From: a virus
Reading direction: 5' to 3' (one strand)
IMG/VR virus record: IMGVR_UViG_3300048927_000754
Coordinates: 1 to 47,977 of that record
DNA: 47,977 nucleotides
The notes below the pieces were generated by a model. It did no database searches and had not been told where the DNA came from. It was given only the letters and a program-made list of their open reading frames with translations. This document shows, piece by piece, positions 1-47,977 of the stretch. Position 1 is the stretch's first letter, and each line of letters begins with the position of its first letter. Made by a program: the position numbers and the translations under genes.

Positions 1-480
1 ATGCTGCTCTTCCCACCACCCACAACCTTCGCCCGCTACCTCGGCCCTGCCAGCATTGACCCGCCGCCGCTGGCGCTGCCGATCAGCGCGATCCGCATCA
101 CGATGGGCTTCCCCTCGCCCGCCGAGGACTTCCAGGACGACGAGATCGACCTCAACCGGGCGCTGATCCGAAATCCGCCGGCGACCTTCATGTACCGCGC
201 TGAGGGCTGGAGCATGCTCCACGCTGGCATCTGCGACGGGGACATCCTGATCGTCGACCGATCGGTGACGCCGCGGGACGGCGATATCGTCATCGCAACC
301 TGGGATGGGAACCAACCCGCCTGCAAGGTGCTGGTGATCGCGGTCGACCACGTTGAGCTTCACAGCCGCAATCCGCATTGCTCGGCAATCGTCCTCCCGC
401 CGGGTACCGAGGTCGAGGTCTTCGCCGTGGTCAGCGTTGTGCGCCAGATCAACCGTGGGCACGCCCAACAGCTGCTCTGA
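1..480 (+). CDS. umuD: UmuD-like S24 peptidase, translesion polymerase accessory subunit
   Basis: 159 aa, beginning at the first base of the window, so an upstream start cannot be excluded. The GFPSPAEDF block (residues 36-44) matches the self-cleavage region of UmuD. The catalytic Ser lies in EGWSM (S71) and the Lys in ACKV (K109), separated by 38 residues, as expected for the LexA/UmuD Ser-Lys dyad. In the family, RecA-stimulated self-cleavage gives UmuD', which joins UmuC to form DNA polymerase V. The predicted cleavage bond here is Met-Gly rather than the usual Cys/Ala-Gly, which is unusual. It overlaps umuC by one base (TGATG), so the two are translationally coupled. Any LexA-controlled promoter would lie outside the window. 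Confidence 0.9.
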   Translation: MLLFPPPTTFARYLGPASIDPPPLALPISAIRITMGFPSPAEDFQDDEIDLNRALIRNPPATFMYRAEGWSMLHAGICDGDILIVDRSVTPRDGDIVIATWDGNQPACKVLVIAVDHVELHSRNPHCSAIVLPPGTEVEVFAVVSVVRQINRGHAQQLL

Positions 481-1766
481 TGTTCGCCCTGATCGACGGC
501 AACAACTTCTACGCCAGCTGCGAGCGGGTGTTCCAGCCCGAGCTGCGCGGCAAGCCCCTGGTGGTCCTCAGCAACAACGACGGCTGCGCGATCGCGCGAT
601 CCGAGGAAGCCAAGGCCTTGGGCATCTCGATGGGCCATCCCATCCACAAGGTGGAGCCGCGCGTGCGCCGGCAGCTGGCACTGCGCTCGGCCAACTTCGG
701 CCTCTACGGCGACATCAGCGCCCGCATCAACACGATCCTGCGCGCCGCGGTACCGCGCGTGGAGATCTACTCGATCGACGAATCTTTCCTGGACCTGACC
801 GGGGTCCGGAACCGGCTAGCGCTGCTGCGTGACGTGCACCACCAGGTGCACCGCTGGACCGGCATTCCCAATTGCGTGGGCATCGCGCCGACCAAGACCC
901 TGGCCAAGCTGGCGAACCACGTCGCCAAAGATGCCGCGCGCAAGCCCGGCAGTTACCCGGCCGAGCTGGCCGCCGTCTGCGACCTGGGCGCGCTCGGTCC
1001 GTCCGACATCGACGCCATCCTGCGAGCGACTCCGGTCGGCGAGCTCTGGGGCGTGGGCCACCGCTGGGCCGCCCGTCTGCAGGCGCGCGGTGTGCAAACC
1101 GCTGCCGACCTACGCGACGCGCCCACTGAAGACCTGCTTGCGGAGTTCGGCGTCGTCATGGCGCGTACCCAGCGCGAGATCCAGGGCCATCCCTGCATGG
1201 AGCTGGCCGATGTCGAGCCGGACCGCCAGCAGATCATGGTGAGCCGCTCGTTCGGCTCACCGATCACCGACGCGGCCGAGATGTCCGAAGCGCTGGCGAC
1301 CTTCGCAGTGCGCGCGACCGAGAAGCTGCGGCAGCGCAGACTGACGACCAGCGCGATCGGCGTATTCGCACAGACCAATGCGTTCAAGCCTGGAGTTCCG
1401 CAGCACAGCCCATCGAGATCGGCGCACCTGCCCTCGGCCACATCCGACACGCGCCTGGTCCTGCAGATGGTGCGCCGCTTGGCAGCCGGCATGCTACGCC
1501 CGCGGCACGCCTACACCAAGGCCGGTATCTGCCTCATGGACATAGCCAGACCCGAGGAACTGCAGGCGGATTTATTCACGCCGTCGCGCGTGGGCGACGA
1601 CAAGCTGATGGCCACCCTGGACGCGATCAACCGGCGCTTCGGTCGCAATATGGCCGGCCTGGGCGCCAGTGGCTGGCAGCGCGGGGCGGCTTGGCATTCC
1701 CGGCAGGAGCTGTTGTCTGGGCGCTACACCACACGCCTGTCTGAGTTGCCGCGCGTCCGCTGTTAG
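480..1766 (+). CDS. umuC: UmuC-like Y-family DNA polymerase
   Basis: 428 aa from the ATG that overlaps the umuD stop; this matches the usual UmuC length of about 420. The start is set by the family N-terminus (MFALIDGNNFYASCERVF), with the first catalytic Asp in LIDGNNFY and the palm carboxylates in SIDESFLDL near residues 100-108. Helix-hairpin-helix and little-finger regions follow, and the C-terminus corresponds to the UmuC extension. Y-family enzymes copy past damaged bases as part of the SOS response. It ends 4 bases into the convergent small gene at 1763. Whether the pair is host flank or phage cargo is unclear. Confidence 0.92.
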   Translation: MFALIDGNNFYASCERVFQPELRGKPLVVLSNNDGCAIARSEEAKALGISMGHPIHKVEPRVRRQLALRSANFGLYGDISARINTILRAAVPRVEIYSIDESFLDLTGVRNRLALLRDVHHQVHRWTGIPNCVGIAPTKTLAKLANHVAKDAARKPGSYPAELAAVCDLGALGPSDIDAILRATPVGELWGVGHRWAARLQARGVQTAADLRDAPTEDLLAEFGVVMARTQREIQGHPCMELADVEPDRQQIMVSRSFGSPITDAAEMSEALATFAVRATEKLRQRRLTTSAIGVFAQTNAFKPGVPQHSPSRSAHLPSATSDTRLVLQMVRRLAAGMLRPRHAYTKAGICLMDIARPEELQADLFTPSRVGDDKLMATLDAINRRFGRNMAGLGASGWQRGAAWHSRQELLSGRYTTRLSELPRVRC

Positions 1767-1972
1767 CGTGCGCTTGGCCTTATCGCAATGCCATCACGCC
1801 CGGCCACTTCGGTGATTAGCATGGCGACCAAACGACCATTGTCCTGAACAGTCGACTGTCTTGCCGGATTACCCCCCACTGCCAGATCGGAAATCTGCTG
1901 GCTCAGGGCATATGCCGCGCGGAAAATCTCTTCCTTCGACATACGGTCGATCGAGACGCTTAAGTTGTCCAT
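1763..1972 (-). CDS. Hypothetical small protein
   Basis: 69 aa, not recognised. It is charged and largely helical in character, with no signal peptide or membrane segment. It converges on umuC, with a 4-base overlap of the stops. No strong ribosome binding site precedes the ATG at 1972, and a near-perfect inverted repeat lies a few bases upstream (1976-2007). Codon use is less G/C-biased at third positions than in its neighbours. It is supported mainly by being an open frame that fills the gap. Confidence 0.5.
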   Translation of the reverse strand: MDNLSVSIDRMSKEEIFRAAYALSQQISDLAVGGNPARQSTVQDNGRLVAMLITEVAGRDGIAIRPSAR

Positions 1973-1975
1973 CGC

Positions 1976-2007
1976 GTGGGGTGTTCGCCTTCCTAGGAAT
2001 ACCCCAC
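1976..2007. repeat. Inverted repeat upstream of small gene
   Basis: GTGGGGTGTTC (1976-1986) and GAATACCCCAC (1997-2007) pair over 11 positions with one mismatch around a 10-base spacer. It begins 4 bases upstream of the minus-strand gene starting at 1972, so it could be an operator or an mRNA leader hairpin. There is no T-tract on either side to suggest an intrinsic terminator. Confidence 0.5.
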
Positions 2008-2116
2008 CCTAGGCGCAAGCCGGCTCGACCGATGTGAGGACAAGCCTGAATAGCTTTTACAGCCTGTACGCCTTGCTGCCCCTGTATCCTGAACCAGTGA
2101 TATGGAGCGTCGATCA

Positions 2117-2324
2117 ATGAACCGAGCTGAGTTGGATCAGCGCCTGGATGACGTCGTTGCCCGCCTCCCGGCGATGCGCGAAAAGCACGAGGACAGGGCC
2201 GACCGCCTGATGGTGTTGGCGGGCGAGCTAGATTTGATTGAGGACGCGGCAGTTGGCCTCCGACGCCGCCCATGTTGCTAGACGGGTGGACAAGATCCTT
2301 GCCGTCGCCGGGTGTGTGGACTAG
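2117..2324 (+). pseudogene. Small hypothetical gene with apparent frameshift
   Basis: From ATG 2117 the frame reads a helical, acidic peptide (MNRAELDQRLDDVV... to ...ELDLIEDAA) and stops at 2279-2281. From about base 2259 another frame continues with equally protein-like sequence (SDAAHVARRVDKIL...GCVD) to a stop at 2322-2324. Joined, the two give about 69 aa. The first frame becomes Arg/Pro/Cys-rich just where the second becomes sensible, which suggests a one-base indel near 2256-2262. A sequencing error would look the same. Function unknown. Confidence 0.45.
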
Positions 2325-2584
2325 CTAGCCGCTAGAAGCCTCGGTGGCTCACTCGTTTGCGTCACGCTTTTGCGCGCAAACGGAAGGCGGTTGCCACTGC
2401 TACCAAGTCGCAGCGCCCTCCCGGCCCAGCTGTTCGACTTGCTCAGGGCCGAGCCCGCTTCCTTGCATGAGCGGCAACCTTTCGGTGCGCGGGGATGCTG
2501 CCGGGAGGGCACGGTCAGATTGACCACACGGCCAGCACTGCGCTATCAAAGGCTAGGTCATTGCGGTGTAGGAGAATTCCGAAT
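2325..2584. other. Interval with no convincing gene; possible left prophage boundary
   Basis: 260 bases between the broken small gene and the last tail-region gene. Open frames exist on both strands (for example 2321-2527 minus), but they are Arg/Ser/Pro-rich, lack ribosome binding sites and look like shadows. This is the expected place for the left attachment site. TTGCGTCACG at about 2357 also occurs at about 47782 beside the integrase, but a shared 10-mer is too short to call an att core. Confidence 0.4.
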
Positions 2585-2692
2585 CTAGATCAGCATGGCC
2601 TGGCTATCGTCCCAATTCTTGATGATGAGCTCGCCGGCCTGCTTGCCGCGGCTGTCCCCGGTGCCGATCGAGTAGCGCAGCTGCAGCGGCAC
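2585..2692 (-). CDS. Small protein at end of tail operon, start uncertain
   Basis: The C-terminal part (PLQLRYSIGTGDSRG...NWDDSQAMLI) reads as real coding sequence and ends at 2585. No ATG exists for it. The interval given uses a GTG at 2692, 35 aa. The open frame extends back to 2785, but there it overlaps the 2719-2952 gene, whose own frame looks genuine. Either a short separate gene is coupled to its upstream neighbour, or one original protein has been split by a frameshift near 2715-2722. Function unknown; presumed tail-associated from position. Confidence 0.4.
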   Translation of the reverse strand: MPLQLRYSIGTGDSRGKQAGELIIKNWDDSQAMLI

Positions 2693-2718
2693 GATCTGCA
2701 GGCCGTTGCCCTGTTCTG

Positions 2719-2952
2719 TTAGACCGTGAGCTGCACGATCGGCAGGTTGGGCGCCGTCTCGACCACACGGCCGTTCTGCACCCACACGTTGTAAGGAATG
2801 GAGCCCCCGAGTTGGCCGCGCGCGCGGATCTGTGCACCTTCGGCGGTCGACAAGCTACTTGTCCCGTCGCCGTTGTGCGCCGTGACGGTGGCGAGGATGC
2901 GCGGCGCACCGGTCACGAGGTCGCCGAATTGTCCCCACAGGTCAGTTCGCAT
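2719..2952 (-). CDS. Hypothetical tail-associated protein
   Basis: 77 aa, not recognised. The start ATG (2952) overlaps the last codons of the upstream 610-aa tail protein, as in a coupled late operon. The sequence is polar with Gly/Val-rich beta-type segments (such as RGQLGGSIPYNVWVQNGRVV), consistent with a small structural or tail-tip component. No signal peptide or membrane segment. Its position among the last genes of the tail module is the only evidence for a role. Confidence 0.6.
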   Translation of the reverse strand: MRTDLWGQFGDLVTGAPRILATVTAHNGDGTSSLSTAEGAQIRARGQLGGSIPYNVWVQNGRVVETAPNLPIVQLTV

Positions 2953-4774
2953 CGGTGTAGTGCCTTTCCAGGGTAATGGTCTGCTCTATCACGACCGCCC
3001 TGTCATCTCGACGCGCGGCGATATTGATTGCCGTGCATAGGCCCTGCCAAGTCTGGCCAGCCTCATGGACTTCCACGAGATCCAGGGGCAGCACGCGCCC
3101 GGTGGTGCCGGCACCGGCGCTGACAGGGAACAGCGGCAGCACCTGGTCGATGCTTGCCTGTTCCCCGCGATCGCTGAGGATGTTGCGACCACGCTCCTGT
3201 GCGGTCGCGGCAGTGCTGATCAGCTGATCGCTGACCTGCTGGGCGAATAGGGTTCCACCCTCGCCCGCACGCTTCACGACCGCCGTGACGCCCTTACCGG
3301 TGATCTCTCCTGTCACCACCACGGCGTCATATTTCGGCACGCTACGAACCTGCAGGCTGGCGTTGAGCATCAGGTCGTCTTGCACCGTCACATCAGGCAC
3401 CGTGACCGACCATGCCCACGGGCTGGCCGGGTAGCGCGGCCTGATGCGTAGCGACATGTTCTGCGGATCAGACTGGACCACTGCCCCGCTCGCCTCGGCC
3501 AGGCGCACCAGGGCGTCCATCGCCGCCATGCCGTCGTAGTACCAGGCCCCTGCGGGGACGATCCAGTCGACGGTGTCGTACGACAGCGTGAAGCCGGTAT
3601 CGGCCAGCTCGTCGCCGGCAAGCTGGGCCATGCTGCGCTGGCTGGTCACCTCCCTTGAGCGGGCCGGCGCGTAGGGCGCAGCCAGCAAAGCGGTCCTGCT
3701 TCGCCCTGTGACATTGACCGTCGTGCTCGCGAACTCGCGATTGTTGCTGTAGCTCTCCACGAAGAACGTCCAGACATAGCCGTTCAAAGTCACCTCGATC
3801 TGGCGAGGGCCGGCGGCGGTCGGCTTGAGGAGATCGAGTTGATTCGGATCTGAGAGGGTTGCATCAAAACTGAATCCCCATGAGGCGACGTCGCCGGTGA
3901 TGCCGACGGCGTCGACCTCGATCGGCGTCCGGTCTGGGAGGCGAACCACCGTAATGGTGTTGAGCACGATGTAAGTCCTTTGCTGCGGGCGAACGGCGTA
4001 GCAGGCCGTGACCCCTAGGTTGAGCGGCGCCAAGCCGGCGATGCCGATGACTGGGCACCCGAGGTTGAGCCCGACGACATCGCCCGTGGGAAAGTCAGGC
4101 GCAGGATCCGGCGGAATAGGATCGACAGGAGGGCGAACGATCCAAGGGACTGGCTTGGCCATACCCCACGGCATGCGTGCGCTGACACGACGCACGTGCG
4201 GTGATCGCCACGGGCCGTGTAGACCGCGCGCTACGCGAGGCATCTGGCCTCGCCAGATGATCAGGCCCGCGACATGCGTCAGCGCAGGCGCGAGCCAGCG
4301 CACGTCAGATGCCACCACCAGCTTGGCCAACTGCCCGCGCCACGACAGAGACGCGGACGCCGCTGCCACCGGCAGACTCCGCCAGCCGGTTGTGCGTTCC
4401 ACAGTCAGTCGAGGCATGTGCGGATGCCATGACATGGTGCTTACGGCAGTAGCCGCAGGCGCGGCGCCCCAGGCTGTGGCGTAATCCGCCCGAAGGCCTT
4501 GCGCTATAGCCCATCCCAGGCCGGTGTCCGGGTAGAGTCGCGCAGCGACGCCCCAGCTGCTGACCGACCCCAGTCGCGTTCCCGTTGCCGGGCTCCAGCG
4601 CATGCCGGCGCCCGCGCGCAACCCGCGGTTGACCGGATCGACCGGATCTGTGGGATCGGTCGGGTCGGTTGGACCGCCGCCCTCTACGCCCAGATTGAGC
4701 AGGACGTATGCGCCACCACCCAGCGGCAGGGCCCGGAGGTTCAGCCCAGCGAATTGGCCTGAGGCCGCTGACAC
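2942..4774 (-). CDS. Tail-tip/baseplate-type protein with N-terminal Trp-repeat region
   Basis: 610 aa. The N-terminus has LNL/LNLG motifs and a TDP/VDP-rich linker (about residues 35-49). A remarkable region follows with Trp at 60, 74, 88, 102, 116, 131, 145, 160, 174, 189 and 203, a 14-15 residue period. A second Pro/Asp linker (about 215-230) leads to another LNLG block. The C-terminal 350 residues contain beta-rich and mixed segments of the kind found in hub or fibre-attachment proteins of siphophages. It lies downstream of the tape measure, where tail-tip genes are expected. I do not recognise a named family. It starts 2 bases after the stop of the 110-aa gene. Confidence 0.65.
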   Translation of the reverse strand: MSAASGQFAGLNLRALPLGGGAYVLLNLGVEGGGPTDPTDPTDPVDPVNRGLRAGAGMRWSPATGTRLGSVSSWGVAARLYPDTGLGWAIAQGLRADYATAWGAAPAATAVSTMSWHPHMPRLTVERTTGWRSLPVAAASASLSWRGQLAKLVVASDVRWLAPALTHVAGLIIWRGQMPRVARGLHGPWRSPHVRRVSARMPWGMAKPVPWIVRPPVDPIPPDPAPDFPTGDVVGLNLGCPVIGIAGLAPLNLGVTACYAVRPQQRTYIVLNTITVVRLPDRTPIEVDAVGITGDVASWGFSFDATLSDPNQLDLLKPTAAGPRQIEVTLNGYVWTFFVESYSNNREFASTTVNVTGRSRTALLAAPYAPARSREVTSQRSMAQLAGDELADTGFTLSYDTVDWIVPAGAWYYDGMAAMDALVRLAEASGAVVQSDPQNMSLRIRPRYPASPWAWSVTVPDVTVQDDLMLNASLQVRSVPKYDAVVVTGEITGKGVTAVVKRAGEGGTLFAQQVSDQLISTAATAQERGRNILSDRGEQASIDQVLPLFPVSAGAGTTGRVLPLDLVEVHEAGQTWQGLCTAINIAARRDDRAVVIEQTITLERHYTDAN

Positions 4775-4776
4775 GG

Positions 4777-5109
4777 TCAGCTCATCGCGACCGGGTATAC
4801 CCAGTCCTGGATGGCGGCGTTCTGCTGGCCGATGTCGTCATAGCCGATCACAGTGAAAGGACGCGTCGTGTCGAGGTACGACACGCGCCAAGTGCCATCT
4901 GCTGCGGACAGCACGCTGGCCACGCAGTTGATAGTGCCTCGCTCAAACACGCACACACGTCCCCGGCTCGGCACGTTGAGTATCCGAAAACGACCATCGG
5001 GCGAGTTTGGGTCTGATGGCACCGCCGGCGCCTGGCCGGCAAGAAAGCCGCTGCCCGCATATTCCCGCGCTGGCAGATCCATTAGGAGGAAAACTTCCGT
5101 GACGGCCAT
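4777..5109 (-). CDS. Hypothetical tail-tip protein
   Basis: 110 aa, not recognised. Predominantly beta-type sequence (RFRILNVPSRGRVCVFERG, WRVSYLDTTRPFTVIGYDD) without signal peptide or membrane span. It sits 3 bases after the stop of the 339-aa tail protein and just upstream of the 610-aa protein, so it belongs to the same translationally linked group. Short proteins at this place are often small tail-fibre or tip components, but nothing in the sequence proves it. Confidence 0.6.
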   Translation of the reverse strand: MAVTEVFLLMDLPAREYAGSGFLAGQAPAVPSDPNSPDGRFRILNVPSRGRVCVFERGTINCVASVLSAADGTWRVSYLDTTRPFTVIGYDDIGQQNAAIQDWVYPVAMS

Positions 5110-5112
5110 TGA

Positions 5113-6132
5113 TCACCAAGGATTCGTGATGTCGAAGAGGACCTGTCCGCCGGCAATAGTTGCAGTGGGCGAATAAGCCCATGTCTTCGCAAGCAGCTTC
5201 GTCCCAGACGCGAGACCAGGAATGTTCGTCTCCACCTGCAAGTCCACCAGCGGCTTGTAATGAGAGGGTACATAAAGGCCAGGAAAATAAGCGCGCGCCA
5301 GGTTTATCCCTTCGATCACAGGTGGCTTAGAAATCAACATGCCCCCGCTGACCGGGTCGGGATAAGGGACTGGGTTTGAATCGTTACCGCCCCACGACGA
5401 TGTATTGGCTGGCATGTCAGGTGCGACGCGGGCGGCTACAGCATTACCGGTTTGCGCATGACCCCTAGAGAAAACAAAGCTCAGATATTCCACTGATCCG
5501 GTGTACACGCCCGCATTCCATGCCACTGAGCTGACATAGTTGCGGAACAGGTTGCTCAAGTCTCCGCTGTAAGCGCCGGCGGCGTAGGTGTTGACACCCA
5601 GTGCAAGACCGAAGGCAAACTGATCTCCGGGTTTGCGCGAAACCATCCGTCCAGCGAAGTAAGGGACCGCGGGGGTCAAATCAAAGACCGAGGTGACATC
5701 TCCGCCAACCGGAACAATGAAAAGGTAGAAGCACTGCTCGTTACCGATGGCCCACCACTTGCGTGCCGTGGCGTCAGCCGTATCAGATTTCAGCCATAGC
5801 GCGCCATTCGTTCGCTGCGCTGCCAAGGGTGCCATCCCGGTGCCAGTGCTGATCGCGGTCATGGCGATATACGTACGCAGGCGTCCTACGCGCGTTTGAG
5901 TGTCATCGAGCCTGACGTAATAGCCCAAGCCGGAAACAATGTTGTTGCGGAATGCCCGCAGATTCGTGCCAGTAAACGCGCGCGTCCAGCCTAGCCCCGC
6001 CTTCGCAGTTGATCCGCTGCCGTAGCCGTCAACCAGAATCGCGTCCAGCAACACGGCGAGCGATCCGGCCTGCCCTGTAAGCGTCGGGGCGCCAGGGTCG
6101 TCTGAGGAATAGATGGTAGGAATCAAGCTCAT
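5113..6132 (-). CDS. Phage tail-tip structural protein
   Basis: 339 aa. The opening (IYSSDDPGAPTLTGQAGSL... LLDAILVDGYG) has the character seen at the start of tail-tip proteins in several phages of high-GC proteobacteria. The rest is beta-rich with many aromatics. The ATG at 6132 shares its last base with the stop of the 1198-aa protein, giving tight coupling. No enzyme motif is visible. Its role in tail tip or receptor contact is inferred from position and from resemblance of the N-terminus. Confidence 0.65.
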   Translation of the reverse strand: MSLIPTIYSSDDPGAPTLTGQAGSLAVLLDAILVDGYGSGSTAKAGLGWTRAFTGTNLRAFRNNIVSGLGYYVRLDDTQTRVGRLRTYIAMTAISTGTGMAPLAAQRTNGALWLKSDTADATARKWWAIGNEQCFYLFIVPVGGDVTSVFDLTPAVPYFAGRMVSRKPGDQFAFGLALGVNTYAAGAYSGDLSNLFRNYVSSVAWNAGVYTGSVEYLSFVFSRGHAQTGNAVAARVAPDMPANTSSWGGNDSNPVPYPDPVSGGMLISKPPVIEGINLARAYFPGLYVPSHYKPLVDLQVETNIPGLASGTKLLAKTWAYSPTATIAGGQVLFDITNPW

Positions 6133-9100
6133 CAGGTGGACTCCGCGACATTGCCGATGACCTGGAAGCGGAACGAGTCCACAGCGGTCTCAGGGGTACC
6201 TGGCAGCGTGGTGCGCGCCATCCAGACCGGCGCCAGCGCACCGATGGTGTTGAATCGCACTGCGTTGTTGGTGGCCCAGCCTGTACCCCAGCCGTCCCGG
6301 TCGATCACAAAATAGGGCAGCCCGGTGCGGGCGTTGATCGGTGCGCAGTCCTCAGTGGTGGCGCCGGTCAAGATCGTGCCGACCGTTTCGCCGCTGACCT
6401 CGAACTGGGTGGCATTGGTGAATCGAATCACCCACCGCTCGGTGATCGCATCGGCGTTCTTGACGCTGATTGGGTAGTCGGTGTCGTTGTAGGTCGCCGG
6501 CGCCGCAGCTCCGTTGACCACGTCGGTCCAGACGTTGATCCAGGTGTCCTGGTCGAACAGGTTCTGGACACGCGCTTGAAGGTCGAGGGAGCCATTTGCC
6601 TCGCCCAGCCGGAGCGCCGTACTGACCAGGGTCTCGCCAATGGGAAAATCGTGGGTCAGCCCGCTGTTGAGCTGGATCTCACCCGTGATCTGCACCGCAG
6701 CCACCAGGCGCCGATCTTCGATGCGCTCGCTGATCACGATGGGCAACGTGTAGCCCGTCAGATTCAACGGGTCGCTGAAGGTGAGCTTGCCCACGTCCAG
6801 GTCGTAGGTGTACCAGGCACTCAGCACAGGCGTGCCGGCGCTGTCGCGCACCTCAAGCTGGGCAACGCGGCCGCGGCCGAAGTTCACCACCTGGCCCGGC
6901 GCCGGCGCCGGCACGCTGTGGGCCTGGGTGTGATGAATCAGCACCGTTTGGCCCGACTTGTAGGCTGGCACTCGCCCATCGCTGGGAAGTCGGATTGAGT
7001 CCAGGCCAATGACCACCGACGATAGTGGGATCGATCGATAGACCACCGCGCCGAAGTAGATGCTGCTGGGCAGCATCAACATGGGCATCCAGACCTGATT
7101 GCCGACCACCTTGTCGGGGTCATACCACGGCTCGGACTCATTGTCCGCCGCGAGGACGTAGCGGCCGAAGCGCAAATCAACGACGCCGGTTTCCCAGTCA
7201 ACTGACCCAGCCATGAAATCGCCGGTGATCGCGCCGTTGACGTCAGTGGTGCCGACCACCTGCACCCCGCCCAGCGTGGTGGCACGCACGGTAAAGCTGC
7301 CCGAGCGAAGGGGAGCGCCGGTGGTGCGGAAGAAGACCGCGTCAGTTCCGGGATCGAAGATCTGGGTGAGGAGCGAGGTCACGGTGACCGCATTACTGCC
7401 GCCCGCGGCCCACTGCGTGATCGTGGCCAGGCCGCCGGCATAGTCGATGGATCCAGCAAACGTGCCGGCGCCAGTGACCGGATCGACCCCGAAATAAAGC
7501 GCGCCGCTGCGATCGACATAAGTTCTACCGCGGAAATCAAACCGCACGCTGCCCGGCACGATCGCATCCATTACCGTGGGCGTGAGGTCCAAGGAGACCG
7601 CCGGCAATGCCAAGGTGTCGGACGCCGCCGTTGAGGCGCTGCCAGCCAACTGCGACTGCACGCTGATCTGGGTGCCGCCGCTGTAGGTGGCCGTCGCCGC
7701 CATGCGCGTAGTGCCCTGGTAGCGATAGACCCCGCCGTAATCGCTGTAGGTGGGCATCGGGAAGTTCTGCACCGCAATGTTGCCGACCTTCACACTCACC
7801 GAACCGCTGGCATAACTGATGGTGCCGATCGTGTCTGTCTGCGCACGGCTTCCCACGCTGACCAGCTTGATGTTTCCCTGGCCGTCGTCCTGGGCAATCA
7901 TTCGCGCCGCAACGCTCACCGAGCCCAAGTCCGGGTCCATCGGGGTAATTGTGTCCAGCCACTCCAGGCGCAGGCTGCCTGCCGACACCGGAACATTGGC
8001 GACCGTGAACGAAACGATGCCACTGGAATCGGGAAGCGGTGTAACCGACGCGCTGGTCTGAGCGCCCCAGGCGTATTCGCAAAGCAGTCCGCTGCCGGCA
8101 TCGGGAAGCGTGGGCGGTCGGAGGGTGACCTGACCACTGGAATAGACCACTGAACCGCGCGCCGCGCCGCCCAGCATCAGCACCCCGGCGCCGTTGTCGG
8201 TCGCCACCACGTCCGCGTTATTCACGCGGAACTTGATCGTCAGGCTCCCCGGCACCACGCCCTCATGCGCCAGGAGGAAGTCCAGCGCTGGCACCTGGAT
8301 ATTGGTGTCGCCATCACGCCGGTCAGCGATCACGCCGGTTCCCCAGCTGGACAACAGTGAGCTGTTGAGATCCGGAAGCGCGCCGAGGGTCACGATGACA
8401 CTGCCCGTTGCGTAATTGATGGATCCGCCACCCTGCCCGGGGTTGCCGGTCAGCTGGCCGGTCCCGTTGTCGGTCAACCGGATCCACCTACCCAAAGCCC
8501 TGTAATCCACCACGATCGTGCCGGGTGCGGGCAATGGTTGAAGCTGCAGCACGAAGTTGTAGCCCTGATTGGCCAGCGTGATGTCGACCTTGCGGGTGAA
8601 GCCCTGCGTGGCGATCGGGCCAGCAGGCGTTGCGCTGATCGAGATGGCTGAGGATGTCCCCGTGGTGTGGGTCACCGATACCGCCCCGGTCTGATAGTCC
8701 ACGCTGCCTGCCCAGGGCGACACCGCCGGCGAGGAGAGGTTCCCGTCGCCGTCGTCGGTGAGCGTCACGCCATCGGTGGTGACAGAGACGCTGCCGCGGA
8801 CCAGCGGATTGCCCAAGTACCGCGTGACCGGCTCACCGGGCGAAAACGATTCGGAGTACGACGTCGAAAGGCTCCCCACTGCACCTGCGCGCACGTAACT
8901 GATAGAGCCCAGGCCCGCCAACTGGTCAACGACAGGCGTCTCCGCAGTGGTGGCCGGAACGATCTGCACATACGGCGTGCCCAGCTGCACGCTCAGGTCG
9001 CCAACTTCGGCCGCGGCCGTGGTGCGCTTGACGCTGTAGTAATTCGCAGACTCCACCGTGTTGGTCGAATAGACCCGAGTCGGCGGCTTGGAGCTGGTGT

Positions 9101-9728
9101 AGCGGTTGGGCTCCTGCCCATAGAAGTCATAGAGCAGTGCAGTCACCAGTTCGATGATCACAACGTCGCGATCGAACTGACCGGACTCGTCGAAGAATGA
9201 CTGCGTGGTGCGCGACAGCACGCTCTTGACCCGGATGTATTGCTCGACCTGTGGGTATCCCGCGCCCGTCGTCGAAAGGCAGAGATTGTCGTTCACATCC
9301 GGCGTCGGCGCGTCCGGCATGCAATAGAAGCTGGCGGCCTGCTGCCCAGTGAAATGGTTGCCCAACAGGACGAACCGGCTCTCCACACCCTTGGTGACGT
9401 AGCGCTCCACCACATCGCGCGCGTCGCTGCGCACGTCGCTATAGCTGCCCGTGGCGAACATGGCCATGCTCACTTGGCTGTCGGTCGGCGGGTTGACGAT
9501 GACGCCGATAGCGTCCTTCAACACGTCAACCGTAGGCGTGTCCACGTGGACGAACATCTTGCGCAGGGTGGTCCTGCCGGTGGTGCGTTCTTCATCGCCG
9601 ATGTCAGGGAACAGGTTGTTCATCTGACCGTCGACAATCTGCGTGGCCACCATGCGGCCGCCGCCGTCGTCGTTGTCGGTGAGGCGCTGCGACTGGCGCA
9701 GTTTGATATCTGTTGCGGAAATGGTCAT
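6132..9728 (-). CDS. Large repeat-containing tail protein
   Basis: 1198 aa. Residues about 310-865 hold six divergent copies of a 45-60 residue beta module. Each copy begins with a G-S/T-V/L-x-V strand, passes through a D-D/N-G-x-G turn, and ends with G-S/T-I/V-D/N-Y-x-T/S-G-x-V, for example GSVDYQTGAVSV, GSINYATGSVIV, GSVVYSSGQVTL and GSIDYAGGLATI. A related module may lie near 945-990. N- and C-terminal regions differ from the repeats. Size, repeats and position after the tape measure suggest an elongated tail-tip or central-fibre protein, possibly involved in adsorption. No catalytic motif or signal peptide is visible. Confidence 0.7.
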   Translation of the reverse strand: MTISATDIKLRQSQRLTDNDDGGGRMVATQIVDGQMNNLFPDIGDEERTTGRTTLRKMFVHVDTPTVDVLKDAIGVIVNPPTDSQVSMAMFATGSYSDVRSDARDVVERYVTKGVESRFVLLGNHFTGQQAASFYCMPDAPTPDVNDNLCLSTTGAGYPQVEQYIRVKSVLSRTTQSFFDESGQFDRDVVIIELVTALLYDFYGQEPNRYTSSKPPTRVYSTNTVESANYYSVKRTTAAAEVGDLSVQLGTPYVQIVPATTAETPVVDQLAGLGSISYVRAGAVGSLSTSYSESFSPGEPVTRYLGNPLVRGSVSVTTDGVTLTDDGDGNLSSPAVSPWAGSVDYQTGAVSVTHTTGTSSAISISATPAGPIATQGFTRKVDITLANQGYNFVLQLQPLPAPGTIVVDYRALGRWIRLTDNGTGQLTGNPGQGGGSINYATGSVIVTLGALPDLNSSLLSSWGTGVIADRRDGDTNIQVPALDFLLAHEGVVPGSLTIKFRVNNADVVATDNGAGVLMLGGAARGSVVYSSGQVTLRPPTLPDAGSGLLCEYAWGAQTSASVTPLPDSSGIVSFTVANVPVSAGSLRLEWLDTITPMDPDLGSVSVAARMIAQDDGQGNIKLVSVGSRAQTDTIGTISYASGSVSVKVGNIAVQNFPMPTYSDYGGVYRYQGTTRMAATATYSGGTQISVQSQLAGSASTAASDTLALPAVSLDLTPTVMDAIVPGSVRFDFRGRTYVDRSGALYFGVDPVTGAGTFAGSIDYAGGLATITQWAAGGSNAVTVTSLLTQIFDPGTDAVFFRTTGAPLRSGSFTVRATTLGGVQVVGTTDVNGAITGDFMAGSVDWETGVVDLRFGRYVLAADNESEPWYDPDKVVGNQVWMPMLMLPSSIYFGAVVYRSIPLSSVVIGLDSIRLPSDGRVPAYKSGQTVLIHHTQAHSVPAPAPGQVVNFGRGRVAQLEVRDSAGTPVLSAWYTYDLDVGKLTFSDPLNLTGYTLPIVISERIEDRRLVAAVQITGEIQLNSGLTHDFPIGETLVSTALRLGEANGSLDLQARVQNLFDQDTWINVWTDVVNGAAAPATYNDTDYPISVKNADAITERWVIRFTNATQFEVSGETVGTILTGATTEDCAPINARTGLPYFVIDRDGWGTGWATNNAVRFNTIGALAPVWMARTTLPGTPETAVDSFRFQVIGNVAEST

Positions 9729-9729
9729 G

Positions 9730-10149
9730 TCAGGCCGTCTGTAGGCGAAGGGTCACGGAGTAGTAGTCGGTGTCGAGCTGGGGCCAGATGCGCTTGATTT
9801 GGCGGGCGTCCAGGCCGGCGCCATCGGTGCGGCGCCAGATCACGTCGAATGAGCGCGTCCCGCTGTTGTGGGCGGGCATCGTCAGCGTCATGGGCGCGCT
9901 GCCGGCGACGGCCTCCATGGATTGGAGCAACCGCAGGACTTCAAGGGTCACAACGCCGTACCACGCGTCGCCGTCCTGCCCGGACTCCAGCGTGATGGGA
10001 CGTCCGGCCTGCAGCGCGCCCTCTTGGACGATGCGGGCGCCCGTCAGGCTGGTCCGGACGTTCTGTCCAACTTTCCACGCGGTGAACTCGTCGCTCCAGT
10101 CCAAGTCGCCAGGAAGCTCAACACCGGCAAGGATGATCACTTCGCTCAT
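9730..10149 (-). CDS. Tail protein downstream of tape measure
   Basis: 139 aa. It starts 4 bases inside the end of the tape-measure gene (ATGA-type overlap) and ends 2 bases before the 1198-aa gene. The sequence is beta-rich with WYGVVTLEVLRLL and a YYSVTLRLQTA end. In lambda the equivalent place holds gpM/gpL tail-tip proteins. I cannot show homology to either, so the assignment is positional. Confidence 0.65.
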   Translation of the reverse strand: MSEVIILAGVELPGDLDWSDEFTAWKVGQNVRTSLTGARIVQEGALQAGRPITLESGQDGDAWYGVVTLEVLRLLQSMEAVAGSAPMTLTMPAHNSGTRSFDVIWRRTDGAGLDARQIKRIWPQLDTDYYSVTLRLQTA

Positions 10150-13100
10150 CGTTGCACTCGCACGTTGCTGACAGCACGGCTCCTCGCCACCAGCTGAAGT
10201 ACACGACTGGCGATGGGCCCGGACAAACGCTCGACCATTTCCAGATCCGCCGAGGACAGCCCACTGGCCGCGGACCGACCTGAGGCCTGGAACTCAATCA
10301 CCAGTCGATCTTCTGCCCCGCTTTTCTTCGAGGAAGAAACGGTGGGTGACGAAGGCTTGCTGCTGGCTGCATCCTGGACCGCCTTAGTGGACTCGATGCG
10401 CTGCTTGTCTTCCTGAAGCCGTTGCTCGGCCGCGGCCTTTTCCTTCTGCCTGCGCGCATCTTGTGCAGCATCGAGCCGCTTCTCAGCTTGAAGCAGCTCG
10501 TCGATCTCGTTGTCGCCCACCAAGGCGAACTTGCTCCTCAGCTCCTTCCTGCGGTCGGCATCTTCGTCGAACGCTGCAGTCTGATCCCTGATTTTCTGCA
10601 TCTCTGCGCCCAATGCCTTCCTCTGATCGGTAAGCGCATTGAGAACGTTTGCGAATCGCTGCAGGATCGATCCACCACCCTTGTAGTCACCAATGGCATT
10701 AAACATGTCCATCCAGGCTTCGGAGACTTGGCCAATGCCAAACGACAAGCCCTTCGCGGCTTCCGCGGTGTCGATCATGCTTTTGCTGGTGTCGATATAG
10801 GCACTCGACGCACCGTCAGCGGCCGCACCAGCCGATTCCGCAGACCTTGCAACGCTGTCGAGCGCGGCACTGCTTTCTGCTGAAGCTCGCTTGATCTGCT
10901 CGCTGGCGCCACGGCTCCGGCGGCCCATGTCGTCGAATCCGTCGTTGACGCGGTAGATCGCGTCCAGAACCAGCAGCTCATTGTCCACGCGCGACTTGGC
11001 CGTACTGTCGCTGTCTGCTACGGCGGCCCTTGCCGTTCGGCCGTAGGCGTCTAGCGCGCGGCGCACGTCCTCAATGCTGGCTTTGCCGGACGCGGCTCCC
11101 TGCCGGATCGCATCGAATGCAGCTTTGGCTGCGTCACGCGCGGCGTTGAGGGAGGACTGCGATTGGATGCCAAGCGCGCTGAACGAATCGGTGAGCGGAT
11201 CCATCGCGGCCGTGATACCGGCGATCCGCGCTTCAAGTGCAGCCGCCGAGCGCTCGGCCTGGTCGAAACCGATCTTCCCTTGCTCGCCCGCCGTCTTGAG
11301 TACCGCGCCCAAGTTCTGGGCATCCTCCGACGTGGACACCCTTGCCAGGGCCGCATTGAACGCGGCCTCGACTTGCTGACCGGTCGAATTGGCGTTCTCG
11401 ACGATCGCTCCGAATGAGGCCACTGCGTCGCGGCCTGCGACGGTGAACCTGGTGCCCATCCGGTCCGCAGCCACGCCCAGCTTGTCCAGCGCTGCGTACA
11501 GCGTGGTATCTAGTACTGCAGCTGCCTCGGCTGGACCCTTGTTAAATGCTTCGAATGCAGCGGTCGCTGCGCCTTGAAACCTCTGCAGTTCCTCGCCACT
11601 GAGCTGCTGGAGTGCAGCCAGAAGACCATCACGTACGTTTCGGTCCGCACCGGCAGATTCCTCGCTGACCTTGGAGAGGCCAAGTGCAACATCTCCCAGC
11701 TTCACGCTCTCTGCGAAATTAAGGCCTTCGAACAGCTTCTTGATCGACTCAGTCGCGTTCTTGCTGTCGCCTTCGATCCCCTTGAGGTCGTCCACGACTT
11801 TCTGAGCCGCTGGCGAAATCTTCCCACTCAGGGCATCAGCAGCAAGTTTCGCCCCGGCAGCAACTGATGTATATCCGTCGTGAACCAGCTTGAGTTTGGC
11901 AGGGAGCTGACCGAGCTGGTTGAGCTGATCCTGCGTGGCCAGGCCTAGCTCCTTCTGGCGAAGGAGATATCCGTATTGCGCGACTAGGTACTGCTGAAGC
12001 CCTTTGAGCCGCTGCTGGTAGGCCGCGGTCTCTTCCGCGCCCAACTTGGAGACCTGCTCAGCGGTGAGAACGAGCTCGTCACGATATTTTGCGTATTCAG
12101 AAGCCTGCGTCGCCTTTGCCAAGGCCTCTGCGCGCATCTGCTCGCGCATGGCCGCCTGGACCCTTGTGAGCTCCCGCGCAGCCTCGCTCACCGATCCCAA
12201 GGCTTCGCCGAGCTTCGAAGCACCCGCAATTGCCAAGTCGAGTCCGATCAGTGCAATGCCGATTCGGATATTGGTGGGAATGGACTTCAGCGCGCGCCCT
12301 GCCCGCGTTGCCCGACTGGCTGTCGTGTCCAGGGCGCCAGAGGCGCTCAGTGCGTCGCGCGCGAGGCTCGTCCACTGGAGGCGTACAGCATTCAGCTCCA
12401 CCGCCCACTTCGCCAATTTCAGCGCCGCGTAACCGCGAGCAATTGCCGTCAGCGCAGTGGTGTGCTGTGCGAGGAACGCTGCAGAGCCTTTGACAGCGTT
12501 GGCAATGCCGGTGATGGCATCGGAAACCTGCTTGGCGTAGCGCGCCAGGTCACCATTGGCGGTCATCCGGTCGATCGCCGCGCCCACCTCGCGCAGCTGC
12601 TGCTTGAAATATTCGAGCGCCCCGCTGTCCGCGATTTGTCGTCCAAAGCCCTGGACGCGGTCCAGAAAGGACGTCCACAGGCGCGATAGGGTGTTGATGC
12701 CGTCGGCTGCCGCCCCACTGGAGGACTTGGCCATTTCTTCCAGCAGCTCGCGGATCACATCCCTGCCCAGCTGGCCTGCCGAAGACAGTCGGTTGAGCTC
12801 GGTGACGTTCTTGCCGGTGGCCTTCGACAGCAGATCCCACACCGGGACCCCACGCTCGACCAGCTGCATGATCTCCTCGCCCTGCAGCTTCTGCTTGGAC
12901 CATGCCTGGCCAACCGCAAGGATGATCCCGTCCAGGCTCTCCATAGAGCCGCCCAACAGGGCGTTCTGGTCGATCAGTCCCTTTAACGTGCCATCCAGCG
13001 GCTCCAGACCGAAGGTCTTCAGCTTGAGTGCTGACTGCAGCATCTGATCGAACTGCGCGCCGGAATCGCGCGCCAGCTGCCGGATCTGGTCGAAAGCCTG

Positions 13101-13949
13101 CTGGCCGTTGCCGGCTCCATACAAGCGGTCGAGCCGCTTACGCGCACGCTCGGCGGCATCACCGAGGCCAAGGATGTTCTTGGTTCCCTCGATTGCCCCC
13201 TGAATCGACAGGATGCCGGTCAGACCAGCCAGCACGCCGCGCAGTCGGCCGAGCGTGCTCTCGACGATGCGGCCGCCGTCAGCGAGCTTGCGTGTCTGGG
13301 TATCTGCGGCAGCAGCGCGCGCTCGGTAGGCCTCAAGCGAGTCTGCTGCAGCCCGATTGGTCTGCGCCATCTTGCGGAACTGCTCGTCGCCATCCGCCAC
13401 GCGCTGCTTGAGCTGCGCCAAGGCGGCCGCTTCGTCCTGCACGGCCTTGGCCTGACGCTCGACCGCAGCAGAAGCAGTGCCGATCTGCCTACGTAGGTTG
13501 TCCTGCAGCGAGGCGAGGTCGCGCGTGTCGACGCCCGCCTCGCGCAGGCCCGCCTCCATCTTGAGGAGCGTCGCCCACTCGCTGGCGAGCGCCTTCTCCA
13601 ATTTTTCGACATCGGCTTTGGCAGCCGCCTGGGCACGCTGCAGCTCGCGGGACGGCTTCTCGGTCGATCCCAGCGCCAGGGTCAGCTGGTAGGCCTGCTT
13701 CTGGGCCTCCTCGAGCTTGGCCTCGGTCTGCCCGATGGACTCGCTCAGCGCATCGAATTGCGCAGCAGCGCCTGCCTGCCGGTTGAGTTCGGCCAGTCCA
13801 TCGATCAACTTGCCAGTCTGGGCGACGGTCTCATCTGAGACATCCCCCACGTCAGCGAGCGCAACACGCAGCTTGTCCAGGGCTTCCTGGCCCTGGGTCT
13901 CCAGGACAAGGCGCAGGACCTCTTCAAATACATTGCCGTTGCTGGCCAT
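10146..13949 (-). CDS. Tail tape measure protein
   Basis: 1267 aa, the longest gene. Residues 1-230 are rich in Ala/Glu/Gln/Lys heptad-like helices. A block around 235-430 (including FGLEPLDGTLKGLIDQNALLG and the later ELNRLSSAGQLGRDVIRELLEE) resembles the conserved tape-measure domain. A hydrophobic stretch near 560-580 (IRIGIALIGLDLAIAGASKLG) follows, then long Ala-rich helices and a charged coiled-coil C-terminus. Tape measures set tail length at about 1.5 angstroms per residue, which predicts a tail near 190 nm. It overlaps the gpZ-like gene by one base. The usual G/GT chaperone pair is absent upstream. Confidence 0.93.
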   Translation of the reverse strand: MASNGNVFEEVLRLVLETQGQEALDKLRVALADVGDVSDETVAQTGKLIDGLAELNRQAGAAAQFDALSESIGQTEAKLEEAQKQAYQLTLALGSTEKPSRELQRAQAAAKADVEKLEKALASEWATLLKMEAGLREAGVDTRDLASLQDNLRRQIGTASAAVERQAKAVQDEAAALAQLKQRVADGDEQFRKMAQTNRAAADSLEAYRARAAAADTQTRKLADGGRIVESTLGRLRGVLAGLTGILSIQGAIEGTKNILGLGDAAERARKRLDRLYGAGNGQQAFDQIRQLARDSGAQFDQMLQSALKLKTFGLEPLDGTLKGLIDQNALLGGSMESLDGIILAVGQAWSKQKLQGEEIMQLVERGVPVWDLLSKATGKNVTELNRLSSAGQLGRDVIRELLEEMAKSSSGAAADGINTLSRLWTSFLDRVQGFGRQIADSGALEYFKQQLREVGAAIDRMTANGDLARYAKQVSDAITGIANAVKGSAAFLAQHTTALTAIARGYAALKLAKWAVELNAVRLQWTSLARDALSASGALDTTASRATRAGRALKSIPTNIRIGIALIGLDLAIAGASKLGEALGSVSEAARELTRVQAAMREQMRAEALAKATQASEYAKYRDELVLTAEQVSKLGAEETAAYQQRLKGLQQYLVAQYGYLLRQKELGLATQDQLNQLGQLPAKLKLVHDGYTSVAAGAKLAADALSGKISPAAQKVVDDLKGIEGDSKNATESIKKLFEGLNFAESVKLGDVALGLSKVSEESAGADRNVRDGLLAALQQLSGEELQRFQGAATAAFEAFNKGPAEAAAVLDTTLYAALDKLGVAADRMGTRFTVAGRDAVASFGAIVENANSTGQQVEAAFNAALARVSTSEDAQNLGAVLKTAGEQGKIGFDQAERSAAALEARIAGITAAMDPLTDSFSALGIQSQSSLNAARDAAKAAFDAIRQGAASGKASIEDVRRALDAYGRTARAAVADSDSTAKSRVDNELLVLDAIYRVNDGFDDMGRRSRGASEQIKRASAESSAALDSVARSAESAGAAADGASSAYIDTSKSMIDTAEAAKGLSFGIGQVSEAWMDMFNAIGDYKGGGSILQRFANVLNALTDQRKALGAEMQKIRDQTAAFDEDADRRKELRSKFALVGDNEIDELLQAEKRLDAAQDARRQKEKAAAEQRLQEDKQRIESTKAVQDAASSKPSSPTVSSSKKSGAEDRLVIEFQASGRSAASGLSSADLEMVERLSGPIASRVLQLVARSRAVSNVRVQR

Positions 13950-14563
13950 CAGAGCTTTCCTTTCCTGGCCAGCTGCAGCTGGCGCACGCGCTCGGTGGCG
14001 GCGAACTCGGCCATCTCGGCGCCAATGCGGCGCGCGTTCTGGCCATCGATGCCGCGGGTCATTTCAAGGGGGCTTGGTCCACGCAAGCGCTGGAGGTGTG
14101 AGCGCGGGTGGCGTCCGGAGGGAGAATTGCTGTCGTTGGAGAATTGCCGCGCCACGATCTCGCGCTGGCCGCCCACCGTTGCGATGAACGACGACTTGTA
14201 GAGCTTGGTTCCACCACGCAGGATCGTGGCGCGAGCGCCCTCGCTTTTGCGGCCACTCCAACGGCCTGCGAACTCGATCAGCGGCACGCGCTTGGTCGCA
14301 GCGTGCAGCTCCAGGTACTGGCCATTGGCATCACTGCCGTTGCGCAATCTGAATTTGCCGGACAGCTCGCGCGCCGGCACGTTGTAGACCTCTCGGATGG
14401 CCATTTTGACCGTGGGCTCTGTGCGACGGCGCACCGTGACCAGCGCGCGCTTATCGGCTGCGTCGATCGCCTTATCGCTTAGCCCGTTCAGGCGAGCGGC
14501 GATGCGGGCCAGCGCGACGCTGTTGGCGCGCCCACGCAGAGAGCTGCCACCAAAATCGGCCAT
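13949..14563 (-). CDS. Minor tail protein Z-like
   Basis: 204 aa. Basic, with an N-terminal helical part (RIAARLNGLSDKAIDAADKRALVTVRRRTEP) followed by a segment on amidation-like core strands (VPLIEFAGRWSGRKSEG). This is the layout of lambda gpZ-type tail completion proteins. It lies between the tail tube and the tape measure, where many phages instead carry the G/GT chaperones, and it overlaps the tape measure start by one base. A strong hairpin lies in the 80-base gap upstream. Confidence 0.65.
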   Translation of the reverse strand: MADFGGSSLRGRANSVALARIAARLNGLSDKAIDAADKRALVTVRRRTEPTVKMAIREVYNVPARELSGKFRLRNGSDANGQYLELHAATKRVPLIEFAGRWSGRKSEGARATILRGGTKLYKSSFIATVGGQREIVARQFSNDSNSPSGRHPRSHLQRLRGPSPLEMTRGIDGQNARRIGAEMAEFAATERVRQLQLARKGKL

Positions 14564-14590
14564 GAATCATCCAAGGGGTGAAGAAGATGT

Positions 14591-14616
14591 GCCGGCGGCA
14601 AGAAGTAGCCGCCGGC
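14591..14616 (-). promoter_or_regulatory. Intergenic hairpin after tail-tube gene
   Basis: GCCGGCGGC (14591-14599) and GCCGCCGGC (14608-14616) form a perfect 9-bp GC stem with an 8-base loop, in the 80-base gap between the tail-tube and gpZ-like genes. No T-tract follows on the transcribed strand. It may act in mRNA stabilisation or attenuation rather than as an efficient terminator. Confidence 0.55.
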
Positions 14617-14643
14617 GAGGACTGGCATTGCGCCAGTCGGGGG

Positions 14644-15438
14644 TTACGCGGCCTGGCTGTACGAGTCGAACGTGTACGCCGCCGGGGCGCCGTCCGGCAC
14701 GACCAGTTCGCCGGTCAAAACCGGGCTGATCGGCTCGGCCGAGAGCCAGTCCACGTCGCCATCCACCGACAACTTCACCTCGTACACCGTCAGCTCGCCA
14801 CGCTCGCCGCTGATGCGGTCCTGCATGTCGCCGGTGATGTAAAAGGTTTCCGACGGCGTTGCACCGCCCAGGAAGCGGGTGCTGGTGACGGCCGGGTAGC
14901 TGTAGCTGACATCGATCTCGTCGCCAGGCTCCAGGTCGCCGCCAGCGATCAGCTGGATCTGACCCCGGCGCAGAAGGTCGGCGTTGTTCACGTAGTCAGT
15001 GCCGGCCACCAGGGTAGCGGCGCCCTTCTTCACGACCAGGCTGCTGATGAAGCGGTGCGGCAGCTGCACAGGCGCGCCGCTGACCGGGACGGTGTACTCG
15101 ACGTCTGCAGCGGTGCCGGCGGTGACCGAGGTGTCGGCAAGGTTGGCGAACAGGATGCGCGCAAAGATGGCAGTGGGAATCTCCAGCAGCGTCAGGGACA
15201 GGCTGGTGACTCCCGGGAGCACGTCCGAGTAGATCGGCTGGTTGTATCGCGCGCCAAGCCGCTTGGACACAACACGAGTTTCGTCGCCAGCCTCATAGCT
15301 GAAGGTGGCGGCGTCGGTTTCGACCGGCTGGTTGCCGTTGGGATCGGCTTCATCGGGGATGACGGGAACGAGCTGGCCGTTCTCCTTCCGCCACATGCGG
15401 AAGTCGCCGGCGAACTGGCGGACCTTGGGGGCTGCCAT
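14644..15438 (-). CDS. Major tail tube protein
   Basis: 264 aa. Beta-rich throughout, with an early FSYEAGDETRVVSKR segment and a central SLTLLEIPTAIFARILF helix-strand block that are typical of siphophage tail-tube proteins. A likely inserted beta domain follows (GTDYVNNADLLRRGQIQLI... EIDVSYSY). It is placed directly after the tail terminator, as in lambda where gpV follows gpU. The start ATG (15438) has AGGAGA-type sequence 7-10 bases upstream. High expression is expected, which fits the isolated intergenic hairpin after it. Confidence 0.85.
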   Translation of the reverse strand: MAAPKVRQFAGDFRMWRKENGQLVPVIPDEADPNGNQPVETDAATFSYEAGDETRVVSKRLGARYNQPIYSDVLPGVTSLSLTLLEIPTAIFARILFANLADTSVTAGTAADVEYTVPVSGAPVQLPHRFISSLVVKKGAATLVAGTDYVNNADLLRRGQIQLIAGGDLEPGDEIDVSYSYPAVTSTRFLGGATPSETFYITGDMQDRISGERGELTVYEVKLSVDGDVDWLSAEPISPVLTGELVVPDGAPAAYTFDSYSQAA

Positions 15439-15453
15439 GGTGTGTATCTCCTG

Positions 15454-15933
15454 TTAGGAATTGGCGGGAGGCGTGATGTCGACCAGGCCGGCCCGCACCG
15501 TGACCTGAGCGATGACATAAGAGACGCCCTGGGTCTGGTCAGCAGAGCTGCCCAGCGAGGCGGAAACGATGGAAAGGCCGGTGACGAAACGCGGAAGGAT
15601 CTTGTCCTTCACCAGCAGGACCTTCATGAGGTCAGCCCGGGCGCGGTGCGCCTGGAGTTTCGGGTTGGGCGTTCCCTGCCCGCGCGGGATGCTGTATTCG
15701 ACCGTGACGTCAATCTCCGACCGGACGTGCACACCGCTGCTGCTGGTGGCGTTGGCATCACCGGCCTCGATGATGGTGGCCGGCAACTCGGGATCTTCAG
15801 GTACTTCGCTGTCGTCCAGGATGATCAGGCCAGCTCCGAGGCTGGTCCGGAAGCCGTCGCCCTGGATGAGCTGCACGCGCTCCTTGATGAACAACATCAG
15901 CTGCCAACTCGCTGGCTCAAAGTCCTCAGCCAC
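15454..15933 (-). CDS. Tail terminator protein (gpU-like)
   Basis: 159 aa. The N-terminal helix (ASWQLMLFIKERVQLI) is followed by strands with VHVRSEIDVTVEYSIPRGQG and a helical segment AHRARADLMKVLL, the alpha/beta pattern of tail terminators that cap the tube. It overlaps the connector gene by 8 bases and precedes the tail tube, matching lambda order (FII, Z, U, V) apart from the displaced Z-like gene. The family call is by arrangement and general pattern, not by a diagnostic motif. Confidence 0.7.
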   Translation of the reverse strand: MAEDFEPASWQLMLFIKERVQLIQGDGFRTSLGAGLIILDDSEVPEDPELPATIIEAGDANATSSSGVHVRSEIDVTVEYSIPRGQGTPNPKLQAHRARADLMKVLLVKDKILPRFVTGLSIVSASLGSSADQTQGVSYVIAQVTVRAGLVDITPPANS

Positions 15934-16258
15934 GGATCACCGCCCAGCGGCTGAGCGAGCCGTCGTCTCGGATCCGCTTCTGGCAGACGTAGGTGTCGCC
16001 GTCCACCTCGAATACCAGGTCCTTCCGCGGCACGAAGTCCTGCAGGAAGAAGCTGATCTCGACGTTTCCGACGATGCGCTGCTGGGTCTCGCCGACTGTC
16101 TGCACGTCGCGATCGACGTACGCGCGGCATGGCGTTCGCTCGACCGGTGGGGTTGCACCAGGATTGGCGCTGAAGAAGCCGACTTCGGCCAGGCCAGCGC
16201 GCTGCAGGCCGACGAACACCTGCGCGTCGATCTGCCGCATGAATTCTCGTTGGGACAT
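15926..16258 (-). CDS. Head-tail connector (gpFII-like)
   Basis: 110 aa. N-terminal MSQREFMRQIDAQVF helix, then beta strands (CRAYVDRDVQTVG, VEISFFLQDFVPRKDLVFEVDGDTYVCQKRI). The size and position immediately after the capsid gene match lambda gpFII and related joining proteins that complete the head before tail attachment. It is preceded by the hairpin at 16271-16296 and overlaps the tail terminator gene by 8 bases. Confidence 0.72.
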   Translation of the reverse strand: MSQREFMRQIDAQVFVGLQRAGLAEVGFFSANPGATPPVERTPCRAYVDRDVQTVGETQQRIVGNVEISFFLQDFVPRKDLVFEVDGDTYVCQKRIRDDGSLSRWAVIRG

Positions 16259-16270
16259 TTCTGACCTCTG

Positions 16271-16296
16271 GCCCGGCCGGCCTGAGCCGGCCGGGC
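16271..16296 (-). promoter_or_regulatory. Strong hairpin downstream of capsid gene
   Basis: GCCCGGCCGGC (16271-16281) and GCCGGCCGGGC (16286-16296) are perfect 11-bp inverted repeats around a CTGA loop, in the 44-base gap between capsid and connector genes. There is no T-run on the transcribed strand, so it may protect or process the capsid mRNA or cause partial polarity. Confidence 0.65.
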
Positions 16297-16302
16297 ACTG
16301 GC

Positions 16303-17301
16303 TTACTTCTTCAGCTTGATGGCCGTGCGCGGCCGCAGGTTCAAGTTGATCGGGTTCGACTGCGACTCGATCTCGACGCCCTTGTTAAAGTCCAAGGGAC
16401 GCGACTTCGAGTAGTACGGCAGACCCTCGCCGGTGACAGTCTCCATGTAGTCCGCCGGCGCGAAGCGGGTGATGTACTGATCCGGCACACCGACGGGGAA
16501 CGCGATCGCCTCATCCGGCGCGATGTATGGCTTGTCTTCGCCGAAGCCGCCCGGCAGCTCCTCGAACATCACGCCCGCCATACGGAAGTCGGTACGGTTA
16601 TCATCGCGCAGCGCCGCACCATCCTGCCAGCGGTCGTAGGCCTTCTCGACCGAGGAATGCCCGGTGAAACCGTCGAAGAAGTCGGGGCCGGTGAACACGT
16701 GGATGCCGGTGTACGGCACGCCGCCCAGCTGTGCCTCGATCACACGCTTGATGGCCAAGACCTTGGCTCGCATCTTGTTGGTCGCGACGTTCAGGCCCAT
16801 CGACATCTCGATCTGCTCAACGCCGAACTTCTTGAACAGGTCGAGGATCACCGAACCGTCGGCATCGATGATCTGGCCCTTCAGGGCGCCGATCCGGTGA
16901 TACTCGATCGTGTAGTCGTTGTCGCGCCGGTGCGTTTCGAGATAGTTGCTCACGACGCGCTCAGGGGTGCCCTGGGTCGGATCGAGGTCCGGCGCGAACG
17001 CCTTCTTCAGCGTATCGGCCAAGATTGTGGAGCGCTGCGGCAGGTGCCCGGCCTTGAAGACCTCGAAATCACCGGGCTTCAGCGTCTTCGGCTGTGCCGG
17101 CGCGCCGCGCGGCACGTTCGGGACCAGGGTCAGCTTCAGATCTTTGATTCCGACGGTCAGGACGTCGGTGCCCAGCAGTCCCTGCTCCTGGAAGAGTCCC
17201 ATCTGAGCCAAGCGCGTCGGCGTGCGCGGGAGGTTGTTGATCATTGCGGTCAATTGCGGTGCGCTCAGCACGCCGTTGTTGACCAGTTCCTGCAGATCCA
17301 T
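16303..17301 (-). CDS. Major capsid protein (gpE-like)
   Basis: 332 aa from ATG 17301, which is preceded by an AGAGAGGACAG ribosome binding site. The open frame extends further upstream but crosses a terminator hairpin, so this start is preferred. Lambda gpE is 341 aa. Family features include the early LGTDVLTVGIKDLKLTLVP segment, DYTIEYHRIGALKGQIIDADG, the fold segment with GIHVFTGPDFFDGFTGH, and a C-terminal AFPVGVPDQYITRFAPADYMETV strand. This protein forms the icosahedral shell. It follows the decoration gene as in lambda (D then E). Confidence 0.93.
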   Translation of the reverse strand: MDLQELVNNGVLSAPQLTAMINNLPRTPTRLAQMGLFQEQGLLGTDVLTVGIKDLKLTLVPNVPRGAPAQPKTLKPGDFEVFKAGHLPQRSTILADTLKKAFAPDLDPTQGTPERVVSNYLETHRRDNDYTIEYHRIGALKGQIIDADGSVILDLFKKFGVEQIEMSMGLNVATNKMRAKVLAIKRVIEAQLGGVPYTGIHVFTGPDFFDGFTGHSSVEKAYDRWQDGAALRDDNRTDFRMAGVMFEELPGGFGEDKPYIAPDEAIAFPVGVPDQYITRFAPADYMETVTGEGLPYYSKSRPLDFNKGVEIESQSNPINLNLRPRTAIKLKK

Positions 17302-17323
17302 CGTTCTGTCCTCTCTGGAAATG

Positions 17324-17343
17324 AAAACCCCGCCGAAGCGGGG
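17324..17343 (-). terminator. Rho-independent-type terminator between decoration and capsid genes
   Basis: On the transcribed strand CCCCGC-TTCG-GCGGGG is followed directly by TTTT and then CATTTCC, that is a 6-bp GC stem with a UUCG tetraloop and a short U-tract. It lies in the middle of the head operon, so it must be leaky or suppressed by antitermination. It could lower capsid relative to decoration protein, or mark an RNA processing point. Confidence 0.7.
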
Positions 17344-17374
17344 CTGGATGCGGGAGCCAGTTACCTGGCGTGGG

Positions 17375-18067
17375 TTAAGCCGCGGCGACCGTGATGTCGC
17401 CGGAGACTGCGGAAGTGAGGCCGGAAGCGGCCGCACTGAGCGTGACGGTGCCAGCCGCGCTGAAGCTGACTCCCTGCCAGGTCACAACACCTTCGACTGC
17501 GGCTTTCGCGCCGCCGCCGGTGAGGGTGCCCGGACCAGTGCCCTTGGTCAGCGTGACCGAAGCCGTGCTGCCCGTGACCAGGCTTCCGAAGATGTCCTTC
17601 ACGTGCGCAACCACATCGCCCGCCGGAGCGCCGGCCGTCGCCGAGCCCGGATAGCTGATGAACTCGATGTGGTGCGCGTCCCCCGAGGCGACCGGCTTCT
17701 GGGTCCAGCGCGTCACGATGCCAGCAGCGTCGAGGGTGTTAGCAGCGATCAGCTTCTGGTCGTCCGAGGTGCCTTCCGGCCAGATCAACAGCTCGCCATG
17801 TACCTCGGCGTCGTAGTTGATGGCTACGCCCTTCACCGGCTGTGCGGTCTCGCCTTCCTCAGGGGCTTCCCCGGTATCGACGAAGTCGTAGAGCACCTTG
17901 ATGGCCTCGTTGAAGTCGTCTGCAACCTCGTTGTCGGTGTTAAGCAAGGTGCCGGCGGAGAGCTTGCCCTGTCCGCCTGGGATGATGATCAGCTCACGGC
18001 TCCGCTGGCCGTTCGCTTCAGACAGAAGAAATGCGCCAGTGCGGACGCCATTCGTGTTCAGCTCCAT
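17375..18067 (-). CDS. Head decoration protein (gpD-like) with C-terminal Ig-like domain
   Basis: 230 aa, about twice lambda gpD (110 aa). The N-terminal part has the gpD pattern (VRTGAFLLSEANGQRSRE, an early Gly/Leu stretch GKLSAGTLL, then strands to about residue 145). Residues about 155-230 form a separate beta domain ending FSAAGTVTLSAAASGLTSA, the signature of bacterial Ig-like folds on phage capsids. gpD trimers stabilise the expanded shell. The Ig-like extension would project outward. It lies between protease/scaffold and capsid genes. Confidence 0.85.
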   Translation of the reverse strand: MELNTNGVRTGAFLLSEANGQRSRELIIIPGGQGKLSAGTLLNTDNEVADDFNEAIKVLYDFVDTGEAPEEGETAQPVKGVAINYDAEVHGELLIWPEGTSDDQKLIAANTLDAAGIVTRWTQKPVASGDAHHIEFISYPGSATAGAPAGDVVAHVKDIFGSLVTGSTASVTLTKGTGPGTLTGGGAKAAVEGVVTWQGVSFSAAGTVTLSAAASGLTSAVSGDITVAAA

Positions 18068-18069
18068 TT

Positions 18070-19503
18070 TTAAGGTCTCCGGTTTGCGTAGATGGAGGCG
18101 GGATTGAGGGTCTTGGCATTAGCGCCAAGGCCCTGCTTCGCGGCGGCGTCCGCCGGAAGTGCGGTGACGATCTCCTGGTCCTCAGCCTTGGCCGCGGCCA
18201 ACTGCTTGCGGACCTGGGAGATGTCGGTGTTTGTCTTGATGTAGTCGGCTGCCATCTCCGGCAGGCCGCCGGCCGCGCAGGCATCCACGACGCCCTGGGC
18301 ATACGCCAACGCGGTGGGCGCGTCCTGGTCGAGGCGGCCGCGGCGCTGCAGCGCGCGTGTGATGTCGGCGGGGATGTCGGCCTCAAGGACAGCTGCCTGG
18401 TAGGCGGCATCCATCTCGGCCGGCGATGGCACAGCGGATACGGCCGTAGGCGTTGCTTGGGCAGCCGACATCGTGGACACGGTGGCGCCAGGCTCACCGT
18501 CTACAGGAACCTCTGCCTGCGCCTGGTCGCCACCATCGTCATCATCGCCCGGGGTCGCCGGTGCCTTTGCGTTCTGCGCGCCCAAATGACTCACCAGATC
18601 GTCCCATGTGCCCAGGTCGGTGGCGAAGCCGATGTCGATCGCGGCCTGTCCGTTGTAGGTGCCGGCCTGCGTCGAGATAACGGCGTCTACGTTCATGCCC
18701 AAGTTGCGGGCGACGGTATTCGCGAATAGCGAATAGAGCCCGTTGATCTCCAGCTGAGCGTCTTCCTTGGCCGATTCACTCAGCGGGAAGTGAGGGCTGA
18801 AGTCGACCTTCTTGGCGCCGGCATAGATCGCAGTGACCTTGGCGCCGCTCATTTCGGCAGCCTTGCTCCAGTCGATGTGGTAGCCGACCACGCCCACGGA
18901 ACCCACGCCGCCGGTGCGGCTGATCCAAATGCGGTCACAGGCAGTGGCGATGGCGAAGGCTGCCGAGTAGGCATAGTCGTCCACCAGCGCGTGCACCGGC
19001 TTTTCGCCGCGCCGCGCGAAGATCCTGTCGACCAGGTCGAAGTTTCCAGAAGCCATGCCACCAGGCGACTCGATGCGCAGCACCACAGCCTCGACGCGCG
19101 GATCTTCCATCACGTCGTCGAAAGCGTCGCGCAGCGCCACGTAGCTCTGCGGGCCGCCGCCGCTGGGGCCAGGCATCGGCCGGTTGACTAAGCCGCCGCT
19201 GATATTGATTACCGCGAAGAGACCACCGGGCTTATCGGTCTCGTCGCCAGAGATCGGCAGCGAGAGCGAACCGTCGGCTGCAGCCTCGACCACCATGGCC
19301 GATCCATCTGCGATGTTGAAAAGGCCGGTGCCCAGTTCCGTATCCGCGCTGGTTACATCGGCATGGAGATAGGAGCTGATCAGCGCCTCCCCCATGCCCT
19401 GGTGTACCAGTAGGGGGCGGTTGAGCGCGGCACTGGCCAGCGAGGCGACGACGGGGTTCTTGCTCCGGCCGAAGATCCTGGCCAGCAGGGTGGGCTTGTT
19501 CAT
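18070..19503 (-). CDS. Head maturation protease, S49 family, probably with fused scaffold
   Basis: 477 aa. The N-terminal 320 residues match lambda gpC/SppA-type S49 peptidases: ESPGG at 145-149, catalytic Ser180 in YAYSAAFA, and Lys231/232 in YAGAKKVDF. The C-terminal 150 residues are Ala/Gln/Asp-rich and helical, like the Nu3-type scaffold that lambda makes from an internal start. A possible internal ATG is at 18471. The protease cleaves scaffold and portal ends during head assembly. It overlaps the portal stop (ATGA) and precedes the decoration gene. Confidence 0.9.
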   Translation of the reverse strand: MNKPTLLARIFGRSKNPVVASLASAALNRPLLVHQGMGEALISSYLHADVTSADTELGTGLFNIADGSAMVVEAAADGSLSLPISGDETDKPGGLFAVINISGGLVNRPMPGPSGGGPQSYVALRDAFDDVMEDPRVEAVVLRIESPGGMASGNFDLVDRIFARRGEKPVHALVDDYAYSAAFAIATACDRIWISRTGGVGSVGVVGYHIDWSKAAEMSGAKVTAIYAGAKKVDFSPHFPLSESAKEDAQLEINGLYSLFANTVARNLGMNVDAVISTQAGTYNGQAAIDIGFATDLGTWDDLVSHLGAQNAKAPATPGDDDDGGDQAQAEVPVDGEPGATVSTMSAAQATPTAVSAVPSPAEMDAAYQAAVLEADIPADITRALQRRGRLDQDAPTALAYAQGVVDACAAGGLPEMAADYIKTNTDISQVRKQLAAAKAEDQEIVTALPADAAAKQGLGANAKTLNPASIYANRRP

Positions 19504-20987
19504 GGTTGCTCCGTTTCATCGGTGGTGCGGTCGGCGGCATCGCCGGTGGCCTTGGCCGCCCCGCTGCTGTTGGTGCGCCGCGGGTCGCTGTCAAACACCA
19601 GCTGCCCGGCATCGGCGATGGCGTTGTCCTGCTGGATCTGCGCGTTGACCTCTTCCGGATCCTCGCCCGACGACAGAACCACTGCGCGGCGCGACTTGAA
19701 GCCAGCGCGGACTGCCTGCTTCTCGGCCTGTACGTCCTGCACGGGGTGGGACCAGGGCCAGCCCTGCGGCACCCACAGCGTTTCGGTGACCTCTTCGCGC
19801 AGCTCGGCGTAGCCAGGCACGTCGAGGCGGCCGGCCAGCACCGCCTGGTCGTACCAGGCCTCGCGCACGAACTGGCACATCTGCGGAATCAGGTAGAGCC
19901 ACTGGTCCGCCTCGATCACCCGGCGGAACTCGTTGAGGATCAGCTTCAGCGCGCGGTCGCTGACGTTGCGCAGGTCGCCGGTCAGAACCTCATAGGGAAT
20001 GTCGTGCGCAGCGGCTATCGCCATCAGGTGCCCGCGCAGGAACTCCGCGTAGTTGTTGCCTGCGTCGGGTGGGTTGCTAAATTTGACGTCGTAACCTGGA
20101 GGCAGCTCCTGCGCGGTGCCAGGCTCCAGGCCAGCCAGGGGGTCGCCGTTCTCATCGGTGCCCGACTCCATCTCGGACACGACGCTGTCGACCGGATCTC
20201 TGTTCGGATCGTCGCTCTCGACGGCCGTCTTCTGGGTGTAGAAGGCAGCGAACAGGTTTGCGATCGCCTGACGTTCCAGCACCGCATCATCCAAGCGGTC
20301 CAGGTTGAACATGCGCACGATGACCGACGCCGACGCAGGCATGCCGCGAATCTCGCCAGGCCGCGACGGCCGATAAAGGTGGCGGATCTGCTCGGCGGGA
20401 ATGCGCAGCAGCTCGCCGGCGTTGACCACGCCCGGCTCCATGTCGCCCGGATGAGTGCGATACATCCAGTAGGCGACGCGGCGGCCGATCCTGTCGAACT
20501 CGATACCGCGCCGGATCACGTTGCCGTTGTTCAGCGTTGCGTAGTAGTGCTGCGGGCACTGCTCCGATTCGATCAGCTGCACCTGCAACGGAACCGGCAG
20601 GCCGTCGCTCAGTCGGCGGTAGCGGAGGCGGATGAAGACCTCGCCGCCCTCCTTCCAGCTGCGGTATCCCAGTGCCTGCTGGGCGTACCAGTGCAGGACG
20701 CCGTCGGCGTCGCTGACTTTCATCCAGCTGTTCCACCACTTCTGCACTGCCTTCTTGTGCTCCGGGGTGCCCCAGACCGGCTTGGCCTGGATGCCCGTGG
20801 CGATCGCGTTGCTGACCGACTTGTTGAGCGCGGCGACGGCCCATGGATCATTGCGCGCCAAGTGCCGCGCGCGAGCCAGCACCGTCTGCTTGCCATAGAG
20901 CTGCGCGGCGTTTGGGCCCAGCGTGCTGGCCAGGAACATCTTCAGCCGGCGGCCGTTCCCCGAGGCGCGGAAGGCCGGCAGCGGCAT
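19500..20987 (-). CDS. Portal protein (gpB-like)
   Basis: 495 aa from ATG 20987; a TTG at 21005 overlapping the gpW stop is an alternative start. Family features: RARHLARNDPWAVAALNKSV near the N-terminus, WWNSWM, EGGEVFIRLRYRR, IESEQCP, AEQIRHLYRPSRPGEIRGMP, and the late GDLRNVSDRALKLILNEFRR helix. The dodecameric portal sits at one vertex, docks terminase and conducts DNA. Order gpW-portal-protease matches lambda W-B-C. Confidence 0.95.
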   Translation of the reverse strand: MPLPAFRASGNGRRLKMFLASTLGPNAAQLYGKQTVLARARHLARNDPWAVAALNKSVSNAIATGIQAKPVWGTPEHKKAVQKWWNSWMKVSDADGVLHWYAQQALGYRSWKEGGEVFIRLRYRRLSDGLPVPLQVQLIESEQCPQHYYATLNNGNVIRRGIEFDRIGRRVAYWMYRTHPGDMEPGVVNAGELLRIPAEQIRHLYRPSRPGEIRGMPASASVIVRMFNLDRLDDAVLERQAIANLFAAFYTQKTAVESDDPNRDPVDSVVSEMESGTDENGDPLAGLEPGTAQELPPGYDVKFSNPPDAGNNYAEFLRGHLMAIAAAHDIPYEVLTGDLRNVSDRALKLILNEFRRVIEADQWLYLIPQMCQFVREAWYDQAVLAGRLDVPGYAELREEVTETLWVPQGWPWSHPVQDVQAEKQAVRAGFKSRRAVVLSSGEDPEEVNAQIQQDNAIADAGQLVFDSDPRRTNSSGAAKATGDAADRTTDETEQP

Positions 20988-21001
20988 GGCGACTTCAGCG
21001 T

Positions 21002-21217
21002 TCAAAGTCCGGTCCCCGTCTGGGTCAGGCGCACCAGGCCGCGGCGACGCTTTCCGCCGGCAGGCTGAGGCGACAGCTCATTGCGCATCTGCCTCAGCAG
21101 CGCGCGCATGGCGCTCAAGCTCTGGTACTGGACCTCGCGATCGGCATAGCTCACGCGCAGCGTTCCCGTCGCGATCGCTGCTTCCAGCGCCGTCACCTGG
21201 TCCTGCGTGAATGCCAT
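21002..21217 (-). CDS. gpW-like head-tail joining protein
   Basis: 71 aa; lambda gpW is 68. Two helices flank a short beta hairpin: QDQVTALEAAIATGTLRVSYADREVQYQ, then SLSAMRALLRQMRNEL, and a basic tail (GGKRRRG). This is the gpW fold signature. The protein binds below the portal after packaging so that connector and tail can join. It lies between terminase large subunit and portal, as in lambda. Confidence 0.9.
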   Translation of the reverse strand: MAFTQDQVTALEAAIATGTLRVSYADREVQYQSLSAMRALLRQMRNELSPQPAGGKRRRGLVRLTQTGTGL

Positions 21218-21220
21218 GAG

Positions 21221-23317
21221 TTACCGCCCCAAATAGTTGCTGCGGACGACGCGACGGCGCTTGACAGCGCGCGGCTTAGGCACCGGCGCGGCGCCGCCGT
21301 GCACGACGTCCGGGTTGTTGTCCCAATCGGCCGCCCAGCTGGGCGGGTTGGCGAGATTGACGGCAGGCACCTTCAGCCAAAGCGCGAGCGCTTCGTTGTA
21401 GCCGCTGAGGTCGAAGGCCTCGTTGCGCGCATTGGTCAGGTTCTTCCAGCCGTCCGGCAGCCGCGTCTCCGCGGTCAGCTCGTCGTAAAAGCTCGTCGGC
21501 AGCCACTCCGGGAAGTGGTAGAAGCCGACGCCCGGCTCGGCACGCGCGGTGTTTGCCGCGACCGTGTCCTTCAGCCGGTTGGTGTTGAGCAGCAACTGCG
21601 GTACGTCGCCAGCCGAGCCGGAGTTGCGGTCCTTTCGCTTGCTGGCGTCTGGCCTGGTCTCGCGCAGGACAGGGCCGTTCTTGTTCCGGTTGCCATCACC
21701 CTTAAGCAGCCGCACGCGCCAGTGCAGGCTGCGAGCCTTGAGGCTGCGCCAGAACTCCAGCGCCCGCGGCGCGGTTCCTGCCTTGCCGCCCCAGTCGATG
21801 CCGACCGCACGCACCGGCATCGTGCGGCCGCTGTCGTCGTGCAACTGGTACCGGCGCTGGATGACCTTGTCGACCAGACGGTCCCAATCTTCCAGGTAGC
21901 TTGCCGGCTCCAGGCCGAGGAAGCCGCCCGAGCCGTCCGGCCGCGCCGAAGTGCGCAGGGTGAACCAGTCCACCACCCAACGCTCCAGCGCGCCGGTGAC
22001 GCCAACACCCCAGCCCATCACGAGAATCACAAAGCGGTTGCCCTGCACGTCGACCGTGGCGGTCAAAAAGCGCGCGCCACGCGGCACCAGCCCCATGGGC
22101 CAGTCCTCGGCACGCTGCTGCATGTCGTTCGGATCGACCTCCGACCTGGCTGACATCGGGATGTACGGAAGCGCCTGGTCCACGTTGGTCGTGGTCTTCA
22201 GCGCCTTCTCGTCGCCGTTGGACAGGTAAGACTTCAGCGCCTGCAGGTATCGCTCGACCAGTGATTCCCACGACTGAAATGCCGCCGCCGAGCCGCCAAG
22301 CCAGAAGCTGGCCGTCTTGCTCTCGAGCAGCGTTCCTTCCACCGATCCGTCCGGATAAACAACTTGCCCCTCGCCAGCCCAGCGGCCGGCGGCGTTCATT
22401 TCCTTCTTCCACTGCTGCTCGATGCCATTGCCACAGTGCGGGCAATAAAGGATCGAGAACCGCCTGGCCAGTGCCAGGGTGTTGTCCACCAACACCCGCT
22501 CCTTGAGCTCCTCCATCGGCGGCAGCAGGAACTGGTCCAGCCCCGGCACTGCCTGGAAGGGCTGCTTGCACTCCGGACATGGCCAGTACCAGCGGCGGCG
22601 ATCGCCGCGGTTGTACAGCGCGCTGATCCCTGGCGCCGGCGGCGCCTCGTGCGACGTCCCAGGCTTCCACTTGCCGTCGGTGTAGTCCTTGGCTGGGCTC
22701 GACTCGGCGACAGTGATGCCCGCCGACATGTACGTCTGCGTGCGCTTGAGCGCCGCGCCGAACGCTTCATCGATCGACATGTCGCCGGTGAAGTTGTCCA
22801 CGTCCGTCATCAGGACGTCGTGGATGTCCTTGCTCGAAAGCACCGACAGCGATGGCCAACCCAAGCGCAGCACCATGCCGTGCCGGAAGATCTTCATCAG
22901 CACGTTGTCGTCGTGACCGCGCGTGCTGAGCTTGGCTCGCAGCTTCGGGCTCTCGCGGATCGCGCGGCTGATTCGTGTCTTGCTGAAGTCCTCGGCACCC
23001 AACTGACTGGTGTGCACAATCAGGGTGTCGGACGGGTTGCAGGTGATCGTGTAAGCCAGGCGCCCGTCGATCAGCGCGATGGTCTTGCCCGATCGCGCCG
23101 GCCCAACGAACACCACCGCCTCGTAAAGCCGGCTGGCCGTCAGATCCAGCGGCGCCACCATGTAGGGGCTGACCTCGGGGTTCCACGGGCCCATGCTGCC
23201 CGACGAGTTGACGACCTCGAGCGCCTTGGCGCCGTCGCTCACCAGCACGCGGCGCGGCGGGCGGATCATCTCGGCCGTGCCGAGCATCACCTCACGCGCT
23301 GTCGCGAACGTCGCCAT
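21221..23317 (-). CDS. Terminase large subunit (gpA-like)
   Basis: 698 aa; lambda gpA is 641. Walker A-type GPARSGKT at residues 72-79, Walker B-type DVLMTDVDNF near 165-175, a CPECxQPF...CPHCGNG zinc-binding pair in the middle (as in this family), and C-terminal nuclease acidic segments (TVDVQGNRFVILVMGW and VGIDWGG). The enzyme cuts concatemers at cos and drives packaging by ATP hydrolysis. It overlaps the small subunit by 26 bases. Confidence 0.96.
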   Translation of the reverse strand: MATFATAREVMLGTAEMIRPPRRVLVSDGAKALEVVNSSGSMGPWNPEVSPYMVAPLDLTASRLYEAVVFVGPARSGKTIALIDGRLAYTITCNPSDTLIVHTSQLGAEDFSKTRISRAIRESPKLRAKLSTRGHDDNVLMKIFRHGMVLRLGWPSLSVLSSKDIHDVLMTDVDNFTGDMSIDEAFGAALKRTQTYMSAGITVAESSPAKDYTDGKWKPGTSHEAPPAPGISALYNRGDRRRWYWPCPECKQPFQAVPGLDQFLLPPMEELKERVLVDNTLALARRFSILYCPHCGNGIEQQWKKEMNAAGRWAGEGQVVYPDGSVEGTLLESKTASFWLGGSAAAFQSWESLVERYLQALKSYLSNGDEKALKTTTNVDQALPYIPMSARSEVDPNDMQQRAEDWPMGLVPRGARFLTATVDVQGNRFVILVMGWGVGVTGALERWVVDWFTLRTSARPDGSGGFLGLEPASYLEDWDRLVDKVIQRRYQLHDDSGRTMPVRAVGIDWGGKAGTAPRALEFWRSLKARSLHWRVRLLKGDGNRNKNGPVLRETRPDASKRKDRNSGSAGDVPQLLLNTNRLKDTVAANTARAEPGVGFYHFPEWLPTSFYDELTAETRLPDGWKNLTNARNEAFDLSGYNEALALWLKVPAVNLANPPSWAADWDNNPDVVHGGAAPVPKPRAVKRRRVVRSNYLGR

Positions 23318-23795
23318 CGACCACCTGTTCGAACATCTTCTGCCGGACCCGGTCGCAGCTGTCTTGCGCGGCCTGTACCTGCTTGGGCGACAGCGCGACG
23401 TCTCGCTCGAGCACGTCCGGCAGCGTGTCCATGAACATCACGATTGTTTTGACCAGCTCGGCGAACCGGGCTTCTACCTCCGCAGCCGGCACCAGCAGGC
23501 CCATGCTCGATTCGAGCTTCAGCCGCTCGTTCTCAGACTGAAACCACTTCAGCCGATCGGTGGGCGGCAGGTTGTGGGGATCGATCACCCCCTCTTCGCC
23601 GTCGCCATCTGGCAGCGCGTCGACCAGTGCTGGCGCCACATCGGCGAGGCGATACACGTCGTGGCCGCCGCGCTTGCCGAGCGGAGCGACGCCAGCTTCC
23701 CGTATCCGTTTTGTAGCCGTGCGCCGGTCCATCCGGAACTCGTCGGCGAGGCGGGCGATGGACCACCCGGCCTGGAATGCGCTGACGTCGCCCAT
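23292..23795 (-). CDS. Terminase small subunit (Nu1/DUF1441-like)
   Basis: 167 aa from ATG 23795, with AGGTGA just upstream; a GTG two codons earlier is possible. The N-terminal winged helix (WSIARLADEFRMDRRTATKRIREAG and DVYRLADVAPAL) recognises cos. A coiled segment follows (FQSENERLKLESS), and the C-terminus would bind the large subunit. Lambda Nu1 is 181 aa. Its place next to the gene-free interval 23802-24003 supports a cos site there. Confidence 0.92.
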   Translation of the reverse strand: MGDVSAFQAGWSIARLADEFRMDRRTATKRIREAGVAPLGKRGGHDVYRLADVAPALVDALPDGDGEEGVIDPHNLPPTDRLKWFQSENERLKLESSMGLLVPAAEVEARFAELVKTIVMFMDTLPDVLERDVALSPKQVQAAQDSCDRVRQKMFEQVVDGDVRDSA

Positions 23796-23801
23796 GCTCA
23801 C

Positions 23802-24003
23802 CTATGCGCAGCGTGCGCAGCGCCAAACCCCTTGGAAACAGCTGTGAAGTGCCACCTGTGGTGGAGGACCATGAAGATCCAAAAAATTCTCGAGAACCGC
23901 GCCGGTTCGCCCCCGCGGTTGCCTCACCGGTCGGCCAGGGGCCCCCGGCGTCCATTCATGTTCATGAACGAACCGCAAGACCGTCCCAAATTAACATTTG
24001 TCT
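23802..24003. other. Probable cos region
   Basis: 202 bases without a gene, directly upstream of the terminase small subunit, where lambdoid phages have cos. It contains GAACCG-CGC-CGGTTC (23894-23908), a GC-rich segment CCCCCGCGG, CCACCTGTGGTGG (about 23855), and the palindrome GTTCATGAAC (23960-23969). Any of the first two could be part of a cosN nick site with dyad symmetry, but the sequence alone does not show where cutting occurs. Confidence 0.5.
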
Positions 24004-24474
24004 TCACGCCGGTGCGCCTGGCCTGGGCAGCGGCTTGATCTGATCGCCCATCGGGGCGTTGTCACAACATTTGTCGCAATGCCTTGAGACCAGCGACCAC
24101 GCGGTCTGCTGATCCCACCAGAGCGCGCCGCATTCAGTGCAGTAGTGCGTGGCTTCTCGCTCATTGACTGTGACTGCCGGCATCGACAACTGGTCACGCA
24201 GGCGGAAGCCGAGCAGCGACCAAAGCTTCTCTACTGCATTCGCGCGGGCCACGAGCTTTCCGCGCGCCTGGTCATAGTTGTCGGCGTGGGTAGCTGCCGA
24301 CTCGCCTGTCACCAGGTATCCATTCTTGAGTCGAAGCACGCAGATTGTCAGCCGGCCGTCGATGCCACAGAGGAACATGTCGTCCGCGATCTCAGCCTCC
24401 AGGTCAGCCCGCTTGATGCGAGGCGCATTCAGGCCTTTGGCCTCGGTCTCATGTTCGCGGGAATCGTGCTTCAT
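24004..24474 (-). CDS. Gp49/Sf6 gp66-family protein with C-terminal zinc motif
   Basis: 156 aa. Residues about 22-100 follow the N4 Gp49/Sf6 gene 66 family (AEIADDMFLCG... LTICVLRLKNGYLVTGESA... NYDQARGKLVARANAVEKLWSLLGFRL). The function of that family is unknown. The C-terminal part has CTECGALWW...CDKCCDN, a two-CxxC zinc-ribbon pattern not usual for the family, so this may be a fusion. It overlaps the Rz stop by 4 bases and lies between the lysis genes and the cos region. Confidence 0.8.
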   Translation of the reverse strand: MKHDSREHETEAKGLNAPRIKRADLEAEIADDMFLCGIDGRLTICVLRLKNGYLVTGESAATHADNYDQARGKLVARANAVEKLWSLLGFRLRDQLSMPAVTVNEREATHYCTECGALWWDQQTAWSLVSRHCDKCCDNAPMGDQIKPLPRPGAPA

Positions 24475-24968
24475 GGCTTCACTTCCCTTCCGGTTCTGAC
24501 CGCTTCGTATCGGTCGATGGCTTCGTCTCGCTCGGACTGGGCGAGCTCGGTTGCTCGTAGAACTCGCGCCGCACCTGCCCGGCGTAGTCGGTCCGCTTCA
24601 GCAGCTGCTGCGGCAATTCCGGCATCACTGGACAGACGGGCGGTGGCGGTGCTTGCTTCCCACTGCTGGCGCAGCCGGCCAATGTCAGCATCGCGACCAG
24701 CAAGAGCAGCAGCCAGCCGGGCGTCGTAGTCCGCATTGATCTTCTCCTCGCGCTTGTCCGCGCTGTCGCCGGCGGCCTGGGTGGCCAGTCCCTGCTTTTG
24801 TTCCTGGGTGCGCGCGGCAGCTTGGGCGGTTGCCTCAGCCTTTGCGCCGGTGGCGGTGTTGGTGGCCTGCACGGTCACCGCCCGGTCGCCGCGCCACGCC
24901 CAGCCGGCACCGAATCCGGCGCCTACCAGCAGCACGACGATCAGTGCACCCAAGGCGATGCGGTTCAT
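24471..24968 (-). CDS. Rz: Rz-like inner-membrane spanin
   Basis: 165 aa from ATG 24968 (open frame extends upstream but the TM start sets this choice). An N-terminal signal anchor (IALGALIVVLLVGAGFGAGWAW) is followed by a long periplasmic Ala/Glu/Arg coiled coil (KREEKINADYDARLAAALAGRD... RLRRAGAARVLRATELAQSERD). This is the i-spanin layout. Spanins fuse inner and outer membranes in the last step of lysis of Gram-negative hosts. Rz1 is read inside it in another frame. Confidence 0.85.
   Translation of the reverse strand: MNRIALGALIVVLLVGAGFGAGWAWRGDRAVTVQATNTATGAKAEATAQAAARTQEQKQGLATQAAGDSADKREEKINADYDARLAAALAGRDADIGRLRQQWEASTATARLSSDAGIAAAAAEADRLRRAGAARVLRATELAQSERDEAIDRYEAVRTGREVKP
24479..24736 (-). 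CDS. Rz1: Rz1-like outer-membrane lipoprotein spanin, embedded in Rz
   Basis: 85 aa, entirely within the Rz gene in a different frame. A signal peptide with lipobox (LLLLLVAMLTLAGC, Cys at about residue 22) is followed by a Pro-rich mature part (PPPPVCPVMPELP), exactly the Rz1 pattern. Such embedded o-spanins pair with the i-spanin across the periplasm. Confidence 0.88.
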   Translation of the reverse strand: MRTTTPGWLLLLLVAMLTLAGCASSGKQAPPPPVCPVMPELPQQLLKRTDYAGQVRREFYEQPSSPSPSETKPSTDTKRSEPEGK

Positions 24969-24970
24969 GG

Positions 24971-25555
24971 TCAGGCCTCTCGCAGCGCGAAAATGAGGTT
25001 TCCTGCGGCCATGCGCCGCTCCACCTTGTCGCCGTCCACTGCGCGCCAAGTGATCGTCACCAGCAGCAGCGAGACGGTGTGCCAGTCGCCGGCGTTGGCC
25101 GCGGCCCAGAGCTCGTCCCAGGGGTCCATGACGGCCAGCTCCAGGATGTCGGCGATGGCGTAGAGGTAGCCGATCTTCGTTTCCGCGCCTGGCTGCAGCG
25201 CCAACAGGGTGAAGATGCGAGGTTCCAGCTCCGCCGCGATGCCCTTGAGCCTCAGCTCCAACTGCCGCAGCGAGATCTCCTCCGGCTGGGGGATCTTCTT
25301 CAGCGCATGCCCAAAGCCCACGCGCTCCACGTTGTCCGGGCCCAGATGTGGGATTTCGTTGTGCGGCCAGAACTCCTTCAGCAGCGTCTCGGCCTTGATG
25401 ACCCCGTTGCTCTGAGCCTTGGCCAGCGTTTCGTCTGTCAGGTCTGATGCCTGCTGGTTCATTCGTTCCCTGTCCGTTTTGCGGCCACCGCGGCGGCCTT
25501 CGGGCGCGGCAAGGCGCCGCTCCTCTTGTTGTTTGTCGATCCCGGACAACGGCAT
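24971..25555 (-). CDS. Unknown protein in lysis cassette
   Basis: 194 aa from ATG 25555, which overlaps the holin-like stop; an internal ATG at 25462 (MNQQASDLTDETL) is an alternative that removes a very basic N-terminus. No signal peptide or membrane span. A central VERVGFGHALKK resembles a lysozyme active-site stretch only superficially, and the surrounding sequence does not support it. The rest is helical and acidic with several Trp. It lies between holin and Rz in a tightly coupled set, so a role in lysis or late regulation is possible. Confidence 0.65.
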   Translation of the reverse strand: MPLSGIDKQQEERRLAAPEGRRGGRKTDRERMNQQASDLTDETLAKAQSNGVIKAETLLKEFWPHNEIPHLGPDNVERVGFGHALKKIPQPEEISLRQLELRLKGIAAELEPRIFTLLALQPGAETKIGYLYAIADILELAVMDPWDELWAAANAGDWHTVSLLLVTITWRAVDGDKVERRMAAGNLIFALREA

Positions 25556-26013
25556 CACTTCGGTTCCTTCGGGTCGCCCCTAACTTCCGCAGCCAGGCGC
25601 CGGGTGATGGCGCAGGGCAGAAGTTCGAGGGTTGCCAGAACGCAGGACAGGCTCAATGGCGCGGCCAGGCCGAACAGAAGCGCGACCAGCGCGCTGACGT
25701 GGTTGTCCCACCACAGGTAGATCACGCCGAACGTCGCGACCGATCCGACCATCTGCGCGACCGCCATCTGCCCGCGGCGCGTCATTGGCAGCCACTCGGA
25801 CGGAATCCAGTTGATCCGGATGATCACCACCCAGCCGATCAGCATGCCCAGCAGGACCGTCCAGAAACCCAGCGGCGCCGTAGCTGTCAGCCGGTGGACG
25901 TAGGCGATCAGCCAGTCCAAATCAGCCGAGTGCGCCGACAGCAGGGCCAGCGCGGCAAGGATGCTGGCCAGGCTGACGGTTCCCAGCAGGGTGCGGCCGG
26001 TGCCGGCGCTCAC
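25555..26013 (-). CDS. Holin-like membrane protein
   Basis: 152 aa starting at GTG 26013, which overlaps the endolysin TGA (GTGA). Four hydrophobic segments can be seen: LLGTVSLASILAALALLSA, FWTVLLGMLIGWVVIIRI, MVGSVATFGVIYLWW, and ALVALLFGLAAPLSLSCVLA, with a charged C-terminus. Size, multiple spans and place directly after the endolysin fit a holin that releases the endolysin, though it matches no class exactly. Confidence 0.7.
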   Translation of the reverse strand: MSAGTGRTLLGTVSLASILAALALLSAHSADLDWLIAYVHRLTATAPLGFWTVLLGMLIGWVVIIRINWIPSEWLPMTRRGQMAVAQMVGSVATFGVIYLWWDNHVSALVALLFGLAAPLSLSCVLATLELLPCAITRRLAAEVRGDPKEPK

Positions 26014-26570
26014 GCTTCCACCGCATCGTGCGCGGCACGCGCGACGGCGTAGTTCCGCTCCCACTTGCCACGCAGCTCCGCGCGCTTGGCCGCCCCCCCG
26101 TTGGTGTAGACGCCAGGGCGCCACACGCGCAGGTAGTACCGCCAGGCCGTCTCAACCGCACCGATCGCCGGCAGCAGCTGCGCATCCGTAAAGAGCAGCA
26201 GGCGCGCCAGGCCAGCGGCCAGCAGGTCATCATCGTCCAGCGCCTCCCAGATGGCCCGCTGCTCGAAGGCGACGCCACGTCGCGCGCACAAGTCCGCGGC
26301 CGGAGCGCGGCTGGCGGCATGCGTACAGACGCCCTTGACGCCGCCGCCCAGCTCAAACTGCGCCAGCCCGCGCGCCGGACCCTTGCGCTCAGGATTATTC
26401 AGGTCGACCACCTGCCAGCGGTACTTCAGCGCCGACTCCTGCAACATGATGCACAGCAGCAGCACGACAGCCGGGTCACTGGTCAGGCGCGACGGCAGCA
26501 GCGCCAGCGCCGGCCGGATGATGCGCGTGACGGCAATTTCCGGTGCGATCGGCAGCGGCAGCAGGGCCAT
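26010..26570 (-). CDS. Endolysin, lysozyme/transglycosylase-like
   Basis: 186 aa from ATG 26570 with CTGGAG six bases upstream. The segment LLLCIMLQESALKYRWQVV places a Glu where lysozyme-fold transglycosylases have the catalytic acid, followed by GPARGLAQFELGGGV, the typical second motif (ARGLxQF). No signal peptide, so export would depend on the holin. Predicted to cut the glycan strands of peptidoglycan. First gene of the lysis cassette, just after the two tRNAs. Confidence 0.78.
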   Translation of the reverse strand: MALLPLPIAPEIAVTRIIRPALALLPSRLTSDPAVVLLLCIMLQESALKYRWQVVDLNNPERKGPARGLAQFELGGGVKGVCTHAASRAPAADLCARRGVAFEQRAIWEALDDDDLLAAGLARLLLFTDAQLLPAIGAVETAWRYYLRVWRPGVYTNGGAAKRAELRGKWERNYAVARAAHDAVEA

Positions 26571-26617
26571 GTGCAACTCCAGGGATTAGGTACGGGGCGC
26601 CTCACGGCGGGCCGGAT

Positions 26618-26691
26618 TGGAGCGGGCTGCCAGGATCGAACTGGCGTGGACGGCTTGGAAGGCCGCAGCCTGACCGCTCGGCCAAGCCCGC
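26618..26691 (-). tRNA. tRNA-Gly (TCC)
   Basis: A 74-base cloverleaf: acceptor GCGGGCT/AGCCCGC with discriminator T and encoded CCA, D arm GCC...GGC, anticodon stem GCGGC/GCCGT with loop CTTCCAA (anticodon TCC), T arm GCCAG-TTCGATC-CTGGC. It lies 3 bases downstream of the Met-type tRNA and 48 bases upstream of the endolysin, on the late strand. Confidence 0.95.
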
Positions 26692-26694
26692 GAT

Positions 26695-26771
26695 TGGTAG
26701 CGACGGCAGGACTCGAACCTGCAACCTCCGGGTTATGAGCCCGGCGAGCTGCCAAATTGCTCTACGCCGCA
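26695..26771 (-). tRNA. tRNA with CAT anticodon (Met or lysidine-type Ile)
   Basis: A 77-base cloverleaf with D arm GAGC...GCTC, anticodon stem CCGGG/CCCGG and loop CTCATAA, T arm GCAGG-TTCGAGT-CCTGC, and encoded ACCA end. Acceptor pairs 2-7 are good (one G-U), while position 1 opposite 72 is T-T. A 1-72 mismatch recalls initiator tRNAs. CAT could also be Ile2 read through lysidine. Sequence alone does not settle which. Confidence 0.9.
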
Positions 26772-26953
26772 AACAAGAAGGCCATCGCTTCCCCCATCGG
26801 CTCCCGACCGCGGGTTGGCAATGGCCTTAATCATCGAGTCGCCGTTAAGCAGGCAACTCTGCACGCTGGGGATTTGAACCTATTCGTGGTTCCGGCCGCA
26901 ACTGTGGGTCAGGTGTGGAGGTTTTTTGGCTCCACACCTGCCACAGGTGGAGA
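26772..26953. other. Gap between HEPN gene and tRNAs with competing hairpins
   Basis: No gene seen. CAGGTGTGGAG (26910-26920) pairs perfectly with CTCCACACCTG (26930-26940), and the latter's CACCTG (26935-26940) pairs instead with CAGGTG (26944-26949). The hairpins therefore exclude each other, as in attenuators. AAGGCCAT/ATGGCCTT (about 26778 and 26820) is a wider inverted repeat. A late promoter is expected hereabouts but I cannot identify convincing hexamers. Confidence 0.5.
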
Positions 26954-27703
26954 CTAAGCTGGGATCTCTGCCCACACCATGTTGATAGCGACGACGGTCT
27001 GGCTCAACAAGTCTTGTGCTTCATCCAGCGTGTAGAAGGCTTCCGGATGCTGCGTGGGATTTCGGAAGTGAACTCTCATTCCATCCAAGTGGCTGAGCAG
27101 CTTTTCGGAAGGCTTCGGAGCTCTTTTCGCCCTGAGCTGGGCTGTCATCGGGCCCCACATCGGCTTGTCCATCCGGTCGCGCTTCTTAAACGCATAGTAG
27201 AGGCATCGAACACACTCCTCGAGACAACGCATTAGATGAAATGCACTTGCCGTTGGTTGACTGAGCGCTATCAATCGTGCAGCCAGCCTGAAGTCCTTCT
27301 TTGCATTCAGCGACAACCGATCCCATACACCTTTAGCTAAAAGGTCTTCAGCAGAGCTAGTGAGAGACTCGAGTGGAAATCTCTTCTTGGTCATGATGTA
27401 TGCACGCCTTAGCTGAATTTCAGCATCAAGAGTGACGTCAAGCTTTGATACCGCTTTCTTTATAGCGGTAGAAAGATCCTCAGGAACGCTCTTTTCGTCA
27501 TGCTCTTCAAGCCGATCTCGTACCTTGCGAAGATCAGATGCCGCCAGCGTAGTTACCGGCAAATCGAGCTCGGTAAGTTTGTCAAAAAACTTGTCAATAT
27601 CTATTATTGCCTGCGTTATAGGCTTACCCAAAAAAGAATTGTTTAGCAAAATGTAATAATTGAATCCAAATGCATAATAGCGGTAGATCGAATTGCTTTT
27701 CAT
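26954..27703 (-). CDS. HEPN-motif protein, probable phage accessory (moron) gene
   Basis: 249 aa. The C-terminal half (residues 135-245) has the HEPN pattern: a helix HLMRCLEECVRCLYYAF, then VHFRNPTQHPEAF containing R214-N215-x3-H219, the R-N-x3-H catalytic motif, and a final helix. HEPN domains with this motif are usually RNases in toxin, defence or abortive-infection proteins. The N-terminal half is unrecognised. Base composition is visibly more AT-rich than neighbouring genes. It has its own GAGGGG ribosome binding site and a possible -10 (TTTAAT, 27723-27728). Its role could be superinfection exclusion, but this is inference. Confidence 0.75.
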   Translation of the reverse strand: MKSNSIYRYYAFGFNYYILLNNSFLGKPITQAIIDIDKFFDKLTELDLPVTTLAASDLRKVRDRLEEHDEKSVPEDLSTAIKKAVSKLDVTLDAEIQLRRAYIMTKKRFPLESLTSSAEDLLAKGVWDRLSLNAKKDFRLAARLIALSQPTASAFHLMRCLEECVRCLYYAFKKRDRMDKPMWGPMTAQLRAKRAPKPSEKLLSHLDGMRVHFRNPTQHPEAFYTLDEAQDLLSQTVVAINMVWAEIPA

Positions 27704-27757
27704 GCCGTCCCCTCGGCGATTAATTAAAAGCAGGCTACCAGAAATCTAACGCTGGTT

Positions 27758-28294
27758 TTATTCGCCAAAGATATTGCGCCGCAGCGTGGAACTAGCTTCG
27801 ACGAGCGATTGTTGCAAAACAGCTGTCGCCACCTTGTGGCTGCGCAAGTAGGAGTCCTTCCGCATCTTTGCGGCCTTGGCCAGGCTAGCCGCCGGCGATC
27901 TACGATGCGGCCACACCAGCGCCGCAGCGGCGTCGTAGATGACCAGTCGCAAGCGGTGGCAGTCGGCGGGGTCCTTCAGGTCCAGCGCGCGTGGGCGCAT
28001 GCGCACGACCACATAGGCAACGCGGGCATACGCAAGATGCACGATCTGCGGAGCGCACTGCCGCTCGTCCAGGCGCTGAGCCACCGACAGCGCCACCTCG
28101 CGCGCCAACGGGTCTTGCATCATTCCGACAGCACCAGCGATGTCCGCCGGCTGCAAGCCTGGCTTCGATCCCCTGCCCTCCACTGGCACCTTGTAGCTGC
28201 TGCCCACCAGCAGGCGCCCCAGAAGCTCCAGCACATCGGGGCGTTCGGTGGTGTGCGTATCGGTAAGGGCCGCACGTGAAAGAGTAGTGGTCAT
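27758..28294 (-). CDS. Unknown; candidate late-gene regulator by position
   Basis: 178 aa, starting at ATG 28294, which overlaps the stop of the next upstream gene. Basic C-terminus (SLAKAAKMRKDSYLRSHKVATAVLQQSL... RRNIFGE) could bind nucleic acid. In lambdoid phages the last gene of this operon, just before tRNA/lysis/late genes, is the antiterminator Q. The position fits here, but I see no diagnostic Q motif. Confidence 0.6.
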   Translation of the reverse strand: MTTTLSRAALTDTHTTERPDVLELLGRLLVGSSYKVPVEGRGSKPGLQPADIAGAVGMMQDPLAREVALSVAQRLDERQCAPQIVHLAYARVAYVVVRMRPRALDLKDPADCHRLRLVIYDAAAALVWPHRRSPAASLAKAAKMRKDSYLRSHKVATAVLQQSLVEASSTLRRNIFGE

Positions 28295-28614
28295 TCGCCT
28301 GATGCCTCGTATCGTTGTGCCTTTGCTTCCCAGTCGGCAGCCAGGTTGTCGTTTGACGTTGCCTTGCGCAGCAGCGCGGTTATCTGGCGACCCTTCCCAG
28401 CGGCTCGGCCGTAGCTGCCGCGACTGCTCGTCTCGCTCAGCAGATCGGCCTGAGATCTCGCCGACACCGCCTCAGCGCGCGCCTCTGCAGCCTTGCCGCG
28501 TGCCCATTCCGCTTTCGTTTGCTTTGGCTTGCCGGCCTGGACCACACGAAAACCGCGCGTCTCCAGCTCCGCGGTCATGGACTCGGTCGATACCTCTTTG
28601 AGCATTGCGTTCAA
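28291..28614 (-). CDS. Hypothetical phage protein
   Basis: 107 aa, not recognised. Ala/Arg/Glu-rich helical middle (ARGKAAEARAEAVSARSQADL) with a basic Gly/Ser stretch. It overlaps both neighbours by 4 bases, so it is coupled within the early operon. No membrane segment. Confidence 0.6.
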   Translation of the reverse strand: MNAMLKEVSTESMTAELETRGFRVVQAGKPKQTKAEWARGKAAEARAEAVSARSQADLLSETSSRGSYGRAAGKGRQITALLRKATSNDNLAADWEAKAQRYEASGE

Positions 28615-28790
28615 GCTGTCCTTTCTCCTGGCCAGCTAAGCCCGGCGCGGCGGTATTCCTCGCGCAGCTCCACTAGCACCATTGCGTCGATCCACACTAT
28701 TTCCTTACCCGACCTCGTTCGTACCACCTGAGGAAGTGAGCGCTCATAACCGGGGTTGGGGTCTTTCTTCGGCTCCGGCGGGCGCTTCAT
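28611..28790 (-). CDS. Small hypothetical protein
   Basis: 59 aa from ATG 28790 (MKRPPEPKKDPNPGYERSL...), which overlaps the methyltransferase stop at 28787 (ATGA). Basic Pro-rich N-terminus, then a short alpha/beta segment (GKEIVWIDAMVLVELREEYRRAGL). Not recognised. Confidence 0.6.
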   Translation of the reverse strand: MKRPPEPKKDPNPGYERSLPQVVRTRSGKEIVWIDAMVLVELREEYRRAGLSWPGERTA

Positions 28791-29587
28791 GCGGCCTGCC
28801 TGATGGCCCACGTTCCCGGGGCTGTTCTGTATGCGATGCGCTGCAGGGTCTGGCGGACCTTCTCCTGCCAGTAGCGGTTGGTGGTGGGCCGGCTACCCTC
28901 CACCTCGCGGTAGATCTGGGGCAGCGTGGCCGTGCCGCCCAGCGCTTCCATGGCGGCACGCGTGACCGCGGCCCACACTGACCGCTCGCCCTGGGCCAGC
29001 AGCGCCCGATACCGGGCCTGCAGGCGTGCCACGGCCGCCGCCTCATGGTAGAGCGCGAAGCCGACCAGGCCACGCTTGCGGCCCTTGGTGAGGCGCGCGA
29101 AGCACAGCGGCGCCATGAGCCTGGGGAACACGTTGCGGGGCAGCATGTCCTGCTGCATGTGCCAGCGCTGCGCCAACCTGTCGACGGTGGACGATGTCTG
29201 GAAGGCGAATGCCGGCAGGATGAAGCCCACGCCGCCCTCATCGGGCAGCAGCTCCCACGCGCGATCGAGGAACTGCTGGATCGTCTGCTGACGGAAAGGA
29301 GGATTGCCCAACACCAGCGTAGGCGAGAACGGCAGCTCCGCCGTGGCGAAGTCGCCCACCACCACGGGCCGGCCGCTGCATTGCCTGGCGCGCTCCGCCA
29401 TGTCTGGGTCTATCTCTACGCCGACCACCTGCACGTGGTCCGGCAGCACGCGCAGGAATGCACCATCCCCGCACGATGGTTCGACCAGGCGATCGCACAT
29501 GCCCAGGTCAGGGTAGTAGCGCTCCACCAGGGCCTGCGCTACCCATTCTGGGGTGAAGAATTGCCCAAGCTCGCGACGCTGCTTCAT
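28787..29587 (-). CDS. NPPF-type DNA adenine methyltransferase
   Basis: 266 aa from ATG 29587, which overlaps the upstream stop. The start is supported by the MKQRRELGQFFTPEWVA opening, typical of N6-adenine methyltransferases. SAM-binding motif EPSCGDGAFL (36-45), acidic VGVEIDP (56-62), catalytic NPPF (95-98), and GFILPAFAF afterwards. The C-terminal 100 residues could contain the recognition part. It is the fourth gene of a DNA-modification cluster and has no partner endonuclease nearby, so protection from host restriction is likely. Confidence 0.88.
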   Translation of the reverse strand: MKQRRELGQFFTPEWVAQALVERYYPDLGMCDRLVEPSCGDGAFLRVLPDHVQVVGVEIDPDMAERARQCSGRPVVVGDFATAELPFSPTLVLGNPPFRQQTIQQFLDRAWELLPDEGGVGFILPAFAFQTSSTVDRLAQRWHMQQDMLPRNVFPRLMAPLCFARLTKGRKRGLVGFALYHEAAAVARLQARYRALLAQGERSVWAAVTRAAMEALGGTATLPQIYREVEGSRPTTNRYWQEKVRQTLQRIAYRTAPGTWAIRQAA

Positions 29588-30048
29588 GGGCGACACTCCA
29601 AGATGTGCAACTTGCGGGTCGCAGTCGTGCCGCACCTGCTCCAGCCCGCTGACTTGAAGCAGAAACCGGGATTGGGGCTGGCCACCCGCTTTGCATTGAC
29701 GTAGGTATAAAGGCGTTCGCCCGGCCATCTGGTCCAGGCAAGGCCCATCGCTGCTGTGATCAAGTCGCTCGAGCGACCGTAGGACGAACCCTCGTTCCGA
29801 AACACGGCGCAGTTCACGCCCTCCTGATGGTCCAAGCTCTTGAACTTGCGCCAGCAAAACAGGGCCCGAGCATCAGGCGTCAACAGAACCATGCGGAAGC
29901 CAGGACCTACAAACCGCCGGCGGTCTCTCCCATCTCTATAAGGCAGTGCGCTGTAGTGCCGCCCAAAAAGTGTTAGCGCGGCCAGGTGGCCGTCGCGAAT
30001 CTCCGTCCAAGGCGCCTCGCCCAGCAGAAATGGCTGCACCGCGTTCAT
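29584..30048 (-). CDS. Possible GNAT-fold (Mom-like) protein
   Basis: 154 aa. Conserved-looking core: LTLFGRHYSALPYRD, FVGPGFRMVLLTPDARALFCWRKF, CAVFRNEG, then LYTYVNAKRVASPNPGFCFKSAGWSRCG, whose ending resembles the N-P-x-x-x-Y/F-x-x-x-G-W/F segment of acyltransferases. Mom-like GNAT proteins of phages modify DNA bases after or with methyltransferases. The place between two adenine methyltransferases supports this, but I cannot identify it with certainty. It overlaps both neighbours by 4 bases. Confidence 0.5.
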   Translation of the reverse strand: MNAVQPFLLGEAPWTEIRDGHLAALTLFGRHYSALPYRDGRDRRRFVGPGFRMVLLTPDARALFCWRKFKSLDHQEGVNCAVFRNEGSSYGRSSDLITAAMGLAWTRWPGERLYTYVNAKRVASPNPGFCFKSAGWSRCGTTATRKLHILECRP

Positions 30049-30896
30049 GCAACCACCGCCAGCTGCAGCGACGCCTGCGAGATTCCACGCTCAGCCACCG
30101 GGTTCATCCACAAGCTCTCGATTCGGGGCCTCGCGCCATCGGCCAGCGCCTGGCGGTCGACCCGGTGCCAGTTGCGGTACAGGCGCTCGTACAGCGGAGA
30201 CGGATAGCCAGACAGCACCACGCCGCCGGCGAGCGTCTGCAGGAACTCGGCGAGCTCTTCATGCTGCTCGTCGGACATCTCGTGCTTGTAGGACTTCCGG
30301 TGGTCGTTATGGTTGACCCTCAGCGACCTGGTGCTGTGCACGTACGGCGGATCCACGTAATGCAGGGTGGTCGGCCTGTCGTGGTGCGCCATCGCTGCGA
30401 GGGCGTCGCGGTTCTCGATCACCACGCCTTGCAGCCGTCCCACGACCGCCTCAAACGCTGCCGGGTAGTTCAGCCAATCCATCGCTGGCGTGGTGCCGGA
30501 CTTGGATGATGTGCTGCGGAAGCTCGATTTCTCGCCGCACACGGCCGCGCTTCCGAAACCCTGGAAGCTCCGTACGACCATTCTGCGGGCCCGCTCCAGT
30601 GGCTCCTTGCTGGGCTTGTAGCTGCGTTCGAACTCCACGCGGCTGAATGGCGTCAGCTCCAGCGCGCGGCGCAGCTGCTCCCCTTGATCGCGTGCGACCA
30701 GGAACAGGTTGACCACCTCGTCGTCCAGGTCGTTGTAGACCTCAGCGTAGGCGCGCGGCTTGCGCAGGAGGACCGAGCCCCCACCGCCGAACGGCTCGAC
30801 ATAGGTATGGTGCGGGCCAAAGTTCTCGATGATCCACGGCGCCAGCATCCATTTCCCGCCGTGGTACCGGACCAACGGTCGACGAGGCGCATTCAT
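30045..30896 (-). CDS. Dam-like N6-adenine DNA methyltransferase (D12 class)
   Basis: 283 aa. The N-terminal YHGGKWMLAPWII and EPFGGGGSVLL (34-44) match the D12/Dam SAM-binding region, LDDEVVNLFLVAR follows, and the catalytic DPPY is at 182-185 (LHYVDPPYVHST). This order fits the Dam family. It transfers methyl to adenine in a short site, possibly GATC. Overlaps both neighbours by 4 bases. No matching endonuclease is nearby. Confidence 0.93.
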   Translation of the reverse strand: MNAPRRPLVRYHGGKWMLAPWIIENFGPHHTYVEPFGGGGSVLLRKPRAYAEVYNDLDDEVVNLFLVARDQGEQLRRALELTPFSRVEFERSYKPSKEPLERARRMVVRSFQGFGSAAVCGEKSSFRSTSSKSGTTPAMDWLNYPAAFEAVVGRLQGVVIENRDALAAMAHHDRPTTLHYVDPPYVHSTRSLRVNHNDHRKSYKHEMSDEQHEELAEFLQTLAGGVVLSGYPSPLYERLYRNWHRVDRQALADGARPRIESLWMNPVAERGISQASLQLAVVA

Positions 30897-32677
30897 GGAA
30901 CCACCTGCGCGGGCAGGGTGAGGGCCAGGGCCACATCCCGCACCCAGATGGATGTACTGCCCAAGGCGAAGGTCTGCCCGGTCCAGGCCAGCAGCAGCGT
31001 GCGGCCCATCTCTTCCGCAATCGCGCGCGCCGCGGCCGGCGGCACTGCGTTGCCGATGCGCTCGCGCCAGGCCTGGTCAGACAGCCCGTCCAGCTCCAGC
31101 TTTTCCTCGGGGTCGACCAGTGACTGCAGCGCGGCCAGCTCTAGCGTGGTGAACGGCCGGTGCCAGGTTCCGTCCTCGGCAGTGATCACGCACACAAGCT
31201 TGTCGGTACCGGCGGGCAGCCGCGGGTCGGCGACGCTAAAGCGGCCGTTGTCGTGGCCAGCAGCCGAGCTTACTGCGCCGCAGCTGGCGTCCCAGGCATT
31301 GACCCCATAGTGGCCGTTGGTCAGGTAGGCATCTCCCTTCGTGCGCATGTTGGCCGGACGCGGATCCTGCACCGCGAACGCGCCCTGCCCGGTCGTGCTA
31401 CCGCTGATCACCGTGCGGCTGGCATCGCCCCAGCTGGTGACCGGGTACTTGGCGAAAGCCGGACCGTCGCGGCGGGGATCCTGCACGCACTGGCCGGTGC
31501 TGTGCGCGCTGGTGACGGCGCCTGCAGCACCACCCCAGCGCACGATCCGGTATTCGTTGTTGTGCTTGGCCGGGCCGCGGTGCCGCGGGTCGGCGACGCT
31601 GAAAGTCCCCTGCCCTGGCGACTTCACCCCGATGATGGCGCCGGCGGTGTCCTCCATGCGCAGCACGCCGTATTGCTGGTACTGGGCCGCACCCTCTGCA
31701 GCGCGCGGGTCAGCGACCGAGAAGGCGCCATTTGTGGGACCGCTGTTGCCGGCGATGGTGCCGGTCGGCTCGTCCCAGCGCTTAACCCCGCAGAACCCGC
31801 CGTGGTATTGGGGCACGATCAGGTAATCGCGCAGGCAGCCGTCTTCCACCTCCAGGCGGTTGAGGCTGCGCCAGTCACTGCCGGCCTCGACGAACGCCAA
31901 GCGCACCCAGGTCTTCCACTGCAGGGCCGGGATGCGATGCATGGGCCCAGCGCGCGCCACGTCGCCCGGCATCGCCATGCGGCCCAGTACCTCACCCACG
32001 CTGCGCAGCGGCCTGCGCACAGGCTCGTACAGGAACGGCGGCACCTTCTCGACGTGGCGTGCCACCAGCAGGAAGCGCTTTCGACTCTGGGCAAGGCCGC
32101 CGAGCTCGCCGCAGTCGTGCGTGGTCTCGTTGACCACGTAGCCATAGGCGCGCAGCAGGCCGGTGATCTGGTCCAGCAGGTGACGGCCGCGGCTGGCGAT
32201 GCGCGGTACGTTCTCGAACACGAACATCTCTACCGGGTCGTCCCGGTACGCCTCGAGCACCAGGAACATGCCCCGCAGGGTCAGGCGGTTCAGGGCCTGG
32301 TACTTGTTCGTCTGGCTTTTGGTCTCCGACATCAGGCCGCTGAAGCCCTTGCACGGCGCAGACAGGAACACGATGTGCGGGCGCTCGTTGTTGAACGCTC
32401 GGTGGATATCGGTGGTGGTCGCCTCCTTCCAGCTGGCCGGCGGCTCGCTGCCATGGAATGCGCGGTACTGGTCGCGGTCGAACAGGTCCAGGACCGTGCC
32501 ACGCGAGCCGGTCAGGCGATCGAAGTCGCGGATCGCTGCCGGATCGCTGTCGATGCCACCGAGGCAGCGAAACCGCGCGCGCGCCGCGCCGATATCCGGC
32601 CGTGCCTGGTTGAAACCCTTACTTCCGGCGCCGAGGCCGGAGAAGATGCTGGCGTGGCGAATCTCGAACTCATGCAT
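30893..32677 (-). CDS. DNA (cytosine-5) methyltransferase with repeat-built target region
   Basis: 594 aa from ATG 32677. Motif I ASIFSGLGAGSKGF (9-22), motif IV SAPCKGFSG with catalytic Cys109, motif VI FENVP near 155, motif VIII QSRKRFLLVA, and C-terminal IGNAVPP. The usual PCQ is PCK here. The target-recognition region is built of five imperfect repeats with W-x2-A and GxFSVADPR cores (31215-31790). It overlaps the preceding gene by 8 bases and the Dam-like gene by 4. Probably protects phage DNA from restriction. Confidence 0.92.
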   Translation of the reverse strand: MHEFEIRHASIFSGLGAGSKGFNQARPDIGAARARFRCLGGIDSDPAAIRDFDRLTGSRGTVLDLFDRDQYRAFHGSEPPASWKEATTTDIHRAFNNERPHIVFLSAPCKGFSGLMSETKSQTNKYQALNRLTLRGMFLVLEAYRDDPVEMFVFENVPRIASRGRHLLDQITGLLRAYGYVVNETTHDCGELGGLAQSRKRFLLVARHVEKVPPFLYEPVRRPLRSVGEVLGRMAMPGDVARAGPMHRIPALQWKTWVRLAFVEAGSDWRSLNRLEVEDGCLRDYLIVPQYHGGFCGVKRWDEPTGTIAGNSGPTNGAFSVADPRAAEGAAQYQQYGVLRMEDTAGAIIGVKSPGQGTFSVADPRHRGPAKHNNEYRIVRWGGAAGAVTSAHSTGQCVQDPRRDGPAFAKYPVTSWGDASRTVISGSTTGQGAFAVQDPRPANMRTKGDAYLTNGHYGVNAWDASCGAVSSAAGHDNGRFSVADPRLPAGTDKLVCVITAEDGTWHRPFTTLELAALQSLVDPEEKLELDGLSDQAWRERIGNAVPPAAARAIAEEMGRTLLLAWTGQTFALGSTSIWVRDVALALTLPAQVVP

Positions 32678-33386
32678 GTGCGGGGGCCTCCGCTGGCGCG
32701 TGCTGGGCCTTCCATTCGTCATAGGCGCGCACCGCGTGGGCGACCGCGTACAGGCGCCACGTCATGTGGTACGTGTAATCCTCGAGGCGACCCGCGCACT
32801 CCCACATGTCAGTGAAGGCGAAGTCCTCGAAGGCCTGGCCGTGGTCGCTCCACGCCGCGGGTTCGAACGCGTCAGCTGACACGATCGCTTCCTGCGCGTT
32901 GTCGCCGTGCACGTCTTCCTCAATCTGCTCCCAGAGCGCCTGCGCTAGCGCATGGCCCTGGTCCATTCCGTCCAGGTCTTGTCCGGACATGTAGTCCTCG
33001 AAGCGCTCGCGGAGCAGCGGCGCTAGTAGATCCTGGTCGTAAGCCCGGGCCGGGCCATCGTTGGCGACCAACTTCTCGCACCAGTAGCTGCGGTTGATGT
33101 ACAGCCCGTGGGCTCCTTCGTGCATATGGTCCGGCTGACGGAAGAACTCGAACATGTCCGGCAGGCGGCTAAACACCGAGGCGCCCATGTCGCCGGTCAT
33201 GGCCAGATTGCCCGGCCAGGTGACGATGTCGAAGTGGTAGTTGTTCGTACCGGGCCGCTTGAACCGCAGGTGGCGGTGCATGCCCTGGTCCAGGACCACC
33301 TCCATCTCGTGGGTGGCGATGTCCTTGCGGAACTGGGTGAGGATCTTGGGTTCCGGCTTGGCGGCCGGCGCGGTCGTGTCATTCAT
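32670..33386 (-). CDS. Conserved phage protein of unknown function
   Basis: 238 aa from ATG 33386; an ATG at 33399 is an equal alternative and nearer the upstream stop. Segment HRHLRFKRPGTNNYHFDIVTWPGNL is followed by FSRLPDMFEFFR. Acidic second half with several Trp/Tyr (YTYHMTWRLYAVAHAVRAYDEW). No enzyme motif recognised. Located in the early operon between nuclease and methylase genes. Confidence 0.65.
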   Translation of the reverse strand: MNDTTAPAAKPEPKILTQFRKDIATHEMEVVLDQGMHRHLRFKRPGTNNYHFDIVTWPGNLAMTGDMGASVFSRLPDMFEFFRQPDHMHEGAHGLYINRSYWCEKLVANDGPARAYDQDLLAPLLRERFEDYMSGQDLDGMDQGHALAQALWEQIEEDVHGDNAQEAIVSADAFEPAAWSDHGQAFEDFAFTDMWECAGRLEDYTYHMTWRLYAVAHAVRAYDEWKAQHAPAEAPAHA

Positions 33387-33400
33387 GTCGGGAGTCCATG

Positions 33401-33661
33401 TCATGCAGTGATGGGCTTCTGACGCGCCTCGCGAAATGCGGGCTCGTCGAAGGTGAAACCGGCAGCGCTGTTGACGCATGCCGGGAATGCTTTGGGGGTG
33501 GGGAGGCCGCAGACGGCCAGGCGGCCGACGCTTGCGAACAGGCGCGCGCGGCGCGTGCAGTAGCAGCAGCCGCCATCTGCTTGGACCAGCGCGCGCACGT
33601 CGCGTCCCTGGGACCGGCTGCAGGTGCGCTCGGGGCGCGTGAGGAAGTCGGCCGCGCTCAA
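33401..33661 (-). CDS. Small Cys-containing hypothetical protein
   Basis: 86 aa. A CCYCTRR cluster in the middle, with further Cys residues (C51, C62 region), might bind zinc or simply be a redox-prone patch. Basic, with no membrane segment. Overlaps the nuclease gene by 4 bases. Not recognised. Confidence 0.55.
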   Translation of the reverse strand: MSAADFLTRPERTCSRSQGRDVRALVQADGGCCYCTRRARLFASVGRLAVCGLPTPKAFPACVNSAAGFTFDEPAFREARQKPITA

Positions 33662-34143
33662 CCGAAGTCCTCCACCTTCCAGCTGCCGCCCTTCTCGCGC
33701 TGAATGGCCAGGAAGCGGAACGGGTACATCGCCGCGGCCACCTTGATTTTGACCCTGGCGTCTTCCTCCCAGTGGCCCTTGACCTCATGCGCTTCCAACT
33801 CGCCGTTGGCCAGCTGCACGAAGAAATCCACCGTCAGCGTGGTCTTCTCGGCCAGCTGCAGCTTGATGGCCTCGAACTTCCACCACAGCACCTCGCCGGC
33901 GGCGATGCGCGCGTCCAGCTGCTGGGCGTAGGCGGCCTCGGTCTTGTTCATCTCGCCGGCCACGTGGCGCGGCCGTGCGCGCGCCACGGTCTTGCCGGTG
34001 GCCATATCGCCGCCCTGCTTGGCGGCCGGCGCAGGCTTGTACGGCCGCGGCGCTGCGGCAGTTCCCTGGGCGTCCACCAGGCGGCGCATGCCTGGCGGCA
34101 TCTCGGCGGTGGATCCGTACCGCAACGCGCGCTTCCCGGTCAT
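33658..34143 (-). CDS. PD-(D/E)XK-type endonuclease, DUF1064-like
   Basis: 161 aa. After a basic Pro/Ala-rich N-terminus, MNKTEAAYAQQLDARIAAGEVLWWKFE begins the nuclease-like domain. TLTVDFFV and LEAHEVKGHW give the D...E-x-K catalytic set, and VKIKVAAAMYPFRFLAI closes the fold. This is the VRR-NUC/DUF1064 pattern often found where phages encode a Holliday-junction resolvase or RusA-like function. It overlaps both neighbours by 4 bases. Confidence 0.78.
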   Translation of the reverse strand: MTGKRALRYGSTAEMPPGMRRLVDAQGTAAAPRPYKPAPAAKQGGDMATGKTVARARPRHVAGEMNKTEAAYAQQLDARIAAGEVLWWKFEAIKLQLAEKTTLTVDFFVQLANGELEAHEVKGHWEEDARVKIKVAAAMYPFRFLAIQREKGGSWKVEDFG

Positions 34144-34652
34144 GCGGTACCACCGGCGCGGCTCTTGGCCAGGGCCTTGCTCATGCGCGTGCGAAGGCCG
34201 GCCAGCTCCTCGCGCACCGCGCCCAGCGCGGCGCCCATGGTTTCCAGCGATGCCTGGGCGCGCACTGCGGCCTCGGCCAATGCCTCGAACTCTTCCGGGC
34301 CGACCAGCTGCTCGGCTTTCGCCGCGGCTTGCAACTCGGCAGCCGTGGGCGCCTTTGGGAACGGCATGTCCGGGTCCTGCGCACCGATCAGCTTCCAGGC
34401 CGGTTCGCTGCGGCCGCTACGCGGGTTGTGCCGATACTGGTCGGTGACGATGCCCTGGCCCTTCAGCTCCTTCAGCAGGCCCCCCACGCGCGGGCCCTGC
34501 CAGCCGTCCAGGCTTTCCTTGCCGTCGCGCAGCGCGATCTCGCCGGCCCAGTCCACGATCTCGGACGCGCTGATCGCGTCGGCGGCGTTGTGCAGCGTCC
34601 ACAGCACCAGCTGCCGGTGGTACGGGCGCAAATTCAGCGGCTCGATGGCCAT
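34140..34652 (-). CDS. Winged-helix-like replication accessory candidate
   Basis: 170 aa. N-terminal helices (YHRQLVLWTLHNAADAISASEIVDWAGEIA) then GWQGPRVGGLLKELKGQGIVT look like a winged helix-turn-helix. The C-terminal half is an Ala/Glu helix that could be a coiled coil. It starts one base before the stop of the helicase-loader candidate. Role presumably in replication or regulation. Confidence 0.6.
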   Translation of the reverse strand: MAIEPLNLRPYHRQLVLWTLHNAADAISASEIVDWAGEIALRDGKESLDGWQGPRVGGLLKELKGQGIVTDQYRHNPRSGRSEPAWKLIGAQDPDMPFPKAPTAAELQAAAKAEQLVGPEEFEALAEAAVRAQASLETMGAALGAVREELAGLRTRMSKALAKSRAGGTA

Positions 34653-35317
34653 CAGGCGACGTCCTCCAGCGTGTGGTCAGAGAGGCGCTGAACGGCGCCG
34701 GCCATGGCGTCATCAAGCTTGGTGGGAGAGTGGCGCGGCGCGGTGCTGCCCTTGGCCAGGACCATCTGGGCGCGGGCCTGGTCACCCACCAGCACCGGCC
34801 GGGGCGCCGGCAGGCCGCAGAGCGCGTAGTGCGCATCCGGCGAGCGATCACCGATCAGGCGCCTCGGGTACTCGCCCAGGTCGCTACGGTTGACGTACCC
34901 GCTGTAGGCGGTGGCAAACCGATGCTGCGTGTAGCTCAGGTTCTTGGACTCGGTCCGGCACAGCGATGGCCAGCCGCCCAGGTCCTCTATCACCGCGTGG
35001 ACGATCGGGTCATCGAACACCACGTCGGTGTAGGCACCGACGCGGCTGCAGGCCGACAGCACCATGCTCCAGGCGCGGGCAGCGCGATCGCTGGCCGTGC
35101 CCTGCAGCTCGCGGACCAGGTCGGCAGGCTTGGGCGCGAACTGGCCGCGCTCGGGGTTTGTGACGTGGCGCCCCAGCGCGCGCCGCACGTCCTCCATCGG
35201 AAAAGGCTTGCAGGCCTCCCACCAGACGGACAGCGCGAAGGTGGTGATCGACTTGTCGAACATCGCCAGCACTTCGGTGACGAGCTCGGCGAACTGGGGG
35301 CGGTCGGCGACGATCAT
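34652..35317 (-). CDS. DUF6475-like phage protein, candidate helicase loader
   Basis: 221 aa. Opening AELVTEVLAMFDKSITTFALSVWWEAC with PMEDVRRALGRHVTNPERGQFAPKPADLVREL is characteristic of a phage family that follows O-like proteins and takes the place of lambda P. The C-terminal part has repeated conserved Trp/Tyr (YTQHRFATAYSGYV). It overlaps the O-like gene by 4 bases. The helicase-loading role is inferred from position. Confidence 0.7.
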   Translation of the reverse strand: MIVADRPQFAELVTEVLAMFDKSITTFALSVWWEACKPFPMEDVRRALGRHVTNPERGQFAPKPADLVRELQGTASDRAARAWSMVLSACSRVGAYTDVVFDDPIVHAVIEDLGGWPSLCRTESKNLSYTQHRFATAYSGYVNRSDLGEYPRRLIGDRSPDAHYALCGLPAPRPVLVGDQARAQMVLAKGSTAPRHSPTKLDDAMAGAVQRLSDHTLEDVA

Positions 35318-36171
35318 CGGGCGTCACCGCCGGCCTGTTCCAACCATTCCGCAGCCACGGACCGATTGCTCTGGCGCAACGCCTCACCGGTCTGCTTACC
35401 GCCGCGCCTGCCTGGTTTCGGCGCGGGCTGCCCTGGTTCAGGCGCATCTCCCTGCAGGAACTGGCTCAGAGCCGCGGCGATGATGTAGCCGGCGGACATG
35501 TCCGGATATGCCTCGGCCATGGCCAGGAACTGCGACAGCGGCGTGCCTGCCGACACCGCAGCGATCAACTGGGGATTCATGGCGTTGATCCGCAGGTGAC
35601 GGTGCTTGCGACGCAGCGCGATGACCACCTGGCCAGCTGTCAGCTGCTCAACCTCGCCGTCGGCGCTCTCGAGCGCGTGCGCGCCACCTTGCGGATTGGG
35701 GGTTCTATTTGGGTTCCCTTTGGGTTCAATGGGGGTTGCTTTATAGGGGTGCAGATCTCGCACCGGTCGGGTGCTGATCTCGCACCGGTCCGGTGCCGAA
35801 TCTGCACCGGTCGGTGTCTCAACTGCACCTGTGCCGTTTTCGCACTGGTGCTGTTTCTGCACCGGTGCAGATTTCGCACCGGTGCTAGATCCGCACCCGT
35901 CGAGGGTGAGCTGGCGCAGCAGTCGCTCATCGATGCGGAACAGCACGCGCTGGTTTGACATCTCGGTGCGGGTCAGGAAGCCCTCGGATTCCAGATCGGA
36001 AAGGCACTGGAACACCGTGCGGCGGCCCATGCTGCAGCGGCGCTCGATGGTCGAGATACGCGGGTAGCATTCGCCGGCGTCGTTGGCCTGGTCGGCAAGC
36101 GACAACAGCACCAGCTTGCGGCTCTGGGGCACGTCCGCATCCCAGACCAGCTGCATCAGCTTGATGCTCAT
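35314..36171 (-). CDS. O-like replication initiator containing the origin
   Basis: 285 aa from ATG 36171 (ATGA overlap with the previous gene). The N-terminal winged helix (SRKLVLLSLADQANDAGECYPRISTIERRC, GRRTVFQCLSDLESEGFL) is the DNA-binding domain of lambda O-type initiators. The middle is a polar repeat-derived linker (residues about 95-145) coded by the iterons. The C-terminus has a helical domain (AAVSAGTPLSQFLAMAEAYPDM) that may bind the helicase loader. It would open the origin within its own gene. Confidence 0.88.
   Translation of the reverse strand: MSIKLMQLVWDADVPQSRKLVLLSLADQANDAGECYPRISTIERRCSMGRRTVFQCLSDLESEGFLTRTEMSNQRVLFRIDERLLRQLTLDGCGSSTGAKSAPVQKQHQCENGTGAVETPTGADSAPDRCEISTRPVRDLHPYKATPIEPKGNPNRTPNPQGGAHALESADGEVEQLTAGQVVIALRRKHRHLRINAMNPQLIAAVSAGTPLSQFLAMAEAYPDMSAGYIIAAALSQFLQGDAPEPGQPAPKPGRRGGKQTGEALRQSNRSVAAEWLEQAGGDAR
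35754..35904. other. Iteron array, probable replication origin
   Basis: Eight copies of a GCACCGGT-type core start at 35760, 35782, 35804, 35825, 35842, 35859, 35876 and 35893. Spacing is 22, 22, 21, 17, 17, 17 and 17. Several are followed by GGTGC, giving local dyads. Two TTTGGGTTC repeats (35708, 35719) and a relatively AT-rich TTTATA (35740s) lie on one side. Iterons inside the O gene are the lambda origin plan. Confidence 0.85.
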
Positions 36172-36464
36172 GCCTGGCCGTCCTTGCGCTTGAGGCGACG
36201 GATGGCTGGCAACCATCGGTAGGCTGTGGCGCGGCAAACGCCGAAGCGTTCGCTCACGTCCTTCCAGCCGATCGTGCTGGTGCGCTGACGCGCCCAGAAC
36301 ACGACCGAGGCGTAAGGCACCAGCGCGCAGATCTCGGCCTGTTCAACCTCACGGTCTTCGAGCACCTTCACCAGCGACACGACCCAATCCAGGCTGCGCA
36401 TTGTGCTGCTGCCCATCGCAGGCACAGCGGTGTGCAGGGTGGCGATGGATGCCATCGCTCTCAC
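36168..36464 (-). CDS. Small helix-turn-helix protein
   Basis: 98 aa from GTG 36464 (GTGA overlap with the upstream gene), or 95 from ATG 36455. The C-terminal WKDVSERFGVCRATAYRWLPAIRRLKRK is a helix-turn-helix with basic end. In this place between CII/YdaT-like and O-like genes it may be a regulator of the early operon. Confidence 0.7.
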   Translation of the reverse strand: MRAMASIATLHTAVPAMGSSTMRSLDWVVSLVKVLEDREVEQAEICALVPYASVVFWARQRTSTIGWKDVSERFGVCRATAYRWLPAIRRLKRKDGQA

Positions 36465-37078
36465 CCGATCGCCCTTACAGACGGTGCGCCGGCGGCACGC
36501 GGTGCCAATTCCTGGATGGCGCTGCTGATGGTGGCCTTCATGGTGGCCAGCTCGGCCTCCAGGTCCTGCGCTTCCTTCATGGCGCGGTTCAGAGCCGGCA
36601 GATCGGCCGCGCAGACCTGGTTGTCGGCCATCACCTGAGCGACTTCCTGCAGCAGGTGGCCGAACTCGATGGCCAGCGCCGCGGTGCAGAGCGTCCGCGC
36701 GGCGGTTGCCGACATCTGGGTGCGGGCGCCAAGGAAGCCGTACCGACGTGCCAACTCGCGCTCGCAGTCGGCACGGTGTGGCTGCGGCAGCGCTGCGATC
36801 CAGCTCTCTTCCAGGTCGGTCGGCAACTTGACCATGCCGCGGAGGAAGCGAGTGACGATCTGCAGGTTCGCCTTCTCCGCCTTGACGATCGTGTCCACGG
36901 TGGTGCCAACGTGGAACTCGACAATGCGTTCAGGCGCGGCGACCCGCGCCTGGTACTCGTCTGCGACCTTGCTGGCAAAGGCCTGCATGGTCATGCCGGT
37001 GGCGCGAAACGCCTCTTCGGTGTGCCGGAAGACGGTGCGCGAGCGGGGTTCGCGAGCAGTGTGAAGATCGGGAGTCAT
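36461..37078 (-). CDS. CII/YdaT-like early regulator candidate
   Basis: 205 aa from ATG 37078. The open frame extends upstream, but that part is the shadow of cro. The segment KANLQIVTRFLRGMVKLPTDLEESWIAAL resembles phage CII/YdaT-group regulatory proteins, and the gene follows a YdaS-like gene as YdaT does in Rac. A helical C-terminus may oligomerise. It would affect the lysis-lysogeny choice. Confidence 0.6.
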   Translation of the reverse strand: MTPDLHTAREPRSRTVFRHTEEAFRATGMTMQAFASKVADEYQARVAAPERIVEFHVGTTVDTIVKAEKANLQIVTRFLRGMVKLPTDLEESWIAALPQPHRADCERELARRYGFLGARTQMSATAARTLCTAALAIEFGHLLQEVAQVMADNQVCAADLPALNRAMKEAQDLEAELATMKATISSAIQELAPRAAGAPSVRAIG

Positions 37079-37203
37079 GTACGTGTGCTCGGTCAAGCTG
37101 GAAGCTGTGCGCCATGGACAGCGCGACAGGACGTCGGAAAACAGGGATTCGCCGGGACGGCGAGGCGCAGGGATGCGCAGGGGTGGGCGGTGGCGGCCAT
37201 GGA

Positions 37204-37443
37204 TCAGGCCGCCTCGCTCTCTGCGTCGGTGGCGGGCGGGGCATCGCCAAAGACCGGGCTGCAGAGCTCGTGCACGGTGACGGCACCACCGCAGGCCTTC
37301 TCGATCGCACGGCAATGTCGTGCAGGGACCGGGCGCTTGCCGGTGACCCACTGATTCACTTGCTGCGGTGAGATTTGAAGGCGCTCAGCGAGTGCGGCTT
37401 GGCCGCCCTCAATCGCCTGCACTGCTCGTTCAATCGGGCTCAT
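37204..37443 (-). CDS. Cro/YdaS-like repressor
   Basis: 79 aa. The helix-turn-helix GGQAALAERLQISPQQVNQWVTGKRPVPARHC is the YdaS/Cro type, with an acidic C-terminus. It is divergent from the main repressor over a 101-base operator region. The predicted promoter ends 7 bases before the ATG (37443), so the mRNA may be leaderless. Confidence 0.88.
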   Translation of the reverse strand: MSPIERAVQAIEGGQAALAERLQISPQQVNQWVTGKRPVPARHCRAIEKACGGAVTVHELCSPVFGDAPPATDAESEAA

Positions 37444-37466
37444 GCGGCACAGTAAAGCATCGCTTT
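37444..37466 (-). promoter_or_regulatory. Early promoter of cro (PR-like)
   Basis: Minus strand: TTGCGC (-35, 37479-37474), 17-base spacer, TTTACT (-10, 37456-37451), then GTGCCGC and the ATG at 37443. Operator 1 covers the spacer and -10. With +1 expected about 7 bases after the -10, transcription begins at or next to the start codon. Confidence 0.65.
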
Positions 37467-37507
37467 AGTTCAAGCGCAAGCATCGCTTTTGAAGACAAGC
37501 GACGCTT
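37454..37507. promoter_or_regulatory. Three operators between repressor and cro
   Basis: Dyads of the form AAGC-N3-GCTT: AAAGC-ATC-GCTTT (37454-37466), AAGC-ATC-GCTT (37478-37488) and AAGC-GAC-GCTT (37497-37507). Centres lie 23 and 19 bases apart. The same dyad occurs twice at 38952-38985. They overlap the cro promoter and probably the repressor promoter. Confidence 0.85.
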
Positions 37508-37544
37508 TCTGCCATTTTCTGTGCCGGCGGCCCAGAATCAACCA

Positions 37545-38300
37545 ATGCTTGATAACGCCGTCATGAAGGAGCGCATCCGAACCGCCATCGAAGCCAGCGA
37601 CCATTCGCAGGCCTCGATCGCGGCTGCATTCGGTGTGACCGAGCAAGCGGTCTCCGGCTGGATACGTACGGGCAAGATCGATAAACGAAAGCTACCCAAG
37701 CTCGCCAAGTTGACTGGCAGATCCCTCAACTACTTCATGCCTGACGCGTTGAGGGACAACGGATTCGCCGAGACCGTGGCGAACCTGGAAGGGACAATGA
37801 AGTGGTGGGATTCCAAAGGCGCCAACCCTGCGCCAGGGGAGGAGGGGCGCGTTGACTTCGCAGCCGGGATTGAGCGTGCCCAGCTAGCGGATCGGCTGTC
37901 ATCGATGATGAAAATGTCCGGCCTGGATGAAGAAGGCCTTTCCGCACGGGCCGAGGTACCAGCGTCCTTTATCCGTTCAATCACCTCTCAGGAAATGCCC
38001 TTCGAGCTAGTTCCTGCAGTGGCCATTTTTCGCTTAGCGCATGCGGTGGATCTCAGCGGATACGAGCTTCTGACTGGTGGTCGCGAGGTCGTTGAAGAAA
38101 GCGCCGATACGCAATCTCAGCCTGTGCAACTGGATCGGTGGAAGCTGGCATTTCAGCTGGTAGCGGACTTCCTCGATACAGAGGAGCTGATGCTGCCACC
38201 CGCAAAGCATGCCGAGGTCACACTGCTCGTGCACGACCTGCTGCTTGAGGGTTTACCCAGGGCGAAAGTGCTGCAGTTCGTCCGCGCCGCAGCGGCATAA
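37545..38300 (+). CDS. Prophage repressor with two XRE helix-turn-helix domains
   Basis: 251 aa from ATG 37545; ATG 37563 is an alternative. The first HTH is at residues 7-65 (SQASIAAAFGVTEQAVSGWI), the second at 112-178 (LADRLSSMMKMSGLDEEGLSARAEVPASFIR... RLAHAVDLSGYELL). The remaining 70 residues are helical, with no S24 Ser-Lys peptidase or cleavage site. Divergent to cro over three operators. Because RecA-driven self-cleavage is not apparent, inactivation may need the KilA-N antirepressor at 45411. It likely holds both early promoters off. Confidence 0.85.
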   Translation: MLDNAVMKERIRTAIEASDHSQASIAAAFGVTEQAVSGWIRTGKIDKRKLPKLAKLTGRSLNYFMPDALRDNGFAETVANLEGTMKWWDSKGANPAPGEEGRVDFAAGIERAQLADRLSSMMKMSGLDEEGLSARAEVPASFIRSITSQEMPFELVPAVAIFRLAHAVDLSGYELLTGGREVVEESADTQSQPVQLDRWKLAFQLVADFLDTEELMLPPAKHAEVTLLVHDLLLEGLPRAKVLQFVRAAAA

Positions 38301-38318
38301 GCCGCACACAGGGAAGCC

Positions 38319-38675
38319 ATGAACGAGAAGGTATCGCAGCTCCGCCGGCTGATCGCGGAGGCCTCGCCACGCCGCAAAGAACTCTCACCCGCCCAGGCCA
38401 CGGCCCAGCGGGAATATGAATTCTTCGCAGCCAACGAGCCGGTCCAGCACACGCTCGACGCCTCGCCTCGCGCTCGAGCAGTTCGGGAAATTTTGCGCAT
38501 CGCCGCCTGGTACAACGGACAAGAGGCACTTGCAATGGCACTGGACCGAGTGCGTGCCAACTCGCTCGCAGATTTACCTGTGGATGACCTCGACGCACTT
38601 CTTGAAACCATGCGTCAGATTGAGCTGTGTGCTCAAACCGGTGCGGGCTCGCCGTTCGCTCCGCCCGCAACGTGA
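38319..38675 (+). CDS. Hypothetical protein in repressor operon
   Basis: 118 aa, 18 bases after the repressor stop and therefore co-transcribed. Helical, charged (VSQLRRLIAEASPRRKEL... AVREILRIAAWYNGQEALAMAL). No known domain seen. It may modulate the repressor or be a lysogenic-conversion product. Ends 9 bases before the convergent membrane protein gene. Confidence 0.65.
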   Translation: MNEKVSQLRRLIAEASPRRKELSPAQATAQREYEFFAANEPVQHTLDASPRARAVREILRIAAWYNGQEALAMALDRVRANSLADLPVDDLDALLETMRQIELCAQTGAGSPFAPPAT

Positions 38676-38684
38676 TTCGTTGCG

Positions 38685-38885
38685 CTACCAGTTCGCGCGG
38701 CGCGCTGGCTTACGTCCCGTGTAGCTGGGTCCAATGAAGATGATCAGCCATCCGAGTGGCCCCAGTAGCGCTCCCCAGATGAATCCGGCGCCGCCCCTCC
38801 CCTTTCGGTGCCCGATCGCCAGACCGATGGCTCCAGAGACAAGTTCCACGGCGAGCCAAATGATGAGTGAGATGTCCGTGTCCAC
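38685..38885 (-). CDS. Small membrane protein, possible superinfection-exclusion type
   Basis: 66 aa from GTG 38885, chosen because GGGGGA lies six bases upstream; an in-frame ATG further up is less well placed. Two hydrophobic segments (ISLIIWLAVELVSGAIGLAIG and FIWGALLGPLGWLIIFIG) separated by a basic loop HRKGRGG, with a basic C-terminus. It is read opposite to the repressor operon, so it could be expressed in the lysogen. Membrane role in exclusion is a guess. Confidence 0.65.
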   Translation of the reverse strand: MDTDISLIIWLAVELVSGAIGLAIGHRKGRGGAGFIWGALLGPLGWLIIFIGPSYTGRKPARRANW

Positions 38886-38950
38886 TACGAGTCCCCCTTT
38901 CCGTGGGACCAGCATAGGCCGCGGTCCACAAGACTTGCCTATGTTTTCCT

Positions 38951-38989
38951 AAAGCGTTGCTTGACTTCCATCTGAAGCATTGCTTTACT
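38951..38989 (+). promoter_or_regulatory. Early promoter (PL-like) with two operators
   Basis: TTGACT (-35, 38961-38966), 17-base spacer and TTTACT (-10, 38984-38989). Operators AAGC-GTT-GCTT (38952-38962) and AAGC-ATT-GCTT (38975-38985) overlap the -35 and -10 at a 23-base centre distance, the same as operators 1-2 near cro. Start of the plus-strand early operon. Confidence 0.82.
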
Positions 38990-39114
38990 TGTCTCGCCGG
39001 TTCACACCGGCCTGGCGAAAGCCAGTGGCGGCCCTCGGGTTGCCGGGCACGTGAATCCCCCCTGTTTCGTGCGCCCGGCACCCGAAGGCCCCCTTCCACT
39101 CCCGGAGGCAGGCC

Positions 39115-39564
39115 ATGCAGCAGCGCGCACCCCTCGCAACACCCACGAATTCCAAGCGGTATCCGCCGCTCGTCACCCGCACCGACTGGTTGTGCATTGC
39201 TCTGGTCGTCGCCGGCGTCGCCGCCAGCACCTATCCGCGCGCCGCCGAGGCGCAGGCACCCCTGCCCGTCACCGACGCTCGCACCTGCGCGGCGCTGGCC
39301 GTCTATAGCATGGGCGACCAGCCCGAGTGGGATGCCCGCGCCGAGCGCGCCATCGCGGTCCTTGCAACGGCTGACCGGGCCGGCCAGCTGCCCGACTGCC
39401 GCGCATATCTGCAGGCCTCCCTGCGCAATGGCTTCGATTCGAGCCGGTGGCTTGTCGCCCTGGCCCTGGTAGACGCAGCGCGCGAGGTGACCGCCCATGA
39501 AGCCCAGGCCGCGGATTCTGGTTCCGTGCGCGCCTTGGCTCTGGCCACCGGCGGTGTCCGGTGA
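39115..39564 (+). CDS. Secreted or membrane-anchored hypothetical protein
   Basis: 149 aa. A hydrophobic segment (WLCIALVVAGVAAS) followed by an A-x-A site (AAEAQA) suggests signal-peptide cleavage near residue 48. The mature part is Ala-rich with a few Cys residues. GGAGG lies just upstream of the ATG. First gene of the plus-strand early operon, about 120 bases after its promoter. Confidence 0.7.
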   Translation: MQQRAPLATPTNSKRYPPLVTRTDWLCIALVVAGVAASTYPRAAEAQAPLPVTDARTCAALAVYSMGDQPEWDARAERAIAVLATADRAGQLPDCRAYLQASLRNGFDSSRWLVALALVDAAREVTAHEAQAADSGSVRALALATGGVR

Positions 39565-39866
39565 GTGCAGCAGAGCTGGTAGGCAAGGTCGACGCGCTGC
39601 AGGCCTTGACCAGGTATGAGCACCGCGTTCTCACGCACCTGGCTGAAAAGCACGACCAGGTGGTGACGTACGCCGATGCGCAGGCCGCGATGTACGACGC
39701 CCAGGTGCACGGCCACGTGACCAGCAACGTCCTGCAGGTGGTCGTGTCGCGGCTGCGCAAGAAGATCGAGCTGGCGAAGCAGGACTGGAAGATCGAGGTC
39801 GAGCGCGGCCGCGGATATCGCCTGGTGCCGGTGCCGTCGACGGCGACCGAAGGCGGTGCAGAATGA
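39561..39866 (+). CDS. OmpR-type winged-helix DNA-binding protein
   Basis: 101 aa from GTG 39561 (overlap with previous stop). LTRYEHRVLTHLAEKHDQVVTYADAQAAMYDAQVHGHV, then VLQVVVSRLRKKIELAKQD and GRGYRLVP, is the effector domain of OmpR/PhoB regulators with no receiver domain. Probably a transcription regulator of early genes or of host genes. Confidence 0.85.
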   Translation: MSAAELVGKVDALQALTRYEHRVLTHLAEKHDQVVTYADAQAAMYDAQVHGHVTSNVLQVVVSRLRKKIELAKQDWKIEVERGRGYRLVPVPSTATEGGAE

Positions 39867-40222
39867 AGGGCTGGACCGAGAATTACACCTTCGCGGCCGC
39901 CGGGCTGCTGGCTGCCTTCGGCGCGCTGCTGGCCGTCGGCACCGCCGAACCCAATGAACCAGGTGGCCGCGTGCGCATCGCGGTGGCGCAGGCCATCGAC
40001 CCGAACGCAACCGAAGGGGATATCCGTGGTGTGCCCACGGGTGCGAGCCAGGCTGGTCCGGACGCTGCTGCAGGCAAACCGGGCGATCACATCAGCGCGC
40101 TGCAGCGCACTTCCCCACTACGACATGGCCCGCCTGGACAGCGACAGGTGGGAGGAAGCGAGTGCCCGGCCGCGCTGGAGGAAACCCGGCCGGGGTCTGG
40201 ATATCTGGCGGTGCACCCGTGA
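39863..40222 (+). CDS. Single-span membrane protein, end uncertain
   Basis: 119 aa as read. A hydrophobic segment (FAAAGLLAAFGALLAVG) near the N-terminus is followed by a Pro/Gly-rich tail. Third-position G/C preference is clear up to about 40020 but then fades, while another frame (40026-40274) takes it over. The tail may be out of the originally used frame. Start overlaps the previous stop. Confidence 0.5.
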   Translation: MKGWTENYTFAAAGLLAAFGALLAVGTAEPNEPGGRVRIAVAQAIDPNATEGDIRGVPTGASQAGPDAAAGKPGDHISALQRTSPLRHGPPGQRQVGGSECPAALEETRPGSGYLAVHP

Positions 40223-40274
40223 TCGGCCCAAAGCACGATCTGCGCGAGCAGCTGCACGCCTTGAGCGATGCTGA
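40026..40274 (+). CDS. Overlapping small ORF, probable gene
   Basis: 82 aa from GTG 40026 with GAAGGGG six bases upstream. The frame has strong G/C third positions through about 40240 and encodes basic sequence (ALPHYDMARLDSDRWEEASARPRWRKPGRGLDIWRCTRD). It overlaps the end of the preceding gene by 197 bases and the next by 56, which is unusual in this compact but normally 1-8 base overlapping operon. Confidence 0.4.
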   Translation: MVCPRVRARLVRTLLQANRAITSARCSALPHYDMARLDSDRWEEASARPRWRKPGRGLDIWRCTRDRPKARSARAAARLERC

Positions 40275-40473
40275 TAGGGCCAAGCTGAAGCAAGCGATGG
40301 ACGCGCCCATGACCGATCTCGAAGCGGTCGTGGTGACGGCGGACATGGTCACGCTCGTTGGGCAAGTCATGAAGGTCGCCACGATCGCTCAACAGAAGGC
40401 TTTGCTGCCCAAGCTTATCCGCGCAGGCAATGCGGTTTCGCACATCGCTGAACGCCTCGGGGTGTCGAAGTGA
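40219..40473 (+). CDS. Small helical hypothetical protein
   Basis: 84 aa from GTG 40219, which overlaps TGA of the preceding frame (GTGA). Helical with LREQLHALSDADRAKLKQAM and a C-terminal KLIRAGNAVSHIAERLGVSK that resembles the first helices of a helix-turn-helix. Not recognised. Overlaps the next gene by 4 bases. Confidence 0.6.
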   Translation: MIGPKHDLREQLHALSDADRAKLKQAMDAPMTDLEAVVVTADMVTLVGQVMKVATIAQQKALLPKLIRAGNAVSHIAERLGVSK

Positions 40474-40676
40474 GCGGCTTCGAGTGGGCGCCGAACGAGC
40501 GCGAGCTGATCATCGCCTCGCGCGACATCGGCTGCATCTGCGAGTTCAACTCCCGCGCCAGCCGCGAGCTGGCCGCAGGAATCACTGCCACGGGAAAAAA
40601 GGTCGACGACCTGACGGTGGGCGAGCTTCGCGCGCTGGTCCAGCGGAACGACCCCGATGCCGAGCCTGTGCTGTGA
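40470..40676 (+). CDS. Small hypothetical protein
   Basis: 68 aa from GTG 40470 overlapping the preceding stop. Acidic, with a CICEFN segment (two Cys). Not recognised. Overlaps the next gene by 4 bases. Confidence 0.55.
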   Translation: MSGFEWAPNERELIIASRDIGCICEFNSRASRELAAGITATGKKVDDLTVGELRALVQRNDPDAEPVL

Positions 40677-40828
40677 ACGAGCACCCCTTCCATTTCGCCA
40701 TTCCCGGTGTCGAGCCCAACCCGCTGACTGTGGTCGCGGAAGACCAGGCCGCCGCCGAGGAATACGCCCTGTACCAGCTGGGCCTCAGGGAGCTTCCTGA
40801 AGGCACCACCATCAGCGAGGAAATCTGA
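40673..40828 (+). CDS. Very small hypothetical protein
   Basis: 51 aa from GTG 40673 (GTGA overlap). Acidic, with sequence VNEHPFHFAIPGVEPN at the N-terminus. Its stop overlaps the RdgC-fusion start (TGATG), so it may couple translation. No known domain. Confidence 0.55.
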   Translation: MNEHPFHFAIPGVEPNPLTVVAEDQAAAEEYALYQLGLRELPEGTTISEEI

Positions 40829-42024
40829 TGTTCTTCCGCAACCTCTGCCTGCTGCGCTTTCCCACCGTCCTGGACTTTTCCGATCTCGACGCCCAGGTGG
40901 CGCAGGCGCCGCTGAAGCCGGTCGGCCCGCTAGAGATGCATTCCCGCGGCTTCATCAATCCCTTCAGTCGCACTGAGGACGTGGCCACCCACAGCGTCGG
41001 CGATGCGATCTGGGTCAGCGTCGGCGGGGAGGACAAGATCCTGCCAGGCGCCGTGGTCAACGCCGAGCTGACGAAGAAGCTGGACGCGATCGAGGCGCAG
41101 GAAGGGCGGCGCCCGGGCGTCAAGACGCGCAAGCGCCTGAAGGACGAACTGCTGCACGAGATGCTGCCGCGCGCGTTCGTGAAGCCCTCGCGCACTGATG
41201 CGCTGATCGATGCCGGCCTGGGCTTCATCGCCGTGGACGCCGGCTCACGCAAGCGCGGAGAGGAGGTTGTGTCCGAGCTGCGTGGCGTCATGGGCAGCTT
41301 CCCTGCCCTGCCGATCAACGCTGTCAACGCTGAGGTGGCGCCGCGGTCCATCTTGACGGGCTGGCTGGCCGGTGAGCCGCTGCCGGAGGGCCTGAGCCTC
41401 GGCGAGGAATGCCAGCTTGCCGACCCGATCGAGGGCGGCGCCGCGGTGCGCTGCGTGCGGCAGGAGATCCGCAGCGAGGAGATCGACAAGCACCTGGAGG
41501 CCGGAAAACAGTGCACACACCTGGCGCTGGTGCTGGATGACCACATTTCGTTTGTCCTGGGCGAAGACCTGGTCATCCGCAAGCTGAAGTTCCTCGATGG
41601 GGCGCTGGAAGCGCTGGACAACACCAGCGCCGATGACCTGCGCGCCGAGCTGGAGGCGAACTTCGCGCTCATGGCCGGCGAGGTGCGGCGCCTGTTCCTG
41701 GTGCTGGAAGTGGCATTCAAGCTTTCCCGCGTTGATGATGGCGGCGCCCCGCAGGAGGGCGCGCAGAGTGCGGCTGCGCGCCCTGCGGGCGCCGTCCAGG
41801 CCGGGAGCACCAGCGCAATGCTAGGCGCTGACCAGGTCGATCCTCTGCTCACCGCAGCGCGCGAGCACGTGGTCACCAGCCGCAAGTCCAACATCAGCAG
41901 CCTGCAGACCGCGCTGAAGATCGGCTACTACCGAGCGGCCTGGTTGCTTGAAGCGCTCGAATCGAGCGGCGTTGTGTCGCCGCCGGCGGCTGATGGCCGC
42001 CGCAAAGTGCTGGTGTCGGCATGA
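40828..42024 (+). CDS. rdgC: RdgC recombination protein fused to an FtsK-gamma-like winged helix
   Basis: 398 aa; E. coli RdgC is 303. Residues 1-303 match RdgC (FRNLCLLRF... GFINPF, IWVSVGGEDKILPGAVVN... LTKKLDAIEAQEGRRPG, LPRAFVKPSRTDALID... GSRKRGEEVVSELR). A Pro/Ala/Gly linker (305-334) leads to DPLLTAAREHVVTSRKSNISSL...KIGYYRAAWLLEALESSGVVSP (338-386), an FtsK-gamma domain. RdgC binds double-stranded DNA as a ring and restrains RecA; FtsK-gamma recognises oriented KOPS sites. The fusion is unusual. ATG overlaps the previous stop. Confidence 0.92.
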   Translation: MFFRNLCLLRFPTVLDFSDLDAQVAQAPLKPVGPLEMHSRGFINPFSRTEDVATHSVGDAIWVSVGGEDKILPGAVVNAELTKKLDAIEAQEGRRPGVKTRKRLKDELLHEMLPRAFVKPSRTDALIDAGLGFIAVDAGSRKRGEEVVSELRGVMGSFPALPINAVNAEVAPRSILTGWLAGEPLPEGLSLGEECQLADPIEGGAAVRCVRQEIRSEEIDKHLEAGKQCTHLALVLDDHISFVLGEDLVIRKLKFLDGALEALDNTSADDLRAELEANFALMAGEVRRLFLVLEVAFKLSRVDDGGAPQEGAQSAAARPAGAVQAGSTSAMLGADQVDPLLTAAREHVVTSRKSNISSLQTALKIGYYRAAWLLEALESSGVVSPPAADGRRKVLVSA

Positions 42025-42593
42025 GCGCTCTGAACATGCCACCCGTCGCGGGCGGGCGCGAGGGCTTGCTGGTCGGTCTGGGCCACCTCGCAGCATTTCT
42101 GGAGGAAAAAGGCTGGTCCGGATTGGCCGGCATGGTGCGCGAAGCCGCCGATGCCCTCACCGAGCAACCCGCCATGTCTCCCGATATCGATCAGGTTGCC
42201 CTCGATGTCGCTTGCAGATTCAGCGGCGACGAAGAACCTCAGCGCCGCGCGCACCTTCAGGTCGCGGTAATCGAGGCCATCAAGCGATTCGCCCCTGCGC
42301 CGGGTGTGGGTGAGGTGGTGGCTACAACCCTAAGTACAGACGCCAGCAAAGGAGTGGAATTTTCACTCGAAGACTGGGTGCGACTTGCCGCGCTCCCGTT
42401 CGGGACGAAGCTCTACACCCACTCCTCACCCGTGGAAGCGGCGATGGATCGGGATTGGTCGGACGCCGCGATCGGCACCTGCATGGGCGAATGGCACCGC
42501 GCTCTGAAGTCGGGGAAGTTGCCGAGTGAAGCGTGGCGCATCGCTCTCAATGCAGCCATCGCCGCTCAGTCCAAAGGAGACAGCAATGGGTGA
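42021..42593 (+). CDS. Hypothetical phage protein
   Basis: 190 aa, starting at ATG 42021 that overlaps the RdgC stop. N-terminal helix (LVGLGHLAAFLEEKGWSGLAGMVREAADAL), then acidic and aromatic regions (EDWVRLAALPFGTKLYTHSS), with no recognised domain. Ends 8 bases inside the cupin gene. Confidence 0.6.
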   Translation: MSALNMPPVAGGREGLLVGLGHLAAFLEEKGWSGLAGMVREAADALTEQPAMSPDIDQVALDVACRFSGDEEPQRRAHLQVAVIEAIKRFAPAPGVGEVVATTLSTDASKGVEFSLEDWVRLAALPFGTKLYTHSSPVEAAMDRDWSDAAIGTCMGEWHRALKSGKLPSEAWRIALNAAIAAQSKGDSNG

Positions 42594-43185
42594 GCACAAG
42601 CCCGCAGGCCTGAAGTGGCTCGCCTTGCGCCTGTTCCTGGCCATGTATGACCGCTACCCGGCGCGCCGCGCGCCAGATCTGGTGATCGGCCGGGACAATC
42701 CGGACGGGGCCTACATGCTGCGCTGGTATCTCACGCCCTGGCGCGGCTGGTTCCAGGACGTACCGGCGGCGGCGATGAAGCTGTGGCAGCGCGCGGTGCT
42801 GGCGGTGGTCCGCCGCCTGCCCAACCTGTACATGCACCAGTTCCTGCGCGACGACGACGACCGGGCGCTGCACGACCACCCGTCCTGGGCGATTAGCTTC
42901 ATCCTGTGCGGCCGCTACATCGAGCACACGATCGACGCCGGCGGCATTCACCGGCGCCGTGTGTTCAGCACCGGCAGCCTGCGCTTCATGCGCACCAGGC
43001 ACGCGCACCGCATCGAGCTGCACCGCGAATCCAGTGGCAAGTCGGAGCCGTGCTTCACGCTCTTCCTGTTCGGGCCGCGCGTGCGCGACTGGGGTTTCCA
43101 CTGCCCGGAGCGTGGCTGGGTGCGCTGGCAGGACTTCACCGCGGCCGATGACTCGGGCGCGATCGGCAAGGGATGCGACGCATGA
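42586..43185 (+). CDS. Cupin-like phage protein
   Basis: 199 aa from ATG 42586, with AAAGGAGA five to eight bases upstream. FLRDDDDRALHDHPSWAISFILCGRYIEH contains the H-x-H of a cupin metal site within a beta-rich fold, and TGSLRFMRTRHAHRIEL the second His strand. Cupins of this kind in phages are metal proteins of unknown reaction. It overlaps the zinc-ribbon gene by 4 bases. Confidence 0.72.
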   Translation: MGEHKPAGLKWLALRLFLAMYDRYPARRAPDLVIGRDNPDGAYMLRWYLTPWRGWFQDVPAAAMKLWQRAVLAVVRRLPNLYMHQFLRDDDDRALHDHPSWAISFILCGRYIEHTIDAGGIHRRRVFSTGSLRFMRTRHAHRIELHRESSGKSEPCFTLFLFGPRVRDWGFHCPERGWVRWQDFTAADDSGAIGKGCDA

Positions 43186-43397
43186 CCCGGATTTGCACCG
43201 GGTGCGAACGCGCCCTGCCCCTCGACCATCCTGCCAAGGCAAAGCATCTCTGCGCCGAGTGCAAGCGTGACGACAAGCGCCTGCGCGCGCCGCTCCGACC
43301 GGTGACGGTCGACCAGGCGCTGATCGAGATCAACAACGCCGCTGCGCTCTGGCATGGACCCGCCAGCGTGGGCGCACCACTAAGGGCTGCCGCATGA
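43182..43397 (+). CDS. Small zinc-finger protein
   Basis: 71 aa from ATG 43182 (ATGA overlap). C-x2-C (CTGC) and C-x2-C (CAEC) pairs separated by about 18 residues, typical of a zinc ribbon, followed by a basic KRDDKRLRAP segment and a helix. Likely nucleic-acid or protein binding. Precedes the HerA-like ATPase by a 4-base overlap. Confidence 0.65.
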   Translation: MTRICTGCERALPLDHPAKAKHLCAECKRDDKRLRAPLRPVTVDQALIEINNAAALWHGPASVGAPLRAAA

Positions 43398-45025
43398 ATC
43401 TGTCGGATTCGCTGAATATCGATCTCCCGGTGCTGCTGGAGACCCGCCTGCTTGTCCAGGCCAACAGCGGCGGCGGTAAGTCTTGGGCGCTGCGCCGGCT
43501 GCTGGAGCAGACCGCGCCTGCAGTGCAACAGTTGATCATCGACCCCGAGGGCGAGTTCGCCACGCTGCGCGAGCGCTTCGACTACGTGATCGCCGCGGCG
43601 CACGACGGCGACGCCGTGGCCAGCCCGCAAACGGCGGCGCTGCTGGCGCGCCGGCTGCTGGAGAGCGGCGTCAGTGCGGTGCTGGACATCTATGACCTCA
43701 AAGCGCATGACCGGCAGCTGTTCGTGCAACGGTTCCTGGATGCCCTGGTGAACGCGCCGCGGAAGCTATGGCACCCAGTGCTGCTGGTGCTGGATGAAGC
43801 GCACGTCTTCTGCCCTCAGGCCGGCAGCGCGCCGGCGGCGCAGGCGGTGATCGACGTGGCCACGCGCGGCCGCAAGCGCGGGCTATGCCTGGTGCCCGCC
43901 ACGCAGCGCCTGTCCAAGCTGCATAAGGACGTGGCCGCCGAGATGTTGAACAAGCTGATCGGCCGCACCGGCTTAGACCTGGACGTGAAGCGGGCCGCCG
44001 ACGAACTGGGCATGGGATCGCGCGAGGCGCTGCAGTCGCTGCGCACGCTGGACCCGGGCGAGTTCTACACCTTCGGGCCGGCGCTGAGCCGCTCACCTGA
44101 GCGCGTCACGATCGGCCCGGTGGTCACCAGCCATCCCAAGGCCGGTCAGCGCCTGATGAAGGCACCGCCGCCCGCCTCGGCCAAGGTCCGCGAGCAGCTG
44201 GCGAAGCTGGCCGATCTGCAGAAGGAAGCCCAAGACGAAGCGCGCACGTTGGAGCAGCTGCAGGGCCAGGTGATCGAGCTGACAGCCAAGTTGCGCCGCG
44301 CCGAAAAGCAGGCGGCCGCAGGCGGCATCACCGAGGACCAGGTGCTGGCGCGCATCCGCGCCGCGGTGGATGCCGTGCCGCGCGCCGCGGCGGCGGGCCC
44401 GGGCAACACTGGCGCGATTGCAAAGCTGGCACAGCAGATCCTCGGCCTGTGCGCGCCGTCGGCGAACGGCTCCCCTGCCCCGGCTGCAGCGCGCGGCGCC
44501 ACACCCGCCAAGCCAACGCTCGCGCCGTCGGCACCGTCCGCGGGGCTGACCGGGCCGGAGCAGCGGATTCTCGATGCGATCGCGTGGATGAATGCTATCG
44601 GCGTGCCGGTGCCCGAGCAGACAGCAGTGGCGTTCATGGCCGGCTACACCATCGGCGGCGGCGCCTGGAACAATCCGCGCGGGTCGCTGAGGACCAAGGG
44701 CCTGATCGAATACAGCGCCAGTGGTCTGTCCCTGACCGATGCCGGCCGGGCCGCCGCGCGTGCGCCGGCGGTCGCTCCCGGTACTGCGGCGCTGCACGGG
44801 GCCGTGATGAGTCGCCTACCGGGCCCCGAGCGGAAGCTGCTTGCCGTATTGCTCGAGGTCTTTCCCGCCGCGCTTTCCAATGACGACCTGGCAGCGCGCG
44901 CCGGATACGCGCCGAAGGGCGGCGCCTACAACAACCCGCGCGGGCGCCTGCGCTCGTTGGGCCTGATCGAGTACCAGGCCGGTCAGGTCGTGGCGCGGGA
45001 CATCCTGTTCCCGGAGGCTCACTGA
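43394..45025 (+). CDS. HerA/FtsK-type ATPase with two C-terminal winged-helix repeats
   Basis: 543 aa. Walker A QANSGGGKSW with GGGKS at 26-30, DPEGEF (51-56), Walker B LVLDEAHVF (131-139), and a VATRGRKRGLCLVPATQRLSKLHKDV segment typical of HerA/FtsK pump ATPases. A coiled coil (about 265-305) and a Pro/Ala linker lead to two repeats with AGYTIGGGAWNNPRGSLR and AGYAPKGGAYNNPRGRLR, each part of a winged helix. No NurA-type partner is adjacent. It may translocate or process DNA with the RdgC-FtsK-gamma protein. Confidence 0.88.
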   Translation: MNLSDSLNIDLPVLLETRLLVQANSGGGKSWALRRLLEQTAPAVQQLIIDPEGEFATLRERFDYVIAAAHDGDAVASPQTAALLARRLLESGVSAVLDIYDLKAHDRQLFVQRFLDALVNAPRKLWHPVLLVLDEAHVFCPQAGSAPAAQAVIDVATRGRKRGLCLVPATQRLSKLHKDVAAEMLNKLIGRTGLDLDVKRAADELGMGSREALQSLRTLDPGEFYTFGPALSRSPERVTIGPVVTSHPKAGQRLMKAPPPASAKVREQLAKLADLQKEAQDEARTLEQLQGQVIELTAKLRRAEKQAAAGGITEDQVLARIRAAVDAVPRAAAAGPGNTGAIAKLAQQILGLCAPSANGSPAPAAARGATPAKPTLAPSAPSAGLTGPEQRILDAIAWMNAIGVPVPEQTAVAFMAGYTIGGGAWNNPRGSLRTKGLIEYSASGLSLTDAGRAAARAPAVAPGTAALHGAVMSRLPGPERKLLAVLLEVFPAALSNDDLAARAGYAPKGGAYNNPRGRLRSLGLIEYQAGQVVARDILFPEAH

Positions 45026-45426
45026 TGGGCTGGAGCTACGGCTACGACCTGCGCCGGAAGCGCGACATCGGCTACGGCGTGCCGGCGTACTGCGATCACC
45101 CCGGTTGCGCCGCCGAGATCGATCGCGGCTTGACCCACGTGTGCGGTGGCCAGCCATATGGCGGTGAGTTCGGATGCGGCCTGTTCTTCTGCTCCGCCCA
45201 TCTTCATTTCGCCGGCGCGCGCCGCGAGCACGCGCAGGTCTGCATCCGGTGTCGCCACGGGCGTGCGTCTTTCGAACCGAACGACGCTGAGCACCCCGAG
45301 TGGATCGCCTGGAAGCTTACGGACGAAAGCTGGCAGGAATGGCGCGACAAGAACCCGGAGTGGGTTCAGGAACACAGCGGGAAAGGATGCCCGGGCCATG
45401 AGGAGAGCCCGTGTCCCAACACCTGA
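45025..45426 (+). CDS. Cys/His-rich zinc-binding hypothetical protein
   Basis: 133 aa. Cys/His pairs CDHPGC, CGG, CGLFFCSAH and CIRC make one or two probable zinc sites, in the style of a zinc ribbon or treble clef. Acidic C-terminus. Starts on the last base of the ATPase gene. Function unknown. Confidence 0.6.
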   Translation: MGWSYGYDLRRKRDIGYGVPAYCDHPGCAAEIDRGLTHVCGGQPYGGEFGCGLFFCSAHLHFAGARREHAQVCIRCRHGRASFEPNDAEHPEWIAWKLTDESWQEWRDKNPEWVQEHSGKGCPGHEESPCPNT

Positions 45427-46139
45427 CCATCGCCGACAGCGCCATCCGCCAGGACAGCGCCGGGCGCTTCAGCCTCAACGACCTGCACCGCGCCGCCGGC
45501 GGCGAGAAGCGGCATGGCCCGTCCTACTGGCTGGCCGCGCAGCAGACGCAGGAGCTGATCGACGAGCTGACCGATACCGGGATTCCGGTATCGATCCAGC
45601 GCGGCGGGACCGACCAAGGCACCTACGTGGCCAAGGAGCTGGTCTATGCATACGCCATGTGGATCAGCGCCGCCTTCCACCTGAAGGTGATCCGCGCCTA
45701 CGATGCGTTGGTGATGAACCGGCCGGATCCTCTCGCAGTGCTGTCAGATCCGGCGGCGTTGCGCGGACTGCTGGCCGGCTACGCCGAGCGCACCCAGGCT
45801 TTGGAGCACCAGGTCGCCGAGCAGGCACCGAAGGTACTGGCCCTGGACCGGATCGCCGACGCCCGCGGCGCGCTTTGCCTGACCGACGCCGCCAAGGCGC
45901 TGCAGATGCGCCTAAGCGACCTGATCTCTTGGATGCAGGAACACAGCTGGATCCACAAGCGCGCCGGCTCCGCCTGGTTGGCCTACCAGCCGCGCATCAC
46001 CAGCGGCGTGTTGGTGCATAAGGTCGTCGAGCGCGGCCAGGGTTCCGACGTGCGCGTATTCGGCCAGGTGCTGGTCACCCCGAAGGGACTGACCAAGCTG
46101 GCCGAGCTGCTACAGCGCGCGGAGGTCGCCGGTGCCTAA
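45411..46139 (+). CDS. KilA-N antirepressor
   Basis: 242 aa from GTG 45411. The N-terminal KilA-N domain (GRFSLNDLHRAAGGEKRHGPSYWL... TYVAKELVYAYAMWISAAFHLKVIRAYDAL) is followed by a C-terminal KilAC/Ant region (ALDRIADARGALCLTDAAKALQM... HKVVERGQGSDVRVFGQVLVTPKGLTKLAELL). Such proteins bind phage repressors and start lytic growth. This may be the induction route for the non-peptidase repressor. Confidence 0.88.
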   Translation: MSQHLTIADSAIRQDSAGRFSLNDLHRAAGGEKRHGPSYWLAAQQTQELIDELTDTGIPVSIQRGGTDQGTYVAKELVYAYAMWISAAFHLKVIRAYDALVMNRPDPLAVLSDPAALRGLLAGYAERTQALEHQVAEQAPKVLALDRIADARGALCLTDAAKALQMRLSDLISWMQEHSWIHKRAGSAWLAYQPRITSGVLVHKVVERGQGSDVRVFGQVLVTPKGLTKLAELLQRAEVAGA

Positions 46140-46302
46140 GCGTCGCTACTACCGCTGCGAGGTCGATAGCTGGACGGTCGTGCGCGAGGACCTGGTCGAC
46201 GGCGCCTGGCGCGAGACCGCGCGGTTCTGGCCGGTGTCGGAAGACCCCGATGCGGCGATTCTGCCGGCCGAGCTGCGCGGCGTGCTAATCGAGGGGGCCT
46301 GA
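46132..46302 (+). CDS. Small hypothetical protein
   Basis: 56 aa from GTG 46132. Basic start KRRYYRCEVDSWTVV followed by an aromatic and acidic part. G/C third positions strongly kept. It overlaps the antirepressor by 8 bases and its stop overlaps the next ATG (TGATG). Not recognised. Confidence 0.6.
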   Translation: MPKRRYYRCEVDSWTVVREDLVDGAWRETARFWPVSEDPDAAILPAELRGVLIEGA

Positions 46303-46529
46303 TGCTGGGCGAATTCCTCCAGTTCGAAGATCTGCAGCAGCTGTGCCGGCCCGATCCGGCTGCGCCGCGCCCCAAGCTGCGCACGGTGATCAACTGGGCC
46401 CGCGCCCAGCGAATTCGCTTCCTGTACGACGGGAGCGGCGGTATTTTCACGACACGATCGGCAGTCGAAGCCGCGATGGTGGGCCAGGTCCAGGAAGACC
46501 AGGGCGAAGCCATCAGGGACCTGATCTGA
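46302..46529 (+). CDS. DUF4224-like excisionase candidate
   Basis: 75 aa. LGEFLQFEDLQQLC... PKLRTVINWARAQRIRFLYDGSGGIFTTRSAVEAAM is the DUF4224 pattern of small winged proteins next to phage integrases. Such proteins act as excisionases or recombination directionality factors. 22 bases upstream of the integrase. Confidence 0.75.
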   Translation: MLGEFLQFEDLQQLCRPDPAAPRPKLRTVINWARAQRIRFLYDGSGGIFTTRSAVEAAMVGQVQEDQGEAIRDLI

Positions 46530-46551
46530 CCGCTCAAGGAGACGAGCACCC

Positions 46552-47760
46552 ATGACCCGCGGACGCAAGCGCAAGCACAACCCAGCTATACCCGGCCACA
46601 TTGACCAGGTCGCCATCCCGCGCGGCTTCTATTTCGAGCGCGGCCGCTGGTACGTCATGGATCCACGTCCGGACGGCGGCACCAAGAAGCTCACGGTCGC
46701 CGATGCCACCGCCAGGCTGTCGGACCTGCACGCGATCGCCGAGCAGCGCGCGGGCGGCGGCGTGGCAGGCACGCTCGGCCACCTGGTCAGCCTGTTCGAA
46801 AAGGCGTCGGAGTTCGCCGGCCTGGCGGCGGCGACCCAGCGCGACTACCGCTATCACGGCAAGCTGCTGGTGGAATACGTCCTGCGATCGGGCGTGCCGC
46901 TGGGCACGGTCCAGGTGGGCCGCTTGGACACGCCGGCCATCCAGCGCCTGATCGAGCGATTGGCGAGCCCGGGCCCTGCTGGCGCTGACGGCAAGCCGAC
47001 GCCTGGCCGGCCGTCGACCGCGAACCACTGCCTGCGCTACCTCCGGCGCCTGTTCGCCTGGGGCATTCGGTTCGGCCATTGCCTGGGCAACCCGGCCAAG
47101 GGGGTCAAGCAGGCGCGCGAGAAGAAGGCGGCCAAGATGCCGGAGCGTGACGTCTTCGCCCAGGTGCTGGAATTCGCTCGGGTGCGCGGCGCGCGCAAGG
47201 CGCACTCCGCCGGCAGCGTCCCGCCCTACCTGGCGCCGGCAATGGTGCTGGCCCATGCGGTGCGCCTGCGCGGCATCGAGGTGAACACCCTGACCGACGC
47301 TCACGCGCTTGAGCAGGGAATCCTGAGCAACCGACGCAAGGGCAGCCTGGACAACATCACGAGGTGGGAGCCCGCGCTGCGCGAAGCCTGGGACCAGCTG
47401 GTCGAGGTGCGCAGGAGGGCAATGAATCCGCCGGATGGGAAGCCGGGGAAGACGCGGCTCACGCGGCCGACGCCGCTAAGGCCGGAGGACCGGTTCCTAA
47501 TGGTGAACCAGTCGGGCACGCCGCTCGACAAGAGCAGCCTGGATTCGGCATGGCAGCGCCTGATGGCGCTGGCGGTAAAGGAAGGGCTGATCACCAGGGA
47601 AGAGCGCTTCACCCTGCACGGCTTGAAGCATCGCGGAATCACCGACACGGCCGGCACGGTCGCCGACAAACAACGGGCGTCGGGCCACAAGTCCCAGGAC
47701 ATGACCCACCGCTACAACCACGAGGTTCCACTTGTAAACTCAGCGAAGCTCATCGACTGA
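46552..47760 (+). CDS. int: Tyrosine integrase
   Basis: 402 aa with GGAGAC 6-9 bases upstream. N-terminal arm-binding-like region (FYFERGRWYVMDPRPDGGTKKLT), core-binding domain to about 170, and catalytic set R240 (VRLRGIEVNTL), K263, H356 with K359/H360-R361 (LHGLKHRG), H379 and Y388 (THRYNH). Lys replaces Arg at the third position of the H-x-x-R box. Catalyses attP/attB recombination. The last gene of the plus-strand operon; attR is expected just downstream. Confidence 0.95.
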   Translation: MTRGRKRKHNPAIPGHIDQVAIPRGFYFERGRWYVMDPRPDGGTKKLTVADATARLSDLHAIAEQRAGGGVAGTLGHLVSLFEKASEFAGLAAATQRDYRYHGKLLVEYVLRSGVPLGTVQVGRLDTPAIQRLIERLASPGPAGADGKPTPGRPSTANHCLRYLRRLFAWGIRFGHCLGNPAKGVKQAREKKAAKMPERDVFAQVLEFARVRGARKAHSAGSVPPYLAPAMVLAHAVRLRGIEVNTLTDAHALEQGILSNRRKGSLDNITRWEPALREAWDQLVEVRRRAMNPPDGKPGKTRLTRPTPLRPEDRFLMVNQSGTPLDKSSLDSAWQRLMALAVKEGLITREERFTLHGLKHRGITDTAGTVADKQRASGHKSQDMTHRYNHEVPLVNSAKLID

Positions 47761-47761
47761 G

Positions 47762-47801
47762 CTTTGAGGCCCCGCAACGTTGCGTCACGGGACCTCAAAG
47801 G
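47762..47801 (+). terminator. Stem-loop downstream of integrase
   Basis: CTTTGAGG-C-CCCG and CGGG-A-CCTCAAAG pair over 12 positions with one mismatch around a 14-base loop that holds palindromic GCAACGTTGC. It is followed by GTATATCTTTC, only weakly T-rich. Plausible transcript end of the early operon; could also be part of the att region. Confidence 0.55.
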
Positions 47802-47830
47802 TATATCTTTCAACCGGAAGCACCCTTGCC

Positions 47831-47850
47831 TTGTTAAGTTTCCTTAACAA
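47831..47850. terminator. Inverted repeat at end of small convergent gene
   Basis: TTGTTAAG-TTTC-CTTAACAA is a perfect 8-bp stem with a four-base loop. It contains the stop codon of the minus-strand gene at 47834. AT-rich stem, so weak; may help end transcription on either side. Confidence 0.45.
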
Positions 47851-47977
47851 TCAGCGGAAATGCGCGTTTACCACACTGTTTTGCGTATAGACGTGTGCCG
47901 TCCTTTTTTGTGATCCAGGCGACCCACTTCAACACGTAACCATCGGGTATCGGCGTTTTGATATCTGGCTTCTCCAT
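47834..47977 (-). CDS. Small AT-rich hypothetical protein, probably beyond right prophage end
   Basis: 47 aa, with ATG at the last base of the window. Sequence is basic with MEKPDIKTPIPDGYVLKWVAW and AKQCGKRAFPLIVKET. Its base composition differs from phage genes, and it converges on the integrase, so it may belong to the host flank or be another mobile cargo. An upstream in-frame start outside the window is possible. Confidence 0.5.
   Translation of the reverse strand: MEKPDIKTPIPDGYVLKWVAWITKKDGTRLYAKQCGKRAFPLIVKET

Follow-up and report, generated by a model that had tools for sequence, protein, structure and literature searches.

The question raised by this locus is whether a small phage protein, encoded among three DNA methyltransferases (MTases), modifies DNA as Mom of phage Mu does, and what such a set of enzymes would do for the phage. 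Mu Mom produces N6-carbamoylmethyl adenine and depends on iron, and its unusual chemistry is still debated; to our knowledge, few enzymes attach bulky groups to finished DNA. The window, by which we mean the whole stretch of 47,977 nt that was analysed (G+C 65%), comes from the IMG/VR virus record IMGVR_UViG_3300048927_000754. It encodes a terminase (phrog_15), a portal, a head maturation protease and major head and tail proteins, together with an O-like replication initiator, a repressor-like regulator and an integrase, and by these predicted products it is of the temperate siphovirus type. Elsewhere in the window, adjacent genes for tRNA-Gly(TCC) and tRNA-Met(CAT) lie on the minus strand between the lysis region and the early operon (26618-26771), and a 249-aa HEPN-like protein is encoded on the same strand at 26954-27703 (PF05168, E=0.002, sub-threshold; RNPTQH motif). 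The gene for the latter is probably a recent arrival, because its G+C is 48% against 65% for the window. On the plus strand, a 543-aa HerA/FtsK-like ATPase (DUF87; 43394-45025) lies upstream of a KilA-N/ANT antirepressor (45411-46139).

The block itself is on the minus strand and consists, in transcription order, of genes for a C5-cytosine MTase (30893..32722), a D12-class, Dam-like adenine MTase with a DPPY motif (283 aa, 30045..30896), a GNAT-fold protein of 154 aa (29584..30048) and a small gamma-type N6A-like MTase with LGQFFTP and NPPF motifs (266 aa, 28787..29587). Neighbouring genes overlap by 4 bases, ATGA in every case (30893-30896, 30045-30048 and 29584-29587; the letters at the GNAT/NPPF junction are CCCATGAAG), and because of these overlaps the four genes are likely to be translationally coupled. 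A preliminary description had listed four overlapping genes, three of them for MTases of different classes, and all are indeed present, the MTases being recognised by Pfam and PHROGs. It had also seen no restriction endonuclease, in agreement with our scans, since no cognate restriction enzyme was recognised by Pfam, PHROGs, NCBIfam or PADLOC, either within the block or in the rest of the window proteins that were scanned. The nearest nuclease is a Holliday-junction-resolvase family protein (33658-34143, phrog_190). This exact combination of four genes was seen in the window only.

The two adenine-specific enzymes have relatives in Pseudomonas phage F116. The D12/DPPY protein matches PF02086 (E=3.3e-18) and phrog_56 (E=1.9e-66), carries the DPPY motif and is 69% identical to F116p11. 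The NPPF protein is 47% identical to F116p09, which GenBank lists as a DNA adenine methyltransferase; it has MTase_II/mad2 matches in PADLOC, and its Pfam matches are weak (a general methyltransferase model and a sub-threshold N6_Mtase). Its gene most likely starts at ATG 29587, which gives 266 aa and the ATGA overlap with the GNAT gene. A longer, TTG-start open reading frame (28787-29857, 356 aa) was rejected as unlikely because F116p09 starts where the internal ATG would lie, and alignments of such homologues to the window protein begin only just past that ATG. In F116, genes p11, p10 and p09 are likewise adjacent and overlapping and encode DPPY, C5 and NPPF MTases, the first and last homologous to those of the window; the C5 enzyme there belongs to another subfamily, and the F116 block has no GNAT gene.

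The C5 enzyme of the window (PF00145, E=2.7e-13; phrog_32684, E=1.6e-105) has motifs IV, VI, VIII and X that can be read directly (SAPCKGFSG, FENV, QSRKRF and GNAVPP) and shares 60-65% identity with C5 MTases from temperate phages of Pseudomonas. It has 609 aa if translated from ATG 32722 and 594 aa from a second in-frame ATG at 32677, the position that the preliminary description gave as the end of the block. Between motifs VIII and IX (31223..31854, approximate limits), comparison with homologues delimits five repeats of about 40 residues, each ending in [VIA][AQ]DPR, that is ADPR or QDPR. We compared these repeats between the window protein and its homologues (L262-L341). Repeat number in 83 homologues ranges from 3 to 7 and is mostly 5, and the repeats sort into seven main families whose order varies, the arrangement in the window occurring most often. 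When proteins with flank identities of 90% or more were compared, 44 of 621 positional repeats fell below 50% identity, and in several such pairs the divergent repeat lies beside nearly identical neighbours; in the pair L316/L318, repeat 3 is at 32% and the other repeats are at 88-93%. For 19 of 42 swapped repeats, another protein whose flanks are less alike offers a match of at least 80%. These comparisons indicate that repeats are gained, lost and swapped among more than 80 homologues, and we infer that the array is likely a target-domain array in which each repeat would recognise one target.

A comparable architecture is known from temperate Bacillus phages, whose multi-target C5 MTases show modular exchange (PMC12707154, citing Trautner et al. 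1996). The multispecific enzymes of phi3T, rho11 and SPR carry, like that of the window, a variable-region array of target-domain-sized units that differ between related phages. The window kind differs in being a proteobacterial-type C5 MTase, found in phages related to Pseudomonas phages, and in the shared ADPR-type end motif of its repeats; the likeness noted here is one of architecture.

The 154-aa protein has no match in Pfam, NCBIfam or PADLOC and belongs to phrog_24928 (E=1e-23), a family of unknown function in PHROGs. An AlphaFold (AF2) model built from a 64-row alignment (A1) reached pLDDT 91.0 and pTM 0.84 (a single-sequence prediction, at pLDDT 34, was useless), and the order of its elements, b1-a1-b2-b3-b4-a3-b5-a4-b6-b7, is that of GNAT proteins. 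The best Foldseek matches in the PDB are the GNAT acyltransferases 1xeb, glyphosate N-acetyltransferase, SpeG and ElaA, at probability 1.00; the top BFVD matches, also at 1.00, are acyl/acetyltransferases, and many of the named viral matches are acetyltransferases. The protein is therefore, by its predicted structure, of GNAT fold. The preliminary description had looked to such a prediction for a GNAT fold and had placed the likeness at the C-terminus; the fold was found, and in the model it takes in the whole protein. The canonical CoA motif, Q/RxxGxG/A, is absent from the b4-a3 loop, which reads RNE(G/S)xxxSS in the family (alignment A1), and searching PDB sequences with the profile of the family gave only unconvincing matches. 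Eight residues (H31, Y32, W66, C80, F83, R84, E86 and S94) do not vary across the 111 distinct members compared. One pattern search found at least 189 relatives in IMG/VR, of which 80 were kept, and only 28 loci were found among the genomes of 84,980 bacterial and archaeal species; the GNAT family is therefore mainly a phage gene. More remote kin are gp60 of Paenibacillus phage Lily (36% identity to the window protein), followed directly by genes for an N6A MTase and then a C5 MTase, and a protein of Salinibacter phage M8CR30-2 (35%). The Lily, Salinibacter and Micromonospora members form a distant branch of the family tree.

Since the protein had been called Mom-like, we compared it with Mu Mom (PF25680, phrog_1384). 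Both are phage proteins of GNAT fold with a predicted role in DNA modification, and each has an invariant His-Tyr after helix 1, the two pairs being matched only in an alignment below significance. They differ in length, Mu Mom having 241 aa with a C-terminal extension that the window protein lacks, and in setting, the window family being met with in an operon of MTases or as an insert in a helicase-MTase. No match to PF25680 was obtained for the window protein or for five relatives tested, nor over 369 genomes with the PF25680 profile; the window protein did not match phrog_1384, and BLAST against Mu Mom returned nothing. HMM searches between the GNAT family and 14 diverse phage Moms were non-significant in both directions. 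An hhalign alignment of the two sets is co-linear and pairs both HYS motifs (P 0.03), with a score of 20.2, but a reversed Mom scored 21.1 and decoys with shuffled blocks reached 24.2, and because decoys score equally high we do not claim sequence homology to Mom.

The 154-aa protein could nevertheless be a genuine Mom that has diverged strongly and makes N6-carbamoylmethyl adenine, and the common fold class, the His-Tyr pair (H31-Y32 in 111 of 111 GNAT members, H58-Y59 in 14 of 14 Moms, paired in a non-significant alignment) and the co-linear hhalign alignment of the two HYS motifs speak in favour of this. We consider it quite improbable, given profile searches that fail in both directions, an hhalign score no better than that of decoys, and the state of other conserved Mom positions. 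The invariant b4 motif E-L-x-R is absent from the window protein. The near-invariant strand-5 aspartate D149 (SFAD) would correspond to N118, a position that is Asn in 62 and Asp in 30 of the 111 members, and at the position of the alpha-4 tyrosine (Y159) 107 of 111 members have Phe. The window protein thus appears to resemble Mom in predicted fold and one motif, its membership of the Mom family is not supported, and 'Mom' should give way to the label 'GNAT-fold family phrog_24928, predicted DNA modifier'. A relative of the window phage, the one in which locus L157 lies, encodes a further Mom-like candidate: a 145-aa protein beside lysis genes (L261:3407-3844, minus strand) matches PF25680 with E=1.8e-4, short of the curated cut-off.

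In seven distinct lineages (L017/L237, L031/L144, L033, L142, L236, L240 and L255), the GNAT domain lies inside an N6/N4-MTase protein. The C-terminal N6/N4 MTase was confirmed by PF01555 for L017, L031 and L033, and the N-terminal helicase was read from sequence, with helicase-like PADLOC matches (DrmD/BrxH). Identity of the inserted domains to that of the window is 57-58% in the three cases aligned and 67% for L255; an inserted copy, in a Luteibacter genome, comes closest to the window domain (67%). A helicase-MTase without the insert, in L003, aligns on both sides of the GNAT domain, the junction falling close to its residue 367, and L003 has a separate nearby gene for the GNAT domain. Because the seven inserted copies cluster on the tree (weak support, 85/33), with the window protein among the stand-alone members, the fusions may go back to a single event.

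Further, a helicase-MTase takes the place of the DPPY-GNAT-NPPF stretch in a relative. In a blastn comparison of the window with its relative L157, the two can be aligned up to the end of the C5 gene (78% DNA identity within it) and again at a 66-aa gene, not between. In the window this interval is a 2.2-kb stretch with the DPPY, GNAT and NPPF genes (28696..30908, minus strand), and in L157 a 2.7-kb stretch (9058-11767) with a helicase-N6/N4-MTase without insert. Because the domain is inserted in helicase-MTases and its locus is exchanged for one in L157, DNA is likely the substrate of the GNAT protein. A GNAT domain joined to a DNA enzyme is also seen in the Mom-endonuclease fusions of jumbo phages (PMC7824862), where the partner is a nuclease, whereas the window family has an MTase or a helicase-MTase in that role. 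One structural neighbour of our model (rank 14) is EST35_0196 of PA5oct, which is named homing endonuclease.

AcrVA5, an anti-CRISPR acetyltransferase, illustrates another course: the MTases would carry out ordinary methylation and the GNAT protein would acetylate a protein, be it one with which the host defends itself, by restriction or otherwise, or the MTase or helicase itself. AcrVA5 (6iuf) is among the Foldseek matches, the best PDB matches act on proteins or small molecules, and most family members are stand-alone genes. Against this, the domain occurs within a DNA helicase-N6/N4-MTase in seven lineages and the window gene in an ATGA-linked MTase operon, and we regard protein acetylation as unlikely, though the strongest of the alternatives weighed here. 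MTase genes lie within 1 kb of the GNAT gene in 18 of 80 loci, against 11 of 80 for a control gene; most members thus stand without a recognised MTase, and since this enrichment is mild relative to the control we do not use it as main evidence. At 80 other loci, those around C5 homologues, the gene next to the C5 homologue varies (a helicase-MTase, a DPPY MTase, a PAPS reductase or none recognised), and the GNAT gene is present at none of them. Genes for PAPS-reductase-like proteins, possibly a further DNA-modification partner, stand directly beside a GNAT or C5 MTase gene in L235, L310, L325 and phage Dobby (L151).

We therefore return to what the block would do. Methylases without an endonuclease had been thought to serve anti-restriction, and this is still the best reading, since the shuffling of C5 repeats and the wholesale replacement of the stretch among phages that are related are in keeping with an external target that changes. 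These same two features are harder to reconcile with methylases that mainly regulate phage gene expression, replication or packaging, a role that orphan phage MTases can have, as exemplified by P1 Dmt at pac sites (PMC12707154), and which we judge very unlikely here. Our preferred explanation, which we hold to be reasonably probable, is that this temperate siphovirus carries, in the block, a co-translated cassette for anti-restriction, which includes a GNAT base modifier working like Mom and belonging to a separate GNAT family. On induction, the products of the block would mark phage DNA at many sequences ahead of packaging: the C5 enzyme would methylate several targets, one for each swappable repeat of about 40 aa, the DPPY and NPPF enzymes would methylate adenines, and the GNAT protein would acylate, or otherwise modify, an exocyclic base amine. 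The combined marks would disguise the DNA from bacterial restriction enzymes. The group added by the GNAT protein may be one so far undescribed.

More tentatively, and with somewhat more doubt than conviction, we propose that phrog_24928 is a second, Mom-independent GNAT lineage that hypermodifies DNA bases, acting beside or inside helicase-N6/N4-MTases, with a product so far undescribed. If this is true, a large phage family, with at least 189 members in IMG/VR, would provide a separate route to DNA hypermodification, marked by the GNAT fold, the invariant His-Tyr and the insertion into helicase-MTases. The shuffling C5 repeats, for their part, suggest that phages outside Bacillus also set one methylase against several restriction enzymes.
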